Origin: Halichondria panicea
Taxonomy: Eukaryota > Porifera > Demospongiae > Suberitida > Halichondriidae
Assembly (NCBI RefSeq): GCF_963675165.1
Contig: NC_087390.1
Span: 4,597,301-4,661,300, forward strand
Length of the DNA stretch: 64,000 bases
Reading direction: 5' to 3'
Shown here piece after piece: positions 1-64,000 of this stretch. The notes beneath the pieces were generated by a model, which was given only the letters and a program-made list of their open reading frames with translations, did no database searches and was not told where the DNA came from. A program made the translations under genes and the position numbers. Each line of letters starts with the position of its first letter. Positions within the stretch are counted from its first letter, which is position 1.

Positions 1-1
1 T

Positions 2-571
2 TGGTATCCCCTGAGGTGGGTCAACAAACTGAGGCCGTTCTTTGATGCCAACACTGGTCCCTGCAGAGATAACTACAGATTCTGGCCGGGTCTCGTCTTA
101 CTATTCAAACTTGTAGTATTTGTTAGTTCGATACTTTTGGATAACTACAACCGGTTAGTATTTCTGGCTGGCGTTTGCTTGTTTATGTTCTTCCTGATTT
201 TCATATTTCCTCGTGGAGTTTACAAAAAGTGGCCACTAAATGTCATTGAATTTTCGATGTACGTTCTTTTAGGTTTAACAAGTGCTCTGATGATTGTCGA
301 CAAACAAAAATCACGGAAAAGAAATGCTAAAACCTCCCTTACTATAGCTACTGGTTTATTCCTACTGGTAATGATCTATCACAGCTACAAAACAGTCAGT
401 AAAACCAGATGTTGGAAAAAGATTGTCATTTGGATACGACAGAAAAGAGCACAAGCAAAACAAACAAACAATAAAGCAGTAGATGAATGTTCAGCATTGC
501 TTAGGCCACAAAGGTTGACTCCAGCTACTCAATTCATAGATCTACGAGAACCACTCCTAGAAGATGACTAA
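2..571 (+). CDS. C-terminal end of a beta-helix/multi-pass membrane protein (5' part outside window)
   Basis: The reading frame is open from base 2, upstream of the first internal ATG at 137, and ends at a stop at 569-571. The translated start (WYPLRWVNKLRPFFDANTGP) is nearly identical to the matching part of the complete gene at 1065-4634. It covers the last three or so hydrophobic segments and a basic tail ending in REPLLEDD, against REPLLED in the neighbour. This is therefore the 3' end of a tandem paralogue on the same strand, 493 bp upstream of the next copy. What is visible is a membrane-embedded C-terminus with a cytosolic tail. Its extracellular part lies outside the window. Function is unknown. 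Confidence 0.85.
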   Translation, partial: WYPLRWVNKLRPFFDANTGPCRDNYRFWPGLVLLFKLVVFVSSILLDNYNRLVFLAGVCLFMFFLIFIFPRGVYKKWPLNVIEFSMYVLLGLTSALMIVDKQKSRKRNAKTSLTIATGLFLLVMIYHSYKTVSKTRCWKKIVIWIRQKRAQAKQTNNKAVDECSALLRPQRLTPATQFIDLREPLLEDD

Positions 572-1064
572 TATGTTATCACAATGTCACAGTCATTGAT
601 TAGCATACATAATTATAACACATGCATACACGTAGCACAACTATTATACATGCAACTTATTCAATAACACATTTTATTATAATAAATATCTTGATGCATG
701 TACACTGTAGAGTAGTGCATGTGCATAAAGTATAAATATAAGCAGTATAATAGTACGCCATTAGGAAATGAGGATAGAATTCTAACGACAAATGAAACAG
801 GCTCCATACTATTGTGCCGTAAAGCTTATAATACCAGTATCTATACTGAATGTATACATAATTATAAATACACTTGTTTAAGCTGAAGTTATAGTATTCA
901 CTCAGATAAAACTAACAGATAACCACCATATTTCTGTTTATGTTTCACACAATAAGAAACGATAAGAAACAACAGCATTCCATCAGTGCATTCACTTTTC
1001 ATGAAAAACTAGAGATAGTCCAGGTAGACAGACACAACTCAGCAAAGATCTACAGTATACAAAC
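572..1064. other. Intergenic region between the two beta-helix/multi-pass paralogues
   Basis: 493 bp of very AT-rich DNA between the stop of the first copy and the ATG of the second. A TATAAATATA-like stretch lies near 731, about 330 bp before the ATG. No convincing ORF or RNA gene is visible. Confidence 0.5.
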
Positions 1065-4000
1065 ATGCACGAAAGAAAAATTATTCTACTAGTTAGTCTC
1101 TTCCTAGTGATAGCTAGCTGCTCTCAGAGATATTGTGTATGTGAAACATGTAATCAAACATGTAACGAGAACCTTCACTGCAATCGATGTCATCCTCTCA
1201 TGTGGTTTGTGGAACACACACAGGTCATCCAAAACAATAGTGTGATTACATTTCTACCAGGAAATCATAGTCTAGACAGTACATCTGGAAGGAACAATGC
1301 TGTTTTGAAATTCTCACGAAAGAATGGTCTAAATTTGACAGGCAACAACACAGTTGATGCAGATGCTAGTACAGTGGTTTGCAAAGGCAACCGGACGGGA
1401 TTACATTTTCAATTGTCCACGAACATTCAAATTAAGAGATTACGCTTTATAAATTGTGGATTTTCGCTAGCCAATACATCAGCTCTCTCATTCATTAATT
1501 CAACAAACATATCAGTTTCTTACGTGTCCATCACACACAGCTGTACAAAGGTAGAGGGAGCTTTGCTTTGGTTTGACTCTCAGCAACTAAGTATCACTAA
1601 ACCATCAAATTTACTTATTGCGCACTCGATTTTCTCATTCCAAAAATGCAAGCAAAACGGGAAAGGCTTGTACTTGAGAATTCAAATACCAAAGATGAAT
1701 GTCACACTTCACAATGTCACAGTGATGAACGGTGCAGCAGAGCATGGAGGAAACATTGAGATATGCTTGCAAAGATTCATCGATAATCCAAGTAGAGTGG
1801 ACATTACAGATAGTACGATCTTGAGCGGAAAGGCAAAACATGGCGGAGGTATTTATTTGACCTTTGAAAAACACAATGAAGAGTACATTCAACACGAAAA
1901 CAGAACATTTGTAACATTCAGTAACACTACATTCGAAGGCAATTATGCAACAAAATCAGGTGGAGCACTTCGGTTGATGGCTAATGGTTTTACAATACAA
2001 ACAAGCCTCTACTTCTACAATTGTACGTTTAAAGGCAACACTGCTAAAATAGGAGGAGCTTTATTGATACCATCGCTGAGAATTCCCACTCATTTACCTC
2101 ACACAAGCCCCCAGCTTTCAGTAATCTTTGACAACTGTACTATCAGTGAAAACAACCTAATACAGTACACAGATCAATACAATGGTGACGGCATAGTTTG
2201 CTTATACAGTGTAGACAAAGCTGTTATTAGAAACACCCACTTCACTAACAACAATGGAACAGCTTTGCTACTTGTAGAAAGTACAGTATTGTTTAAAAAC
2301 TACACACTATTCAATCATAACGTTGCAGCCCACGGGGGTGCTATTCGAGTGTGTGACGGATCTACGTTCTTTCTCTATGATGGCACACATATTGAATTTG
2401 ATAGCAACAATGCAACCGTGTCTGGTGGTGCGATCTATGCTGAAGATAATTGTGTACAACTAACTCTGATATGTTTTTATCAAGTGAATTCAACAGACAT
2501 TAAACTTAACAACACGGCAATTACCTTAAAGTTCACAGACAATTACGCCTCTTTTGCAGGAGATGCAATATACGGAGGCTCTGTTGACACATGCTTTTCC
2601 TTTGAGAATGCTTATACACCCAGCAATAGACAACACTACAAAGCTCTATACGAATATATCTTTCACATTCTTCCATGGTCAGATTCCATGGTGACTTCTG
2701 ACCCGTTTCGCGTGTGCAACTGTGACCGACAAACAAGATTACCAAACTGCACATCAACTGATCTGGAACTAAGTGCAAAGTATCCGGGGGAAAGATTTCA
2801 AGTCAATGTAGCAGCTATTGGGCAAAGAAATGGGACTGTCCCAGCACTGGTTCACATAACACCAACTAATCTTGTTCATACCTATAACAACCAGATACCA
2901 GTAATGGATAAATGTCAGTCACTAACTCTAGCAGTGTTTTCAAAGCCAAACACGACTACAAGAATCAACATCTCTCTGGCAGAGATGGACATAGCCACAG
3001 ATCTTTCAAGTAACTCTGGTTTGAAGATTTCAATTCCAATTGCTTCTTGTCCTTGGATTTTCGAGTTCAATGAAACTGGTGGTAAATTTTGTGATTGCCA
3101 TAACATTTTAACTTCGTTGTCCGGAAGTACACCGATAAGCTGCAATATAACTAGCATGAGCATTACTAAAGCTGATGGGCATTCAATGTGGATTAACTGT
3201 AAGATGGACACTGACAACAACAATACCATTGAAGGTCATCTAAAATGCAGCACTATTGAGATTGCAAAACATTGCAGGTATTGCAATGGAATCGTTTTCA
3301 CTCCATTCAACTTGTCCGACCAGTGCATTGATGGAAGGGAGGGACGATTGTGTGGCAGCTGCAAGGCAAACTACAGCTTTTCTCTTGGATCTCCAAAATG
3401 CTTGCTGACCCTTGAAAACTGCTCAGTATGGAGAACATTAGTTTTATTGATAATCTTCTTTGCAGTTGGATTACTCTTTTTTTGCATTCTGGCACTATTA
3501 AATATCACTGTTGCTGAGGGAACAATCAACAGCTTACTTGTTTACACTACTTGCATCTATGCAAACGGAGACATTTTCTTTCAAGATAGTTTTAGCCGAT
3601 TTAATCAAATATTAAAAGTGGCTATTAACTGGTTTAATCTTGACCTTGGTTTTACAGTTTGCTTCTATAGTGGTATGACTGCCTACAGTAAGCAATGGCT
3701 GGAGTTCACATTTCTAATTTACTTATTGCTACTTGGTGTGATGATCGTTTGTATGAGCCGCAAATTCATGTGGTTTACTAGACGAACTGGACGAAATATA
3801 GTCCCAGTGCTTTCTACAATGGTGCTCTTCAGTTTTTCTAAGATCGTCAAGAACTGCATCAAAAATTTTCATTGCAGTAGAAACCACTACAAATCAACAA
3901 ATAACGAAAGTCCATTTATATGGCTGGGAGACGAAACTATTGATTGCTTTGCTGGAAGCCATATCCCCCTTTTCCTCATTTCCGTATTTCTATCTGTAGC

Positions 4001-4634
4001 AGCTCTTTTGTACACCTTTTCCTTGGTGTTAATCCAGTGCCTACAGAGAAGATCAAACTGGTATGCCCTGAGGTGGGTCAACAAACTGAGGCCGTTTTTT
4101 GATGCCAATACTGGTCCCTGCAGAGACAGTTACAGATTCTGGCCCGGATTCTTGCTACTACAGAGACTAGGCATGATGTTGTACAGTATAAATTTGTTCA
4201 ATGACTCACCTGAACATAAAATGCTCTACATAACAGCAGTGTGTATTCTGTCATTGTTTCTTATTTTTGTAATTCCTCGAGGAGTTTACAAAAAATGGCC
4301 ACTAAACGTTCTGGAGGTTTGGTTATTCTTTTTGATGGCTTCGACTTGTGCATTGATGGCAACTGATATAACATCGCATGTTAAGGAAAATTGCATAAAT
4401 CTTTCAATATCATCTGCTTTGACAACTTTCCTATTGATTTTGATTTATCACTTTTACAAGCAAATTAACAACACCAAAATATGGAGAAAGATTACTGCTA
4501 AAATTTGCAAGAAGCGAAAAAAACACAGTGCTTTGAAGAACAAAGTAAACGAAAGTACGCCATTGATACGGCCTGAGGGAATGCCTGAAGACATTCACTT
4601 TAATGAATCGCGTGAACCACTTTTAGAAGATTGA
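1065..4634 (+). CDS. Secreted-ectodomain beta-helix protein with multi-pass membrane C-terminus (1189 aa)
   Basis: Single-exon ORF. It has an N-terminal signal peptide (about residues 1-26, hydrophobic core ILLVSLFLVIASC) and a Cys-rich stretch (27-43). A long Asn-glycosylation-rich region (about 60-500) follows, with repeats of the form FxxNxAxxGGAI (FEGNYATKSGGAL, FKGNTAKIGGALL, FDSNNATVSGGAI). That is the pattern of chlamydial Pmp/right-handed beta-helix repeats. A Cys motif (DGREGRLCGSC, about 755) precedes roughly eight or nine hydrophobic helices from about 788 to 1150, then a basic and acidic tail. The family is seen as lineage-specific expansions in sponges and cnidarians. A surface receptor or adhesin role is inference; I know no assigned function. 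The tandem paralogue upstream shows local amplification. Confidence 0.85.
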   Translation: MHERKIILLVSLFLVIASCSQRYCVCETCNQTCNENLHCNRCHPLMWFVEHTQVIQNNSVITFLPGNHSLDSTSGRNNAVLKFSRKNGLNLTGNNTVDADASTVVCKGNRTGLHFQLSTNIQIKRLRFINCGFSLANTSALSFINSTNISVSYVSITHSCTKVEGALLWFDSQQLSITKPSNLLIAHSIFSFQKCKQNGKGLYLRIQIPKMNVTLHNVTVMNGAAEHGGNIEICLQRFIDNPSRVDITDSTILSGKAKHGGGIYLTFEKHNEEYIQHENRTFVTFSNTTFEGNYATKSGGALRLMANGFTIQTSLYFYNCTFKGNTAKIGGALLIPSLRIPTHLPHTSPQLSVIFDNCTISENNLIQYTDQYNGDGIVCLYSVDKAVIRNTHFTNNNGTALLLVESTVLFKNYTLFNHNVAAHGGAIRVCDGSTFFLYDGTHIEFDSNNATVSGGAIYAEDNCVQLTLICFYQVNSTDIKLNNTAITLKFTDNYASFAGDAIYGGSVDTCFSFENAYTPSNRQHYKALYEYIFHILPWSDSMVTSDPFRVCNCDRQTRLPNCTSTDLELSAKYPGERFQVNVAAIGQRNGTVPALVHITPTNLVHTYNNQIPVMDKCQSLTLAVFSKPNTTTRINISLAEMDIATDLSSNSGLKISIPIASCPWIFEFNETGGKFCDCHNILTSLSGSTPISCNITSMSITKADGHSMWINCKMDTDNNNTIEGHLKCSTIEIAKHCRYCNGIVFTPFNLSDQCIDGREGRLCGSCKANYSFSLGSPKCLLTLENCSVWRTLVLLIIFFAVGLLFFCILALLNITVAEGTINSLLVYTTCIYANGDIFFQDSFSRFNQILKVAINWFNLDLGFTVCFYSGMTAYSKQWLEFTFLIYLLLLGVMIVCMSRKFMWFTRRTGRNIVPVLSTMVLFSFSKIVKNCIKNFHCSRNHYKSTNNESPFIWLGDETIDCFAGSHIPLFLISVFLSVAALLYTFSLVLIQCLQRRSNWYALRWVNKLRPFFDANTGPCRDSYRFWPGFLLLQRLGMMLYSINLFNDSPEHKMLYITAVCILSLFLIFVIPRGVYKKWPLNVLEVWLFFLMASTCALMATDITSHVKENCINLSISSALTTFLLILIYHFYKQINNTKIWRKITAKICKKRKKHSALKNKVNESTPLIRPEGMPEDIHFNESREPLLED

Positions 4635-4715
4635 GTTTAGCATGATACGTACGAGTGACAATATAGCACAAACAATCATAATTGTTACAGTAGTTACACT
4701 TGTGTGTGTAAAATC

Positions 4716-4721
4716 AATAAA
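4716..4721 (+). promoter_or_regulatory. Candidate poly(A) signal
   Basis: A canonical AATAAA lies 82 bases after the stop codon of the beta-helix/multi-pass gene, in a position expected for 3' end formation. Confidence 0.5.
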
Positions 4722-4977
4722 CAGCTGATTCAATTTACACATGCAGACTGAGAGCTCAAGGGAAATACTGACTCCCACATAATTACAATTCTTCACAATA
4801 ATAGCCTCATTATTAGTATACGCTTACACACTGTTTCAAAAAAGGACTGATAAGCATGTGTGAACACAAGTTATTATAAGAGACACTATAGGTAAAATTA
4901 TGGGATGGCTAGTACAAGCATCAACAGTACAAGTACATTCAGTAATTTGTCAGGAATAAAAATTCAGCTCAAACTAC

Positions 4978-5119
4978 TGTATAGCGGGTAATTTTCGGGG
5001 AACAAAATATTTGTGGTTGAGCAGTATTTAATCATTTCGTGGTTGCTGCTTGCACTGCAGGTAAAGGTAGGCAAGGTCGCTTACCACGAAAACCACGAAT
5101 ATTTTGCCCCTATACGGTA
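4978..5119. repeat. MITE, family B (TATAGCGGGTAATTTTCG ends)
   Basis: Left end TATAGCGGGTAATTTTCGGG faces an inverted right end containing CCACGAATATTTTGCCCCTATACGG. The same ends recur at 10532-10725, 14621-14807, 24195-24512 and 54263-54487, with fragments near 5307, 9277 and 22740, so this is a dispersed non-autonomous element. Confidence 0.65.
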
Positions 5120-5533
5120 CTTTTTAAAATAACACATCTTGGTTGTCCTGACAAGTTCTCGTAGCATAATACATTTTGTTCTGCCATCAGGTGATATTGG
5201 TTGTTGGACACTATATTACCCATGCAATGCCTTTAGTAAGCTCTATAAAAAAGGAGACTGTTTAGGCTCAGCTCATAAAATAGAAGCTTACCTATACCTA
5301 TACCTGTATAGCGGGCAAGCTGACCTCGACGAAAATTTTACCCACGAAAACGTAGGCGTGGCTTACCGGAACGCATGCAATGAAGCAAATGAAAATGTTT
5401 ACTCCTGAAAATAACCACTGATGAATACATTGAACAAAGCCACATGGCTGATATGAGACATGCTAATGCACATTTTAACCTTTGCATGCTAGAATACTAT
5501 GACTGAGCAAGTAGTTAAATGGTTGCTATAATC

Positions 5534-6028
5534 ATAGATTGAAGAGTTAGAGGGATAGGAAACGGTTTGTATCTCGAGTAACATCCGCGCTACGCTGCGG
5601 TTTAATCGAGGCCATCACAACAATATCTATTTCTACACTCAGTGCATAATAAACTACAAGTAACTGTGCTTAGTCCGTGCAACTCACTTATATTTCAAGG
5701 TCTATACCTATTGTAGTAGTCATAACCAGCACGCTTACACGTTATATGTTCCAATAGCTCTAAAACAGCCTTGGGAACATATAACTTTATTGGAAAGTCT
5801 CTTTTTACTGGGTGTGGTCAGACATTAGCAAGTACTACACGTGGCTCATGGACTAGGCGTGTTATAAATTGCTGAAAGAGATGATGTCTCGAGGAAACAC
5901 AGCTTTGGGAGTTACCCGGCAAAAATGTGCTTAATAGCCTCGTAACGCAGATATTTTTCGAGGCAGATTCAATGTAAAATCATCACGTGCACCACTCCGT
6001 TTCCTATCCCTCTAACTCTTCAATCTAT
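5534..6028. repeat. MITE, family A copy 1 (about 495 bp)
   Basis: Imperfect terminal inverted repeats of about 30 bp: ATAGATTGAAGAGTTAGAGG at the left and its near-complement TCTAACTCTTCAATCTAT at the right. The TIR and interior match the element in the DET1 intron at 10018-10520. There is no coding capacity. Confidence 0.75.
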
Positions 6029-6432
6029 GCTATAATTACACGAAAGTTGACTGTTATTTATACCTCTACCCATAATTATAATACTACATGTATGAACTGT
6101 ATAGTCACTTAGGTAAGAATTCACTACACGTAGACAGCATAAACAGAACGATTTATACCTCTGGTTAAAGTGTTAAAATGTCATGCTCTGTCAGTAAAAA
6201 TGTACTTATGAAGTACAATTATTCAGATTACGCAGCACTTGTGCACTACCACCGTACCGGCGTACCCATGCAATGGTCACCAGGCCATTTTTTCGCCCTA
6301 GTGTTACAATTGAGAAGAAAAAAAAGGCCTGGGAACGAGGCTAGATACAACCCTAGTACTGTATGGGGGCAAAGCCAAAGACTATAATCTCAGATTCCTT
6401 TTTTTGCTTCGTACCTAGGGAATGCCATATAA

Positions 6433-6694
6433 TTATAGCCAGGAGCCCATAAAGAGAAGGAGCGGCTAACTTCAACGTACACTCGGGGATCACATCTCGT
6501 AATTGCCGGTGAAACCGCACTTTCTTGTATGGAAGCGACTAAGTGCTTGCAAACCGCATCCCTGCATTGCGTATAACACGTGTAGGGATTCAACCACTTA
6601 GTGACCCTGCATATATGGAAATGCGGTCATAACCAATTACGAGATGTGATCCCCGTAGTTAGCCGCTCCTTCTCTTTATGGGCTCCTGTTATAG
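6433..6694. repeat. Foldback (palindromic) element
   Basis: The left arm (6433-6505, contains GCCCATAAAGAGAAGGAGCG) is the reverse complement of the right arm (6634-6694, contains CGCTCCTTCTCTTTATGGGC), with about 130 bp of loop. Short ORFs here are by-products of the palindrome. Confidence 0.75.
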
Positions 6695-6716
6695 CTCATA
6701 TACAAAACATGTGAAG

Positions 6717-6963
6717 TACAGTAGAATCTCGATTTTCCGGACACTTTGGTTCCAGAGGGAGGCCGGACAAATTAATATGTCGGATAATCGAATAAATAAA
6801 CCACGCCTTGATAAACAGCAGTGCCACATGGTTGTCTACGCATGCGCAGAAGATAAGCAGGCCTGTCTCCATAGTAACAGCTGCAATGCGTGCTCATTTC
6901 AGGGACACGCCCATTTTATATAAAAAGAAAATTGCCAAGCCGGATAATCGAGATTCTACTGTA
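6717..6963. repeat. MITE, family D (TACAGTAGAATCTCGATT ends), 247 bp
   Basis: Near-perfect terminal inverted repeats: TACAGTAGAATCTCGATTTT at 6717 and AATCGAGATTCTACTGTA ending at 6963. A truncated relative lies at about 42475-42689. It sits in the 3' flank of the TRIM-like gene. Confidence 0.75.
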
Positions 6964-7076
6964 TGTTTATTGCTGTTGTACTACAGCAATCAATTAGTCT
7001 CGGGATCAGATAAAAATAACCGCCTTCAGTTTTATCATGCACATAACGATACTGAGTGCTATGAATAACGACCTAC

Positions 7077-7764
7077 CTCTTTGTTCTGTGGCCTTTTCAA
7101 CGATATCACTGGAACTAGCGCTCTCGCTCTCCCTCACCGGCACCAGTTCCTCAATGCTAACAACTTCGTGTGATCGATACTCCACCCATGTCTCATGCAT
7201 CTTCTGGCACAGCTCACAGATAAAGCAGCTATGTTGTTTGCAATACGCAACTGCTAGCGGGGGATCTCGACAGTGACGACATCTTGGTCCCCCTTCTTGT
7301 ACTAGGTTCTCCAGTGTTTCAAGGATTGCAACCCCATCTGAAACGATAGCAGGCGACTGGAATCCATCTACACCTTTTTCTGGTAGTGGCCATTGCTTCT
7401 GGCATTTTGGACAATCAATGTAGTTATGAATAGTGCCTTCAATCATTGACCTCCTAGATTTGGTGAGAGAGAAATCAACAGTGTTAATTTTGTCGGCTTG
7501 GGTTGGCGAAGGATCGCTGCTGTTGTTTGGTTGTACGTCTATTGAGCTGCATAACGTCTTGCTCTCATCGTGCACTTTAGGTGTAGTAGGAGGTGTAGTA
7601 GTAAATTGCGTTTCCACTGGTAGTTTGTGTAAACAATCAACGCAGAAAGTATGCAGACATGGAAGTAACCTAGAGTTGTACGCCCCATAAAGCTGCTGGC
7701 ACTCTGGACAGGTCACTCCCTGCCTGAAATCTTCAATGACTTGTGAGCTTCTGCAGGTAGCCAT
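7077..7764 (-). CDS. RING and B-box (TRIM-like) E3 ubiquitin ligase, first exon
   Basis: The ORF starts at ATG 7764. It has an N-terminal RING (CPEC at residue 19, then LPCLHTFCVDCLHKLP) whose last zinc pair (CPKC) is displaced by an insertion of roughly 75 residues rich in Thr/Pro/Ser. A B-box-like cluster (CRHC, CKQHSCFICELCQKMH, H) follows at about residues 160-200. TRIM proteins are RING-type ubiquitin ligases. A consensus donor (AG|GTAGGT) follows 7077 in a plausible place, so coiled-coil and C-terminal exons probably lie further down the minus strand; I could not identify them among the MITEs at 4700-7000. Without splicing the frame runs to a stop at 7006 and adds a hydrophobic tail that is probably intron sequence. 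Confidence 0.75.
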
Positions 7765-8068
7765 AGCCAGAGGTAGATTTTAGTCTTGCTGTGACAATAT
7801 GTATACTTGCTTAGCTAGCTAGCTGTACTGTACTTATTGTATGTAAACAGAAAAGCACGGTGTGACTTATTGTGGGGTCACGGGTCAGTAGGTAGATCTA
7901 GATTACGTCTGCGGTCCTGTATAGGGATTTTCCCGTATAATTACTGTCAGGCCACAACTCTGGGCCGGCCGGCCACAGTCTAGTCATCAGGAAATAGCTC
8001 ATTCAACATCATAATTATAAATATATATACAAATATGCGATTATACAAATATGGGACATTGCACGAAG

Positions 8069-11000
8069 TTAGGTTTCTCTATGTAACATAAAAGACAGCC
8101 ATGGGTTAGTGCTTTTCAATAGTCCACTAGTAGGAGCTACATGTTCTCCAGTTGGAATAGTGTTTCGAAAGTGAAAGGACACAACGTAATCCATTCCTCG
8201 CCCGCTGGCCTTCTGAATTGATATAATAAAAGGTTCTGAGGGATGAAAGATGTAAGCTATAAGGCGACGAGAAAGGGGCTGGGTGTTGCCACGGAGAGCA
8301 GTATCCAGCTGGAAGCTTGAGTAACCTCCATCACGACAGAAGAACCTGTAGGTGGAAGAAAGGGGGGTTAATAGCATTGCCATAATTGTCAATCAATGTT
8401 TAGAGCTACATGTACAATAGTAAACCAGTAGGTTGATTGGCAGTGCTTGATGGATTTGAGAATAGGGAGAGGGATTGGAAACGGAAGTTACCTTGAATTA
8501 TATCCGCATTACGTGTAATCGAGGCTGTGTATCTAACGTTAGTGAAATCTAGGCTAGATAGTACCTTGACTGTCTGCTACTATATTTGTACTAAAACTTG
8601 CATTTCCAACTGACACTTGAGACCATATGGGACACATACACCGATGAGTTGCACAGTCTTAGCTATATTCATAAAGATCTCATAGCGTGACGAACAACTC
8701 TAGCTATCTTCACAAAAGTCAAAAATGTATTTTTCTTTTCCAACTGATGCTCACCACTAGGGGGCATAAGAGTGACGTTTTAGGGGGGCTGTGAATAGCT
8801 TGTAGTGATCATAATTCATGAAACATAGTTTCCTGCGTGTTGAGCAACCGTAACACGGATTGACATCAAAGGCTCTCTAGTGCCATGCTGTAAAATTTCA
8901 CGTGATGCTACTTCCGTTTCCAATCCCTCTCCCTATTCAATCTATGATTTGAGTCAGTATGGTGTGGAGTATTCAATTTGAAACTGATGGGGGCTAGAAG
9001 TATAATACAATACAGAGGATTTCAGGTTGGTTGGCAAAAGTTAAAAGTTGAAGTGCAGTCAACCATGACCACTAATTGCATTAGTAGGAAAAAACATGCA
9101 GTGTGTTGAGTGCACTTCAACTCTGAAATCCTCTGTACATGTAGTACAGCTGTTTGCATAGACCTTGCAAAATACTAGATCAGCTCACTGCATTACCACA
9201 AAACCACAAAATCACCACACAATGTTGCTATGCAAACAACATGCATGCAGTCCTGAGCAACGATGGTTTCTAGAACTTGTATAACGGGTACTTTTTGAGT
9301 AGACCCTCGAAAAATACCTGCTATATAAGGTGGTACAAGAGTAGATGCTTTTATCTACTCTTGGTGGTATGGAAACGAGGTTTGAAGTTTCAGGCTGAAG
9401 AATGCATGTTAGTACGAAGTACCTTAAACACTAAACAGATCACAAAATATTGTTTGGTGCTAATCTAGTAGAGAAATATGTTCGGACTTGATGGTCAAAA
9501 CCGGTATACCGCAGTGAGCAAATTAGTAGGCTCTTTAGCGTAACAATTTTTCGTACAGCACAAGTCTCAGCATAAGGCGTTGGTAGACCATTCTCTACTT
9601 CAAATCCTCCCGGTTCTATGACTCTCCATGTAGTCTATTTCTTGAAGTCATGCACCATTGCTCACTTTTTATGAATGTGAATGTACCCAATACTATTTGT
9701 TTGCATAGCAACATTGTATGGTGGTTTTGTGGTAATGCAGTGAATGATTTAGTATTTTGCAAGGTCTATGCAAACAGCTGTACACCTTTGCAAGAGTTCA
9801 TTAGCCAACTCCTGATGTTAGGTACACTTTGCCCAGGGGTTCTGTCTAGACAAGTCATTTTTGGACAAAACAAACTTTGGGGAGACAGTACATGTACATG
9901 ACAACTGTGAAAAGTAAACATTAAGTCACAAGTGAAAATCAAAAGGACAGTAAAAACTTGAGCACACCTGCAACTGGGTGACTCTTAATCAGTATGCGCT
10001 ACAGCATGCACACACCAAGATAGGAGAGGAAGAGGGATTGGTAACAGAAGCAGATTGGTAACAGAAGCAGTGCACGCGATGATTATACATTGAATCTGCA
10101 GAAAGCCTTGGGCAAAAGTTGTGTTTCCTCGAGACATCATCTCTTAGCAATTTATAACATGCCTATTCTGTGAGCCACGTGTAGTACTTGCTAATGACTG
10201 ACCACACCCAGTAAAAAGAGACATTCCAGTAAAGAGATAAGCGCATAATTATATTGCTGCTATTATTTTAGTCTTGTATTGATGGCCTATTTATACACAC
10301 AGTGCATAACAAACTACAAAAGCAAATATGCTCAGTCTGTGCAACTCACTCATATTTAAAGGTCTATACCTATTTTAGCAGTTATAACCAGCACCAGGAG
10401 CACATGATGTAGAAATAGGCCATAACCGGGCCACGCCTATCTACAGCTTTGGCTTGTTGACACAGCCTCGATTAAACCACAGGTGCATGTTACTCGAGGG
10501 TACTTCCGTTACCAATCTATGGACTCACATACTGTATAGCGGGTTATTTTCGTATGGTGGAAATTTTCAGTATTGTAGAGCATCATACGAAAATTAAACT
10601 ACGAAATTTTTCTACCGCAATACGTTCAACGTCACTATCCTGAGCTATACCAATATTTAAAATACTTCAATTGGGTAGTTCATACAAAAATGTGCACCAA
10701 CGTAAATTACCCGAGGTGCTATAAGGTAGCTAACTCACTTGACAGGAATATCTCCACAAGGTTTTGGTCGCTCAATAGCAGACACCCACTTGTCATCATA
10801 ACTGAACAATGATAGATCGAGGTACGGGCTACTAGACAAACACTGTGACGACACCGGCAACTGGCCCAACAGCCTGCGAGTGGCTTCTTTATGACCTCCA
10901 AACTTTGCACTTGTGATCGTTTGCTTGAACTTCTGGTGCAAAGCCCTAGCGTACGGGTTGTTGGCTACCGAGCTGACATCTCTCGATAGAGGGTGAGAAA

Positions 11001-12219
11001 CAGGGCTTCGAAAATCATCAGAATAATTTTCGTAGAAGCGAAGCAAATCTTCTGAAGTGTTATCATGGACGGCGAGAATTTCTGTGGTCTGTATGCTATA
11101 GAATGCAAATATTGCCGGCTGCGATGTTGGGTCTGTTTGTTTCATACTTACTATGTCTTCATCGGCGTATTTCAATAACAAATCATTTTCACTCAATAAT
11201 TGCATTTTCCATAATCTAAGCGAGACAAATTGATCGAATTTCTTGAAGTAATCGAGAAGTGGTTCTTTATTTGTTGGTGTACATTCCTTCTGTGCTTTTT
11301 TCAAAATCCAGCATATTAATCGATGCTTGAGGGAATTAAACCACCTGTTGTGATACGGCTGTTGTGCAAGAGAGTCAGCATCTTCGTCTTCACTATCTGA
11401 ACAGGTAAAATCGACCTCGCTGTAAATTAACGAATCGTCTGGGTAACAAAATTCCCCAATATCTTGAATATGGCTGAATGTTCCGTGATCTACTCGGTAC
11501 AAATGTATAGTTTGGTGCTGAACAGATAAGACAGCAAGTGTTGAACCGCATAGAGACAGACCTTGATTGTGAGCAAGACAGATCTTATCAAATCGATACA
11601 TGATGCTATCAGAAATCACTCCAATTTGCAAGTCAATCATATACAAAGCATAGTCTTCAACAGGAGATCGAGCAGTTGGTGCAATACCTTCGTTTGTTCG
11701 AAGTATTTCGTACATATGTGGAAAGGGGGCGTCGCCCAAAGGGGTGGAAGATCCGACAATTACATACTGTGAATCGACCGTGAACAAACTACATTCCCGA
11801 TTCAGATCACTTGGTACATGAACAGAATGCCGACATCGAAAAAATTGACCAAACAGTTTTCGTCTCAAACGAGTCGTTTCCATGCCATCCACATACGCCT
11901 TCAAACCAGCACCAGCCCCAAGAAATTCGTACACAACCAAACTCCGTTGATCCCATGAGAAACCAATCAAAAAATGACCATTCGGAGAAAATTTTCGTAG
12001 GTATCCAGATGGTGTTAGCAGTCCCGACTCAGTGTAGTTCGGCACTATACATTGATAAAACGATCGCTTTAGACGATAAGATTGAGATGGAGAGCAGATG
12101 TCTGTCTGACGTCTCTGTAGCCTCTGGACAATGTTCAGTGGAGGACGTGATTGGTAGGGGAAGTGTTTGGAGAGCCCTTCAGGGTAGTCGCGAGGAGATA
12201 AATCATAAAAACCTTGCAT
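8069..12219 (-). CDS. DET1: DET1 homologue (De-etiolated-1, CRL4 ubiquitin ligase adaptor), two exons
   Basis: Exons 10739-12219 and 8069-8345 on the minus strand, 585 aa (about 550 in human). The junction joins ...CGDIPVK to FFCRDGGYSSF across a phase-2 intron with GTGAGT donor and CTACAG acceptor. Conserved family landmarks: LRKFSPNGHFLIGFSWDQ, LNRECSLFT, LSVQHQTIHLYRV, NSLKHRL, LWKMQLL, GHKEATRRLLGQLP, SPYLDLSLFSYDDKWVS, and the C-terminal AYIFHPSEPF...SFHFRN. DET1 works with DDB1, DDA1 and COP1 in a Cullin-4 ubiquitin ligase; that role is inferred from the family. An acidic insertion (SDSEDEDADS) is visible mid-protein. The 2.4-kb intron is filled with inverted-repeat elements. The gene is divergent from the Ly6 gene, with about 400 bp between their ATGs. 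Confidence 0.93.
8450..8947. repeat. MITE, family A copy 2, in DET1 intron
   Basis: Left end AATAGGGAGAGGGATTGGAA and right end TTCCAATCCCTCTCCCTATT are inverted repeats and match the ends of the copies at 5534-6028 and 10018-10520. The interior differs from both. Confidence 0.7.
9006..9136. repeat. Short palindrome in DET1 intron
   Basis: ACAGAGGATTTCAG near 9010 and CTGAAATCCTCTGT near 9123, with inner pairing (AAGTTGAAGTGCA versus TGCACTTCAACT), form a hairpin of about 130 bp. Confidence 0.6.
9148..9783. repeat. Terminal-inverted-repeat element in DET1 intron (about 636 bp)
   Basis: An arm of about 95 bp at 9148-9244 (CAGCTGTTTGCATAGACCTT...) is inverted at 9698-9783 (...AAGGTCTATGCAAACAGCTG). 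It carries a fragment related to family B near 9277-9327. Small ORFs inside have no family resemblance. Confidence 0.7.
10018..10520. repeat. MITE, family A copy 3, in DET1 intron, internally rearranged
   Basis: Ends AGGGATTGGTAACAGAAG and ACTTCCGTTACCAATCTAT are inverted. The block around 10090-10215 is the reverse complement of 5790-5915 in copy 1, while the block 10303-10395 is in the same orientation as 5640-5735. The interior is therefore a mosaic. Confidence 0.65.
10532..10725. repeat. MITE, family B, next to the DET1 splice donor
   Basis: Starts with the family sequence TGTATAGCGGGTTATTTTCG and ends in a diverged inverted copy (AAATTACCCGAGGTGCTATA), only about 13 bp from the DET1 exon-1 donor at 10738. 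Confidence 0.55.
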
Positions 12220-12626
12220 CTCTCACCAGTTTACCTAAATACCATAATATAGCAGCATTATTCATACTCAGTGTGTGTGTTTGTACACAAGTGAAAGAGG
12301 AGAGGGCTTATTATTTATTATCACTTACCTAAAACCATCTGTGCTAAAACACATCACTGCCGCGCCGGCCGGGACCCCACTAGCTTCTATAGATATATCC
12401 TCTGGTTGATCTAGTGGTGACCCAGGCTTCTCTCATGCTTGAGGTTAACCGCGGCTGTAATCCGGTCATAATTATTTCGATTACAGCCGCGGTTAGCCTC
12501 AAGCATGACATGTATGGCTTCCCAGCTACATTGCAGAAAAAACCAGAGAGAACGCTACAACTTTACTTCGTTGGACAGTTTGTGTGCTGCATTAGTGGAG
12601 CTCCCGAATTGTTGCTGGGCCGAACC
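12220..12626. promoter_or_regulatory. Divergent promoter region between DET1 and the first Ly6 gene, with a palindrome
   Basis: About 400 bp separate the two divergent ATGs, so it must hold both 5' regions. A strong inverted repeat is present: GCTTGAGGTTAACCGCGG (from about 12437) and CCGCGGTTAGCCTCAAGC (to about 12506), 16-bp spacer. No TATA box is evident. Confidence 0.5.
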
Positions 12627-15600
12627 ATGAATTCTCTGCAAATTACTGTGCTTTTGTTCGGTATGCAGTGTGCATGCAGCCATAAATCAGGCAGTTTTGT
12701 TTCATCAGTGTGCACTATTCTATTTTAAATGTTAGTATTCAATCTCTTTAATCCCTTATGTTAGCCAGTAATTTGATGTATCCACATGTAGCCTTGATCC
12801 CCTAGTTGTTCGCCTAAACCGTTATAAAATAAAACTCAGCCTGGGATTGAGGCTAATAATATACAGTCATGTTGATCATTATTTGCCTGCTACTATATAA
12901 ATGAGGGTGGAATTATTCTGCTAACTGTCATGTTTGGACCAATATCCTCCCTGGGCCAATGGTGTGTGGCCTAAGGCCAAAGGAAAGGTGTTGCCTTGGG
13001 ATAGTGATCCTGCTTTGATCCCAACCACAACTGCTTACCACAGTTGTGATTGGTGGTAATTACTCACTGATGCAGCAGAACTGATACTGTATTGTATCTT
13101 TCTTCCCTGTAGCCATCTCTTTTTGCAGCAAAGTGGCCTGCTTGGACCATTCCTTATCAGGAACCTCAAGGTGTGCATGAATGTTTATACAAGGAGGGGG
13201 GGGGGCTTGGTGCATGTGTTGACAGTTCCTGTCATCTCAGTATAGATCAGCTTATCTGGACACATTAATTCAAATGTGTAGTCCTTACCTGAAGCTCTAG
13301 AACCTACTATACACCTTTAGGTCTAGGAGCAGAGGAGGTCGGACATCACTTGAACGTCATGACCTTTTAATGACGCCAAATTGCTTTTCGTTTTTGCTGA
13401 CTCAGCAGTCAGCAGTAACGTCTAACTGTACTTCTGCTAGTCTCATATTTCAGCCGCCCTCTAACAGTTGGGCGGCCTAATCACGAGTCCATGTCATAGG
13501 ACTGATTCATGAGATAATGTTTCTGCACGGTTTCTGTCGCTGAATCTGTTGACAACTTGTTGTGTTGGTGCCTGTGATGGTTACTGGACGTAACCCTATC
13601 AGCACATAATAGCCATACAAGCTAGATTCAGTCGTGTTCTACTGCTGAGTCAGCAAAACGAAAATCAATTTGGCCTGGAATGTCATTAAAAGGTAGATGT
13701 CATGTTAAAGTTCCACCTCCTCTGGTCTAAGACCATAAACATGCATGTCTACTAGACTTATGTGTACACTCACTGATGATTATACTCAGATTATTAAGAA
13801 AACATTGGTGTTTATACCATTCATTGCTGTATGTAGCACTCCAATGGCTGAAGCAACCTCTTCTCAACCCATCCATTGCAACACTACCGACTCAAGCAGT
13901 ACTGATATTGGATCCGGGATTTCACCTGTTGAACTCGATGGTAGTACTGACATTGGATCTGGGATTTCACCTTTTGAACTCGATGGTAGTACTGACATTG
14001 GATCCGGGATTTCACCTGTTGAACTCGATGGTAGTACTGACATTGGATCCGGGATTTCACCTGTTGAACTCGATGGTAGTACTGACATTGGATCCGGGAT
14101 TTCACCTGTTGAACTCGATGGTAGTACTGACATTGGATCCGGGATTTCACCTTTTGAACTCAGTGGTATAACCAATTCATCGCAAGCCACCGGTTTAACA
14201 CCAATCCCAGCTACTCAAGAAAATTATTTCTTCTCAAGTGATTATGTCAATTCAATTGCACCATCCTCTACTCGATCTGAGACAACTACAACAGTTTCAG
14301 GATTATCGGTACCATTTGACACTCTTTCCATCTCTCTCACTCCAACACCCTTTGTCACAGGGACCACCGAGTCTCCATATTCAGATGTAAGTGACACAAC
14401 TCAAGTAATTGATCCCCCAACATCAGAACCTCCAGCCAAGGGCGATAGATTGTGCTACAAGAAGCATTATTGGTCAAATATACCCACCACATGTGAGGCT
14501 GGTCCTCATGGCTGCTTTGAGATTGAGAGGTACCGATATTACACCTACCCAAATTGCATGATACGTAACAGCTACATGTATACATGCATGTAGGATGGGA
14601 TTATTTTCAAAAAATAGTACCGTATAGCGGGTAATTTTCGTGGGGTAAATATTTGTTATTTTTGTGGGCAAGCTGACCTCCATGAAATTTTAACGTAGGC
14701 GTGGCTTACCGGAATGCAGTGCAGGCAACGAAATTTTTACCCACGAAAACCACTGTTTTTCGAGCTGAAAGAATTTTTACCCCATGAAAATTACCTGCTA
14801 TACAGGTAGTTTGTCTCGAATTTAAGCCCACCCAGGTGTGTTTGCCTCAAAATTACACCCATTATTGCCATTAATAGCTGTTTTGAGGCATCCCAGTATG
14901 CCATGGAATCCCTCTTTCAGTCTAGCTATGCGGCGCCCACCCAGGTGTTTGCCTCGAAATTACGCCTTGAAATATGTGGATGGAAGCTTCGTGTAAATAT
15001 AGTGCAGTTTTTTGCAAAATGATTAGTTAGTATGGAGCAACATTGTGAGTCACACACAAAACATTAAACTTAGCTAGCTTGCATGCAGCTGCATTCCTGT
15101 TCTAATTATTCCGGACATCTCAGTGGGCTATATTGATCTGGTCCAATTATACCCAGACAATTTTCCTGTCTGAAAAACGGTAGAAGTGTTCAAAGTCGAT
15201 CGTAATAGCCTAGGCTAGCTAGTTGACTGTTCATACGCAGCTCTACATGCAGCTCTAGCTGTTTAAGATGAGACTTCCCCAGATGGGAAGTGGGCATAAC
15301 CAAACGCGTTGTGCGTGGTGACGACTTTGTCATTTACCCGCCTGAACGGCTTTCACTTTCCGAACCCGGGCGGCCTCCCTTCCTATTCCTGGATCAGCCA
15401 CGTACTGGTAATGCATGGGTAAAATATAGCTAGGTATAAAAAGTGTACAAGCCACAGTCTGCATTTAGAGACGAGAAGGTCGGTCCTGTCTCTATATAAT
15501 TAGGGTTAGGCTGCAGGAAAAGGCTGCAGGAAATCAGAGAAGATTGTCCTTGTCTCCACGTGGCAAATAGAGAAGCTGATATCTGAGCAAAATATGCCCA

Positions 15601-17418
15601 GAGCTAACCATGCAGCTCTAATTAGAAACCGCAAACTTTCTTGGTAAGTTACTGCATCACTGTCAGACGTGATTGCATCAGGTGTGCGTAATTTCGGAAG
15701 AATGCGGTATGCAAATGTTCAGCCGTTACTTTAGATTTCGCTTTAGACAATCAGCATATGCCATTAATTGAATGTGGTTTTTTTAACATTTTGTCTGTAG
15801 GGATCCAAAAGCCAATAGAAAAAGGATGGGGTGCCTTAACAAACCTTGCAAACCTCTCAAAACGACTAAAGCTGTGAGTTGTTCGTAATTATGCTATGTA
15901 TGTATGAGTACTTTGCAACATCAGATATTAGCCTCATCCCCACGTCCACTTTCTCACCTTGTTTATTACTTGGTAGAGGCGATGGCCTGGTATCGACTGC
16001 ATGCTTGCGCATGCGCTATTTATAATTCCTATTCCCAGAATCTGGGTAGTTTGGATAACAACGTTTCATTACGTCAATACACGTATCTATAGCTGTATAT
16101 AGAAACGAGGCTATATATATATATAGCCGTGGCAAAGCTCGGAGTGAGGTGCTGCAACAATAAAGACTTAATGTTTGCACGTGCATGCGAAACAGTCAGA
16201 GCATCCTCCTTTTCTCCCTCGAGGCCTGTGGAGAAGGCTACATGCAGATGTATAATTATATAGTTGTGCTAGATAATGATGTCTATATAGGCGACAATTA
16301 GAATTGGACACATGATCATTGTGCTCTATTGTTTGTTAGATTCGCCAGTGTTGCAACACCTCTCTGTGTAATGATTTGCACAAGCGACCGTCTCTCTTTG
16401 TTCCGGATCCACCGACCCTATCTCCTCTCAGCCCTGTTTTACAGCAAAGTGGCGGCTATATTATATGTGACAGTCCAACTCACCAAGAAGAAAGTTGCTA
16501 TTCTATGTACGGATGCTATACACTTCGAGATTATAATACTGGTTTGGTCCTGAATCGGACGTGTATTAGGAGACCTGACTTTAAGCCTTGTCTACAGCCT
16601 GTTACGATATATGCTAAATGCTGCTATGAATATCATTATTGTAATAGACGACCACCACCTGCTGAAGAAATTCCTAACCCCAGTAAGTTTGTGACTAATA
16701 CATAATTAGTGCATGTACATAATCCCCCAACATAGCAGTGAATTTTAAAAGTGTTCATTGGTGCTGTAAATAAACAACAACTAACAAGCAAAAGTCAATC
16801 TTCTGACTTGCATGTACTTTACTGATTTTGTCTTTTGTAATCTAATCATTTTATTTCATACCGTTGCTGCTTTTTCTAGCACCGACTAATGCCATAACTG
16901 AAGCAGCTCTAAACACTACCGCTCCCACAGAAACAAGATCTGCTAGTGAGTGTTGACCAAAATAAAATAATGGTTTCGCAGCACAATTAATATACAATAA
17001 ATGATTAAGGGGCCGGAATAGTAATGAGAGTTGTAGTACTGAAGGTTAAACTGTACTTAATTGTTAGCTAACCTAGAAAATATTATTAGGGGTGACTCGT
17101 CGCATTAAATTAAAGTGTATAGGATGTACATTATGTGCAATTAACAGATGATATTATTACGTTTTTCCTCCAGCTGAGCCAGCACCGATGGCGATAGCAC
17201 CATCGGAGACTGTCATCATCGTCATTATGGTGGTTTTGATAATCGTAGCTCTTGTCATTTCTGCATCTATTTTGGCATGTTTTGGTGTTTACGGATATCG
17301 CCATTACAAACGGGAGAGGCCCGTACGACCAGCCCCCATGCCCAGACCATACTATCCTCCACCCGTTGGTGCGGATGAATCTCAGACGGTTACAATGCCG
17401 GTTGAAATGATCCGTTAG
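12627..17418 (+). CDS. Two-domain Ly6/uPAR-type (three-finger) type I membrane protein, paralogue 1, seven exons
   Basis: Proposed exons 12627-12660, 13113-13170, 13837-14529, 15801-15873, 16340-16682, 16880-16945, 17174-17418 (1512 nt, 503 aa). All junctions are GT-AG and phase-consistent with the downstream paralogue. Order: signal peptide split over exons 1-2; Ser/Thr-rich stalk with six copies of a 15-residue repeat (STDIGSGISPVELDG and variants); first three-finger domain (LCYKKHYW...GCFEIER, MGCLNKPC, QCCNTSLCND); Pro-rich linker; second three-finger domain (IICDSP...SCYSMYGCYTLRDY...CCYEYHYCN); Thr-rich stalk; one transmembrane helix; short Pro-rich cytosolic tail. The CCxxxxCN signature is typical of Ly6/uPAR and TGF-beta-receptor ectodomains. 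No kinase follows. Ligand unknown. Confidence 0.75.
13320..13735. repeat. Terminal-inverted-repeat element in intron 2 of Ly6 paralogue 1
   Basis: The left part (GAGGAGGTCGGACATC, CTTTTAATGACGCCAAATTG, TTTTTGCTGACTCAGCAG) reappears inverted at the right (TGCTGAGTCAGCAAAACG, AATTTGG, CATTAAAAGG, CCACCTCCTCTGG). About 415 bp, non-coding. Confidence 0.65.
13893..14170 (+). repeat. 45-bp coding minisatellite (about six units)
   Basis: Six tandem 45-bp units inside exon 3, each encoding 15 residues beginning STDIGSGISP. Units differ mainly in PVELDG versus PFELDG and are almost identical at silent sites, so recent unequal exchange or slippage is likely. The array is open in other frames on both strands, which creates shadow ORFs. 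Confidence 0.9.
14621..14807. repeat. MITE, family B, in intron 3 of Ly6 paralogue 1
   Basis: CGTATAGCGGGTAATTTTCG at the left and CATGAAAATTACCTGCTATA at the right are inverted repeats. The interior has a second palindromic layer. It is followed at 14820-14970 by two imperfect copies of a GCCCACCCAGGTGTTTGCCT motif. Confidence 0.7.
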
Positions 17419-17823
17419 AACTGTACAAACTATACACCAATAACTAAATCATTTATTTGGACACTCCTATGTATGTGGTGAACTTAACATTATTATCCGT
17501 TTTGCTCCTATAAATTATATTTTCCTGTTTCATCAGTTTTTTGCGTTTCATCAGTTTTGCATCATCAGTTTTGCATAATATTATTATTATTTTTGCCAAA
17601 AAATGATATCAATGCACATATAATTAATTGGCCATGAGGTATAAATAGTCAGAATTATTGTGGGGGCCCTTTTAAAAGATCGTTAGCAGTTAAAAGGATA
17701 TTTGACCACCAGCGGAAACTCAACATTAACGTGGCTTCTCAGCAACCATGTGGCACATGCATTGGTGCACAGTGCATTGGACCATCCTGATTGAACAGAC
17801 TGCATTGAGAACCAGGATCCAGG

Positions 17824-20800
17824 ATGAAGAAATCTACCATAGCTTTCAATCTGCTTTTCAAGCTCTTGTTTGGTAAGTCAATGTGTTTCATTTTATTGTA
17901 CTTGCTACAGCTGCACAGTGCTTTGCTTATAGACTCTACAATAGGCAAAGTACTTTGCAGTAGCTAGATGTTTTATGTAACATCCTATTAATGCATATAG
18001 TTATGTATAAAAGTTCAATGTAACAAAATGGCTATTGTCAATAGCAATAATCAGTATAGGCTATTTTGATATAGATCTACACTGCCACTGCATTGTAGAC
18101 TCGCAAGCCATCCTGTTGCACAGCAAACAGTAGACAGGTCAAAATTAATTGGAGACTCGTGTTGCATAGTCAGCAGATAAGATTCTAAGTGGCTGTAGTT
18201 TTCGTGAGATCTTGATACACGTGATACTTAGCTAGAGTTTTGTAGTGCTATAATTATATATACGTCACTATCAATGATCTTGTGGTAATCGCATGCAGTC
18301 TAGCAACTTGAGTTACCGCAAATAATCCTGGCAAACGTTTCACGAGTCTCTACACAGAGTTTGATCAGTGTACTGCTGTCATGCAACAGTGACTCGCAAC
18401 AACAGTGACAGCTTGTGAGTCTAACTGCATTGCTGCACAGCCCCAATATACCACTTTAATTAAGACCTTGAATTAAGGCGACCCTCCAAATATGTGACAC
18501 CCTTGAGCTCGTGCAATTTTAAAGTAACAGCTGCAATGACTTAATGTCTGTGTAAATAAAGGTAAATGAGAGCCACACCCTAGCCTCGTCGCTTTAGCCC
18601 ACCGGCTGGAAATTATGCGGCCCGAAATCGAATGGTTGACGTCGAGGCAAAAGGAACTCCTTTGGCCTGAAATCGAGGCAAGTAGACTAGGTAGAGTTAC
18701 CTCCAATTAGATGCAACCCTCCAAATATGCGACACCAGGTTTTCAACATAACTTAATCAACCTCCAGAAGAAGCGACTTCTGGAATCGTAATTATTTAAA
18801 AGTGTGGGCCTTATTAGGTCTTACTGATGAGGTCTTACATAGTCTATAATAGTGCCTACATTAACTTTTTTACTTTACTATGTGACTGAAATCCTCATGC
18901 AATGGAATATAAGTGCACGATATAAGAATGTGAGTAGTGACTGGCCACCACCAATAATGGATTTCTACTTGACTATAAGTGTCAAACCTCAAACCACACC
19001 ACTTCACTACCTTTATAGTTCAGGGAGTGCCTCTGTGTATTTTGCAGAAGAACATGTGTGAGGTGAAGCAATAACACTATTATTGTCTGGCTTATAATTT
19101 ATAGCTGGGGCAGCAGGCTGTACTAGTACTGTAACAATAGTTATATATACATCATCATGATCATGTATATATACGCATGATTACCCAAGGCATGAGCCCA
19201 ACTTCTTCCTTGCCTAAGGCCATGCATGAGCCCAACTTCCTTGCGGCTGAAAAATGTCAATAAGTGCATTAGTTGGGTCTCACCTGAATAATCTTCTCTG
19301 TATGCCAATGAAGACTGTTGATGAGGATGACATTCTTAACTGTCCAGACTCCTGGTTCAATGGGCCACTTGAAACATGCGGGTTTAGAGAAGATTAGGTG
19401 TACATGTGTGTTCTTCCGTATATGTGTGTTAGTATACTTCTCAATTTCTATATCTTTTCCTCCATAGCCATCTGGTTGTGCAGCACATTAGTTTGGTGTC
19501 AAAACGGCTTAGGATCAGGAGATAGGGCAAGGTGAGACTATAATTAGCTGCTAAAATTGTTTTACATGCTGTGAGTGGCTAGAGCTGGCACCTCCTCCCC
19601 CTATATCCCTGTGCACACAACAAAGGTGCATTATGCTATGAAATGGACATGATTGATTTTACAGCCACTCACTCTCCAGGTGTCCACTATAATGCTGTTA
19701 GTGGGTCTGTTTGTTTTTTCTTAGACACACCTTTTCCCCTAGCTGTTTGCATAAGTGCTCATTCCATTTCTGCATGCATGTGTTTAATTGATTCAATGTA
19801 CAGCTCATTACCACCTACAGCTCTCTACAAACTATCACTCCTCCCTCTGCTCCTCCACCAAATTCATCTGATAGTGGTGACACAAATTTTGAGACTACTA
19901 ACCCTACACACCTCAAGGCTACGACTGCTGCACCCACACCACGTGATTCACAAGATGGTCTTCACACTGACTTGCCTTCCGAAAATCCAACCTTCCAGTG
20001 CTACAAAAAGGCTTATGGCCTGAATTCAACTGTGACCACTTGTACTGCCCGCTCTCACGGCTGCTATGAGACAGAGAGGTATGTTTGCATGTATACAAAC
20101 CCTACATGTATATAAATGCCAGGAATGAAGATTTCAGCGATAGTAACTATTATACCACACTTACGTCACCACTAATTGATCTCATTGGTCAACAGCTGTA
20201 GGATATAGATACAGACCCAGGCATGCACACGGTTTTCAAGTTGTTATGCCTCGGTGCGCATGCGCAAACGAGATATACTGTAGTGTGTGTGTGTCTGTCT
20301 GTCTGTGTAGGCTGCTCAAAGATCAATCAAGTTCAAGTAAGAGTTTCTATAGGCTTCTAGTCACGTTTTCTTGGATTTTAATTCGTGGATTTAAAAAAAA
20401 AATGCTTCGTTCTCGAGTTATGCCTAGGCCAAGCCAACTTAATAAAATGTTTCATGGGCTTTCATTAGCAATTTATGGACCAGCAAAAAAACTGAAGGGA
20501 GAGTTGGGTGTTTTTAGAGCGGCAGAGAACTTGTTATGCTAACTTCCCAAATCACACTTAAAATTCATTATAGAAACTAATATAATACTTTTGAGCGAAA
20601 GTAAAAACATGGCGAGAGGCATTAGCACAGCGCCAGCTTGAACACTAGTTATGCTAGCTTCCCAAATCACACTAGCTGTTGGTATAAGTTGTTGTTATAA
20701 GGGTATCCAGTGGGTGGTTGTGGGTTTTTTTTTGATTTTCACAAAAAGAGACCTGCTTGCATCCGTGAAGCATGTAATTAAGTTGGCTTGACCTTACTTG

Positions 20801-23800
20801 ACCTTATTTGGAATGCCACAGAGGAGTGCGTAGCAAAACTTGTTCACCTAGTGTTGCTACTCTACAGCTACTTAGTAGTTATAAGCTTTGCTAATTGGTA
20901 GCTGCAAGAGTGAGAAGAGAGCTGCAAGGCTCTGCTTATGCCATTACTAATTTTAAAAGCTTGAATTTCTTTGGCACCTCAGGGCTTCATAGCTTGCCCC
21001 CCCCCCCCCCCTGGCAATTATATTGAAAATGTAGGCCATAACACACAGTGTTACAGCCTGTTACAGGTACATACACCAACCAAACAAAGAGCTCTTCCTT
21101 TAATAATTATTCATAGCAACAATAATTATTACAATAATGAGTTCTTTACGAAGCTACTTTCTATTCTTCTACTTTTTCTGTTCCACAATGGTTTTTGTCC
21201 CAGAGAGTGTTTGTCAACTATGAAAGGAAGTTTGGAAGTAAGAGCTACACAATTGTTTTTGTAAGTGCAGTATAGTGCAGTAGTAGTAGATCTAAGAGGT
21301 ATACTGTGTATATAGTAGGTATCTTCAAGACCACCTAGGCTTACAAAAACAATTGTGTAGCTCTTACTTCCAAACTTCCTTTCATAGCGCATGCATAAAC
21401 ACATTGATTTTTCAATGTGGCTTAAATGTAAAAGGGTGTGGCCAGCTCAGCACAATTTTACTGCGGAAGCTATACAGGAAGTAGTTAGTGGGATCTCTGA
21501 CATGTTGATCTTTTGGCTACACAACACCACTCTGACTAAATTTTCTGGGGAGAACCCTGATGCTATTATGTTACAGTTCATTTTACATTATAAAACATTC
21601 TAGAAACTGGAACAAAATGGCTCCTAGTCCACCTCATTCATCTATGTCTCACATCTCACATTCTCTCGGCATGCCCTGAGTCCTTCCAGATGGATATCAG
21701 CAGCTAGAGAAATACAGTACAACTGCCTGTGTGTGCGCGTGTGTGTCTGCCTATTGCAGCTGTAATACAACCTATTATAAATTATAGTCTATGTTTTAGC
21801 AGTGAACTGTGGCACTGATTATACAAAAAATGTAGGTGTGAGTATGATTGTGCTTGATACCGATCTAAGCACATGTTTGTGTAATGGTGCACGCAACCAT
21901 ACCATATAATACGCATAAAATCGTTTAAATGTACAGGGACCGAAATGGCGTAGGGAGAGATAATAAAATGGGTTGCCTCAAATCTCAATGCAAGCCGCTT
22001 AAGAAGAACTACGTGGTAAGTTGATCTACTAATCCACATGTATGTGTGTGTGTGTGTTCCGAAAAATTACGTTACTTGTCTGCATGTAGCCCTTATACAT
22101 TCTTGTGATTGTTTATTAAGTAATTGATTGATTATGTGCAGATTCGCCAGTGTTGCAACACCTCTCTGTGTAATGATTTGGACAAGCGACCGTCTCTCTT
22201 TCTTCCGTATCAACCACCTCCACCAACCCTACCTCCTCTCAGCCCTGTTATACAGCAAAGTGGCGGCTATATTATATGTGACAGTCCAACTCACCAAGAA
22301 GAAAGTTGCTATTCTATGTACGGATGCTATACACTTCGGGATTATCGAAATAGAATGGTCCTGAATCGGACGTGTATTGATAGACCTGACTTTAAGTTCT
22401 GTGTGGAGCCTGTTTTGATTGATTGGATGTATGCTACGTGCTGCTACGACGGCCATTACTGCAATGCTGCAAATAGAGGTTTGCATGCATGTGTTCAAGT
22501 GAATTTAATTAGCGTATAATTATAGTAAAATTACAATTGTGTAATTAAAATCTCTCTCTTTTTTTCAGAGAAAAGATATATTCGACACATGGGCAATACC
22601 ACTGAATTGCCAAGCACAGGTGTAACAAGTGAGTATAATTAACTGTGTATATTCATGTACATAATGATAGCACGCCCATGCATCTAGTACACATTGCTGG
22701 GCTATTTATAGTGTGCTTGTTAACCCGAAGCTACATGCCTGATCTGCGAAAACCACGAACATTTATACCCTCAGAATATACCCGCTATACGGTAGTACCC
22801 GGTTTTAACATTTGCACTATTACAGCCACGGAGCCCTATTTGTTTCCTTTTGTAAGCCTAGCTATACTCCGGTCTTACTGCATGTCAGCCTGGTCATACC
22901 GGCCATTTGGTTTGGCACTGATAGCTAGCTAGATGTATATTACACAAAACTCGCCCTGAAATGTGGCCACTTGCTATTCTGTATACTGGCCAGTACTGAA
23001 TGCCCCAAACTAGATTTTTAATGTCATTTTATACAGTTATTATGGCCCAGAGGAGGAATGTCAGGGTCAATAGGGTCACGTTTAATGAAAGGTATGTGAG
23101 TTCTTGACCTTCATAATTATAGTAGCTAGCACTTGTGATTTTATTTGTCTGCTTGGACTTATACCTAGTGCATGCAGCAAGCCAGTACATCAACATTTAT
23201 ACCTTAGCCACAGGAGGCTAATTTTCCATATCTTGCGGTTTTGAAGAATACAATAAAAGGTCTAAGGTTGCAATTAAATCCTGGATCTCTTCTGGTTTGT
23301 CTGGGGCGCGATAGCTCAACCGATATCTGGATCAAGCTGGTGATGGTGGTGTATAAACCCACCCGGGGTGCGAGGGTAGCTCAATTTTTACGTGCAAACA
23401 TAAGGCCATGAGGTATTTAATTAACGACCTTTTGACCCTGGCATTCCTTCTCTGATTACAGCCAGATATGACTTTTGGTTTGACTGGATTACACTTGATT
23501 CATTCCTTGAAACAGAACTGTCATTAATTTTGTTTGAGGTAGGGGCCATTGAAATGCAGCCACCTCACTATTCCAGCCAAACTGCACTGTCCCAAAGGTG
23601 ACAGGATTAACGAAAGTGTACTGTATTCAATTGAAATGTAGCTGTACATGTCTTCATTGACATAAAGCTTTGGCACCTTCATTTTAACGTAACAATGCGA
23701 TTGTGGGACGTAACACCGGCGAGGATTTTGCACTATACAGTGCTCTAGTTCATTAAGTTGGCCAAATTATCGTGGTCACCTACACACATTTTCTATCTCG

Positions 23801-24049
23801 CTCAGCTGCGCATTGATTGAGGTGTTGCTTTAAACTGTTAATGCTGCACATGACAATTATTGTTATAAGAACTGCTTTGTTATTTTATTCCGTGCAGATG
23901 AGGGGATGTTTTTGTGGTCGGCTGCATTTCTTCTATTGATCGTTGTTGCTCTGGCCATTATCCTCTGCACAATACTAGCCTTCCGTGTTCAAAACTCTGT
24001 AACAAGAAACAAGACCTACTCGTGCGAGAGTGCGACGACACTGAAGTGA
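17824..24049 (+). CDS. Two-domain Ly6/uPAR-type (three-finger) type I membrane protein, paralogue 2, seven exons
   Basis: Proposed exons 17824-17872, 19468-19531, 19821-20078, 21937-22015, 22142-22478, 22569-22628, 23898-24049 (999 nt, 332 aa). Intron phases equal those of the upstream paralogue. The spliced N-terminus is a clean signal peptide (MKKSTIAFNLLFKLLFAIWL...). Then come a Ser/Thr/Pro stalk without the 15-residue repeat, the first three-finger domain (FQCYKKAYG...GCYETER, MGCLKSQC, QCCNTSLCND), a Pro-rich linker, the second domain (IICDSP...CCYDGHYCN), a transmembrane helix (LLLIVVALAIILCTILAF) and a short tail ending TTLK. Exon 5 is nearly identical to exon 5 of paralogue 1. A surface receptor or GPI-like decoy role is inference only. 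Confidence 0.78.
18469..18800. repeat. MITE related to family C in intron 1 of Ly6 paralogue 2
   Basis: CCTTGAATTAAGGCGACCCT and GCAACCCTCCAAATATGCGA resemble both halves of the element at 33119-33281, and GTAATTATTTAAAAGTGT occurs in both. The copy is diverged and rearranged. Confidence 0.5.
20240..20960. repeat. Dispersed repeat (family F) in intron 3 of Ly6 paralogue 2
   Basis: GCGCATGCGCAA, a TG-rich run, AAGAGTTTCTATAGGCTTCT, TTCGTTCTCGAGTTATGCCT and AAGAGTGAGAAGAGAGCTGC recur in this order at 26470-26850 and 41388-41760, and inverted at 39770-40085. It is an intron-dwelling interspersed element without coding capacity. Confidence 0.6.
21219..21387. repeat. Hairpin in intron 3 of Ly6 paralogue 2
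   Basis: The arm GAAAGGAAGTTTGGAAGTAA...ACAATTGTTTTTGTAAG (21222-21263) is repeated in perfect inverse at about 21342-21386. Loop about 80 bp. Confidence 0.7.
22855..23632. repeat. DNA-transposon remnant in intron 6 of Ly6 paralogue 2
   Basis: CTGAAATGTGGCCACTTGCT, GGCCAGTACTGAATGCCCCA and, at the right end, AGCCACCTCACTATTCCAGC...GGTGACAGGATTAACGAAAG match the element at 61851-62448. The copy is split by about 400 bp of unrelated DNA (23053-23460). Confidence 0.6.
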
Positions 24050-24194
24050 TTTACTGTATTGTGAACACTTAGCGGTATTTACTCAAACTATATACTCGCA
24101 TCAATAGCCATTTCTATGTATTTGTGGTTCTAGACTGTTTTTTCTACACTTATATATCTATGTGTTCTTTACTTAACCCTTTTACTTCATTAGT

Positions 24195-24512
24195 ACCGTA
24201 TAGCGGGTATATTTCGAGGGTATAAATTTTCGCGGATGGACCATTACAAAGGATTTCGCGGATTTTATTTTTGTGGTTGAGTTCCAGCCTTTTGGCGCAT
24301 GCGCATATCAACATGCAGCTGTACCTCCACACCGTTAGCCTCGAATCCAGGCCTAGCCTATAACGGTGAGGCACCCTCTTATTGTCGATAGGTGTGGTCA
24401 ATAATACTGAACACGCCTACTATTCAATAAAGATATAAATTTTCGCGGTAGAGGCTCAATCCGCGAAAACCGCGAACATTTATACCCTCAAAAATATACC
24501 TGCTATACGGTA
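24195..24512. repeat. MITE, family B, between Ly6 paralogue 2 and RABAC1
   Basis: ACCGTATAGCGGGTATATTT at the left and AAATATACCTGCTATACGGT at the right are inverted repeats. Interior arms pair as well (AAATTTTCGCGG with CCGCGAACATTT). Confidence 0.8.
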
Positions 24513-24722
24513 TTATTTTACGCATGCGCAATCTGCAATCGATGATCTGAGCTGTGCAGAAAATTTGAACACCACTCCCTTTTATTTGAGAAAAAGGCGT
24601 GGTCTAAATATTGTTGTTGCTTCAGCTTCATTTATTATACATTGCTAGTTGCTTACATATATAAAGTGTTACCAGTACAATTACAAGTAGAGGTGAGACA
24701 CTGGGCAAGTTGATACAGCAAG

Positions 24723-24780
24723 GTAAGCCAATCTTAGAAAATTAGTCTTTAAAATGAATTGAAATTGCTGTCTTTTCTAG
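24723..24780 (+). other. 58-nt intron in the RABAC1 5' leader
   Basis: AGCAAG|GTAAGC at 24722/24723 and CTTTTCTAG|ATACG at 24780/24781 form a consensus intron 35 bp before the RABAC1 ATG. The in-frame TTG upstream of the ATG lies inside this intron, so the ATG at 24816 is the better start. Confidence 0.55.
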
Positions 24781-24815
24781 ATACGAACTATCAAAATACA
24801 CTACGCATTAATATC

Positions 24816-25582
24816 ATGTCAGAAGATAGTCAAGATTTCAACGAGCCTTTCACGCTCATCACCTCAACTGTGGATGCTCTCAAGTCCGGCCATTTGAACC
24901 CAAAATTGGAAACAACTGGGAGGGGATTTGTGGGAATTGTCAAATCGAGTCGCGACTGGGTAGCCAGCAAACATGCTGGTGTGAGGCCATGGTCGGAATT
25001 TCTTAATGTTAGGAGCTTGACAAAGCCATCAAGTGTCAGTGCTGGTACAAGCAGAGTACTCGCTAACTTGTTGCGGTTTCAAAGCAACTACCTCTTCGTG
25101 TTTCTTGGTCTAGTCATATACTGCATGTGAGCACAAACCAGCCAGATATCAATCATTATACGTAACCTGTAAGCTGTATTCCATCATTTTTTTTTGGGTA
25201 GGCATTTTAGGTATTACTGAATCAAAATGTCCCTTATGATTATAAAGTCCGGTCGTTCTGTGTATGCTTGTATTACTACATTTGTTTGATCCAAAGTATA
25301 AACAAGCCTGTGGAGTTTCTGTGTGTACATGGACCACTGTTATTTAACATGTACTAAATTAGATTCTCATGCTAGCCTCTTAATGTGTACTGTGTAGCTT
25401 AGCAACCCTATTGGCCTTTTGACTGCAATGGAATGTTGTTAAAGCATATAGTAGTAAAGCATGTCTATTCTTTAGTTGTTGGTCTGCCTAATGGTGACTG
25501 CAATTGACAGTTACATTTATATATAATTGTGTGTAGAACTGTGATACTGTCATATGTTAATGCTGAAGTCGTGTGACCCCCT

Positions 25583-25629
<47 letters not shown>

Positions 25630-26356
25630 TCAGCAACCCCACCCTCCTGTTTGCCCTTGCTTTCTGTGTTGGTGCATGGTGGTTCATAGCTGTCAAAAAC
25701 AACTCGGAGAACATCAAGATATTAGGTGTGATACTGTATTGTTAAGTGTCTACCAACTTTATCAGTTTTCTACTTGCAGTACACAAGCACTATAATTAGT
25801 TGTCCCACAATCCCACACAAAGTATTAATTGGTTCTCTGCTTCATTTTTTTTGCCACCGCTTGCTCTTTTTTTTTATTGCAATAATTTATGGGCTGTAAA
25901 GATAGTCAAGACTACTGGTCTAAAATGAACTTTGTTAGACCTGATGACAGCACCTTTTTAGTGGCCTATCAAACCAAAAAAAGCCACTTCTCCCGCATCA
26001 AATTTTGCTAAAATGATCTGAGAACCAAGTAATATACTTAGTCTAGCCTCAATTTTAAATGTGATCATTTTTCAGTTGCTATGTTGGTGCATATTCCGTC
26101 TTGACTGGCATCTCCCTTTAAAGAAAAATAACTAGTTAATGAACGTACTGTATCTTTTCTCCCTCAGGACGTGATACAAGTACTAAGGAACTTTGGGCTG
26201 GTGTGATAATCATCTCAATACCTCTCTTTTACTTTGCTGGGGCAGGCAGTACTGTGTTTTGGATCATAGGTCAGTCTCATGTTTTAATTTGCAATACAGT
26301 GTGGGTGAGCCCCCTTTTTAGGGAGCTAGTTATCAACCAGCACTTGTGGCGCAATT

Positions 26357-26389
<33 letters not shown>

Positions 26390-27155
26390 CTGGTTCAAGC
26401 CCAGCCAGGTGCGAGTTGAACTTACTTTTTGGTGTTTATTTTGTGTGTTCCTGTCTTGTTCCCGTAATTCTGCCTCTGTGTGCGCATGCGCGGCGAGGTG
26501 TACGGTAGTGTGTTTGTGTCTGTGTGTGTGTGTAGACTGTACGTAATGCTAGTAATAAATAAATAATAAATGAGCAAATAGAGCTTCTATAGGTTTCTAG
26601 TCGCGTTTCAATGTGTGGATCAGCAAAATAATGTTTCGTTCTCGAGTTACGGCTAGTTTTGCTTACCTTGAAAGCCATTGCAGTCCCTTCGGACTATGTG
26701 TAACAAAATGTGGTGGCTATTCTATTTAGGAGTTAGCTCTGCACTAGAATGTTTGCTGCAAGAGTGAGAAAATAACGGTAAAGCTGCACTGTTTCGTGAG
26801 AATGCAGTAGCCATTAATTGTGGAGTTTGAACTTTTGGCAACCCCTTCTTAGTAACAATCAGGGTCGATCATTTCTCTTGCACCATTCCTGCATGCAAAG
26901 ATTAAGTATTGAGCTTCATGTGCGGTTCTGCTAGCTTTCCACCGAGGCATCAACACCATTGAACATTAGTGATTTAAATGTGATTACGCAATGGATAATG
27001 TTAGCGTTTATGAATATCATCCACCTCTCCCAATATATGCAGGTGCCTCTGTTGTTGTGATACTGCTCCATGCTGCAGCAATGAGCACACCCACCCGTCA
27101 ACAAACAGTGGACGAGGAGCTTGGCATCGTCATGGAGGATGTTACTGCATCCTGA
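24816..27155 (+). CDS. RABAC1: Prenylated Rab acceptor 1 (PRA1 family), four coding exons
   Basis: Exons 24816-25126, 25628-25725, 26168-26269, 27043-27155 (624 nt, 207 aa; human RABAC1 185 aa). Diagnostic motifs: RPWSEFLNVRSLTKP, RFQSNYLFVFLGLVIYC, the first membrane pair ending NPTLLFALAFCVGAWWF, then FYFAGAGSTVFWIIG matching the mammalian FFWLAGAGSAVFWVLG, and an acidic C-terminus (DEELGIVMED). PRA1 proteins are four-helix membrane proteins of Golgi/endosomes that bind prenylated Rabs and antagonise GDI. All junctions are in phase. Intron 1 ends in a (CA)n tract abutting the acceptor, and intron 3 contains a tRNA-Asn copy. Confidence 0.92.
25586..25627. repeat. (CA)n microsatellite forming the RABAC1 exon-2 splice acceptor
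   Basis: About 21 CA dinucleotides run directly into the acceptor AG of RABAC1 exon 2, so the polypyrimidine tract position is occupied by a repeat expected to vary in length. Confidence 0.9.
26340..26413 (+). tRNA. tRNA-Asn (GTT), copy 1, in RABAC1 intron 3
   Basis: A 74-nt cloverleaf: acceptor GCACTTG/CAGGTGC, D stem GCGC/GCGC, anticodon stem-loop TTCGG-CTGTTAA-CCGAA with anticodon GTT, T stem-loop GCTGG-TTCAAGC-CCAGC, discriminator G. A-box (TGGCGCAATTGG) and B-box (GGTTCAAGCC) are intact. The CCA tail is not encoded. A run of five T follows after about 15 nt. Confidence 0.88.
26470..26850. repeat. Dispersed repeat (family F) in RABAC1 intron 3
   Basis: Shares GCGCATGCGC, a TG-rich run, TTTCTATAGGTTTCTAGTCG, AATAATGTTTCGTTCTCGAG and AGCTCTGCACTAGAA with the copies at 20240-20960 and 41388-41760. 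Confidence 0.6.
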
Positions 27156-27364
27156 TTGAAGCACAAATTAAACTACTTTTCTCACCAACTTTCCATTTAC
27201 ATTGATCGATCAAATCGTAGATAGACTCTAGTTTCCACTATCTATGTATATATGTATGTATCACTATGTGTATGTATTTGCATGTAATTTCACATTCAGA
27301 AATGCAATGTTCCTGCGACATTTTTCGAAGCAAACCTTTTCCCCAGCGACCTTTTATTGAAGCA

Positions 27365-28363
27365 ATGTCACATGACTCCCAAAAGGAATCGACGTATTCA
27401 GTTCTCCGATTCTCTCACCGCTTTATAGAAATGGCTAGTAAAGCACAAACTAAAGGCTCTCTGGCTGCCAAGAAGATGGCTGCTGGTGTTAAGAACATGT
27501 GGGATTACGCAAAGCGAGACTTCACCGAAAATGCCCCTCAAGTGAAGCAAGACTTTATGGATATGTTGGACTATGCCAAACATAAAAGTCAAATGCTCAA
27601 ACGTCCTAGTCTACCCGGTCCAGCTGAGATCAACACTCAACTGGAGAGATCTGTGAATATAGACGTCGGAGGAGATCTACTCACTCACTTTAAAGAGGAA
27701 TGGAGTGCTATACACTTCGCAACACATAATTCGGGGGTGGAAGCTACAAGACTAGATTCTGAAATTGCACAGATTTGCGATTCACTTTCACAAGGTCACA
27801 CCATCATACAGCGTTGTCATGACGAGTTTTCACAATTACCGGAAACTATCACTGCAATCCAGGAAACTCAAAACAAAGTGAACAGTTTGGGTGAACTTTT
27901 ACAGAAACTTGAGGAGAGTATAACAGAATATGCTCGCGTGAAGAGCCAACTTGAGAGCGAACGAAAGCTTCATTCTATTAGGATTCAATACGAGAAGCAC
28001 TGTGTCGAAGGTGATAGTAAAGTGGAGCAACTGAAGAACATTTTGGCTCATGAACGGCAAGAAACTATCGATCAAAAGAAGAAACTTGCGACTAGACAGC
28101 TACAAGAGAGGCAGAACACATTCCAGAGTATGTTCAACGAGCAGATGGCTGAGTATCGAGAGAAGGGATCAGTAGAGCGTCCAATCAGCGGAGAGGACCC
28201 GAGGGAGAGAGCTGGTTCGTCGCTGGAAGAGGTTGTGATTGACGACAAAGACGGGAGTGCATCACTCAGTGACTTCCTGAGCGATGTTGTGATGGAAGAG
28301 CTGGAGAATAAAGAGACAGAGGAAGAGGAGGAAGGGACTGACCCTGTGGGAGGCAAGGAGTAG
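27365..28363 (+). CDS. DTNBP1: Dysbindin homologue (BLOC-1 subunit), single exon
   Basis: 332 aa from the ATG at 27365. The frame extends to an earlier ATG at 27266, and a further ATG at 27431 (MASKAQTKG) is also possible. The long central coiled coil (about residues 85-250) matches dysbindin: LLTHFKEEWSAIH resembles LLSRYEDTWAALH; FSQLPETITAIQETQNKV resembles QQLPALIADLESMTANL; QERQNTFQSMFNEQMAEYREKG resembles [22 protein letters not shown]. The C-terminus is acidic (EETEEEEEG). Dysbindin is part of BLOC-1, which sorts cargo to lysosome-related organelles. It is convergent with the NB-ARC gene: their stops lie 150 bp apart. Confidence 0.88.
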   Translation: MSHDSQKESTYSVLRFSHRFIEMASKAQTKGSLAAKKMAAGVKNMWDYAKRDFTENAPQVKQDFMDMLDYAKHKSQMLKRPSLPGPAEINTQLERSVNIDVGGDLLTHFKEEWSAIHFATHNSGVEATRLDSEIAQICDSLSQGHTIIQRCHDEFSQLPETITAIQETQNKVNSLGELLQKLEESITEYARVKSQLESERKLHSIRIQYEKHCVEGDSKVEQLKNILAHERQETIDQKKKLATRQLQERQNTFQSMFNEQMAEYREKGSVERPISGEDPRERAGSSLEEVVIDDKDGSASLSDFLSDVVMEELENKETEEEEEGTDPVGGKE

Positions 28364-28513
28364 ATACGAACTATTTGTGTGTGCATAAAATTATGTGTGA
28401 TAAAATTATTAGTTTAACTTTAGTAGTTTGTACATTAATTTTTGTTATCACTTTTTAATGTTGATTTTTAAGTGTGGTTACCACAGTATGTACATGTGTG
28501 ATTGGTAACAAAA

Positions 28514-30821
28514 TTAATAAGCAAGATCTGTATCCACAGATTCTGAAACATATCCATCAAGAACGCTAAAAAAATAATACAATATTTTTATTATACTCAA
28601 ATAAATAGCCCTTGTTATATTGCTAATTGGCTCTAAATAAATAAAAATAAAAATATAAATAATAATACCCCCAACACACTCCAATATTTTTTTCCAGTGT
28701 GTGCAGCATCCCCTTTTCTTCCCCAAATTAACTATTGATGCAGTAGCAGAGCGTACGGAGGGTGGGTTCCTGCAGCACTTCACTAAGCTCACAACACCAA
28801 ACAAAATTAGTGCCGTGCCAAGTATTGCACCCGCTAATAATGTACTTTCACCCATTAACCATGGGATAAATTTTGCTAGTTGTATCAGACGCCAACTTGA
28901 AAGTTCGCATTCATGGAAATTTTCGGTAAGTTTTTCAAAAAATAACATTTGAAGGTTATCGGATGTATAGTTATAATCGGTGATGACTGCTTTCTGAATT
29001 AAATCAAATGTATTTTGATGTTTCAATGCGGTCAAATTTTTGCAGTCAAGCAGTGAATCACAGAAATCTTTCGTACGAACGATGTTTGCACATTTGGAAG
29101 CTCCGATGTCGACAAACACTTTCCACAATATTCTGGCACAGATGACATCAGACGAGTAAGTGCAAACTGTTTTAAACATCGATAGCTCTTTGTAAGAGTT
29201 GTGAGCTGCAAATAATATTCGTCCTGCCACAAATGGATCACTATTGAGTAGATCCTCTTGAATTAAATAGCTGACAGCTAACACCTTGTCCACTTCTAGA
29301 GGATCATTTTTTATCTCCGAAAGAACTGTTTGAAAATGGTCTATATTGAGACGTTCTAAATATTTGATAGTAAAGTCCTCCTTATCATTTAACTTCTCAG
29401 ACTGTCCATATTGACGTTTCAGAAGTTGCATTAAATAGTTAGAATAAAAATCAATGAATTTCCTTCTAAAACCCTCCCAATATTTGTATTCAACCATTTC
29501 ATCAAGATACTTCCTGATTAATTTGTGCATTGAATGTCTTGTTTCATCACCAATGTAAATCTCCTCAATCAACGACTTGCGAATTACATCGTCAACACAT
29601 TCAATATCCACAACTGATCCTAGAACCGTCTCTTCCATTTTATAGCTGGTTGGTCCTGGAAATTGGCTAAAAAGTCTACTGCATGTTTGAGTACGTTTGT
29701 CCAAATGTTTGTAAGCAATATCCATAACTGTACGGAATTTTTCTTCCTCAATGGTCACTTTGTTTGACAAAATTCGGACTGGCTGATCATTTAAATCTTT
29801 TAGCAGAGACCCAAAGTTGTCTATTCCTCTTTCCTGAAGCAGCCTTCCCACAACTTTAAGTGCTAACGGACATTGGCCAACAGCAATTGAGAGCTGGTCT
29901 GCTTGCTCGTCATTGATAATGGGCACATAATACTTCAACATTGCTCTAGAATCCTCTGCCGACAATTCCTTGATGTGTAAAGCAAAAAAACTTGTACTTG
30001 TAAAGAAAAGTTTCTCTTGGGAAACTATTACAATGGTCAATGTTGTGTTATGTTCGTTCAAATGATCGTTTATAATGTTGGTGAAATGTTCGTAATCGTT
30101 ATGCAGGATATGGTCACAGTTGTCTAATATAAGAATTGAACGCTGTTTTAATTCTCTGATCCACTGGCATAAACTCATATCATTACTCGATGTAGTGCTT
30201 TCTTGTGGTTCTTTCACGTTAGTGAGTGATTTCATACTTGGGGAGCCTTCCATTTTGGATTTAGAACAAATATATTCTGATTGACTAGCTGTTTCAGTGT
30301 CCACGTACCGAACAATCTTAATAATGTCTGTGTGTTTCTCCAACAACATTTCACCAAGTCTAATAGCTAGCCGTGATTTCCCAAAAGCCGGTGGACCATT
30401 TATATTGGTGACACGAATAGAATTACGAAGAGTGTGTTTAATGAGCGTTCTCAAGTAATCAGCTCGACCAATAAATGGTTCGCTCATTTTCGGAAGATTT
30501 TGCTGGATAGATTCTCTGTATTCTTGTAGATCAGTAGAGCTTTGTATGCTAATTCCGTCCACTTTGGGTTTGTTGATGTTCACAGAAGCTGGCGGATACC
30601 AAAACAAGTACAGTCCAATTCCTAAACACAGTAGAGCAACCAGTATAGCTGTGTTCCGTTTAGAAATTCCTATGAGAGATTGTGGTAGTAATTACAGAGT
30701 ATCATAGCCTGGGTGTGCGTGTGCGACAAGTATTACTGCACATCACAATGGATGGCATGTGCATGTGCATGTGTATCGATAGTGACCAACACATACTTAT
30801 AGCGATAATAAAACCTAGCAT
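28514..30821 (-). CDS. Membrane-anchored NB-ARC (STAND) ATPase, locus 1
   Basis: Main exon 28514-30669. A short alternative first exon (ATG at 30821, donor ATAA|GTATGT after 30797) gives 726 aa; splicing from the CARD-like exon at 30880-31248 would give 832 aa, and both fit phase 1. Order: transmembrane helix (NTAILVALLCLGIGLYLF); FIGR linker; Walker A GPPAFGKS; Walker B SILILDNCDH; sensor-type VIVSQEKLF; GLPL-type GQCPLALKVVG; winged-helix end MHKLIRKYL (MHD-like); helical region; two or more C-terminal hydrophobic segments (about ORF residues 600-690). NB-ARC ATPases are nucleotide switches of APAF1/NLR/plant R proteins. No LRR, WD40 or TPR region is recognisable. Paralogous to 43165-45726. 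Confidence 0.85.
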
Positions 30822-30879
30822 GACACCAAGTTAGTAAAGCATGTTTGAATGAACACACCCACTTTTCATTCGGTAACGT

Positions 30880-31248
30880 TCATTTGACTAGTTTATTCTT
30901 CTCACCATTGACATTGGCTTTGGATTGCTGCACATCAATTTTAGTTGACTGTTTTTTCAGCCTTTGCCCAATCGTACTGAATGCTGGTTCATCTTCCAGA
31001 ATTGTAAGAAAGTCTTCAAAAGCACTTCTGTCTACTTTAATCCTGTTATTAATGGCATCCAGAAAAATCTGTGTCCTCTCTCCTTCAGTGAGACTCACAA
31101 GCCGACTTGTGACTTGGCTTTTCACTTCTTCTGAGATGAGTCCTTTTGAGAAAGCTTTATCTGTTAGATCACCTACTCCACTCTTTAGGACATCCTTCAG
31201 ATCACTGTATAATGCCTGAAAAGCACTGACCTCTGCCTCAGATGCCAT
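30880..31248 (-). CDS. CARD/death-fold-like domain, probable first exon of the locus-1 NB-ARC gene
   Basis: ORF of 122 aa from ATG 31248. Helical pattern: FQALYSDLKDVLKSGV, TDKAFSKGLISEEVKSQV, ERTQIFLDAINNRI, SAFEDFLTILEDEPAF, resembling a six-helix CARD; it is 35-45% identical by eye to the ORF at 51084-51455. The unspliced ORF stops at 30880, 58 bp before the NB-ARC ATG. A donor (CAATG|GTGAGAAG) after 30906 leaves phase 1, which fits the acceptor CTCATAG|GAATT at 30670/30669 exactly, with a 236-nt intron. CARDs mediate homotypic assembly of innate immune complexes; CARD identity is structural guesswork from the pattern. Confidence 0.65.
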   Translation of the reverse strand: MASEAEVSAFQALYSDLKDVLKSGVGDLTDKAFSKGLISEEVKSQVTSRLVSLTEGERTQIFLDAINNRIKVDRSAFEDFLTILEDEPAFSTIGQRLKKQSTKIDVQQSKANVNGEKNKLVK

Positions 31249-31427
31249 CGTTTACTTAGAAATCTCTGCAAAAAAAGGAGGGAGGGTCTCAGATCTGCTA
31301 GGGTTAAGGGTTCGGGTTGATAATGACCTCTGAAAGGGGTCAATCAATCGACCCCAGCCTCACTTGACTTTACTTGCACTGTACAGTACTGTGGGAGCTC
31401 TGCTGTGGGAGATTTGTTTTCGGTGAG

Positions 31428-33917
31428 ATGAAGGATCAGTCAGCAGACAGCACACAAGATAAATTGGATCCATACCTCATTCAGAACAAGGAGAGGCATT
31501 CTACTTCTAGCAGCAATACTATTGCCAATAGCTCAACTTTCTGGGTTGGTTTCTTACTGGTGCAAGCTAGTCTCCTAGTATGTCTGGCCAGTCTGCTCAG
31601 TACTGGTTACATTGGCAACCTGCAAGGGTGTGTGAAGGATGGCAGTGATTGGGGGGCTAATGTCAACATTGACGGCCACACTGTGTCAGTGCTTAGCTGG
31701 TTCGATGATCAGCTCAAGTCGGATAATATCAAGAACAACCTGCAGTAAGTAAAATCAGAGTTTTAATATCTTTGATAGAATTTTGTCATAGATCTCACTT
31801 GTTGAAATAAAAGCGTTGAAGTAGATGTTGTGTATGCATACACTGCACTGTATTGCACTTCTTCTAAGCCTCTCTCTAAAGTGGCATTCTGAATCTATCT
31901 TTATGGGTTCGTTCACATGTACAGTTAACATGGCTACGCAAGGGTCTAAAGGAGTTGGCGCAGTATAATTATGCACAGCTTACAGTAGGGTATCCTATAT
32001 ATCTCTGCTCGCAGCACCTTGACTGAGAAGCCTCACATTGGAGGCAGTGAAGAGAACCATCAGCTAGCTGTGATGATCTACCAACAGTGGGAAGGATTCA
32101 TGTTCGACAAAGTGGAACTAGTCAACTATTCGGTTCTGCTCAGCTACCCCAACACGAGCAATCCCAACGTGCTGCAATTGTTGAATGCTAAGAATGAACT
32201 ACTCTACAATTCTCATTCGAAACAGGAGCCACCTTTGACCCCTGGTGAAGACGACCCCAATGTGGCTCCACCTTTCAATGCTTACTCTGGAAGTGGGAAA
32301 ACTTCAGTAAGTCTACAAATTTTGTAGCAGCCAATGGCGGGGAGTGTTGCAATTAGTAACTGTTGTTATCCGAGGCCGTGCCGCGGCCAGCGGGTACAGT
32401 AGTTATCTTGTTTGTTTGTCTGTTTGTAATTTATGAGTCTGCTTACCTGGATGCCATAGCACTGTGTTTACAGCATGGATAGATAGCCTTCACACTTCCA
32501 GTTATTAGTTTTAACAATGGCAGATTTCGATGTTAAAGCAAGCAAAATCTAAGAAGCTTGAAGTTGCACGTTGGCCTCTATAGCTTCTACGTGCGTCTTT
32601 TTCTCGAGGTGCGTGTTTACGATTAGCCTCGATCCCAGCCTCTCTCACTAGAAGGCCTGGTAACCATCGTTTGCGCGTGGGTGGATTCAGTAAATAATAT
32701 TGTTAGTAAAACTGTTTGTAATCAATTAACCTTTTGTACTATGGTCACCCACGCGGTTGATTAAACTATTAGTGTCAAGAGAGAGAAATCGCCATCACAA
32801 CTCTAGGCTCATACGGGGAGCACTGATCCTACTGAGATGGCATCAAACAAGCGTCTGGAAGCAAGTACATGTAGACTTGCCAGAGCCGGTCTATATACTG
32901 ACAGAAAAACACCCATCACTCTACCACAGTACAAAAGAAGACAAAACCTGACTTTTCAACACTGAAGAGAGTGTGAGCAAAAGCAGAAGAGAAGTAGAAG
33001 CCATCACAACAGAACTAGTCACAAAACTAGTCACTAGTCTATGCCATAAATGTTATAAGTATTTATTAAAACTGCTATGATTTGTGCAATGACATCATTG
33101 CAAACAATAAAATGCACTTACCGTAAGACCTCGATTTAAGGCGACCCTCTAAATATGCGACACTTGGACATTTCGCCCATATAGCACCATATAAATTCAT
33201 TTTTTTTGTGTACATTAAAACTCAACTTTCGCAAAACGTAATTATTTAAAAGTGTCGCCTTAAATCGAGGTTTTACGGTACTAAGATATTTGGTCACCCA
33301 GATTTTGGGTGATTGAGCGCATGCGCAAACAGTGGATACCAGGCCTTCTTTTCCAGAAAGAGGCCTGGATTCGAGGCTATGTATCGATCTGCATGCGATA
33401 GGTCTAAATAATGTATTTTGGATTGTATCACTATAAGTATAGCATGACACACTGTTTGTAGGGTCCACTGGTGTATGTGAACTATGGCACTATCAACGAT
33501 TTCCTGTATCTGACACAAAACCTCTCTCTGGACCTATCCAACCACATCTGTATGGTGCGGTATGGCCAGATCTTCAGGGGAGATAAAGTAAGTGTATAAT
33601 CATGTAAATTTTGGAAACAGGGTCTCCTTGAGCTTATGTGTAAATTACTTAACAATGACATTGAAACACGTTGCTTGTGCTGTCCTTATATAATTATATA
33701 GGCTCGCCTGGCTCAACATTTCAACTGCAGTGGTCTGCTCATCTACTCTGATCCGCAAGACTATGCGCCCAAGGGCGTGCCAGTATACCCTGATGGACCT
33801 AGTCTACCACCAGGGGGCGTACAGAGGGGTACGCTGAAAATAATCCTGGAGACCCCCTTACTCCCGATGTCCCTGCAATTGGTAAGTGTGTATTCAGCAA
33901 GCACTTGTGGCGCAATT

Positions 33918-33950
<33 letters not shown>

Positions 33951-35156
33951 CTGGTTCAAGCCCAGCCAGGTGCGAGTAATTCTTTTTGGTCAAATATAAC
34001 TATCAACAAGATGCTCAATACAGCATTCCCGCCTTGCCTTTACATAACGGACACGATAACTCATACATTAGGGAATCGGGAATGGTCATGAATCTTTGAA
34101 TCTTTCCAGAAAGATTGTCAGTGTTTTTTGTCGCTTTCGAAGATCGCCTACGCTATCTATACAATAGGCGCATGTAAAAAATCACTCTTCCCACAGACTA
34201 TTGACTCCTAGCTACGTAGCTTGCTTGCAGCTGCACTTAGAAGAAATCAGTTTGGTTGATATAATTGTGATATCGATATTTGCTCTGACAGCATCCCCTC
34301 AAATCTAGTGCATTTGATACAAACTCACCTGTTCTTGTGTAGAGGAGCCCGCTGCAGCTGTATAGCTAGGGCAACACAAATTGTTGCTACATGTAGTATT
34401 CCAGCCAAGTGTGGGTTAGGACATAGTTACATAAACTGGGTTAGGACCTAGTTACATAAACTGGGTCAGGACATAGTTGCATAAACTGGGCTACGAGTTT
34501 GGGTTGAATTAGCTATATAGCCACGTAAAGTGTAGAACCTTCATGGTTAGGTGAGGTTAATAATGGTCACAGTGCATACACTGTGGTTGCTTAGTGATAT
34601 ATTGGTGGTCCCCTTAGCAGTTATTTAATCCATGAAAGATAGTGTAGTTAATGTGATTAACAATAAGGTAGATCTACTGTGATGCGTTAGGTTAAGCATG
34701 ATGTAAATCAACAAAAGTGGGCGTAGCCAAACATTTTGCAACGCGCTTACGTGCACCTAAATCTCCCCCCCCCCCCCCTCCACAATTTTTTACTAGATGA
34801 AACCCTGCCCGTGCGTGCGCAGCAGGGGTAGAGTGATTGGTGCATGTATATGGACACAAAAATGAGATGTTTGAGCGATCTAGACATGTAGTACTAATGT
34901 GATGATATGTCATTATTCTACAACATTTTTGGAGGGACTATATACGAGGTATATAGTTGTTTGCCTTTCATTATTAGGTCGATCAGCAGCTAACGTCTCA
35001 TTTTTGTGTACACACAAACAAAGCACCACACACACACACACCGCACGCACGCACGCACACACGCACACACACACACCAATCACTCTATTGCTGCTGCACA
35101 CGCACAGGACATAATGTTTACTATCATCATTAGTCACCAGCACTTGTGGCGCAATT

Positions 35157-35189
<33 letters not shown>

Positions 35190-38100
35190 CTGGTTCAAGC
35201 CCAGCCAGGTGCGAGTTATTTTTAGTAAATCACTCAATCTGGAATGTCCTCGAGCACTAGGTTTAGGCTATTAACCAAAAGATTTCTGGATGAGAGAAAG
35301 CTTTCCAATTTTTTATTCTTTCTGTCACACTTGCAATGGTTAATTTCAGGGGCTTTACCCCCCTCCTCCTTGGATTTGGTTTGCCCCTTCTTAATTTAAA
35401 CATGGTATCAACATTGCCCCCCGGGGCCCCCTTAAATTTGGAGTTTCAGAATTTTGCCCCTCTTGGTAACCTGAACCCTGGACTAGCACTGAGGCATTTT
35501 AATTTTACTTCTTTTCAGAGGGAATGTATCGTCGGCCTTACAGTGAAGTGATAGATGAGGAGTTAGTTCCCCGGATACCAGTGCAGCCAATATCTTATGG
35601 AGATGCCGCTCACTTCATGAGGTAGACGTGAACACTCAACAGTGAAAGTTCTGTCTGATAATTCGTATTCATTTTTTTAAGGCGACTAGAAAATAGTGAA
35701 CATAGGCACAGAATGTTGTGTATTAGGTTCCTGCATTATTAGTAATTATAATAGATCTATAAATTATGTTAACTTCTTCTTTAATGGTTCCATAAAGAGA
35801 TGTTTTGTGTATGCTAATTGTAGCCAACTCGAAGATTACACTCCACCTCCTGAATGGATTGGACAGCTGTCCGGAATTAGCTACAAAATCATGCAGAATT
35901 CCAAAAATACCAAGTAAGTTTTTGTGATTGATGCAAATAACGTGTTACTTGGTGACATTGTTTCGTCAGTGTGACCTGTCTCCAAGTGAACAACTATCAG
36001 GAACAGAGAACCATCTACAATGTCATAGCCACCATCTATGGTCGAGTAGAGCCAGGTGAGGGACTGAACGTGTATGCGTTGTTGTAGCTGGATTTGTTTT
36101 TGGTGGCTTCACAGTCACAGAACGAGATTTACAGTTTGCTGCTAAGTGCTGTCAAAAGCTAATACATGCAACTTCATTACAGTTTGTCGCACATGGTTTA
36201 TAGACCTACGTTTGCAATACACATGACATAGTACACGTATGCCTTGCAAACCCGTTTAAAATATTTACAGACAGACAGGTGATCTTGGGTAACCATAGAG
36301 ACGCCTGGGTGTTTGGAGCAGTGGATCCCAACTCAGCAACGGCTGTTCTCATGGAGATGGCTAGAACACTCGGTATACTGAGGCAAAACAGTAAGTCGTT
36401 AATTTCATAAGCTGAGAGAATGCAGTGGCTATAACATTATACTTGCTATTTTGATTGCGGTCAGGTAAAGGCTCGGTATGGTCTGTGTGTATGGTTCCAC
36501 TAAAAGTGAAGTTAGTGGACTATTTAACAATTAAATTGGTTTTGACGTCTGCTCTAAGCTTTGCGAGACCCTCGACTGATGCTGTGAGAAGCATTTAATT
36601 TATTGTGTGAGACATTTTTGTACCAAGTTCATTGAATACAAACTCCCCCCTTCCCTACTTCTCCCCCCTCTCCCCTAGAATGGAGACCCGGTCGTACCCT
36701 TATCCTGTGCAGCTGGGATGCTGAGGAACCGATGTTAGTGGGTTCAACAGAGTGGGTCGAGGTGAGGAGGTATAGTGAAGCCAGCTAGCCATTGTGAGTA
36801 CCATATTCTGCTATCTGAGTACCATACAGTGCATCCAGTCTAGAGAGTAGAATACAAAAATTGGTGAGTAGTTGTACTTAAATGTATCTCAAGATTGGAA
36901 CAAAGTGTGCTGATACCATTGTAAAGGTAAAAGAATAAGCTACAACATGATTCAAAAATATTTCCCCAAAAGTTGTTGTAGTAGGAAATAATTTTAGGAG
37001 ATAATGGGGGTGATCGTAAAAAAATGTACGTAACATCAATTATCTCTGGAACTAAAGTATTTTTGGAAACATTTTTCTTATCAAAAGTTAGACAATTTAT
37101 TCAAGCTTACTCCGTGTAATTTTTAGACCTTAGCCGTGAGATTTTCTTCAAATCTCTCCCTAACCGAAACGGCACTAAAAACTAGCAATTTTGAGCACTG
37201 CGGAGGATGTATAGATATTTAAGTAACATCGAATCTTTCATAAGATAGCCAAACTATCTATAGATGTTGTGACAAAGTTCCAAACCTTAGCCGGAAACCG
37301 TTGGCCTATTCTCTCCCTAACCGATTACCCACTATAACAATTGGGTACTGTTTTATTAATCACCACAAACCCACCACCTTACGTTGTCATGGAAATTATT
37401 TTGGATAGGTTTTAGCTTATTCATTCGCTTACACAATGGTATCAGCAGATTTTCTTAGAAATGTTCCAATCATAAGATATTTACATTTAAGTACAACTAC
37501 TCACACAGTTTTGGTATTCTACTCTTTAGACTGGATGCACTGTATTTATGACTGCTTGGTATATTGCTGTTGCAATCAATCCCTGTACAGTGACACCCCT
37601 TATCTATGTTCATAACATTGGGTGGGTTGCTATGCTACATACATGCATTTAAAGGCTTTTGGTTGCTATAGAGATGGGATATTTCCTCCTATTAGGACAA
37701 AGGAAAGTTACTGGGGGCCAACGCTCTTGCTTATCTGAATGTGGACCTTTCTGTGGAAGGTGAGCACATAATTATCTGTGCATTAATTTTTGTAAATCAC
37801 TAGGTCAATTTTTTTAAAGTCAGCATATAATATGCCAGCGTGCCAACTTCTAGCCCCTGATATTTTGGGAATCCTTCACTCTTGCAGTAGTTTGTTATCC
37901 AACACTATAAATTAAGGCACAATGCGTTCAATACTTTTGTTTCTTATGCTCCAACGACAGTTAGCACTCGAGAAATCTAGCTTTTTACCAACCTTTGGCA
38001 CTTTATATAATTATACTCTATTATTATTTGTATATCCATATCATGCAGGCAACCAGTACCTGAAGGCTCAGGCTAGCCCTGTCTTGTTCAATACACTGTG

Positions 38101-39487
38101 GCAAGCAGCAACGCTGGTCAAGTGTCCCGATGAAAAGTTCACCACTGTCTATGATCAGTGGATGCACTTCACATCCAAGAACTACAATGGAACTACTAGA
38201 CCACTGTGAGTGTGGTTCAAATAACTACTGTATCATAACGTACATTGTTTTGCACGAAAAATCGTTGCAAATGAGAACATAAACTAACTTTTGCGATTTT
38301 GCAAGGATTCTGAAGTATCGTATAGGTCGTTGCGATTTATAAACATTAATCGCTAAGTCATTAGAACTCGCAAAGTTCGAATACGTATGTTTGATCCTCA
38401 AAAAATATTGTTGTAGGTGGTAATACAGTACCTGATTTAATGCCAATGTCTGCCCTCAAAAATAGAGTGGGCCAGTACTATACTGCTACCATATATTATT
38501 AGCGTATGCACTTTAGTCTAATGGGGTCAATAGCAGCTAGAGCTCCAGTATGCGCTTAAATTTGAGGATATGTGAAGTCATTTTCGAGCCCTACCTAGTA
38601 ACGGATGTCCTTGTGACGAGTGATGAATCGATGCCTAGCTAGCTGCGTTGGAAGCGAGCGAGCTAAAAACATTCATTGACCAAGAACTGGAACAAAAAGG
38701 ATTTAAGTCTCAGCCTGTTTAGACAAATAAAAGCGTGCCCAACAATGGATATCACAAGCTATAATTATAGCTACCGTGCACTGTACGGGCTAGCTAGCTC
38801 AAGCAAGTTTAAATTCCCACTCAATTCTTTCGCATATTGGAAAAGCACCTAAATTTGATGCAGTTAAGATGCTACAATCGAGTAGAGCTAATAATCCAGT
38901 ATGTTGATTTATTTGGTACTTCAGTGGAATCACAGGCAGGCATATTTGGGGGAGCTATATTTTGGCCATTTACAAAAGCGACCTTTGTTGAAAGGTGGTT
39001 TTGTACACCTGTGGGACCCGGGTGCAGTGACAATTGGCCATTCTTTTGGTTTGGCTGTTCAATAGTTTATTAGCCGATTATATGCCATGACATCACGTAG
39101 CGGTTACACCCCCAGAGCCATATTGATAATTTACTGCTATCCATTTTTTTTCCCTTCTCTCTGTCATCATTGCAGCATATTTGACCTATCCCCCAGAGCC
39201 ATATTGATAATTTACTGCTATCACTTCCCTCTGTCATCATTGCAGCATATTTGACCTATCCCCCAGATCGAGCCATATTGATAATTTACTGCTATCCATT
39301 TCTTTCCCTTCTCTCTGTCATTGCAGCATATTTGACCTATCCTCGGGAACTGACTACACAGCGTTTCTACAAAAACTCGGAATATCATGTATATCGATGG
39401 CTTACGTAAGTTTTGCTCTATGTCCCAAATACTGACCCAAAATAATACTGAGCCCATAAGTTGTCAACCAGCACTTGTGGCGCAATT

Positions 39488-39520
<33 letters not shown>

Positions 39521-42213
39521 CTGGTTCAAGCCCAGCCAGGTGCGAGTTATTTTTTGCATAGGATTTCATCTGGGGTCTGTCCCTGTGTATGATTAGTAAA
39601 AGCAAAAGTTGGTGCCAATCCTACCTATAGTTTAAAGCCTACTGAATGAACGCTGATGTCTCAATGGAAAGCTACTAGCTATTGCTAATACGCACAGATA
39701 TCACATTAATTTTGCTGCAGGAAATGATCGACCATGATTGATCCTAAAAATGATGCCAAAACGTCCAATAATTGGCTGCTGCAATAGCAGAGCCTTGCAG
39801 GCTTGCAGCTTCACTCTTGCAGCTACCAATAGCTAGCGTTCTGGTGCAGAGCTATCTAGAGTAGCAACATTCCATATAAGTTTTGCTACGCACTCTTCTG
39901 AAAAGGCTGCAATGGCATTCCAAGTAAGCAAAACTAGGCATAACTCGAAAACCAAGCATTATTTTTCAAATCCACGAATCAAAATCATGACTAGAAATTA
40001 TAGACTTGCACTTCATTGATCCTTCAAGCAGCTGTAGCAGTCTAGACTCACACACACAAACACACTACCGTATACCTCGCTACAATAATTACTAGGGATA
40101 CACTAGGGTGCAACCTCGCTACGCATATTCATCAGATACTGTTGGGTGTGTCAGAGGTAGCTGGGCGGAGCTAGAATGATTGTAGGTAATGAACGAAATG
40201 TCACGAATCGTCAATTTAAGAACTAGCTTATGAGCAGAACGCTGCCTTTTGAGCTGTAGAATGGAGCTCAAGTGTCCTCAGTACAATCACTAATACGTCC
40301 TCTAACTTTTGAAGTAGAACCGTTACAGTCTGCAGCAGCCAGAGCCACTAGTTCGATTGAGCAGTGTCCACCGTTATCCTTTTTTTCCCGTCCAAAATCT
40401 CAACATGACCTGATTAGAGCCTCGCTTCGCTCGGAATAATAACTCAGGAAGTTCTTAAAACTATTTGCCAAATTTAATGATATGACATTATAGCAAACAC
40501 CTATGTACACGCACATACTCATAAAGTGTCCACGTGGTTGAAAGCGTTTTGCGCTGTTGATTAGCAGAAGCAGCTAAACATTTCAGATTAGCGTAGCTTG
40601 CTACCTTGTTGTCCGCTGATGCATTATGTCCAAGACTAGTAGAGCTCTAGACATCGTTTGCATTTATTGATGGGCGTGGCTCATTGAAAGTCATTCTGGT
40701 ATCCGAATATTTCTGCCATCCGGGTGTTTGGATAATTGAGGCTCAACTGTATATAGTATCACTCTCCTGCATACTGTACAGGAGAATGCGACTGACTATG
40801 CAGTCTACCATTCAGTCCACGACAACTTCTACTGGATGTCTCATTTCGGGGACCCTGACTTCACCTATCACGTTACTATGGGCCTTGTCTGGATGAAGAC
40901 TGCGATACTGTTGACTACTACTCCATTACCATCGTATGACCCCAGGCGCTAGGCACTTTGGATTGAGAGTGAGGGAGATTTTCAACAGTCTGGAAGAGCA
41001 CTATGGAAGCACCCTGAAGGCACAGAACATCTCTTTGGGTATGTTTGATAAGGGTAGCCTCCTACATGTATATTAATGATTGTGTAAAAGAGAGCAACTT
41101 TACTAAAATTAATATCATAACTATTATGTCAATCAAAAGCATAATTAGCTCAAGTTTGTATGATTTATTTTCAGGCTACCTAAACGCCTCAGTGTCGGAC
41201 TTTAGTACTGGTTGTGTGAGAATGTGGGAGGATGTACAGAGAGTGGTTCAAGATGGCCCTCCATCAGAGAACATTGTACGCATCATCATTGACAAGTACA
41301 TGAACGTAGAGAGAGCCTTCATACATCCAGAAGGACTGCCTGGAAGATCTTACTTCAAGTGAGTTTGTGTGTGTATGCAGGCTATACTTATGCCTCAGTG
41401 CGCATGCGCAAGCTCAGTATACAGTAGTGTGTTTGTGTGTGTGTCTGTCTGTGTGTGTGTCTGTGTAGACTGCTACAGCTGCTCAAGGATCAATGAAGTA
41501 CAAGTAAGAGTTTCTAGTCGTGTTTTCTTGATATTTCGTGGATTTGCAAAATAATGTTTCGTCCTTGAGTTATGCCTACTTGGAATGCGATTGCAGCATT
41601 TTCGAGTGCGTAGCAAAACTTGTCCATGCATGGAGTGTTGCTGCTCTACTTAGTAGTTAGCTCTGCACTAGAACGCTAACTGCAAGAGTGAGAAGAGAGC
41701 TGCAAGGCTCTAGCTCTGCTGATATACAGCCAACTTGAACTTTTGGCATCAATCGTTCGATTCTGGATTCATGCTGTAAAATGTTCATCGTGATATATTA
41801 TGTGTACATGTATATTAGTTTTTATTTTAGTAGCTTTGTTATGTAGCTTTGGCACCTCCACCGAGGCATCGGCATCAGCACCCGCGGTGCTTTCATTATT
41901 ATAACAAATCGACTCTCTTTAATTTTTAGTCTGTGCATATATCTGTGCATATATTCATTTTCTGAAACAATCGTTTGAGTATTTACAAATATTGTACTCC
42001 TGCAGACACGTCGTCTTTGCTCCAAGCTCAGTCAACAGTTATGGCAGTTCCTTGTTCCCTGGAATCTCAGACACAATCTTTGAGGCCACTCAGTCGGGAA
42101 AGGAGGAGGACTGGAATAAAGTACGGAGACAGATGGATATCGTCAGGAACCATCTAAGATATGCTACCATGATTATAAACGAACCCAGTTTAGCGTATCA
42201 TTTGGATTCGTAA
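31428..42213 (+). CDS. FOLH1: Glutamate carboxypeptidase II / NAALADase homologue (M28B peptidase), fifteen exons
   Basis: Exons 31428-31744, 32015-32306, 33462-33587, 33702-33881, 35519-35621, 35824-35913, 35970-36055, 36271-36390, 36679-36761, 37696-37759, 38049-38205, 39327-39405, 40782-41038, 41175-41358, 42006-42213; about 781 aa (human GCPII 750). Type II membrane protein: cytosolic N-terminus, helix [20 protein letters not shown], then PA-type insert, M28 catalytic domain and dimerisation domain. All five zinc ligands and the catalytic Glu are present with the spacing of human GCPII: His407, Asp417, Glu454-Glu455, Asp483, His576. It removes C-terminal glutamate from peptides or folates (family knowledge). 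Two compensating single-base frameshifts are needed, in exon 4 (about 33840) and exon 13 (about 40935). NAALAD2/NAALADL1 are equally possible names. Confidence 0.85.
32622..33383. repeat. Nested MITE pair (family E host, family C insert) in peptidase intron 2
   Basis: TTAGCCTCGATCCCAGCC...AAGGCCTGGTA on the left and TACCAGGCCTT...AGGCCTGGATTCGAGGCTA on the right form the outer element. A second TIR element at 33119-33281 (CCGTAAGACCTCGATTTAAG / TAAATCGAGGTTTTACGG) lies inside it. Confidence 0.6.
33119..33281. repeat. MITE, family C, 163 bp, in peptidase intron 2
   Basis: Perfect-looking ends: ACCGTAAGACCTCGATTTAA at the left and its near complement at the right, with TCTAAATATGCGACACTT inside. 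Related to 18469-18800. Confidence 0.8.
33901..33974 (+). tRNA. tRNA-Asn (GTT), copy 2, in peptidase intron 4
   Basis: 74-nt sequence identical to the other three copies. It starts only 19 nt after the exon-4 boundary. The T run (CTTTTT) follows the 3' end after about 8 nt. Confidence 0.88.
34411..34492. repeat. Tandem repeat, about 29 bp x 3
   Basis: Three units of GGGTTAGGACATAGTTACAT AAACT type (second has CCTAG, third GTCAGG and TTGC) lie in peptidase intron 4. Confidence 0.75.
34989..35094. repeat. CA-rich microsatellite
   Basis: Impure (CA)n and (GCAC)n runs in peptidase intron 4. The ORFs with long His/Thr runs in this stretch come from the repeat. Confidence 0.8.
35140..35213 (+). 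tRNA. tRNA-Asn (GTT), copy 3, in peptidase intron 4
   Basis: 74-nt sequence identical to the other copies, with intact boxes A and B. The 3' flank GAGTTATTTTT is shared with copy 4. Confidence 0.88.
36827..37553. repeat. Long terminal-inverted-repeat element in peptidase intron 9 (about 725 bp)
   Basis: Arms of roughly 165 bp: TACAGTGCATCCAGTCTAGAG at about 36827 and the inverse TCTTTAGACTGGATGCACTGTA at about 37553. Pairing continues inward (AGTAGTTGTACTTAAATGTA against TACATTTAAGTACAACTACT). No ORF is inside. Confidence 0.8.
39108..39345 (+). repeat. Triplicated 3' splice site of peptidase exon 12
   Basis: Three tandem units of 70-81 bp, each with AGCCATATTGATAATTTACT, a pyrimidine tract, TTGCAG and the first 17 nt of exon 12 (CATATTTGACCTATCC). 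Acceptors fall at 39175/39176, 39245/39246 and 39326/39327. Only the third continues into the conserved exon. Confidence 0.9.
39471..39544 (+). tRNA. tRNA-Asn (GTT), copy 4, in peptidase intron 12
   Basis: 74-nt sequence identical to the other copies, 66 nt after the exon-12 boundary. The upstream flank GTTGTCAACCA resembles GTTATCAACCA before copy 1. Confidence 0.88.
39770..40085 (-). repeat. Dispersed repeat (family F), inverted copy, in peptidase intron 12
   Basis: Reverse complement of the family seen at 41388-41760: CTTGCAGCTTCACTCTTGCA, GTTTTGCTACGCACTCTTC, GGCATAACTCGAAAACCAAG and a CA-rich end, in matching order. Confidence 0.65.
41388..41760 (+). repeat. Dispersed repeat (family F) in peptidase intron 14
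   Basis: GCGCATGCGCAAGCTCAGTA, a TG microsatellite, AAGAGTTTCTAGTCGTGTTT, GAGTGCGTAGCAAAACTTGT and GAGTGAGAAGAGAGCTGCAA are all shared with the other copies. Confidence 0.65.
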
Positions 42214-43164
42214 CGTAACGTTTATTTTCTGCCTTAATTGTAGTTGTAATTGTCACGAGAAAATGATTTATCCAAGCTTTCGAGACTTCCTGTATGTCTC
42301 AATGAATAGACGTACTGCATACCATGGAGTTATCATTACAGTAGAACCCCCATATCCAGCATTGTCTATCTCAATATTGGCTTCCAAAGTGTATGTAACC
42401 AAAGGGTCGTCCAGTTCTCCAGTGTAGCCTTGAGCCATTGCAGCACTGGCACAAGCCAGCACCAAGAGGCAAGCCTTGACCCAGAACCTGGATTATTTAG
42501 CTTGGCAATTTTAACAGCTGTTACCATGGACACAGGCATGTATATCTTACTGTGTATGTGCAGACGCCCACTAAATTTGCACAAATAAGTACATGTAGGT
42601 GGATCAAGGCGTGGTTTATCTATTCAATTATCGGGCATATTCAGTTATCCGGCCTGCCTCTGGAACTGGATAATCGAGGTTCTACTATATTTGTAGTATC
42701 ATAATTTTATAGCATACACTCGGCCCTCTTTGTAGGGGTTGGTAGATTATGCTATTCTTTTATGCTCAAGTAAGCAGCTAGCCTATTAGCCAATTATTAT
42801 TTTCAAATCGCCTATTATTTCCATTATTCCTCCAAAGCACAACATATAGACACATGACTCTATCTGTATACACTATGATTATAGAATGCCAAGGAGATAA
42901 CCATGCACCACTACTTCCAATTGTTTATACTATGACTCGTACTGACCTGTATTTCTGTAAAATTTGCCTATTATTCTCATAATTGTGTGCCTGTATTATG
43001 CCCCAAAAATTTACCTATTATGCTCAAAATTATGCTAGCATATTCTACCAACTCCTAACTCTTTGTCTAGATCATTCAGAAGTTTGATCGGTAATATAAA
43101 ACATCAAAGCGATTTTTCGCACATAATCTTTATCGTGACAACGTATTATATGTATTATGCAAAG
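42214..43164. repeat. Intergenic region with a truncated family D MITE
   Basis: The right part (about 42475-42689) contains TTTAGCTTGGCAATTTTAAC...CTGGATAATCGAGGTTCTAC, the reverse complement of the 6717-6963 element. Another half-end, TACAGTAGAACCCCC, is at 42338. The rest (42700-43164) is AT-rich with no convincing gene. Confidence 0.5.
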
Positions 43165-45726
43165 TTAATGTAGAGTGTTTATGTCTTGTTCTTCACTAAC
43201 AGTTGATAGAAACGTATGAGCAACATCTGCGATGTTCAGCTTGTCAATAGTAAATAGAACACACAGTGAGAGGCCTTGCAAAGCACCTGTTAGTATGATT
43301 AAAAATATTGGAAGTAGTATAGCCACCTTTAGTAAAACATAAATTTTTCGGTCTGGGAAAAGTTGCTGTTGATCACTTGAGCTGAATCGCTGAAATAGCC
43401 GAAATATGTATAAAGGCATAAAGAGTAGAATAAGATTGTGGATAAGAGATACAAGAAAAAACAAAGGAGAGATCACAAAATGAAATGTGCAAGGACTTAT
43501 CAAAGACGTTCTTAACGACACGAGCACACAAAACAAGCCACTGCAAAACTCAATAATGGTACTTGAAAGGAAATGTGGTAGAAATACGGTGAATGAAAAA
43601 TATAGAAGTAAAAACTTTGAGATGCTGACTTTTAGCTCAAAATGACTGTAACTGCAGACATCAAAAGAAGAATTGATTGCAGCTTGCACAAAGTAGTCAA
43701 TAAACTTAGCTGTGAAGAAAGTTATTGCTAAATAACCAAGTAACTTCACAATTATAAATGGCAGCAGCTCACTGAGAACCGTTTCTCGAGGATGATAAAG
43801 AAAGTCTTTAAGAAAAAGAAGTATAAATATTCCGGTAAATATATAAGACTCATGCATACCACATAAAGTGATGCCTCTTTGAATATTGTCATAGAGCGGT
43901 CTTTCAGATGATTTAGCCACAATAACATTAATCGTGTTCTCGTACATGAAAGAGTGTAAATTATCACATGCGAAAAGTACCGAACAGAATGTTCCGTCAT
44001 CAAACCATGTCAAACTAGGGGAGAGTATATTCGTGAGAAACAGCGAAACATCTGAAAAATGTGAGGCAGGTGCATTGCAAGCTGGTACACCCAAGTTAGA
44101 AACTGTAGACCACAGTATGTTCGCACAGACTTTTTGTGATGTAATTGAGCAAAGCTTTGCAAACACAGACACATTCTTGTAAGAATCATAAGCTTCTAGA
44201 AATATTTCTTGTGTAAGAGTATTCGTAAATTTTTCTTGAATTACCAACCCTAGAGCAATTGCTGTATTCGCTTTTAACTCATTATCCTTATCAGTATACA
44301 CAACTGCTGAACCAAAATATTCAATATTATGCGTCTCTAAGTAGAAAATGGTGTACAGTTCTTCGTCACTTATCTGGTAGTCTGCATAGGTTCGTTTCAT
44401 CACATTTTTTAAATACTCAGAATAGTGTCTAATATATGACGTATTAAACTGTTGTGATTGTGGATAAGCAAGATAAACTGATTTGAAATAGTCTCGGATT
44501 AGTTTGTGCATACTGTGCCTAGGCTTCTTATTTATAAGGATCTCCTCAACAAATGACATTCTTACAACATCACGAATACAAGATGAATTGATAAGTCGAG
44601 ACAAAATTTGCTCTTCCATGCCGTATCCTGTTGATCCTGGAAATAGGCTGAGCAAATGTGCACATTTTTGTGTTTGTTCATTCATTTGTCTGTATGAATA
44701 ATCCATTATTGCTCGAAATTTCTCTTCCTCTACAGTCATACTTTCAGATATTGTATCTACAACTCGTTCTTTCAGATCACTTAACAGAGATTCAACATAG
44801 TTCCTACCATTGATGGACAGGAATTTTCCAACCACTTTCAAAGCCAGCGGACAATGGCCAACAGCAAAAGCTAGCTCATCTGATTCTTGATCAGAAAGAT
44901 CAGCTACATAGTCTTGTAACATTTTTCTGGAGTGTTCTTGGCTAAATTCTCCAATATTTACAGAGACAAATCCATAGTCCAATAAAAACAATTTTTCTTG
45001 ACTTGTTAAAATAATAGTTATGAATGGGTTGTTGAAATGGTTTTTAATGATGGTCAAGAACTTCTTCCTATTGTTACTACGTAGAATGTGATCACAGTTG
45101 TCCAAAATCAGTACAGTTCTTTTCTCTAATTTCTGGAACCAGTCACACAAATTATCATTATCAGCCAAGCCATTGTTATTACTACCTGACGACATATCTA
45201 AATTAACCTGGACATGCGTACGCATGGAAAAGTCAAAATTTCGGTGAAATCGTTTGGAGATACAAAGAAACCAAGATGATCTGGTGCTTTCAGTGTCTAT
45301 ATATCGCACATTGGAAATATATTCACGGAGCTCGTGTCCTAATTTAATAGCCATAGTCGACTTACCAAAAGCCGGTGGACCATTGATGCTAATGATTCGT
45401 GCAACGTTTGATAGAATTTCATCTTTCAGCTTCTTTAATTCATTTACTCGACCATAAAAAGGTCCATTAATTTCGGGAAGATTTTGCTGTGGTAAAGGTT
45501 CGTAGTATAGGTCTAAGTCACGTTTCATTTCTTCTTTGATCATTTCCATTTCACTTACACAAAAGTTTGGCTGGTTTTGGGTCGGTAGGCCACTGTACAT
45601 GTATATATAAAGGACTAATCCACAAACGATAGCTACAGTGACAGCGATGATAGCTAAAGTGACAGTGATCATAGTTTTGCAACATCTGCCTGCATTTGCA
45701 TTTGGAGAGAAATAATAAACTGTCAT
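43165..45726 (-). CDS. Membrane-anchored NB-ARC (STAND) ATPase, locus 2
   Basis: 853 aa if started at ATG 45726; 961 aa if spliced from the CARD-like exon at 51095-51455 to the acceptor at 45690/45689 (AAATGCAG|GC), both phase 1. In the unspliced numbering: transmembrane helix about 20-46; FYGR linker about 90; Walker A GPPAFGKS 116-123; Walker B VLILDN 205-210 followed by CDH; TSQEKLF; GHCPLALKVVG; MHKLIRDYF; a helical region; then about six hydrophobic helices from about 640 to 840. The NB-ARC part is clearly paralogous to 28514-30669, but the C-terminal membrane module is longer. An ATP-driven switch fixed in a membrane is inferred. It lies downstream of the peptidase gene, tail to tail. 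Confidence 0.85.
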   Translation of the reverse strand: MTVYYFSPNANAGRCCKTMITVTLAIIAVTVAIVCGLVLYIYMYSGLPTQNQPNFCVSEMEMIKEEMKRDLDLYYEPLPQQNLPEINGPFYGRVNELKKLKDEILSNVARIISINGPPAFGKSTMAIKLGHELREYISNVRYIDTESTRSSWFLCISKRFHRNFDFSMRTHVQVNLDMSSGSNNNGLADNDNLCDWFQKLEKRTVLILDNCDHILRSNNRKKFLTIIKNHFNNPFITIILTSQEKLFLLDYGFVSVNIGEFSQEHSRKMLQDYVADLSDQESDELAFAVGHCPLALKVVGKFLSINGRNYVESLLSDLKERVVDTISESMTVEEEKFRAIMDYSYRQMNEQTQKCAHLLSLFPGSTGYGMEEQILSRLINSSCIRDVVRMSFVEEILINKKPRHSMHKLIRDYFKSVYLAYPQSQQFNTSYIRHYSEYLKNVMKRTYADYQISDEELYTIFYLETHNIEYFGSAVVYTDKDNELKANTAIALGLVIQEKFTNTLTQEIFLEAYDSYKNVSVFAKLCSITSQKVCANILWSTVSNLGVPACNAPASHFSDVSLFLTNILSPSLTWFDDGTFCSVLFACDNLHSFMYENTINVIVAKSSERPLYDNIQRGITLCGMHESYIFTGIFILLFLKDFLYHPRETVLSELLPFIIVKLLGYLAITFFTAKFIDYFVQAAINSSFDVCSYSHFELKVSISKFLLLYFSFTVFLPHFLSSTIIEFCSGLFCVLVSLRTSLISPCTFHFVISPLFFLVSLIHNLILLFMPLYIFRLFQRFSSSDQQQLFPDRKIYVLLKVAILLPIFLIILTGALQGLSLCVLFTIDKLNIADVAHTFLSTVSEEQDINTLH

Positions 45727-45949
45727 TATTATCCTGACATAGACAGCACACTTAAATCATTTGACATGCATGGTTTGGACCTTAGCTAGTCTCGCATGCC
45801 ATACGTTGAAGGGGGAAAAGAACATAATTATAGTAATTTACATCCTGTCATGCACGTGCTGCATTAACCGCAATGTTGCCGTACAACAACCCACGTCTTT
45901 CTCCACAGAATTAAGAAATCATGATTATTGTGACGTATACAGCGACTAA

Positions 45950-46800
45950 AAGTGTAATAATTCGAAGCTATCACGTGAACATGCATAGAGACCATTAAGA
46001 CAATAATGGAGTGATAATCCCTATAATTATATACAACAATTGTGGCCACCTAGATCTGTACACATGCGTGAACAATTTTGACTATTGCACTGATTTCTGT
46101 TTCCATATCACACATTATCATGTCGAGGGTCTTGGCTCTTTTTGCCAGGAATAATGAAACTGTAGTTTTGCCAACTTTGATGGATAGCTGCAGTCATGAG
46201 TGTATTGCTTTCTTATATGTCACAAGAAAGCAATACAATGATAGTTTCTGATGTGCAAACCAACTTTTAGCAATGGCGGATAGGGCTTGGAAATTATGCT
46301 AACATAATTTTTGGAATAATATAGGAAGACTTCTAGCAACGAGAATAATAGGGCACTAAATTGACCCCCAGAGTCTGGTAGACCTAATTTCACATCTTAT
46401 AATGTAGCTATAGATAGACATCTATTACTATACTTTAGTTACTAGTAGCCCAGAATCCAGCAATCTGATTGGTCAGTACAGGGTTTATATTTCCCATATT
46501 AACCTGTAAATTCTCATATAAACCTGTAATTTTCATGTTCACAACAACCATTCATTATTAATTTTTGTGTTTTTCAAACATGTTTTTTGTATAATTATTG
46601 TATTATAAAAAACAATGAGAAGTAACTGTTTTGTTTTGGTAATGACAAAAAATTATAATGTTCAGTCGCTGTTAATACGTTGGTTGTTGGATGTAGGCAT
46701 ATAGAGAGATCGATGGTATAACGTTGCAGGCACTAAAGTTAAAGTTTGGAGGCATAAATTGACAGCAGTTGGTTTGTGAGTTTTGTTGCACTGCCATCTG
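45950..46800. other. AT-rich stretch without recognisable gene (inside the proposed 5.4-kb intron)
   Basis: A short perfect hairpin (ATTGCTTTCTTATATGTCAC and AAGAAAGCAAT, about 46204-46237) and MITE-like scraps resembling 42780-43030 are visible. No coding sequence is supported. Confidence 0.4.
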
Positions 46801-46807
46801 TGAGTGA

Positions 46808-47010
46808 TCAGTGTGTGCCAGTATATATGTTAATTGGCTTTACGTTGAGGATGTCTGAAACTGACTTCTTTTGACACTCAGAAGTTCTCTTGTAGCTGCG
46901 AACTCCTTCCAAGCTTCGGTGTCCAGTTGTTTCCATTATCATTTGTTCGTCCACTCCAGCGTTGTAGAGTCTAGTAGCAGCAGTTGCACGGAGTATGTAT
47001 TAGAGGTTCA
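46808..47010 (-). pseudogene. Tyrosine recombinase C-terminal fragment (Crypton/DUF3504-like)
   Basis: The minus-strand frame ending at TGA 46808 reads AATRLYNAGVDEQMIMETTG, then HRSLEGVRSYKR. This is the C-terminal signature of tyrosine recombinases (His-Arg, then the nucleophile Tyr), in the form found in Crypton-derived and DUF3504 proteins. An in-frame TAA just upstream and no N-terminal domain show it is broken. A further open stretch on the same strand at 47150-47350 (ELATLSTEQRKEEEL...) may be another part of the same element. Confidence 0.65.
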
Positions 47011-47450
47011 GCCTTCTTTTGTGACCCTAGTCCAGCTCTCTGCAAGCGCTTCATTTCGGAGTCTAGGCACACTCGAAAGTCAGCAAAACAAGCATCCTTG
47101 AACAGGTCAATCCCGGGATTTCCATTCTAATTATTCACCTTATGCAGATATCACTATCCAAACTGTACACTGCACCTGCCGTGATAAGAGGCCTGCAGAC
47201 ACTTTGCTTCATTCGCTTTGAGTTAGGTAGAGAAGATTGTGCAGGTTCTGTTGGCTTGTCCAGCTCCTCCTCCTTTCTTTGTTCTGTAGAAAGAGTAGCC
47301 AGCTCCGCCTCCACATTTAGAGGGTGGGGTCTATGGGCTCGGTCATTATTATGCTGAGTACTTCTTCAGAAAAGAGCTTGTCTAGGCCTAGGTCTTCGTC
47401 CGCGTCCATTCTTTAGGTTAGTTTTTGAAATGAACCTAGCAACTAAACTC

Positions 47451-47585
47451 GTTAGATACTGTTTAGGAGGTATCTATGGGAATTATAAGCCCGCAGGCAC
47501 TCGTAGTACCCTCGCTTCGCTCGGGATACTACAGCAGGCCTTTGGGCTTATAATTCCCATAGATACCTCCTAAACAGTATCTAAC
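47451..47585. repeat. Foldback element with near-perfect 42-bp arms
   Basis: TTAGATACTGTTTAGGAGGT...AATTATAAGCCC is followed, after a loop that is itself palindromic (CTCGCTTCGCTCGGG), by the exact inverse ending CTAAACAGTATCTAAC. Confidence 0.85.
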
Positions 47586-47589
47586 TATT

Positions 47590-49128
47590 ATGTATATAGC
47601 ACTATAGCCACTAGCCACTAGGCATGCATGGAGGAGTATTTCCTCTTTCGGCACTAGAGGATTATATTTCACTTTCTGTAATGCTAGATACATATAACCT
47701 CGGTCCCGGGCCGATTTTTTTTTTAATAGAATGAAGTTGAAAAATACTACATGTAGCTAGAGACAATGAGGCTGGGAACGAGGCTACCTTAGGTAATGCT
47801 ATCAATATAACTACAAATAAATTGTCTTTTCATTGATGTCTTTAAACTGGAATAATGGGTACACCAAACTGGAGGCTGACTTTTTAAGAATAGTCAGAAT
47901 AATAGGCAAAATAAAAAGCATAATTTGCCAAGGCTTAATGGCGGACATACGTAACAACGCTCCTAGCCTCGGAACCAGGCCCCTCATACTCCCTCTTTCC
48001 TTCCCGGTGGCCTGTGGAGGAGGCTACAACGCTCCTAATGATGAATTAATGATTGTGCGCGCGGAACATTTTTGTGGATTGTAATGTGGAAATTGGTTAG
48101 TGTAAATGGTCACGAAATAATTATGAAATTCCATTGTCCGAACTCTACACGACAACCTGGATATGGTCACCTACGTTCTTTTCCTGTGGGGTCTGTCATC
48201 GATTAAAAACCGACCAAATGGCTCAAATGACAGGCCCACCATCAGCTTGAGCTGACACTATTGACCGACCAAATGTGCTGAACTGGCTAATCAAAAGAGC
48301 ATGCGCACTATATAAATTAATCTGCCACGTGTAAGAGAAGTTTAGCTAGCCATTTAGCCAGTTATTAGCAGAGCTATTGGTTTGAAGCAGTGCTACTGTA
48401 GCTCTTTTAGTGCTAGTACAAAGAGAAAGAGAAGTAACAGTGACTACCTTCAAGCAGTGGCAGTCTCAGACCTCTTTAAAGTGAATGTTGAAGGACTTAA
48501 GCTAGAATAATATTATTTTTGTACAAACTATAAGCCCAGAAAACCGATCAGCGACACCTTGATGGTGTAGTACAGAGTTAGAAATTGAACACAATCAACA
48601 TTCTGTTCAGACCATTGGATTCCTAAAAACATTTTTACCGTCGTAATTTTCGAGATGCATGCTGATCTAGCATATGAAGTCAATGACCAATCGTTTTGCA
48701 GCATGGTCTGACAAACGTCAGCTAGAAGAAAAATATAATCCTCACTGTTTCCCCTTCAACCAAGGGCGTATACAGAGAAGAGGGCATGTATGTACCCTAC
48801 ATACTCATCCAACTTCGTATCAGAGGCCGGATACACTAAAAATAGAATTCCGTATACAAGTGGGTGGTGTTATTTACGGAGTTATAATTATGAGCGTGTA
48901 CATCAGAGCTGCCTTTGCTAGCTAGCTAACAGTGCAGTATTATTTTAGAGAAGTGTCATGTGATGACCAGTCCTAGTCCAGCCTTCGAGCGGAAAGTTAA
49001 GTGCTGGGCGTAGGCCTATTATTAAGAAGTACCAGGGACTCAGGAAGACAGCTTTATTGTACCTATATAGCTAGGTTTCATTCTTGGCGTTGCAACTTTT
49101 GGATGGTTTGCCTTTGCCTTTGACACTG
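47590..49128. other. Region without recognisable gene
   Basis: Only short, unconserved ORFs. A scrap of a family E end (CTAGCCTCGGAACCAGGC) occurs near 47964. No RNA gene or splice-supported exon is seen. Confidence 0.4.
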
Positions 49129-49140
49129 CTAGTACGAGCC

Positions 49141-49703
49141 TAGCCTCGAATCCAGGCCGATTAAAATACGGCCTGGTACCTATTGCATGTGTAATTAATC
49201 ATAGGCGTGGTCCATACACGCCCACGTACTATCTACTATGTATATGAAGCTTTATAGCCTAGCTAGCTAGCTAGCTGTGGCCCTCTACGGTGTTGTCGAG
49301 AAGGCTTGCACACTAGTCTGAAACCAGAAGAGGCTCTCATCTACCTCTATGATGGTTGGATGGTCGTGATGTTTTGAACTTGGTTTCTGTACAAATGAGA
49401 GCTTCTTCTGGCTTCAGACTAGCGTGCAAGCCTTCTCGACAACACCATAGAGGGCCACAGCTAGCCAGCAAGTCTTCTCGACAACGCAATAGAGGGCATA
49501 AGCCACAGCTTCACAGGAGACAAGTATTTGTTAAAATTAATACGGAAAGAAACTAGTAAACAAACTAGTTTACGGTTTAATTTTACAAAGGTTTACTAAA
49601 GTATAACGAGTCACCCAGATTCTGGGTGACTCAGTTCGCGCATGTGCACTATCACCCATGCAATAGAGACCAGGCCGTATTTTAATCGGCCTGGTCTCGA
49701 GGC
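49141..49703. mobile_element. MITE, family E, with intact target-site duplication and nested palindrome
   Basis: Ends TAGCCTCGAATCCAGGCCGA and (inverted) CTGGTCTCGAGGC pair over about 35 bp. The direct repeat TAGTACGAGCC flanks the element at 49130-49140 and 49704-49714. An inner foldback (49271-49468, GCCCTCTACGGTGTTGTCGA and inverse) is nested inside. Confidence 0.8.
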
Positions 49704-49907
49704 TAGTACGAGCCATACCTGCAATCGAGCTAGCTAGCTACCTAGTAATACTGCAGATATAAAAAAGATCTTGATTTACATTGTGTGGTCAAAGGTTAGT
49801 CCGTTACGCGTGGGTGTTTTTGTGGGCAGTTCTAAAATACCTTAATACAAATCGAATGATTCTGAGAATAGGGTGAGTTGCATCCCCTCTTCTCTGTATA
49901 CGCAACT

Positions 49908-51014
49908 AAGCAGAAGAGAGGGATATAGGAAACGTCCAGCACTTCCGTTGGATGAGGCTAGTTCGTTTAATGAGTAAAAAGAGGCATGTAATGAGCAAAA
50001 AGGGGTGTGTGCTCTCAAAATGTCAGTATAGTTTGTAGTATTATAAGCAAGCTGAGGAAACACCAGATACACTTAGACATAGGCTATTAATCTTTTAGAG
50101 CTACTTATGCAAATGCAAATTAAGTGATGAGAAAGTGAGCTCCAAAGGGGATGTCAGTACTCTCTACAAGCCATAACAGCCAAGTCCTTCAAATGCCATC
50201 TCTTCGATCACACAAGACCGATAAAGATACGTGTGTTCCAATATACCTAAGCTGTGTCTTAGAGCACTTCAAACTAGATGCAGTATAAGAGAGCAGGAGA
50301 GGTACGGAAACTTTCTGGACTTCGGACAAACGTTTCATGGTGCTGCCACTACTTCACTGCATTATGAGCTGAGAAATATACTTTGTTCCATGCAGTTATA
50401 AACACACTTTAATTCTGTGAAACCTACATGTTATAACCTATTGGAGATAGAGGTACACAAATTTACAATTTCACACACATGAAGCTATATAAAAGAAAGC
50501 TGTGCACCAACATAGTACCGTATATGCTTGATCAGGAGCCGCGGCTACTAAATGTTTCATTTTGCTGGAAGAGGAGGCTACAATTCGAGAGAGGCCACTG
50601 TTCAAGAGCGGCGTTTATTAGCTCCAGCTAATTCAACAACTTTTAGTTTGTCATCAAAAGTTCTTTTCACCTGCATAAACTTGAACTCTGCCATGAGAAA
50701 GTCTTTGTGCTAGTATTAATAATTTTTTTGGCTGCCACATGCAGAAATGCTAGAGTCAAAGTTCACTGAGGCTACTATTTGAGAGCGGCTACTAAATGTT
50801 TCATTTTGCTAGCAAGGGAGGCTACTATTTGAGTGCGGCCTCTGATCGAGTATGTGTGCATGATGCCTGGTTACGAGAAAAATAAGCAGATATAGGGATC
50901 ATTGTGTACTTTCTTGAGCGCAACTAGCCTCCAACCAGAGGGTGTGACGTCACACACTGCATTTACCTAGCATCACGTGGGGCGTTGCCTATCCCTCTCT
51001 TTCGTTTATCTATG
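49908..51014. repeat. Family A-like element, copy 4 (about 1.1 kb, diverged)
   Basis: Left AGAGAGGGATATAGGAAACG and right CGTTGCCTATCCCTCTCTTTCG resemble the family A ends. Inside, 50520-50850 has two imperfect copies of GGCTACTAAATGTTTCATTT with flanking GAGAGCGGC motifs. Confidence 0.45.
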
Positions 51015-51083
51015 AACTAAGTAGTATCAGCATTATTCATTATTTAATACCCGTAGTCTACGGTCATGGTATTGACACTTTAT

Positions 51084-51455
51084 CTACAACTTACCTCCAT
51101 GGGGCCTACTGTGTTGTTCCCTGTGAGAGTCATCACTTATTGAACTCATTTCAGAGCGAACCCTAGCCTTCATTCTCTCAGCCAGGTCGACGTAAACATC
51201 AATTTTTATGAGGATATTAGCAAAACGATGATAAGCTTTCGGATTTCGTTGGATTTTATCATGAAGGGAATCAAGTAAGATCCCAGTTCGTTCAGCTTCA
51301 TCAACATTTAAGTACCTGCTGCTCACTTTTCTTTTAGTTTCTTTCGATATGAGTCGTTTGGAGAATGCCTGATCAGTTATGTGTCCTATTTCACTTTGTA
51401 AACCCTCCTTCAGGTCGCTGTAGAGCCCAGTGAAAGCATTTATTTCAGCAGACAT
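51084..51455 (-). CDS. CARD/death-fold-like domain, probable first exon of the locus-2 NB-ARC gene
   Basis: 123-aa ORF from ATG 51455, homologous to 30880-31248 (shared LYSDLK, DQAFSKRLIS against DKAFSKGLIS, ER, LLD). The last codons cover a perfect donor: CATGGAG|GTAAGT after 51095, leaving phase 1, so the stop at 51084 is probably intronic. The next phase-1 acceptor with coding sequence on the minus strand that I can recognise is 45689, at the transmembrane helix of the NB-ARC ORF; the implied intron is 5,405 nt and is filled with transposon debris. The divergent neighbour is a broken peptidase copy, as at locus 1. Whether this domain also exists as a stand-alone short protein cannot be decided here. 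Confidence 0.65.
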   Translation of the reverse strand: MSAEINAFTGLYSDLKEGLQSEIGHITDQAFSKRLISKETKRKVSSRYLNVDEAERTGILLDSLHDKIQRNPKAYHRFANILIKIDVYVDLAERMKARVRSEMSSISDDSHREQHSRPHGGKL

Positions 51456-51689
51456 GTTAGAAAAGGGGGGTTAAGGTTGACTTCTTGACTTGAGATCAGA
51501 GGAGGTACGAGATATTTTACTAGAGTGGGGTGCAGTGGTACGTGTCAAGTGTCTTAAGGCTAGGGTTCGGGTCGATAATGTAGCACACGGATTATTGACC
51601 TCTGAAAGGGGGTCGGTCAATCAATCGACCCCGGCCTCACTTGTTGCACACTGCTGTGTGGGAGATTTGTGAGATCAGTCAGCAAACTA

Positions 51690-52592
51690 CAGCATGCACA
51701 TACCTCATTCAGAACAAGGAGAGGCATTCTAGCAGCAATAGCTCTCAACTTTCTGGCCTTGGGTTGGTTTCTTACTTGTGCAGGCTAGTCTCCTAGTATG
51801 TCTGGCCAGTCTGCTCAGGACTGGTTACACTGGCAACCTAGTACATCTACCTGCAAGGGTGTGTGAAGGATGGCAGTGATTGGGGGGCTAATGTCACCAT
51901 TGACGGCCACACTGTGTCAGTGCTTAGCTGGTTCGATGATCAGCTCAAGTCGGATAATATCAAGAACAACCTGCAGTAAGCAACTGTAAGTAAAATCAGA
52001 GTTTTGGTACAATTAATAATTTTGTCATAGATTTCACTTGTTGAAATAAAGTGTTGAAGTAGATGTTCGGTTAGTGACTTACTTGCATACACTGCACTGT
52101 ATTGCACTTCTTCTGAGCCTCTCTCTGACTCTATAGATCTAAAGTGGCATTCTGAATCTATCTTATGGGTTCGTTCACAGTTAACATGACTACGCAAGGG
52201 TCTAAAGGAGTTAGCACAGTATAATTATGCCACAGCTCACAGTAGGGTATAATTATTTCCAAGCACTGTTATATATATCTGCTCATAATTATATGCAGCA
52301 CCTTGACTGAGGAGCCTCACATGGGAGGCAGTGAAGAGAACCATCAGCTAGCTGTGATGATCTACCAACAGTGGGAAGGATTCATGTTCGACAAAGTGAA
52401 CTAGTCAACTACTCTGTTCTACTCAGCTTCCCCAACAACACAAGCAATCCCAACATGCTGCAATTGTTGAACGCTAAGAATGAACTACTCTACAATTCTC
52501 ACTCGAAACAGGAGCCACCTTTGACCCCTGGTGAAGACGACCCCAACGTGGCTCCATCTTTCAATGCATACTCTGGAAGTGGGAAAACTTCA
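51690..52592 (+). pseudogene. Truncated duplicate of the first two exons of the glutamate carboxypeptidase gene
   Basis: Exon-1-like (about 51690-51974) and exon-2-like (52299-52592) sequences are highly similar to 31520-31744 and 32015-32306, including the splice sites. The start codon is missing: the segment around the ATG at 31428 is deleted, reading GAGATCAGTCAGC. A 1-base deletion near 52399 (GACAAAGTGAACTAG) gives a stop. No later exons are present. The copy keeps the head-to-head arrangement with a CARD-like exon, so the duplication included the shared promoter region. Confidence 0.88.
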
Positions 52593-52665
52593 GTAAGTCT
52601 TATTTTTGTAAACAAAAACAGCCAATGATGGGGCCGGGGAGTGATGCAATTAGTAGTAACTGTTG

Positions 52666-53286
52666 TTAAGGTTACGGTTAACCGTTTGCTCATTAATTAT
52701 TCATGAGCTAGATCTAGTGATCTTTTCCAGCTAGAATGAGCTGGAAGCCCAGCTGAAACGCAGTAGTCATTTCATGGCTCGAATAGACATTTTTACTATA
52801 TATAAAGCTTAGGTAGGTACAGTCTACTGTAGCTTCACTACATGCAGGGCGGGTCGAAGAGATATTTCGAAAAAAGGCTACTGAAAGCTCACAAAAGGCT
52901 GTTTTCCTTGGCTCTGGCCGCCATTTTAAGTGGAGTTAGTCTACATATTATTATTTTGTGAGAGTTTCTTGGCCTGGAAAGAAAAAAAATCGTTTCGACC
53001 CGCCCTCCAGAATGGTAAGAAGTATCATATAAGAGCAAGAACACAGAGCTAGAAGTGTTTTTGATGACTACTAGTTTGTGTTGTTTCTAGTAACTTGATG
53101 ATTGCATGCTCAGAGCTTCCACTGGAAAATGTTTTGAAGACTGATACTTGTCATACAGGATGATACACCAATATATTTATCATGTATGTGCTTCAAACTT
53201 TTATCATGGCATGTATAGTTTCACAAAAATCATTATAAGAAAATCATGAATATTCATGAGCAAACTGTTTACCGCAACCTTAAGTA
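52666..53286. mobile_element. Terminal-inverted-repeat element (about 620 bp) downstream of the peptidase pseudogene
   Basis: Ends TTAAGGTTACGGTTAACCGTTTGCTCATTAA at the left and GAGCAAACTGTTTACCGCAACCTTAA at the right are inverted. Inner arms GGGCGGGTCGAA and TTCGACCCGCCC also pair. Confidence 0.7.
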
Positions 53287-53351
53287 GATTCTAAATTTTA
53301 GTTGTGGTTTTCAATTTCAATAATCAGCAAGTCTGCATATGATTGTGTTCG

Positions 53352-54232
53352 TTAGAGATCTAACGGTGTAACGTATTTTACTAGAATATTTTGCTGGTGA
53401 AAAACCTTTGCGAATGAGCCAAATGAGTCCCAGAGCTGTTCACTAACAGACATGCACGCACACAGTCCGAGTGTAATGTCATGATGCTGACCTGTACAGA
53501 AAAAATACATAAGTATATTAAGCCTACAAACATACATACCTCTTAATGAGACAATAGTAATCTGTTGAAAGTGAGCAGTTTGGCAGCCATCATGTAGCAG
53601 AGGTAGACTGACACTGAGAGGAGCGAGCACAAATCGACCTAATTTCCTTATTTCAGGCATATACAAGAAATGATTGTAGTGGGTAATCCGGTAACGGTCT
53701 TCACAATAGAAAGCAGCAAATGAACAGTCACAGCAGTGATACTGTGCTGGGTTAGGACAAAGTATACACAACTGTCCAAATCGCACGGCCGAGCTATCTA
53801 CATACTGAGTTACAAGATGCTCCTGAATACTGTTCCAGGCTTCTAGTTGCCGGAGATGGTTCTGCCTGTGATTACGTCTTGGTCTACCGGTAGAAAACTC
53901 ATGGGCTGAGGATCGCTTGAAACGTCGTCTTCCATATTTTCTTCTCTTTCATCATGACCATCCTCCATACATTTATCATCTTCCTTGTGTACGTGCGTGT
54001 ACTCTTGACGTCTGAGACAGTAATTTAAACTGCAAAAGCTTGTTCTTCTTCCACCGCCTAGGCATGATGTGATGCAGCTATACTTTTCTACAGTCAAATG
54101 GTACAATGACACAAACCAGTTACCTGAAACATCTGTCTCAAAACAGTCATCACTGCAGTCATCCTGGTCCTCCTCAAGCTCGCTGACATACTTTCCTGGA
54201 CCCATTAGTTGTGTTCTTGAATGTTCCATCAT
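53352..54232 (-). pseudogene. Fragment resembling a KDZ-type transposase N-terminus (Cys cluster), frame-disrupted
   Basis: On the minus strand, frame segments read RRFKRSSAHEFSTGRPRRNH, then QLEAWNSIQEHLVTQYVDSS, then CILCPNPAQYHCCDCSFAAF with YCEDRYRITHYNHF and LSLPLLHDGCQ. The basic stretch followed by C-x2-C...C-x2-C...C...H...H resembles the CxC cluster that precedes Kyakuja-Dileera-Zisupton transposases. A donor (AGAG|GTATGT) near 53537 and a possible next exon (GQHHDITLGLCACMSVSEQL) extend it. An acidic frame at 53843-54232 does not connect without a frameshift. No catalytic domain is seen. The family call is tentative. Confidence 0.4.
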
Positions 54233-54262
54233 CTAAATATCAGCCGGCAGCATGCTACCGAC

Positions 54263-54487
54263 TACCGTATAGCGGGAAATTTTCGTGGGTGCAAATTTTC
54301 CCTATTTGGCTTCAGCTTCAGCAGAAATGTTCGTGGGTTCTAATAATTATTCGCGGTTCAATGCCAGGAAACCACACCCACCAATAGGAAATTACCAGTG
54401 CGTGGGAATTTATCCCAGTTTTGTTAATTTTCTGCCCTCGAAAAATGCGAAAATTTGCACCACACAAAAATTTCCCTCTATACGATA
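54263..54487. repeat. MITE, family B (225 bp)
   Basis: TACCGTATAGCGGGAAATTT at the left; AAATTTCCCTCTATACGATA at the right in inverse. The inner arms GTGGGTGCAAATTTTC and GAAAATTTGCACCAC also pair. Confidence 0.75.
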
Positions 54488-54867
54488 TTTTGCAAATGAG
54501 CCAAATCAACACCTTTTACGATCTAACTATTGCTTTCTGGCAAGGATTGTGTGTTATAATTATAGCTTTTGCAATTTTATTGTTGCGAATTGATCAACTC
54601 TCGTAAAGTTCGCATATGTTTGTTGTTCTAACTATATTATAGTTGTTTTGCCCCCTCTTCCAAAAAATCCTGGCTACGCTCCTGATCTATGCTGTCACCT
54701 GTGCTGCAAAATGAAGTGCTGCAAAATGAAATGGGATCAAACCCATAAGTTCATAAGTTCAAAAGTAACAAAGCAAGTAGTTACACAAAGCAAAAGATGT
54801 ACATGTAAAAAAAAAATTCTTGGACAAAAAATATAACTACATGGTAGAAGAGCAAAATATTTCTTCT

Positions 54868-55600
54868 TTCTCAAAATAATGCCTTCTTTGTATTACTGAG
54901 GTATATATCGTTCAATGATGATCTCATATGCAAGGAAGACGAAAATTCATTATCGAACTGAAGATTTTGATAATTTATCCACTCTAACAATGGTAAACAC
55001 TGTACACTTGGAAGTGAAACATGCCCACTGTTGAGCTTCACATCGATAAAAAGTTGAGTCAGCGTAGATAATTTTGGGAGGATCTTCGTTAAATCTAGGA
55101 TGAACAATGGATATTTAAGAGAAATATTTAGATGTTTTAACAATGACATGGAATTTATCTAGGGTTTCTTTCCAAAATAATGGTAAGCAGGAAATTTTTG
55201 ATACTTGTGTTAGCAATCAAAATTATCAATGGCGGACAAGTTCATACGTGCCACAGGAATATTTTCATAGCTCGACACTGATGTTGAGTTTTCGTAAATA
55301 CACGAATGTCCCGCTGCCAGGTATCGAAGTTTCTTCATCATTTTCAGCACATTCCACAGAGAAAAAACGCTCTCGATGTTTTCAATACCAGAAATGTTCA
55401 GAGCGCAGTCAAACCCATACAATTTGAACTGAGATCACATAGACCAATAATGTTTGTCAAAGCATTTTTGCAGCCGTAAATGTCTAAGCACATGAGCTTT
55501 GCAGTCGAAAGGCCAAGGCAGAAATTTATTTCTCAGACTGGAAGTACTTCCTGTTGTCCATTTGGATATGCGGTTTCAAGTTCAATTTTTGTACAAACTT
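54868..55600 (-). pseudogene. Leucine-rich-repeat gene remnant (3' end)
   Basis: Three minus-strand frame segments carry LRR-like spacing: LMCLDIYGCKNALTNIIGLC (about 55420-55540), ALNISGIENIESVFSLWNVL with KMMKKLRYLAAG (55210-55422), and MSLLKHLNISLKYPLFILDL with LPKLSTLTQLFIDV (54871-55149). They are interrupted by a 1-base shift near 55400 and a stop at 55210. Sponge NLR genes often end in LRRs, but no NACHT or CARD is attached here, so the parent gene is unknown. The last about 65 bp recur at 62511-62565. Confidence 0.55.
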
Positions 55601-55604
55601 TAGC

Positions 55605-55909
55605 TTAGTGTAACATTTTATTCCTTGAAGGTACTTAATATATAATTTTATATTCTTTATTCTTATTGCATCCTTTTCATAACAATATCTATCACAAGTT
55701 CAACACAGAGCCTTGCTTAGTAGCAGAAGCTTTTGACTTACCTGTACATTAGCTGATGCAAAATCAGTTCCCCACCCCATACCAACTCCAAACTTGGTAT
55801 ATCGCTTGTTTACAGGTTAATACCATTGTATTTCAAAATATAAACTGTTCTACTGTATAATCATTCCGGTAGAGCATACAAAAGTTGGGCATGATTTTAC
55901 GCACTAATT
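55605..55909. other. AT-rich stretch without recognisable gene
   Basis: About 300 bp between the LRR remnant and the putative copia LTR. Only short unconserved ORFs. Confidence 0.4.
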
Positions 55910-56250
55910 GAAATGTTGTCCAGCTTTGTAACAACGCACATAGATCTGTTCGCAGATATCGCAGTTGACACTAGTCACACTTTGTTCAATAACAGTAGTA
56001 GACAACAGAAACAGCATAACACTCATAACCTAATCATAACCTAGCTTGCACAAAACTCAAGAACTTATAATTATACAGAACACATATAACTCTAGAATGT
56101 TCTACCTAGTTCTCAAATGTCAAAGTTCAGCAGCAGCTACAGTTCTAGAACAAACATTAACTAGAATAATCTAGATGTACAGTCTAAGTGAAGAGTTCAC
56201 CTAATCACTACACTTGTGGTTTACCACTTGATCAATTACTTCCTCTAACA
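55910..56250 (-). repeat. Putative 3' LTR of the copia element
   Basis: On the minus strand a polypurine stretch (AAGTGGGAG) is followed by TGTTAGAGGAAGTAATTGA and, 341 bp on, ends ...ACAACATTTCA, giving TG...CA termini. The reverse transcriptase frame ends a few codons inside, as is common in Ty1/copia elements. The 5' LTR is missing, so it cannot be confirmed by comparison. Confidence 0.5.
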
Positions 56251-58134
56251 CTCCCACTTAATTTATCATGTGGGGAAGACATCAGTTTCTTGAGTCCCAT
56301 GTTACGACGTAGCTTCTCAAACTTTGCCTTGGGTAACGGTTTCGTAAAAATGTCGGCAATCATTTCTTCGGTCGGGCAGTACTGTAAACTGACTGTGCCG
56401 TCACTGACAGCTTCTCTAATATAGTGGTGGCGGATGTCGATATGCTTTGTCCTTGCCTACTGGGTTCTTAGCTATACATATAGCTCCTTGATTATCTTCC
56501 ATGATAACGGTTGCTTGTTTCTGTGATACATGGAAATCTGATAGAAGTCTTTTGATCCATACAGCTTCTTGGGTTGCTGTACTCAGGGCAACATACTCTG
56601 CCTCACAGGTAGAGAGTGTGACAATTGGTTGTTTTTTGCTTAACCAACTGACAGGTCCGTTACTTATGAGAAACAAATTCCCACTCGTTGAGTGCCGGTC
56701 ATCCAAGTCACCTGCATAGTCTGCATCAGAATAGCCAATCAGACTACTTCCATCCTCCGTTTTCCTGTATTGCAAAGTAATGTCCAAGCTTCCCTTGAGG
56801 TATCGTAAAATTCGCTTCACAGCAGTTAAGTGAGCTTCTGATGGCTTTGAGCTAAACTTTGACACGACTCCCACTGCTTGAGAAATGTCGGGTCTGGTTG
56901 CAACGGCAGCATACAGCAAGCTTCTAACTATCGATTGGTACATCACTGAATCCACAGCCTTGCTAACATTGTCATCCTTTCGTAATCTCACATTTGAATC
57001 AGCAGGGGTAGAGACGGGTTTAGCATCTTGAAGATTGTATTTTTCAAGCATCTTCAGAAGATACTGCTTTTGATGCATCTCAAGAGTTTTTCCAGCCTTG
57101 TCTTGTTTAATGGAGATTCCTAGACAATAGTGTAGCTCACCCATATCCTTCATCTTGAATTGTGACTGTAGCAGTTGCTTGACTTGCTGCATTTCCTCGT
57201 CAGTCTTTGTCGCAATGATAAGATCGTCGACATACACGGCAACAATGCATAGCGTGCATAGCGTGCCTGTTTCTCGAACATAGATGCAGGGGTCCGCTGA
57301 ACTCTGTTTAAATTCGACTGATTTCATGAACTCAGTAAAGGCTTTATTCCAGCATCTTGGTGATTGCTTTAAGCCGTACAGAGATTTCCTCAGCTTGCAT
57401 ACAAGGTGTTCCTTTCCTTGCTGAACATAACCATCAGGTTGCTGCATGTAGAGATCCTCTTCCAAAGTTCCATTCAAGAAGGCGGTCACCACATCCATTT
57501 GATGTAGTAGCATATCATTCTGAACAGCAAATGCCAGCAGAACTCTGATTGACGAGAACTTAACTACAGGAGAGAATGTCTCATCGTAGTCAATGCCAGG
57601 TTTTTGAGCATAACCTTTGGCAACTAGTCGGGCTTTAAACCTCTCTATCTCTCCGTCTCCTTTGTACTTAATCTTGAAGACCCACTTACTGCCAATCGTT
57701 TCTCTTCCTCTTGGAAGTTCCACAAGATCCCATGTCTCGTTCTGTAGGAGTGAGTCATACTCCAAATCGGCTGCTTCTTCCCACTCATTTGAGAGATCAC
57801 CTGCCAATGCTTTGTCCATAGTATTTGGTTCAGCAATCTGATGTGCTACATAAGCCACATGTGGAATACTGGCTGTAGCTGTGTCAGCATATTCATCTAT
57901 TCCAAAACGAACAGGAGGTCGTCTGGTGCGTTCAGATTGTCTTCTCTCTTCTGACTCAGCCTGCTCCTCCTCTGTCTCTGATATCGGGTTTTGCTCTACC
58001 TCAATTGTTTCAAGTAGATCACCTTTAGGGACTTCCTCTGTTTTCTGTCCAAAATCTTGCTCATTTAAGATCACATCTCTCCGAATATAGATTTTCGATG
58101 TCTTCTCATCCAACAGTCTGTATGGCTCCGTCAC
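56232..58134 (-). mobile_element. 5'-truncated Ty1/copia retrotransposon: reverse transcriptase and RNase H
   Basis: The frame from 58134 reads the integrase C-terminal tail (YRLLDEKTSKIYIRRDV), then copia-type reverse transcriptase (NETWDLVELP, KWVFKIKYKGDG, FKARLVAKGYAQ, VRVLLAFAVQ-like, QMDVVTAFLNG, LRKSLYGLKQSPRCW, YVDDLIIA) and RNase H (YSDADYAGD, STSGNLF, STCEAEYVALS, EDNQGAICIAKNPVG). A small deletion after NPVG (about 56455) shifts the frame; the rest continues in another frame (RTKHIDIRHHYIREA) to a stop at 56232. Gag, protease and most of integrase are absent: homology stops abruptly at 58134. A dead element on the minus strand. Confidence 0.92.
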
Positions 58135-58330
58135 ACCTGATGGTGACAGTTTTCTTATCTTAATCTATAATCATTATCCTGTATATACTATTATTATTAT
58201 TTTTTTCATCATAATTATCTATAACAAACCAGACTTAATTATTGCCATAATTATTATATACATGATTCGTTCGAAATGGGTTAAATAGACAAAGCGTCCC
58301 GACCGTGGGTTAAATGTGAAATAGGTTCGA
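58135..58330. other. AT-rich junction between copia remnant and gag-like ORF
   Basis: About 200 bp of AT-rich DNA. No feature recognised. Confidence 0.4.
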
Positions 58331-58339
58331 GAGTTTTGT

Positions 58340-59123
58340 GGGCTCAGACTCAGTAGCGACTGGGGTGCTGTTGAGGGAAAGGGTTATAGCCTGGGGCTGT
58401 TCGCTTTGGTCCTGGAGACGGTGTAGCCCGTAGCCGTTGGGAACCTGCTGACTGGGTGATTTCCACGGCAACTCTGGCAGGCGTGGGTGCGGTTGTAGCG
58501 TTGTGCTTTCTTCCCGAAGCAGTACCCCTGGTTGTAATTGAGGCATATTTCATCTGACGGTGGTTTTCTAAAACTTGTGGGGGAGTAGGTGGGCGGTTGA
58601 GTGGGTCCTTGGGTATTCGGGAGCCACCCGAACACCGACGGATTCAGGGGGCAATATGTTGCTGTGTGGTCCTCCTGCATGCAGTAATTACAGCGTGGAA
58701 TGGTTTTTGCCCGCCCCGTGAAGTCTTCAGGGTGGAATCCGTTCTGGACCAGTTTAGGTCCCTTCTGGCCAAGGCCTCTCGCCTGTATTGCCTGTCATAT
58801 GCCACCCATGACCCCTCCTGAAAATTCCTTTCGGCTCTGATAATTGTGGCCATGTAGGCGAAGAGTTCTGGGGCTTTGTCCGGGAACCTTGAGGCGAGGA
58901 TCCCTGCCATGAGAGAGTATCTCTCTGCCCATTGGGAGATATCCTGGACGGGGGGACGTGCTGTTTGTGGCCTCCCCGGGGCCGACTCGCAGTTGTCGTC
59001 CCTGGTGATTTCCGCCATGTCGACGAATTCCAGGTTTAGGATTTTCTTTACAACCCTGGCTGGGAGCCGGGTCGCCGGGTTGAACGGCCTCGGTGGTGTG
59101 GAGAGACGCTCGCCCGCTGCCAC
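58340..59123 (-). pseudogene. Gag-like protein of a retroelement (probably DIRS/YR type), frameshifted
   Basis: The minus-strand frame contains LPARVVKKILNLEFVDMAEI, ILASRFPDKAPELFAYMATI, AYDRQYRREALARRDLNWS, a combination I know from gag-like ORFs next to tyrosine-recombinase retroelements in marine invertebrates. A frameshift near 58690 leads to the frame with a CCHC knuckle (CNYCMQEDHTATYC), PSDEICLNYNQGYC and HACQSCRGNHPVS. GC content is clearly above the surroundings. A possible first exon (MAQGPSPGLEPTPP..., donor GGAG|GTAAGT at about 59562) would place the minisatellite at 59240-59530 in an intron. No recombinase or reverse transcriptase is seen next to it. Confidence 0.6.
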
Positions 59124-59239
59124 TTGAACCGCGGCTGAGGCCAGGAGGTGGACGGATCGTGGGCGGGTGGTGGTGTAATGAGAGGGAGGCCACCTGTGGA
59201 GAGGTAAGCCTTTGCATGAGCCTCGGTATAGGTACGACT

Positions 59240-59530
59240 ATACCGTTGGGGTCACCGGGTACCATATTTTTGTCGCTGGGCTGACCTGAATGGGTCGCCG
59301 GGTACTTACCAATTTTTGGTCGCTGGGCTCACCTGACCAGGTCCTATCTACTTTAGGTCGCTGGGCTCACCTGAACAGGTCGCCGGGTGCCATTGAGTCC
59401 TATCTACTTTTGGTCGCTGGGCTCACCTGAACAGGTCACCGTGAGTCCTATCTACTTTTGCCGGGTACCTATCTAATTTTTGGTCGCTGGGCTGGCCTGA
59501 ATAGGTCGCCGGGTACCGTTGAGTATGGCC
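59240..59530. repeat. GC-rich minisatellite (CGCTGGGCTCACCTGAACAGG units)
   Basis: About five irregular units of 50-65 bp built from GGTCGCTGGGCTCACCTGAA, AGGTCGCCGGGTACC and GTCCTATCTACTTTTG. It lies between the proposed first and second exons of the gag-like ORF. Confidence 0.8.
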
Positions 59531-59670
59531 TTTTCATACCCGTGTAATTTTTCTTACTTACCTCCGGGGGGAGGAGGTGGTTCCACGATCCGTGCTGGTG
59601 GAGTGGGCTCGAGTCCTGGCGATGGGCCCTGAGCCATTCTAATTGGGCTTCATTGAAATCTGGGGGGTAT

Positions 59671-59910
59671 AGCCTCGAGACCAGCCGTTCGTTATCTGAA
59701 AGAACGCCTGGTCAAGTTCCAATATAGCACTCGTCCAGCTGAGTCAGCGTTTTATAGCATCATAATGATATTCATGGGTAATACACCTTGGGCGGACCTT
59801 GTGCGGGCAATTACCGGTCCAAGAAATTCCTGGACCGCTGGACGAGTGCTACATTGGAACTTGACCAGGCGTTCTTTCAGATAACGAACGGCTGGTCTCG
59901 AGTCTAGGGG
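59671..59910. repeat. MITE with 80-bp inverted arms
   Basis: CCTCGAGACCAGCCGTTCGTTATCTGAAAG... (59671-59751) and the inverse ...CTTTCAGATAACGAACGGCT (59830-59910) pair almost perfectly. Confidence 0.85.
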
Positions 59911-60121
59911 GGGTAGCCATCAGGATTGTAGTGAAGCTGTTCTGCTACACAGAACTCTTGAAGCATGTGGCTACTTCTGAACTGAGCATGCCCAGAACTA
60001 GGTATGGCTTCCAACACACCACGCCCCCGCAAAGCCACAGGAAGTGCATTTGCTATGGATTGCTCTAAAACCTTAACTACGTTTAACCTACGCTTAAACT
60101 ACATAGAAGGGATAAATTCCT

Positions 60122-60800
60122 GTGGTAGAAAATGCAGACATCGCGTGCAAACATCGCGTTTGGAATTGTCATGGCACGATACCAAGCTTTGCTGAATACT
60201 TTCATGAAAGCATTATCAGCAGCTATTTTGATCTGTTAGAGCAGACTCTTTCAGAATATGATTTGTTCTCTTCTCCTAGTAGAATATATAATTGCGACAA
60301 GACAGGACTTCCCCTTGAACACACTCCTCCACGCGTCATCGGTATCAAGGGTCAAAAGCACCCACGGTCAGTGACCACTGGTTGCAAAAAGAATATAACT
60401 GTGCTGGCTTGCTGCAGTGCCTCCGGAAATGTTCTACCTCCACAAGTTATCTTCCGACGGAATAATCTGAACGCTGCATTAGTAAGAAGGAGAAGTACCT
60501 GGAACGTCCTATGCTCTGAGTGATAGTGGATGGATGGATCATGAAATTTTCGATAATTGGTTTACACAACACTTTCTAGTACACGTACCTCCACTAAGGC
60601 CACCCTTATTACTACTTGATGGCCATTCGACTCATTACCATCCAGGATTCATTACAAAGGCTGCACACGAGCAGGTGATAGTGTTCTGCCTCCCACCAAA
60701 TACGACACATTTGTTGCAGCCACTCGACCCCTCAAAGTCTACTGGAACCAAGCGTGCCAAGTGTTTATGAGGGAAAACCCTGGCCAAGTGATCACAGAGT
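60122..60800 (+). pseudogene. Tigger/pogo-type transposase, DDE catalytic half, degenerate
   Basis: SSYFDLLEQTLSEYDLF, then YNCDKTGLPLEHTPPRVIGI (first catalytic Asp region), KKNITVLACCSASGNVLPPQ, then after a frameshift near 60490 GTSYALSDSGWMDHEIFDNW, LLLLDGHSTHY (second catalytic Asp), VIVFCLPPNTTHLLQPLD and, after a small deletion near 60735, KVYWNQACQVF to ITEYED. This is the DDE_1 domain of pogo/Tigger elements. At least two indels inactivate it. The N-terminal DNA-binding half is missing here and appears on the opposite strand next to it. Confidence 0.88.
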
Positions 60801-61301
60801 ATGAGGATTAGTAGCCACTAGTCGTGCATACAAAAGCTTTTCTGCGCCCCTTAAGGAAAGAATCGGATGTCTTCTGCGGAAAGATTCCCACCAATCATTT
60901 GATACATGTACGGCCTGCCGGCCTTTTGCCGAAACCAACTCCTCCACAATGACTAACACTTCTTTCTTGGTTCTGGCATAACCTAAACTTGCTGCATTGC
61001 ATAAAATATGAACCAATTGTGTTTCTTCTTCATCAGACAGATAGCGTGATGGACCGCTGTGTGATCCAAAAGGTATTCTTTCTGACACTCTATCACTGAG
61101 AGTCGATTTTGGAACATTATATGATAAAGCAGCTTTCCGTACAGACATTCGATTTTCTTTAACCGCGTCGTATGCTTGCTTCAATCGTTTATTATCATAC
61201 TGTTTGTAATTAGGTGCTCTATCACAACTATCAGGGACCTTAGGGCATACAGTAGACGTGAATGTCCGGTCTTTTAAAGAAATCATGTTCATAGCGGCCA
61301 T
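60792..61301 (-). pseudogene. Tigger/pogo-type transposase, DNA-binding half, inverted
   Basis: The 169-codon frame from ATG 61301 carries a psq-type helix-turn-helix (LKQAYDAVKENRMSVRKAAL, YNVPKSTLSDRV) and a CENP-B-type domain (LSDEEETQLVHILCNAASLG, WWESFRRRHPILSLRGAEKL, ARLVATN). It ends exactly where the catalytic half on the plus strand ends (60792-60800). In an intact transposase the residues after ARLVATN would lead into SYFDLLEQ, found at about 60205 on the other strand. An inversion, or two copies joined tail to tail, explains this. Confidence 0.85.
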
Positions 61302-61850
61302 TTTCAAATTGATAACTAATGGCAAAACCTGCGTCAAGTAAGATATTAAACAATTTATAGTTGAGAGGATAGTGTTATTTAATGTGTAAGAGACTAGCTG
61401 AAGCACTTACGTGGTACGGGTACGGCTGGCCTCTTGATCTTACGGTTCTTGCTCTCAACTGATCTCTTCTTCCACGTATGTAATAGCAATTGTCAATAGT
61501 GGGCGTGGCCGATTTTCCAACCCATGAGTTGCGTTTATATCATCTTGATCTATCACAGCTTACCTTAGAGAAGTGAGGCGTTAATTAACTACTAGCTGTA
61601 GTTACACTAGAAGGACCAAAGTACTTATAGATATTGTTAGTTAGCTAGCAGCTGCTATCGTGTCTTAGAAATGGTGACTGTACAACAATACAGGGTCTTT
61701 GGCCGATCTTCCGGAAATCTGGTCACTGCCCTATTCATGAGCATAACTCCGCTCCCATGGGGTATTGAATGCTTAGATTTGGTGTGTTAAAGAGAGTAAG
61801 GATAGGCCTTCATACTGTACTGATACACAATAGCAGAGTACAGTAGACTC
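61302..61850. other. Transposon flank without recognisable gene
   Basis: AT-rich. One GC-box-like stretch (GGGCGTGGCC near 61500). No ORF with family resemblance. Confidence 0.4.
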
Positions 61851-62448
61851 TCGCTATTCCGGCTCTCTGAAGTACGGCCACCTCGATATACCGGCCATTT
61901 GACTTGGCACGGAATGCTAGCTATATGTTTACTGCACAACACTCACCCTGAAGTACGGCCACTCGCTATTCCGTTTACTGGCCAGTGCTGGCTGTCCCAA
62001 ACAAGGTTTTCAATGTAATTTTATACTTACCGTATATCTTCTAATTTATCGGACACTTCTAATTACCCCGGACACTCTTTTGGGAAATTTTCGTTGTTCT
62101 AATACTCCAGTGCTTTAATATTACATTTGTTATCCGGACAACACTGGGACAATTTCCAAAATAATTATTTTTTGCTGTCCGATAAATTAAAAGATATACG
62201 GTATATTACGGCCGGATATGACGTTTTGGGTGTGGTTTAGCAAATAAAATCGGATTACACTTAAATAGAGAACAAAATGATTCATTATCCTTCATTATCC
62301 TCGAGACAAGAACCGCAAAAGTAGTCATTAGATTCGAGGTAAGGTCGTTTTTAATCCGTGGCTATTTCCTGAGATACAGCCACCTCGCTATTCTGGCCAA
62401 GCTGCATGGTCCCAAGGGTGACCGGATTAACGAGAGTCTACTGTAGTT
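61851..62448. mobile_element. MITE (ACAGTAGACTCTCG ends) with a second MITE nested inside
   Basis: Left ACAGTAGACTCTCGCTATTC and right AACGAGAGTCTACTGTA are inverted; a related copy is at 22855-23632. The inner element (about 62029-62214) has its own ends, TACCGTATATCTTCTAATTTATC and GATAAATTAAAAGATATACGGTA. When it is ignored, the outer element matches its relative more evenly. Confidence 0.75.
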
Positions 62449-62510
62449 AATCCCCTGCAAGTCCCTGTTTGGCTGTCCGATTTTTGGAGCCGTCCGGTTA
62501 TTGATTAGCT

Positions 62511-62565
62511 ACATGGTAGAAGAGCAAAATACTCAAAATAATTCCTTCTTTGTATTACTGAAGTA
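62511..62565. repeat. Second copy of the LRR-remnant 3' end
   Basis: ACATGGTAGAAGAGCAAAAT and TTCCTTCTTTGTATTACTGA match 54840-54900 with a short deletion. Confidence 0.6.
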
Positions 62566-62788
62566 GAGTAACCGCGGCAGTTATGAGACAGGAAATTACA
62601 AATTGCAATAACTCCGCTATACTTAGTTGCTTTCACCTAAAATTTTCAGCACAAAAATGATGTATACATATCAAAATCCATAACAGAGATAATCTATTAC
62701 TTTACACACAATTTGTACAAATATGAATAGTGCCATCAGTGGGCATTTAGGGATAGACGTTCTAATTAAGGGACGAACATTATTTTAG

Positions 62789-64000
62789 TTATTTACATAA
62801 ATCACAAACATAACTGTTCGGGAGACGACTCCTGCTTCTCAACTTCGTGCATTTAACCCTTTCCCGGCTTTAATTAAAAAAACAAAATACAGAATAAATA
62901 CATATTTTTCTTTAAAAATACATATCTCATGAACAATGCATTGAAATCACTTGCAACTATTTCCTACAGGTAGCCCAGATCCTGGGGGTACCATGACATC
63001 ATCATCGTTACCTAGCAACTGACCACCCCCCACTAATTAACGATTTTTTACACATTTCACAATTATGAACATAAAGAATATTGTATGAAGGCATGAAGTA
63101 ACTAAAAACACTAAGTAAGTGTTCTCAATGTTCTCACGGTGACATGGTTCAATCAGGATCAGCAGAAACTTCTCTGCGAGGTCGTATCGGCAGACGCTCT
63201 TTTCCCGGGAAATGTTTTCTTCACCTACACACAGGTTTACAAGTTCAATGGTGGCTCATGATGTCCACTTGTGTACTAACTAGACTAAGCATACCATACT
63301 GAAGCTATCCAGACTACATATGATACTCCATAGTTACTTACAAGGTCCAGGACTTTGGTTCATGCTCAGGAGCTTCTTCCTCCGGCTCTTCAGGCTCTAT
63401 GTTTATAGCTTGACCTCTGAGAAGTAGTTTCCTCTCTTGGTATGATCCCAGTCACTGTCCTCTTACTCAACAAGGCCATAAGTATCGTTATTCTCACTGT
63501 CTAGCTGCCCTAGAACCTCGCTGAGGTTGTACTATGAAGATCTTGTAGCCATTATCAAACGGTCACTTTTCTTTCGACAGTACTGCACAAAGCGTACCTC
63601 GAGGCAAGATATTAAAGATACCATGTGAAAGAGCAGCCCAATGCGCATGTGCTGGTACCTACAGCGTGTGCATAGCTCCAACACAGCGCCCACAACGATT
63701 TTTTGAAAATTATCACTACCGCTGCCGTCATATGACGGCTAAAGCCGGGAAAGGGTTAAAGTCATACCAACGTACACATTCGTCACAACAGACCCATAAA
63801 TCTGAATCCTCAGAATATACTTTACCACACGTTGGACAAATTGCATCATCTCTTGTGTCTTCTGTATATTCTGTATCATGTTCAGCAGCATCTTCTCTAG
63901 TTGCATCTCTGTCTAGAGTGAGTCCTTCCACAAGGCTTTCTACACCTTTGCCCCGATGTTTTGTTTGTTTGGCTTTTTGTTCCTTTTTTAGTCTTTTTTT
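62789..64000 (-). pseudogene. C-terminal PHD finger exon of a transposase-like protein, split by an inserted element
   Basis: From the window edge the minus-strand frame reads KKRLKKEQKAKQTKHRGKG, an acidic stretch, then CPTCGKVYSEDSDLWVCCDE with CVRWYDF, the start of a PHD-type zinc finger as found at the C-terminus of many Tigger/CENP-B-like transposases. At 63759 it runs into an 899-bp element. On the far side, 62789-62852 continues the finger in frame (KCTKLRSR...YVCDLCK, stop TAA at 62789-62791). Its 5' part lies outside the window. Confidence 0.8.
62857..63755. mobile_element. TTAA-flanked (piggyBac-type) non-autonomous element, 899 bp
   Basis: Inverted ends CCCTTTCCCGGCTTTA and TAAAGCCGGGAAAGGG, bordered on both sides by TTAA (62853-62856 and 63756-63759). 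Target duplication of TTAA and CCC...GGG termini are the hallmark of piggyBac elements. No transposase ORF is inside. Removal of the element and one TTAA restores the surrounding PHD finger frame. Confidence 0.9.

Follow-up and report, generated by a model that had tools for sequence, protein, structure and literature searches.

We consider it probable that locus 1 of the sponge Halichondria panicea is one gene and encodes a CARD-STAND protein anchored in a membrane; it belongs to a family of approximately ten genes in which the ATPase would act as an oligomerisation switch and the CARD would lie in the cytosol. The features on which this reading is based are collected in Table 1, with positions given in the window, that is, the whole stretch of 64,000 nucleotides that was analysed.

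The splice sites at locus 1 were read as CAATG/GTGAG, with 30906 as the last exon base, and CTCATAG/GAATTT, with 30669 as the first exon base (the slash marks the exon boundary). The join of 343 and 2153 bases gives 832 stop-free codons from the ATG at 31248 to the stop at 28514-28516, and its translation comprises 833 residues because the stop-to-stop frame includes one residue ahead of the Met. When the intron is retained, the CARD frame ends at the TGA 30880-30882 and leaves a product of 122 aa containing the CARD only. An earlier note on this DNA had claimed a phase-1 join and an 832-codon open frame, both borne out by this reading of the splice sites and by the translation of the join. 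The order CARD, hydrophobic helix, NB-ARC-like ATPase that it had described is supported by the CARD model, by the profile evidence and by the recurrence of the arrangement, phase-1 junction included, in nine loci, and the C-terminal membrane helices that it had placed at this locus correspond to two hydrophobic segments with Kyte-Doolittle values of 1.69 and 2.16.

Table 1. Positions in the window of the exons, motifs and hydrophobic helices of loci 1 and 2.
Feature	Positions	Strand	Remarks
Locus 1, coding exon 1	30906..31248	-	CARD at approximately residues 1-98 (30955-31248) and K-rich linker; donor CAATG/GTGAG, phase 1
Locus 1, inferred phase-1 intron	30670..30905	-	236 bp
Locus 1, coding exon 2	28514..30669	-	Membrane helix, NB-ARC-like STAND ATPase, C-terminal region with Cys residues, hydrophobic helices at the C-terminus and stop codon
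Hydrophobic helix TAILVALLCLGIGLYLFWY between CARD and ATPase	30596..30652	-	Hydropathy; just downstream of the exon join; Kyte-Doolittle 2.10 over 19 residues
Walker A GPPAFGKS	30374..30397	-	
Walker B ILILDNCD	30113..30136	-	Cys kept in 10/10 loci; DDCD for DNCD in L007
GLPL-like motif GQCPLALKV	29852..29878	-	
MHD-like motif SMHKLIRKYL	29504..29533	-	His conserved, Lys in place of Asp
C-terminal hydrophobic helix 1 LLAGAILGTALILFGVVSL	28784..28840	-	Hydropathy
C-terminal hydrophobic helix 2 ILECVGGIIIYIFIFIYLE	28631..28687	-	Weaker, because of an insertion score of +1.82
Locus 2, CARD exon	51095..51455	-	Donor TGGAG/GTAAG, phase 1
Locus 2, exon with helix, NB-ARC-like ATPase and multiple helices	43165..45689	-	Acceptor AATGCAG/GCAGA

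Identity of the CARD and of the ATPase

The AlphaFold2 model of the first domain of locus 1, built from two window sequences (pLDDT 86.2, pTM 0.79), shows a split first helix (helices 4-12 and 14-21) followed by five further helices. The Foldseek search with this model gave no match at E 0.001 or better; the best match was the Apaf CARD (probability 1.00 at E 0.043; TM by target 0.83), and haemoglobins were also found among the matches, at lower rank and with a probability of 0.21 or less. With VIA-align, the model superposes on the APAF1 CARD at 1.9-2.1 A over 92 residues with a Z of 12.4, a value to be read with the caution that helical bundles can reach a Z of about 13 by chance. All of the best 50 entries listed, except the de novo design 7vty, are proteins which, by their titles or otherwise, we take to contain a CARD. 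The model places the first domain in the CARD fold superfamily, as a six-helix death fold with a split helix 1; the death-fold-like domain claimed earlier was thus returned by structure prediction as a CARD fold.

For the profile comparison, a 25-row alignment of the CARD-like family was used, which comes from 29 domain stretches without L019, L024, L026 and L030 (near copies or APAF1-like). In hhalign, this family matched 12 Pfam-passing CARDs of the same genome with a probability of 95.7 and an E value of 8.7e-9, the eight ATPase-linked members alone giving 92.0 and the 16 others 94.1, compared with 0.7-1.1% against eight DEATH domains of the same genome (0.8 for the 25-member family), on which ground a DEATH domain was rejected. 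The comparison covered CARD and DEATH, and its reference sets represent 12 of the 48 CARD matches and 8 of the 148 DEATH matches in the genome. On these profiles, the family appears homologous to CARDs rather than to DEATH domains. The Pfam model PF00619 gave no match to the locus 1 domain at E<=1, so the domain falls under the curated cut-off, which is a detection threshold and not a definition of the fold. At the same E value, PF00619 matches only two of the 25 family members (best 1.5e-5), and the CARD of L007 lies over the cut-off (24.7 vs 23.9). The sole Pfam match of the locus 1 CARD frame, TcaA_2nd, reached 16.9 bits for a cut-off of 26 and was taken as chance, and the PDB sequence searches returned no useful match (Tweety homologue 2 at E 0.19-0.25 and an Rhs-family chain at 0.89).

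The putative ATPase of locus 1 has the motif order of an NB-ARC STAND protein, with Walker A, Walker B, GLPL-like and MHD-like motifs, so that all four motifs named in the earlier note are present. At the Asp position of the MHD motif, Lys or Arg is found in seven of the ten family loci. The label NB-ARC itself stands in part: it agrees with the four motifs and is given to locus 1 because its relatives match the Pfam model, L006 (29.0) and L008 (24.2) over the cut-off of 23.5 and locus 2 (19.9) and L003 (18.6) below it, but no NB-ARC match is listed at locus 1 itself even at E<=1. None is listed at E<=0.1 for L001, L004, L005 and the second L007 frame. Since L006 is additionally over the cut-off for NACHT, AAA, AAA_16, nSTAND3 and NPHP3_N, the assignment to a STAND clade is provisional. 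Strictly defined NLRs combine NACHT and LRR, and neither is listed for locus 1 in Pfam at E<=1; the protein may still function like an NLR. The structure model of the ATPase exon, made from two sequences, was discarded (pLDDT 36). After the ATPase, several cysteines are conserved in 7 to 9 of the 10 loci, in a helical and loosely aligned region; they are compatible with a redox-active or oxidising compartment and are proof of neither.

The hydrophobic helix and the sides of the membrane

According to the predicted gene model, and as judged by hydropathy, the product of locus 1 would carry a membrane helix and an NTPase in one protein, as membrane-bound NLR-like proteins do. A helix with a Kyte-Doolittle value of 1.6 or more lies ahead of the P-loop in all ten family loci. 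In the nine joined proteins, its hydropathy ranges from 2.10 to 3.04 and the insertion scale is negative in 9/9, and the weakest helix of the family is that of L008 (Kyte-Doolittle 1.62, insertion scale +0.42). The controls were 20 NACHT places, spread over contigs and drawn from 102 scored places (265 candidates); in the stretch of up to 120 open residues that precedes the P-loop, none of them attains 1.6, and the maximum is 1.58. C-terminal hydrophobic helices are present in seven of the ten family members.

Since a single helix separates the CARD from the ATPase, the two domains would lie on opposite sides of the membrane if this helix spans it. Under the positive-inside rule, the basic flank of a helix marks its cytosolic side. 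Summed over the nine joined proteins, 34 K and R residues lie within 15 residues of the helix towards the CARD, compared with 11 towards the ATPase, the count being larger on the CARD side in eight proteins and equal in L007, and the CARD is predicted to be cytosolic because of this concentration of basic residues on its flank. The likeliest topology suggested by the flanking charge would be receptor-like, with a cytosolic CARD and the ATPase opposite, in the ER lumen, in an organelle or outside. The known NB-ARC ATPases are cytosolic, and a location elsewhere is unexpected. Beyond the helix, the ten loci show no excess of N-glycosylation sequons (55 seen vs 51.5 expected by composition), and a lumenal ATPase is therefore without support from sequons; in four other STAND or P-loop frames, among which L029 is a possible membrane protein, 41 were seen for 29.9 expected.

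The helix could also be something other than a constitutive span. The protein would then be cytosolic at rest like APAF1, with the helix buried or inserting after oligomerisation of the ATPase, and the inserted helix would form an anchor or a pore beside the ring, with the CARD and the ATPase on the same side; the N-terminal segments of plant resistosomes insert as such an anchor or pore. We judge this unlikely, but with it the ATPase would no longer have an odd location outside the cytosol, and it is in agreement with the retention of the nucleotide-binding motifs, with the lack of sequon enrichment and with the conservation between L004 and L005, which is lower around the helix (47% identity, dN/dS 0.69) than elsewhere. 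On the other hand, the hydrophobicity of the helix on both scales, with the values given above, equals that of ordinary single spans, and the further C-terminal hydrophobic segments of seven of the ten members would already put these in the membrane. The reverse orientation of a stable span, with a cytosolic ATPase and a CARD in the lumen or outside, would presumably keep the ATPase with cytosolic nucleotide, but appears very improbable: the charge bias is contrary to it in eight of the nine members, and we know of no partner for a CARD outside the cytosol. Our preferred reading is that of a membrane-anchored protein with its CARD in the cytosol.

Gene family and linkage of the two exons

With the ATPase exon as query, 11 places were returned from the genome (131 Mb in 39 contigs), the query included, namely ten substantial loci and one fragment (L009); the L006 and L008 exons as queries added no more than the NACHT gene L029 and a stretch of 31 residues on contig C2. 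None of 591 pattern stretches encodes a prokaryotic relative. Nine of the ten family loci carry an upstream CARD exon in the same orientation; its donor is of phase 1, and a phase-compatible acceptor is present. The layout of CARD exon, phase-1 intron, helix and ATPase exceeds chance, because the same arrangement is seen in these nine paralogous loci.

As a single query at E<=1, the locus 1 CARD retrieved 68 places in the genome, including the upstream exons of three of the ten family loci (locus 1, locus 2 and L001). An HMM was made from 19 further CARD-like domains, none of which is close to a family ATPase locus, and was run on 2637 frames of 35 residues or more from 16 sources (the window, L001-L009 and L029-L034). 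It matched the upstream same-strand exon in eight of the ten loci (loci 1 and 2 and L001-L006; E 6.5e-24 to 2.7e-7), and the other matches under 1e-4 were those of L029 and L030, both likewise CARD plus NTPase. As the training domains were recruited by the locus 1 CARD query, and as the HMM by which they were trimmed contained the tested exons, this test is independent in sequence only and not in recruiting. The ninth CARD-bearing locus is L007, by its Pfam CARD over the cut-off, and no CARD was found at L008 in 11.7 kb upstream.

The best donor at the end of the CARD frame is of phase 1 in all nine loci (in L006 it ties with a phase-0 site), for a background of 42, 36 and 35 in phases 0, 1 and 2, respectively, among 113 other frames with a donor score of 6 or more. 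A phase-compatible acceptor stands ahead of the helix in each of the nine CARD-bearing loci; by crude pyrimidine count it is the top one in six loci (at locus 1 the sole candidate), the second in L005 and the third in locus 2, and the acceptor of L001, just beyond the range of the acceptor scan, was read by eye. The CARD and ATPase distances over eight loci are correlated, with a Mantel r of 0.891 and 11 of 20000 permutations equally high, a value that depends much on two close pairs. The CARD and the ATPase very probably form one gene, since the inferred introns measure merely 167 bp in L006 and 153 bp in L007.

One could instead suppose two genes, a stand-alone CARD gene of 122 aa and a helix-ATPase gene starting inside or after the intron. 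Such a division is in agreement with the CARD frame continuing past the donor to a stop, so that intron retention would give a stand-alone CARD, and with L008, a helix-ATPase whose upstream region yielded no CARD. It is opposed by the CARD exon on the same strand with a phase-1 junction in nine of the ten loci, by the correlated divergence of the CARD and the ATPase, and by the short introns of L006 and L007, which could hardly accommodate both a 3' end and a promoter. On the recurrent junction and these short introns it was dropped as the main reading, and we hold it to be slightly less credible even than the reversed span. One gene per CARD-ATPase pair is the reading kept here.

The near copies L004 and L005 have a dN/dS of 0.24 in the CARD exon and 0.47 in the ATPase exon, with an intron that is hardly alignable, and these values indicate that both exons are under purifying selection. 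As dN/dS is 0.97 in the CARD exon and 0.43 in the ATPase exon of L002/L003, this pair may be decaying; L002 has an altered Walker A and two TGA, and L001 has one TGA. Between loci 1 and 2, dS is saturated, so that selection is not measurable. That locus 1 is itself a decayed copy, as L002, L001 and the fragment L009 appear to be, is the least credible of the readings, given its frame without internal stop, its four complete ATPase motifs and its usable splice sites.

Concerning the genomic setting, a divergent frame has its first ATG at a distance of approximately 180 bp from the CARD ATG of locus 1. Parts of this divergent frame are repeated beside locus 2 (pieces of 97.6, 87.5 and 39.6% identity), and since these pieces stand beside both loci, loci 1 and 2 look like a segmental duplication. 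Downstream on the divergent strand, frames match Peptidase M28 (below the cut-off) and transferrin-receptor dimerisation domains (over the cut-off). A tyrosine-recombinase fragment lies within the inferred 5.4-kb intron of locus 2.

Relation to known systems and significance

As in APAF1 and CED-4, the CARD at locus 1 is followed by an NB-ARC-type STAND ATPase, and the CARD model is nearest to the APAF1 CARD; unlike in these proteins, a hydrophobic helix lies between the two domains, and no Pfam WD40 match is listed for the ATPase exon. APAF1 and CED-4 have the CARD directly before the NB-ARC with no membrane helix between, whereas the helix is found in 10/10 family loci. Two separate APAF1-like loci, L030 and L031, are present in the genome. 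L031 has no hydrophobic stretch ahead of the P-loop; the one of L030 (1.84) was rejected as a counter-example among the controls and read as intron, because it is upstream of an acceptor that matches L031 in place and phase. The gene L029, on contig C17, resembles the family by a CARD exon with a phase-1 donor (9/9 consensus positions) and a borderline helix before the NTPase, but it is a NACHT-LRR gene and its helix is weaker (Kyte-Doolittle 1.61, insertion scale 0.0); its inferred intron is nearly 4 kb, with several possible acceptors. MAVS shares with locus 1 the CARD signalling at a membrane, but it is a tail-anchored CARD protein with no ATPase.

Anthozoan NLRs, which are defined by NACHT, have 3-5 membrane helices clustered N-terminally (PMC5094078). 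Like the locus 1 product, they are STAND receptor-like proteins with N-terminal membrane helices, but they differ by the number of helices and by the NACHT, and in the available text of that source no CARD is reported before the helices. In the sea cucumber, AjNLR-new and AjNLRC4 combine membrane helices with NACHT, and an extracellular NACHT is argued for AjNLR-new by the authors (PMC13133943, available in part). The NTPase domain and its partner domain would lie there on opposing membrane faces, as at locus 1, but an Ig domain takes the place of the CARD and NACHT that of the NB-ARC-like ATPase, and in AjNLR-new the Ig domain is within two membrane helices. In sponges, genes for NLRs that are predicted to have membrane helices are described, and microbial patterns induce one of these genes (PMC12909245, PMC6208332, both available in part); unlike locus 1, these are bona fide NLRs, and the available text does not give the position of the helices relative to a CARD. 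Oyster proteins with an ectodomain, a membrane helix, DED and TRADD-N (PMC8195603, available in part) likewise tie a death-fold domain to a membrane helix, but DED and TRADD-N are C-terminal, and no NB-ARC lies between. The order CARD, helix, NB-ARC was not found in the literature on membrane NLRs, as covered here by the available parts of papers and by listed titles and beginnings of abstracts, with most subscription papers and the sponge NLR survey of Yuen et al. 2014 outside this scope. Of the earlier view that the order would be unusual and perhaps undescribed, the part on the order itself agrees with this literature, but membrane NLRs as such were already published for anthozoans, sponges and a sea cucumber.

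We propose, as common to the main readings, a membrane-linked STAND switch that brings CARDs together. Like those of APAF1/CED-4 and NLRs, the ATPase would be a switch that oligomerises under nucleotide control. The CARDs would thereby be clustered at the membrane, where they could seed CARD filaments or attract effectors that bear a CARD (caspases, kinases, adaptors), which would lead to cell death or immune signalling. More tentatively, these proteins may be type-II membrane receptors of an early-branching animal, in which an exoplasmic NB-ARC-like ATPase would sense, outside or in the ER lumen, and a cytosolic CARD would signal. If this were true, it would be a STAND switch and not an LRR ectodomain that lies on the far side of the membrane, wired directly to death-fold signalling.

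Since Pfam overlooks most of this CARD subfamily, such genes may be missed where a survey depends on Pfam hits. Animal STAND immune switches are mostly described as cytosolic, and the CARD-helix-ATPase family poses a choice: either an NB-ARC-like switch and its CARD act on opposite sides of the membrane, or the helix enters the membrane conditionally, as has been proposed for plant resistosomes. Either outcome would inform how membrane sensing was linked with apoptosome-type signalling in early animals.

Motif residues in the ATPase family

The family of helix-ATPase genes to which locus 1 belongs (window 28514-30691 and its relatives) carries a cysteine in the Walker B region in all 10 substantial loci, the motif reading DNCD except in the paralogue L007, where it is DDCD, and lysine or arginine occupies the MHD aspartate position in 7 of them. 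Both substitutions are unusual in NB-ARC domains. A third copy lies nearby, approximately 11 kb beyond the window, as an ATPase fragment shared between two frames (L009, C14, 4967-5244).

CARD-like domains in other genes

The order CARD exon, borderline helix, NACHT and LRR is observed in the gene L029 (C17, 720-8488), whose CARD exon has a phase 1 donor (9/9 consensus positions). This is the domain order of the locus 1 family, here in a NACHT-LRR gene. A CP[YF]CxxC motif is found downstream in the CARD-like genes L014, L018, L020, L021, L024 and L026, and at E<=0.01 a Pfam scan of four of these (L014, L018, L020 and L021) found nothing. In L023 (C14, 849-2300), a single frame holds both a CARD-like domain and a dynamin-family GTPase.

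Neighbouring features and possible duplication of a gene pair

Other features of the window
Feature	Position	Strand	Basis
1209-residue frame	1005-4634	+	Chlam_PMP repeat match (Pfam)
Divergent gene adjoining the locus 1 CARD gene	31368-42210	+	Pfam matches of its frames
Tyrosine recombinase fragment	46811-46999	-	Phage_integrase match (Pfam)

The 1209-residue frame shows, by eye, hydrophobic stretches towards the C-terminal end. The recombinase fragment, probably derived from a transposon, is located in the inferred intron of locus 2, the second copy in the window.

The frames of the divergent gene, which we take to be FOLH1/NAALAD-like, match Peptidase M28 (below the cut-off) and also TFR_dimer in Pfam. 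Since parts of its 5' frame are repeated next to locus 2 (51599-51976), the sequence suggests that the CARD gene and its divergent neighbour were duplicated as a pair, and the two genes may have a promoter region in common.
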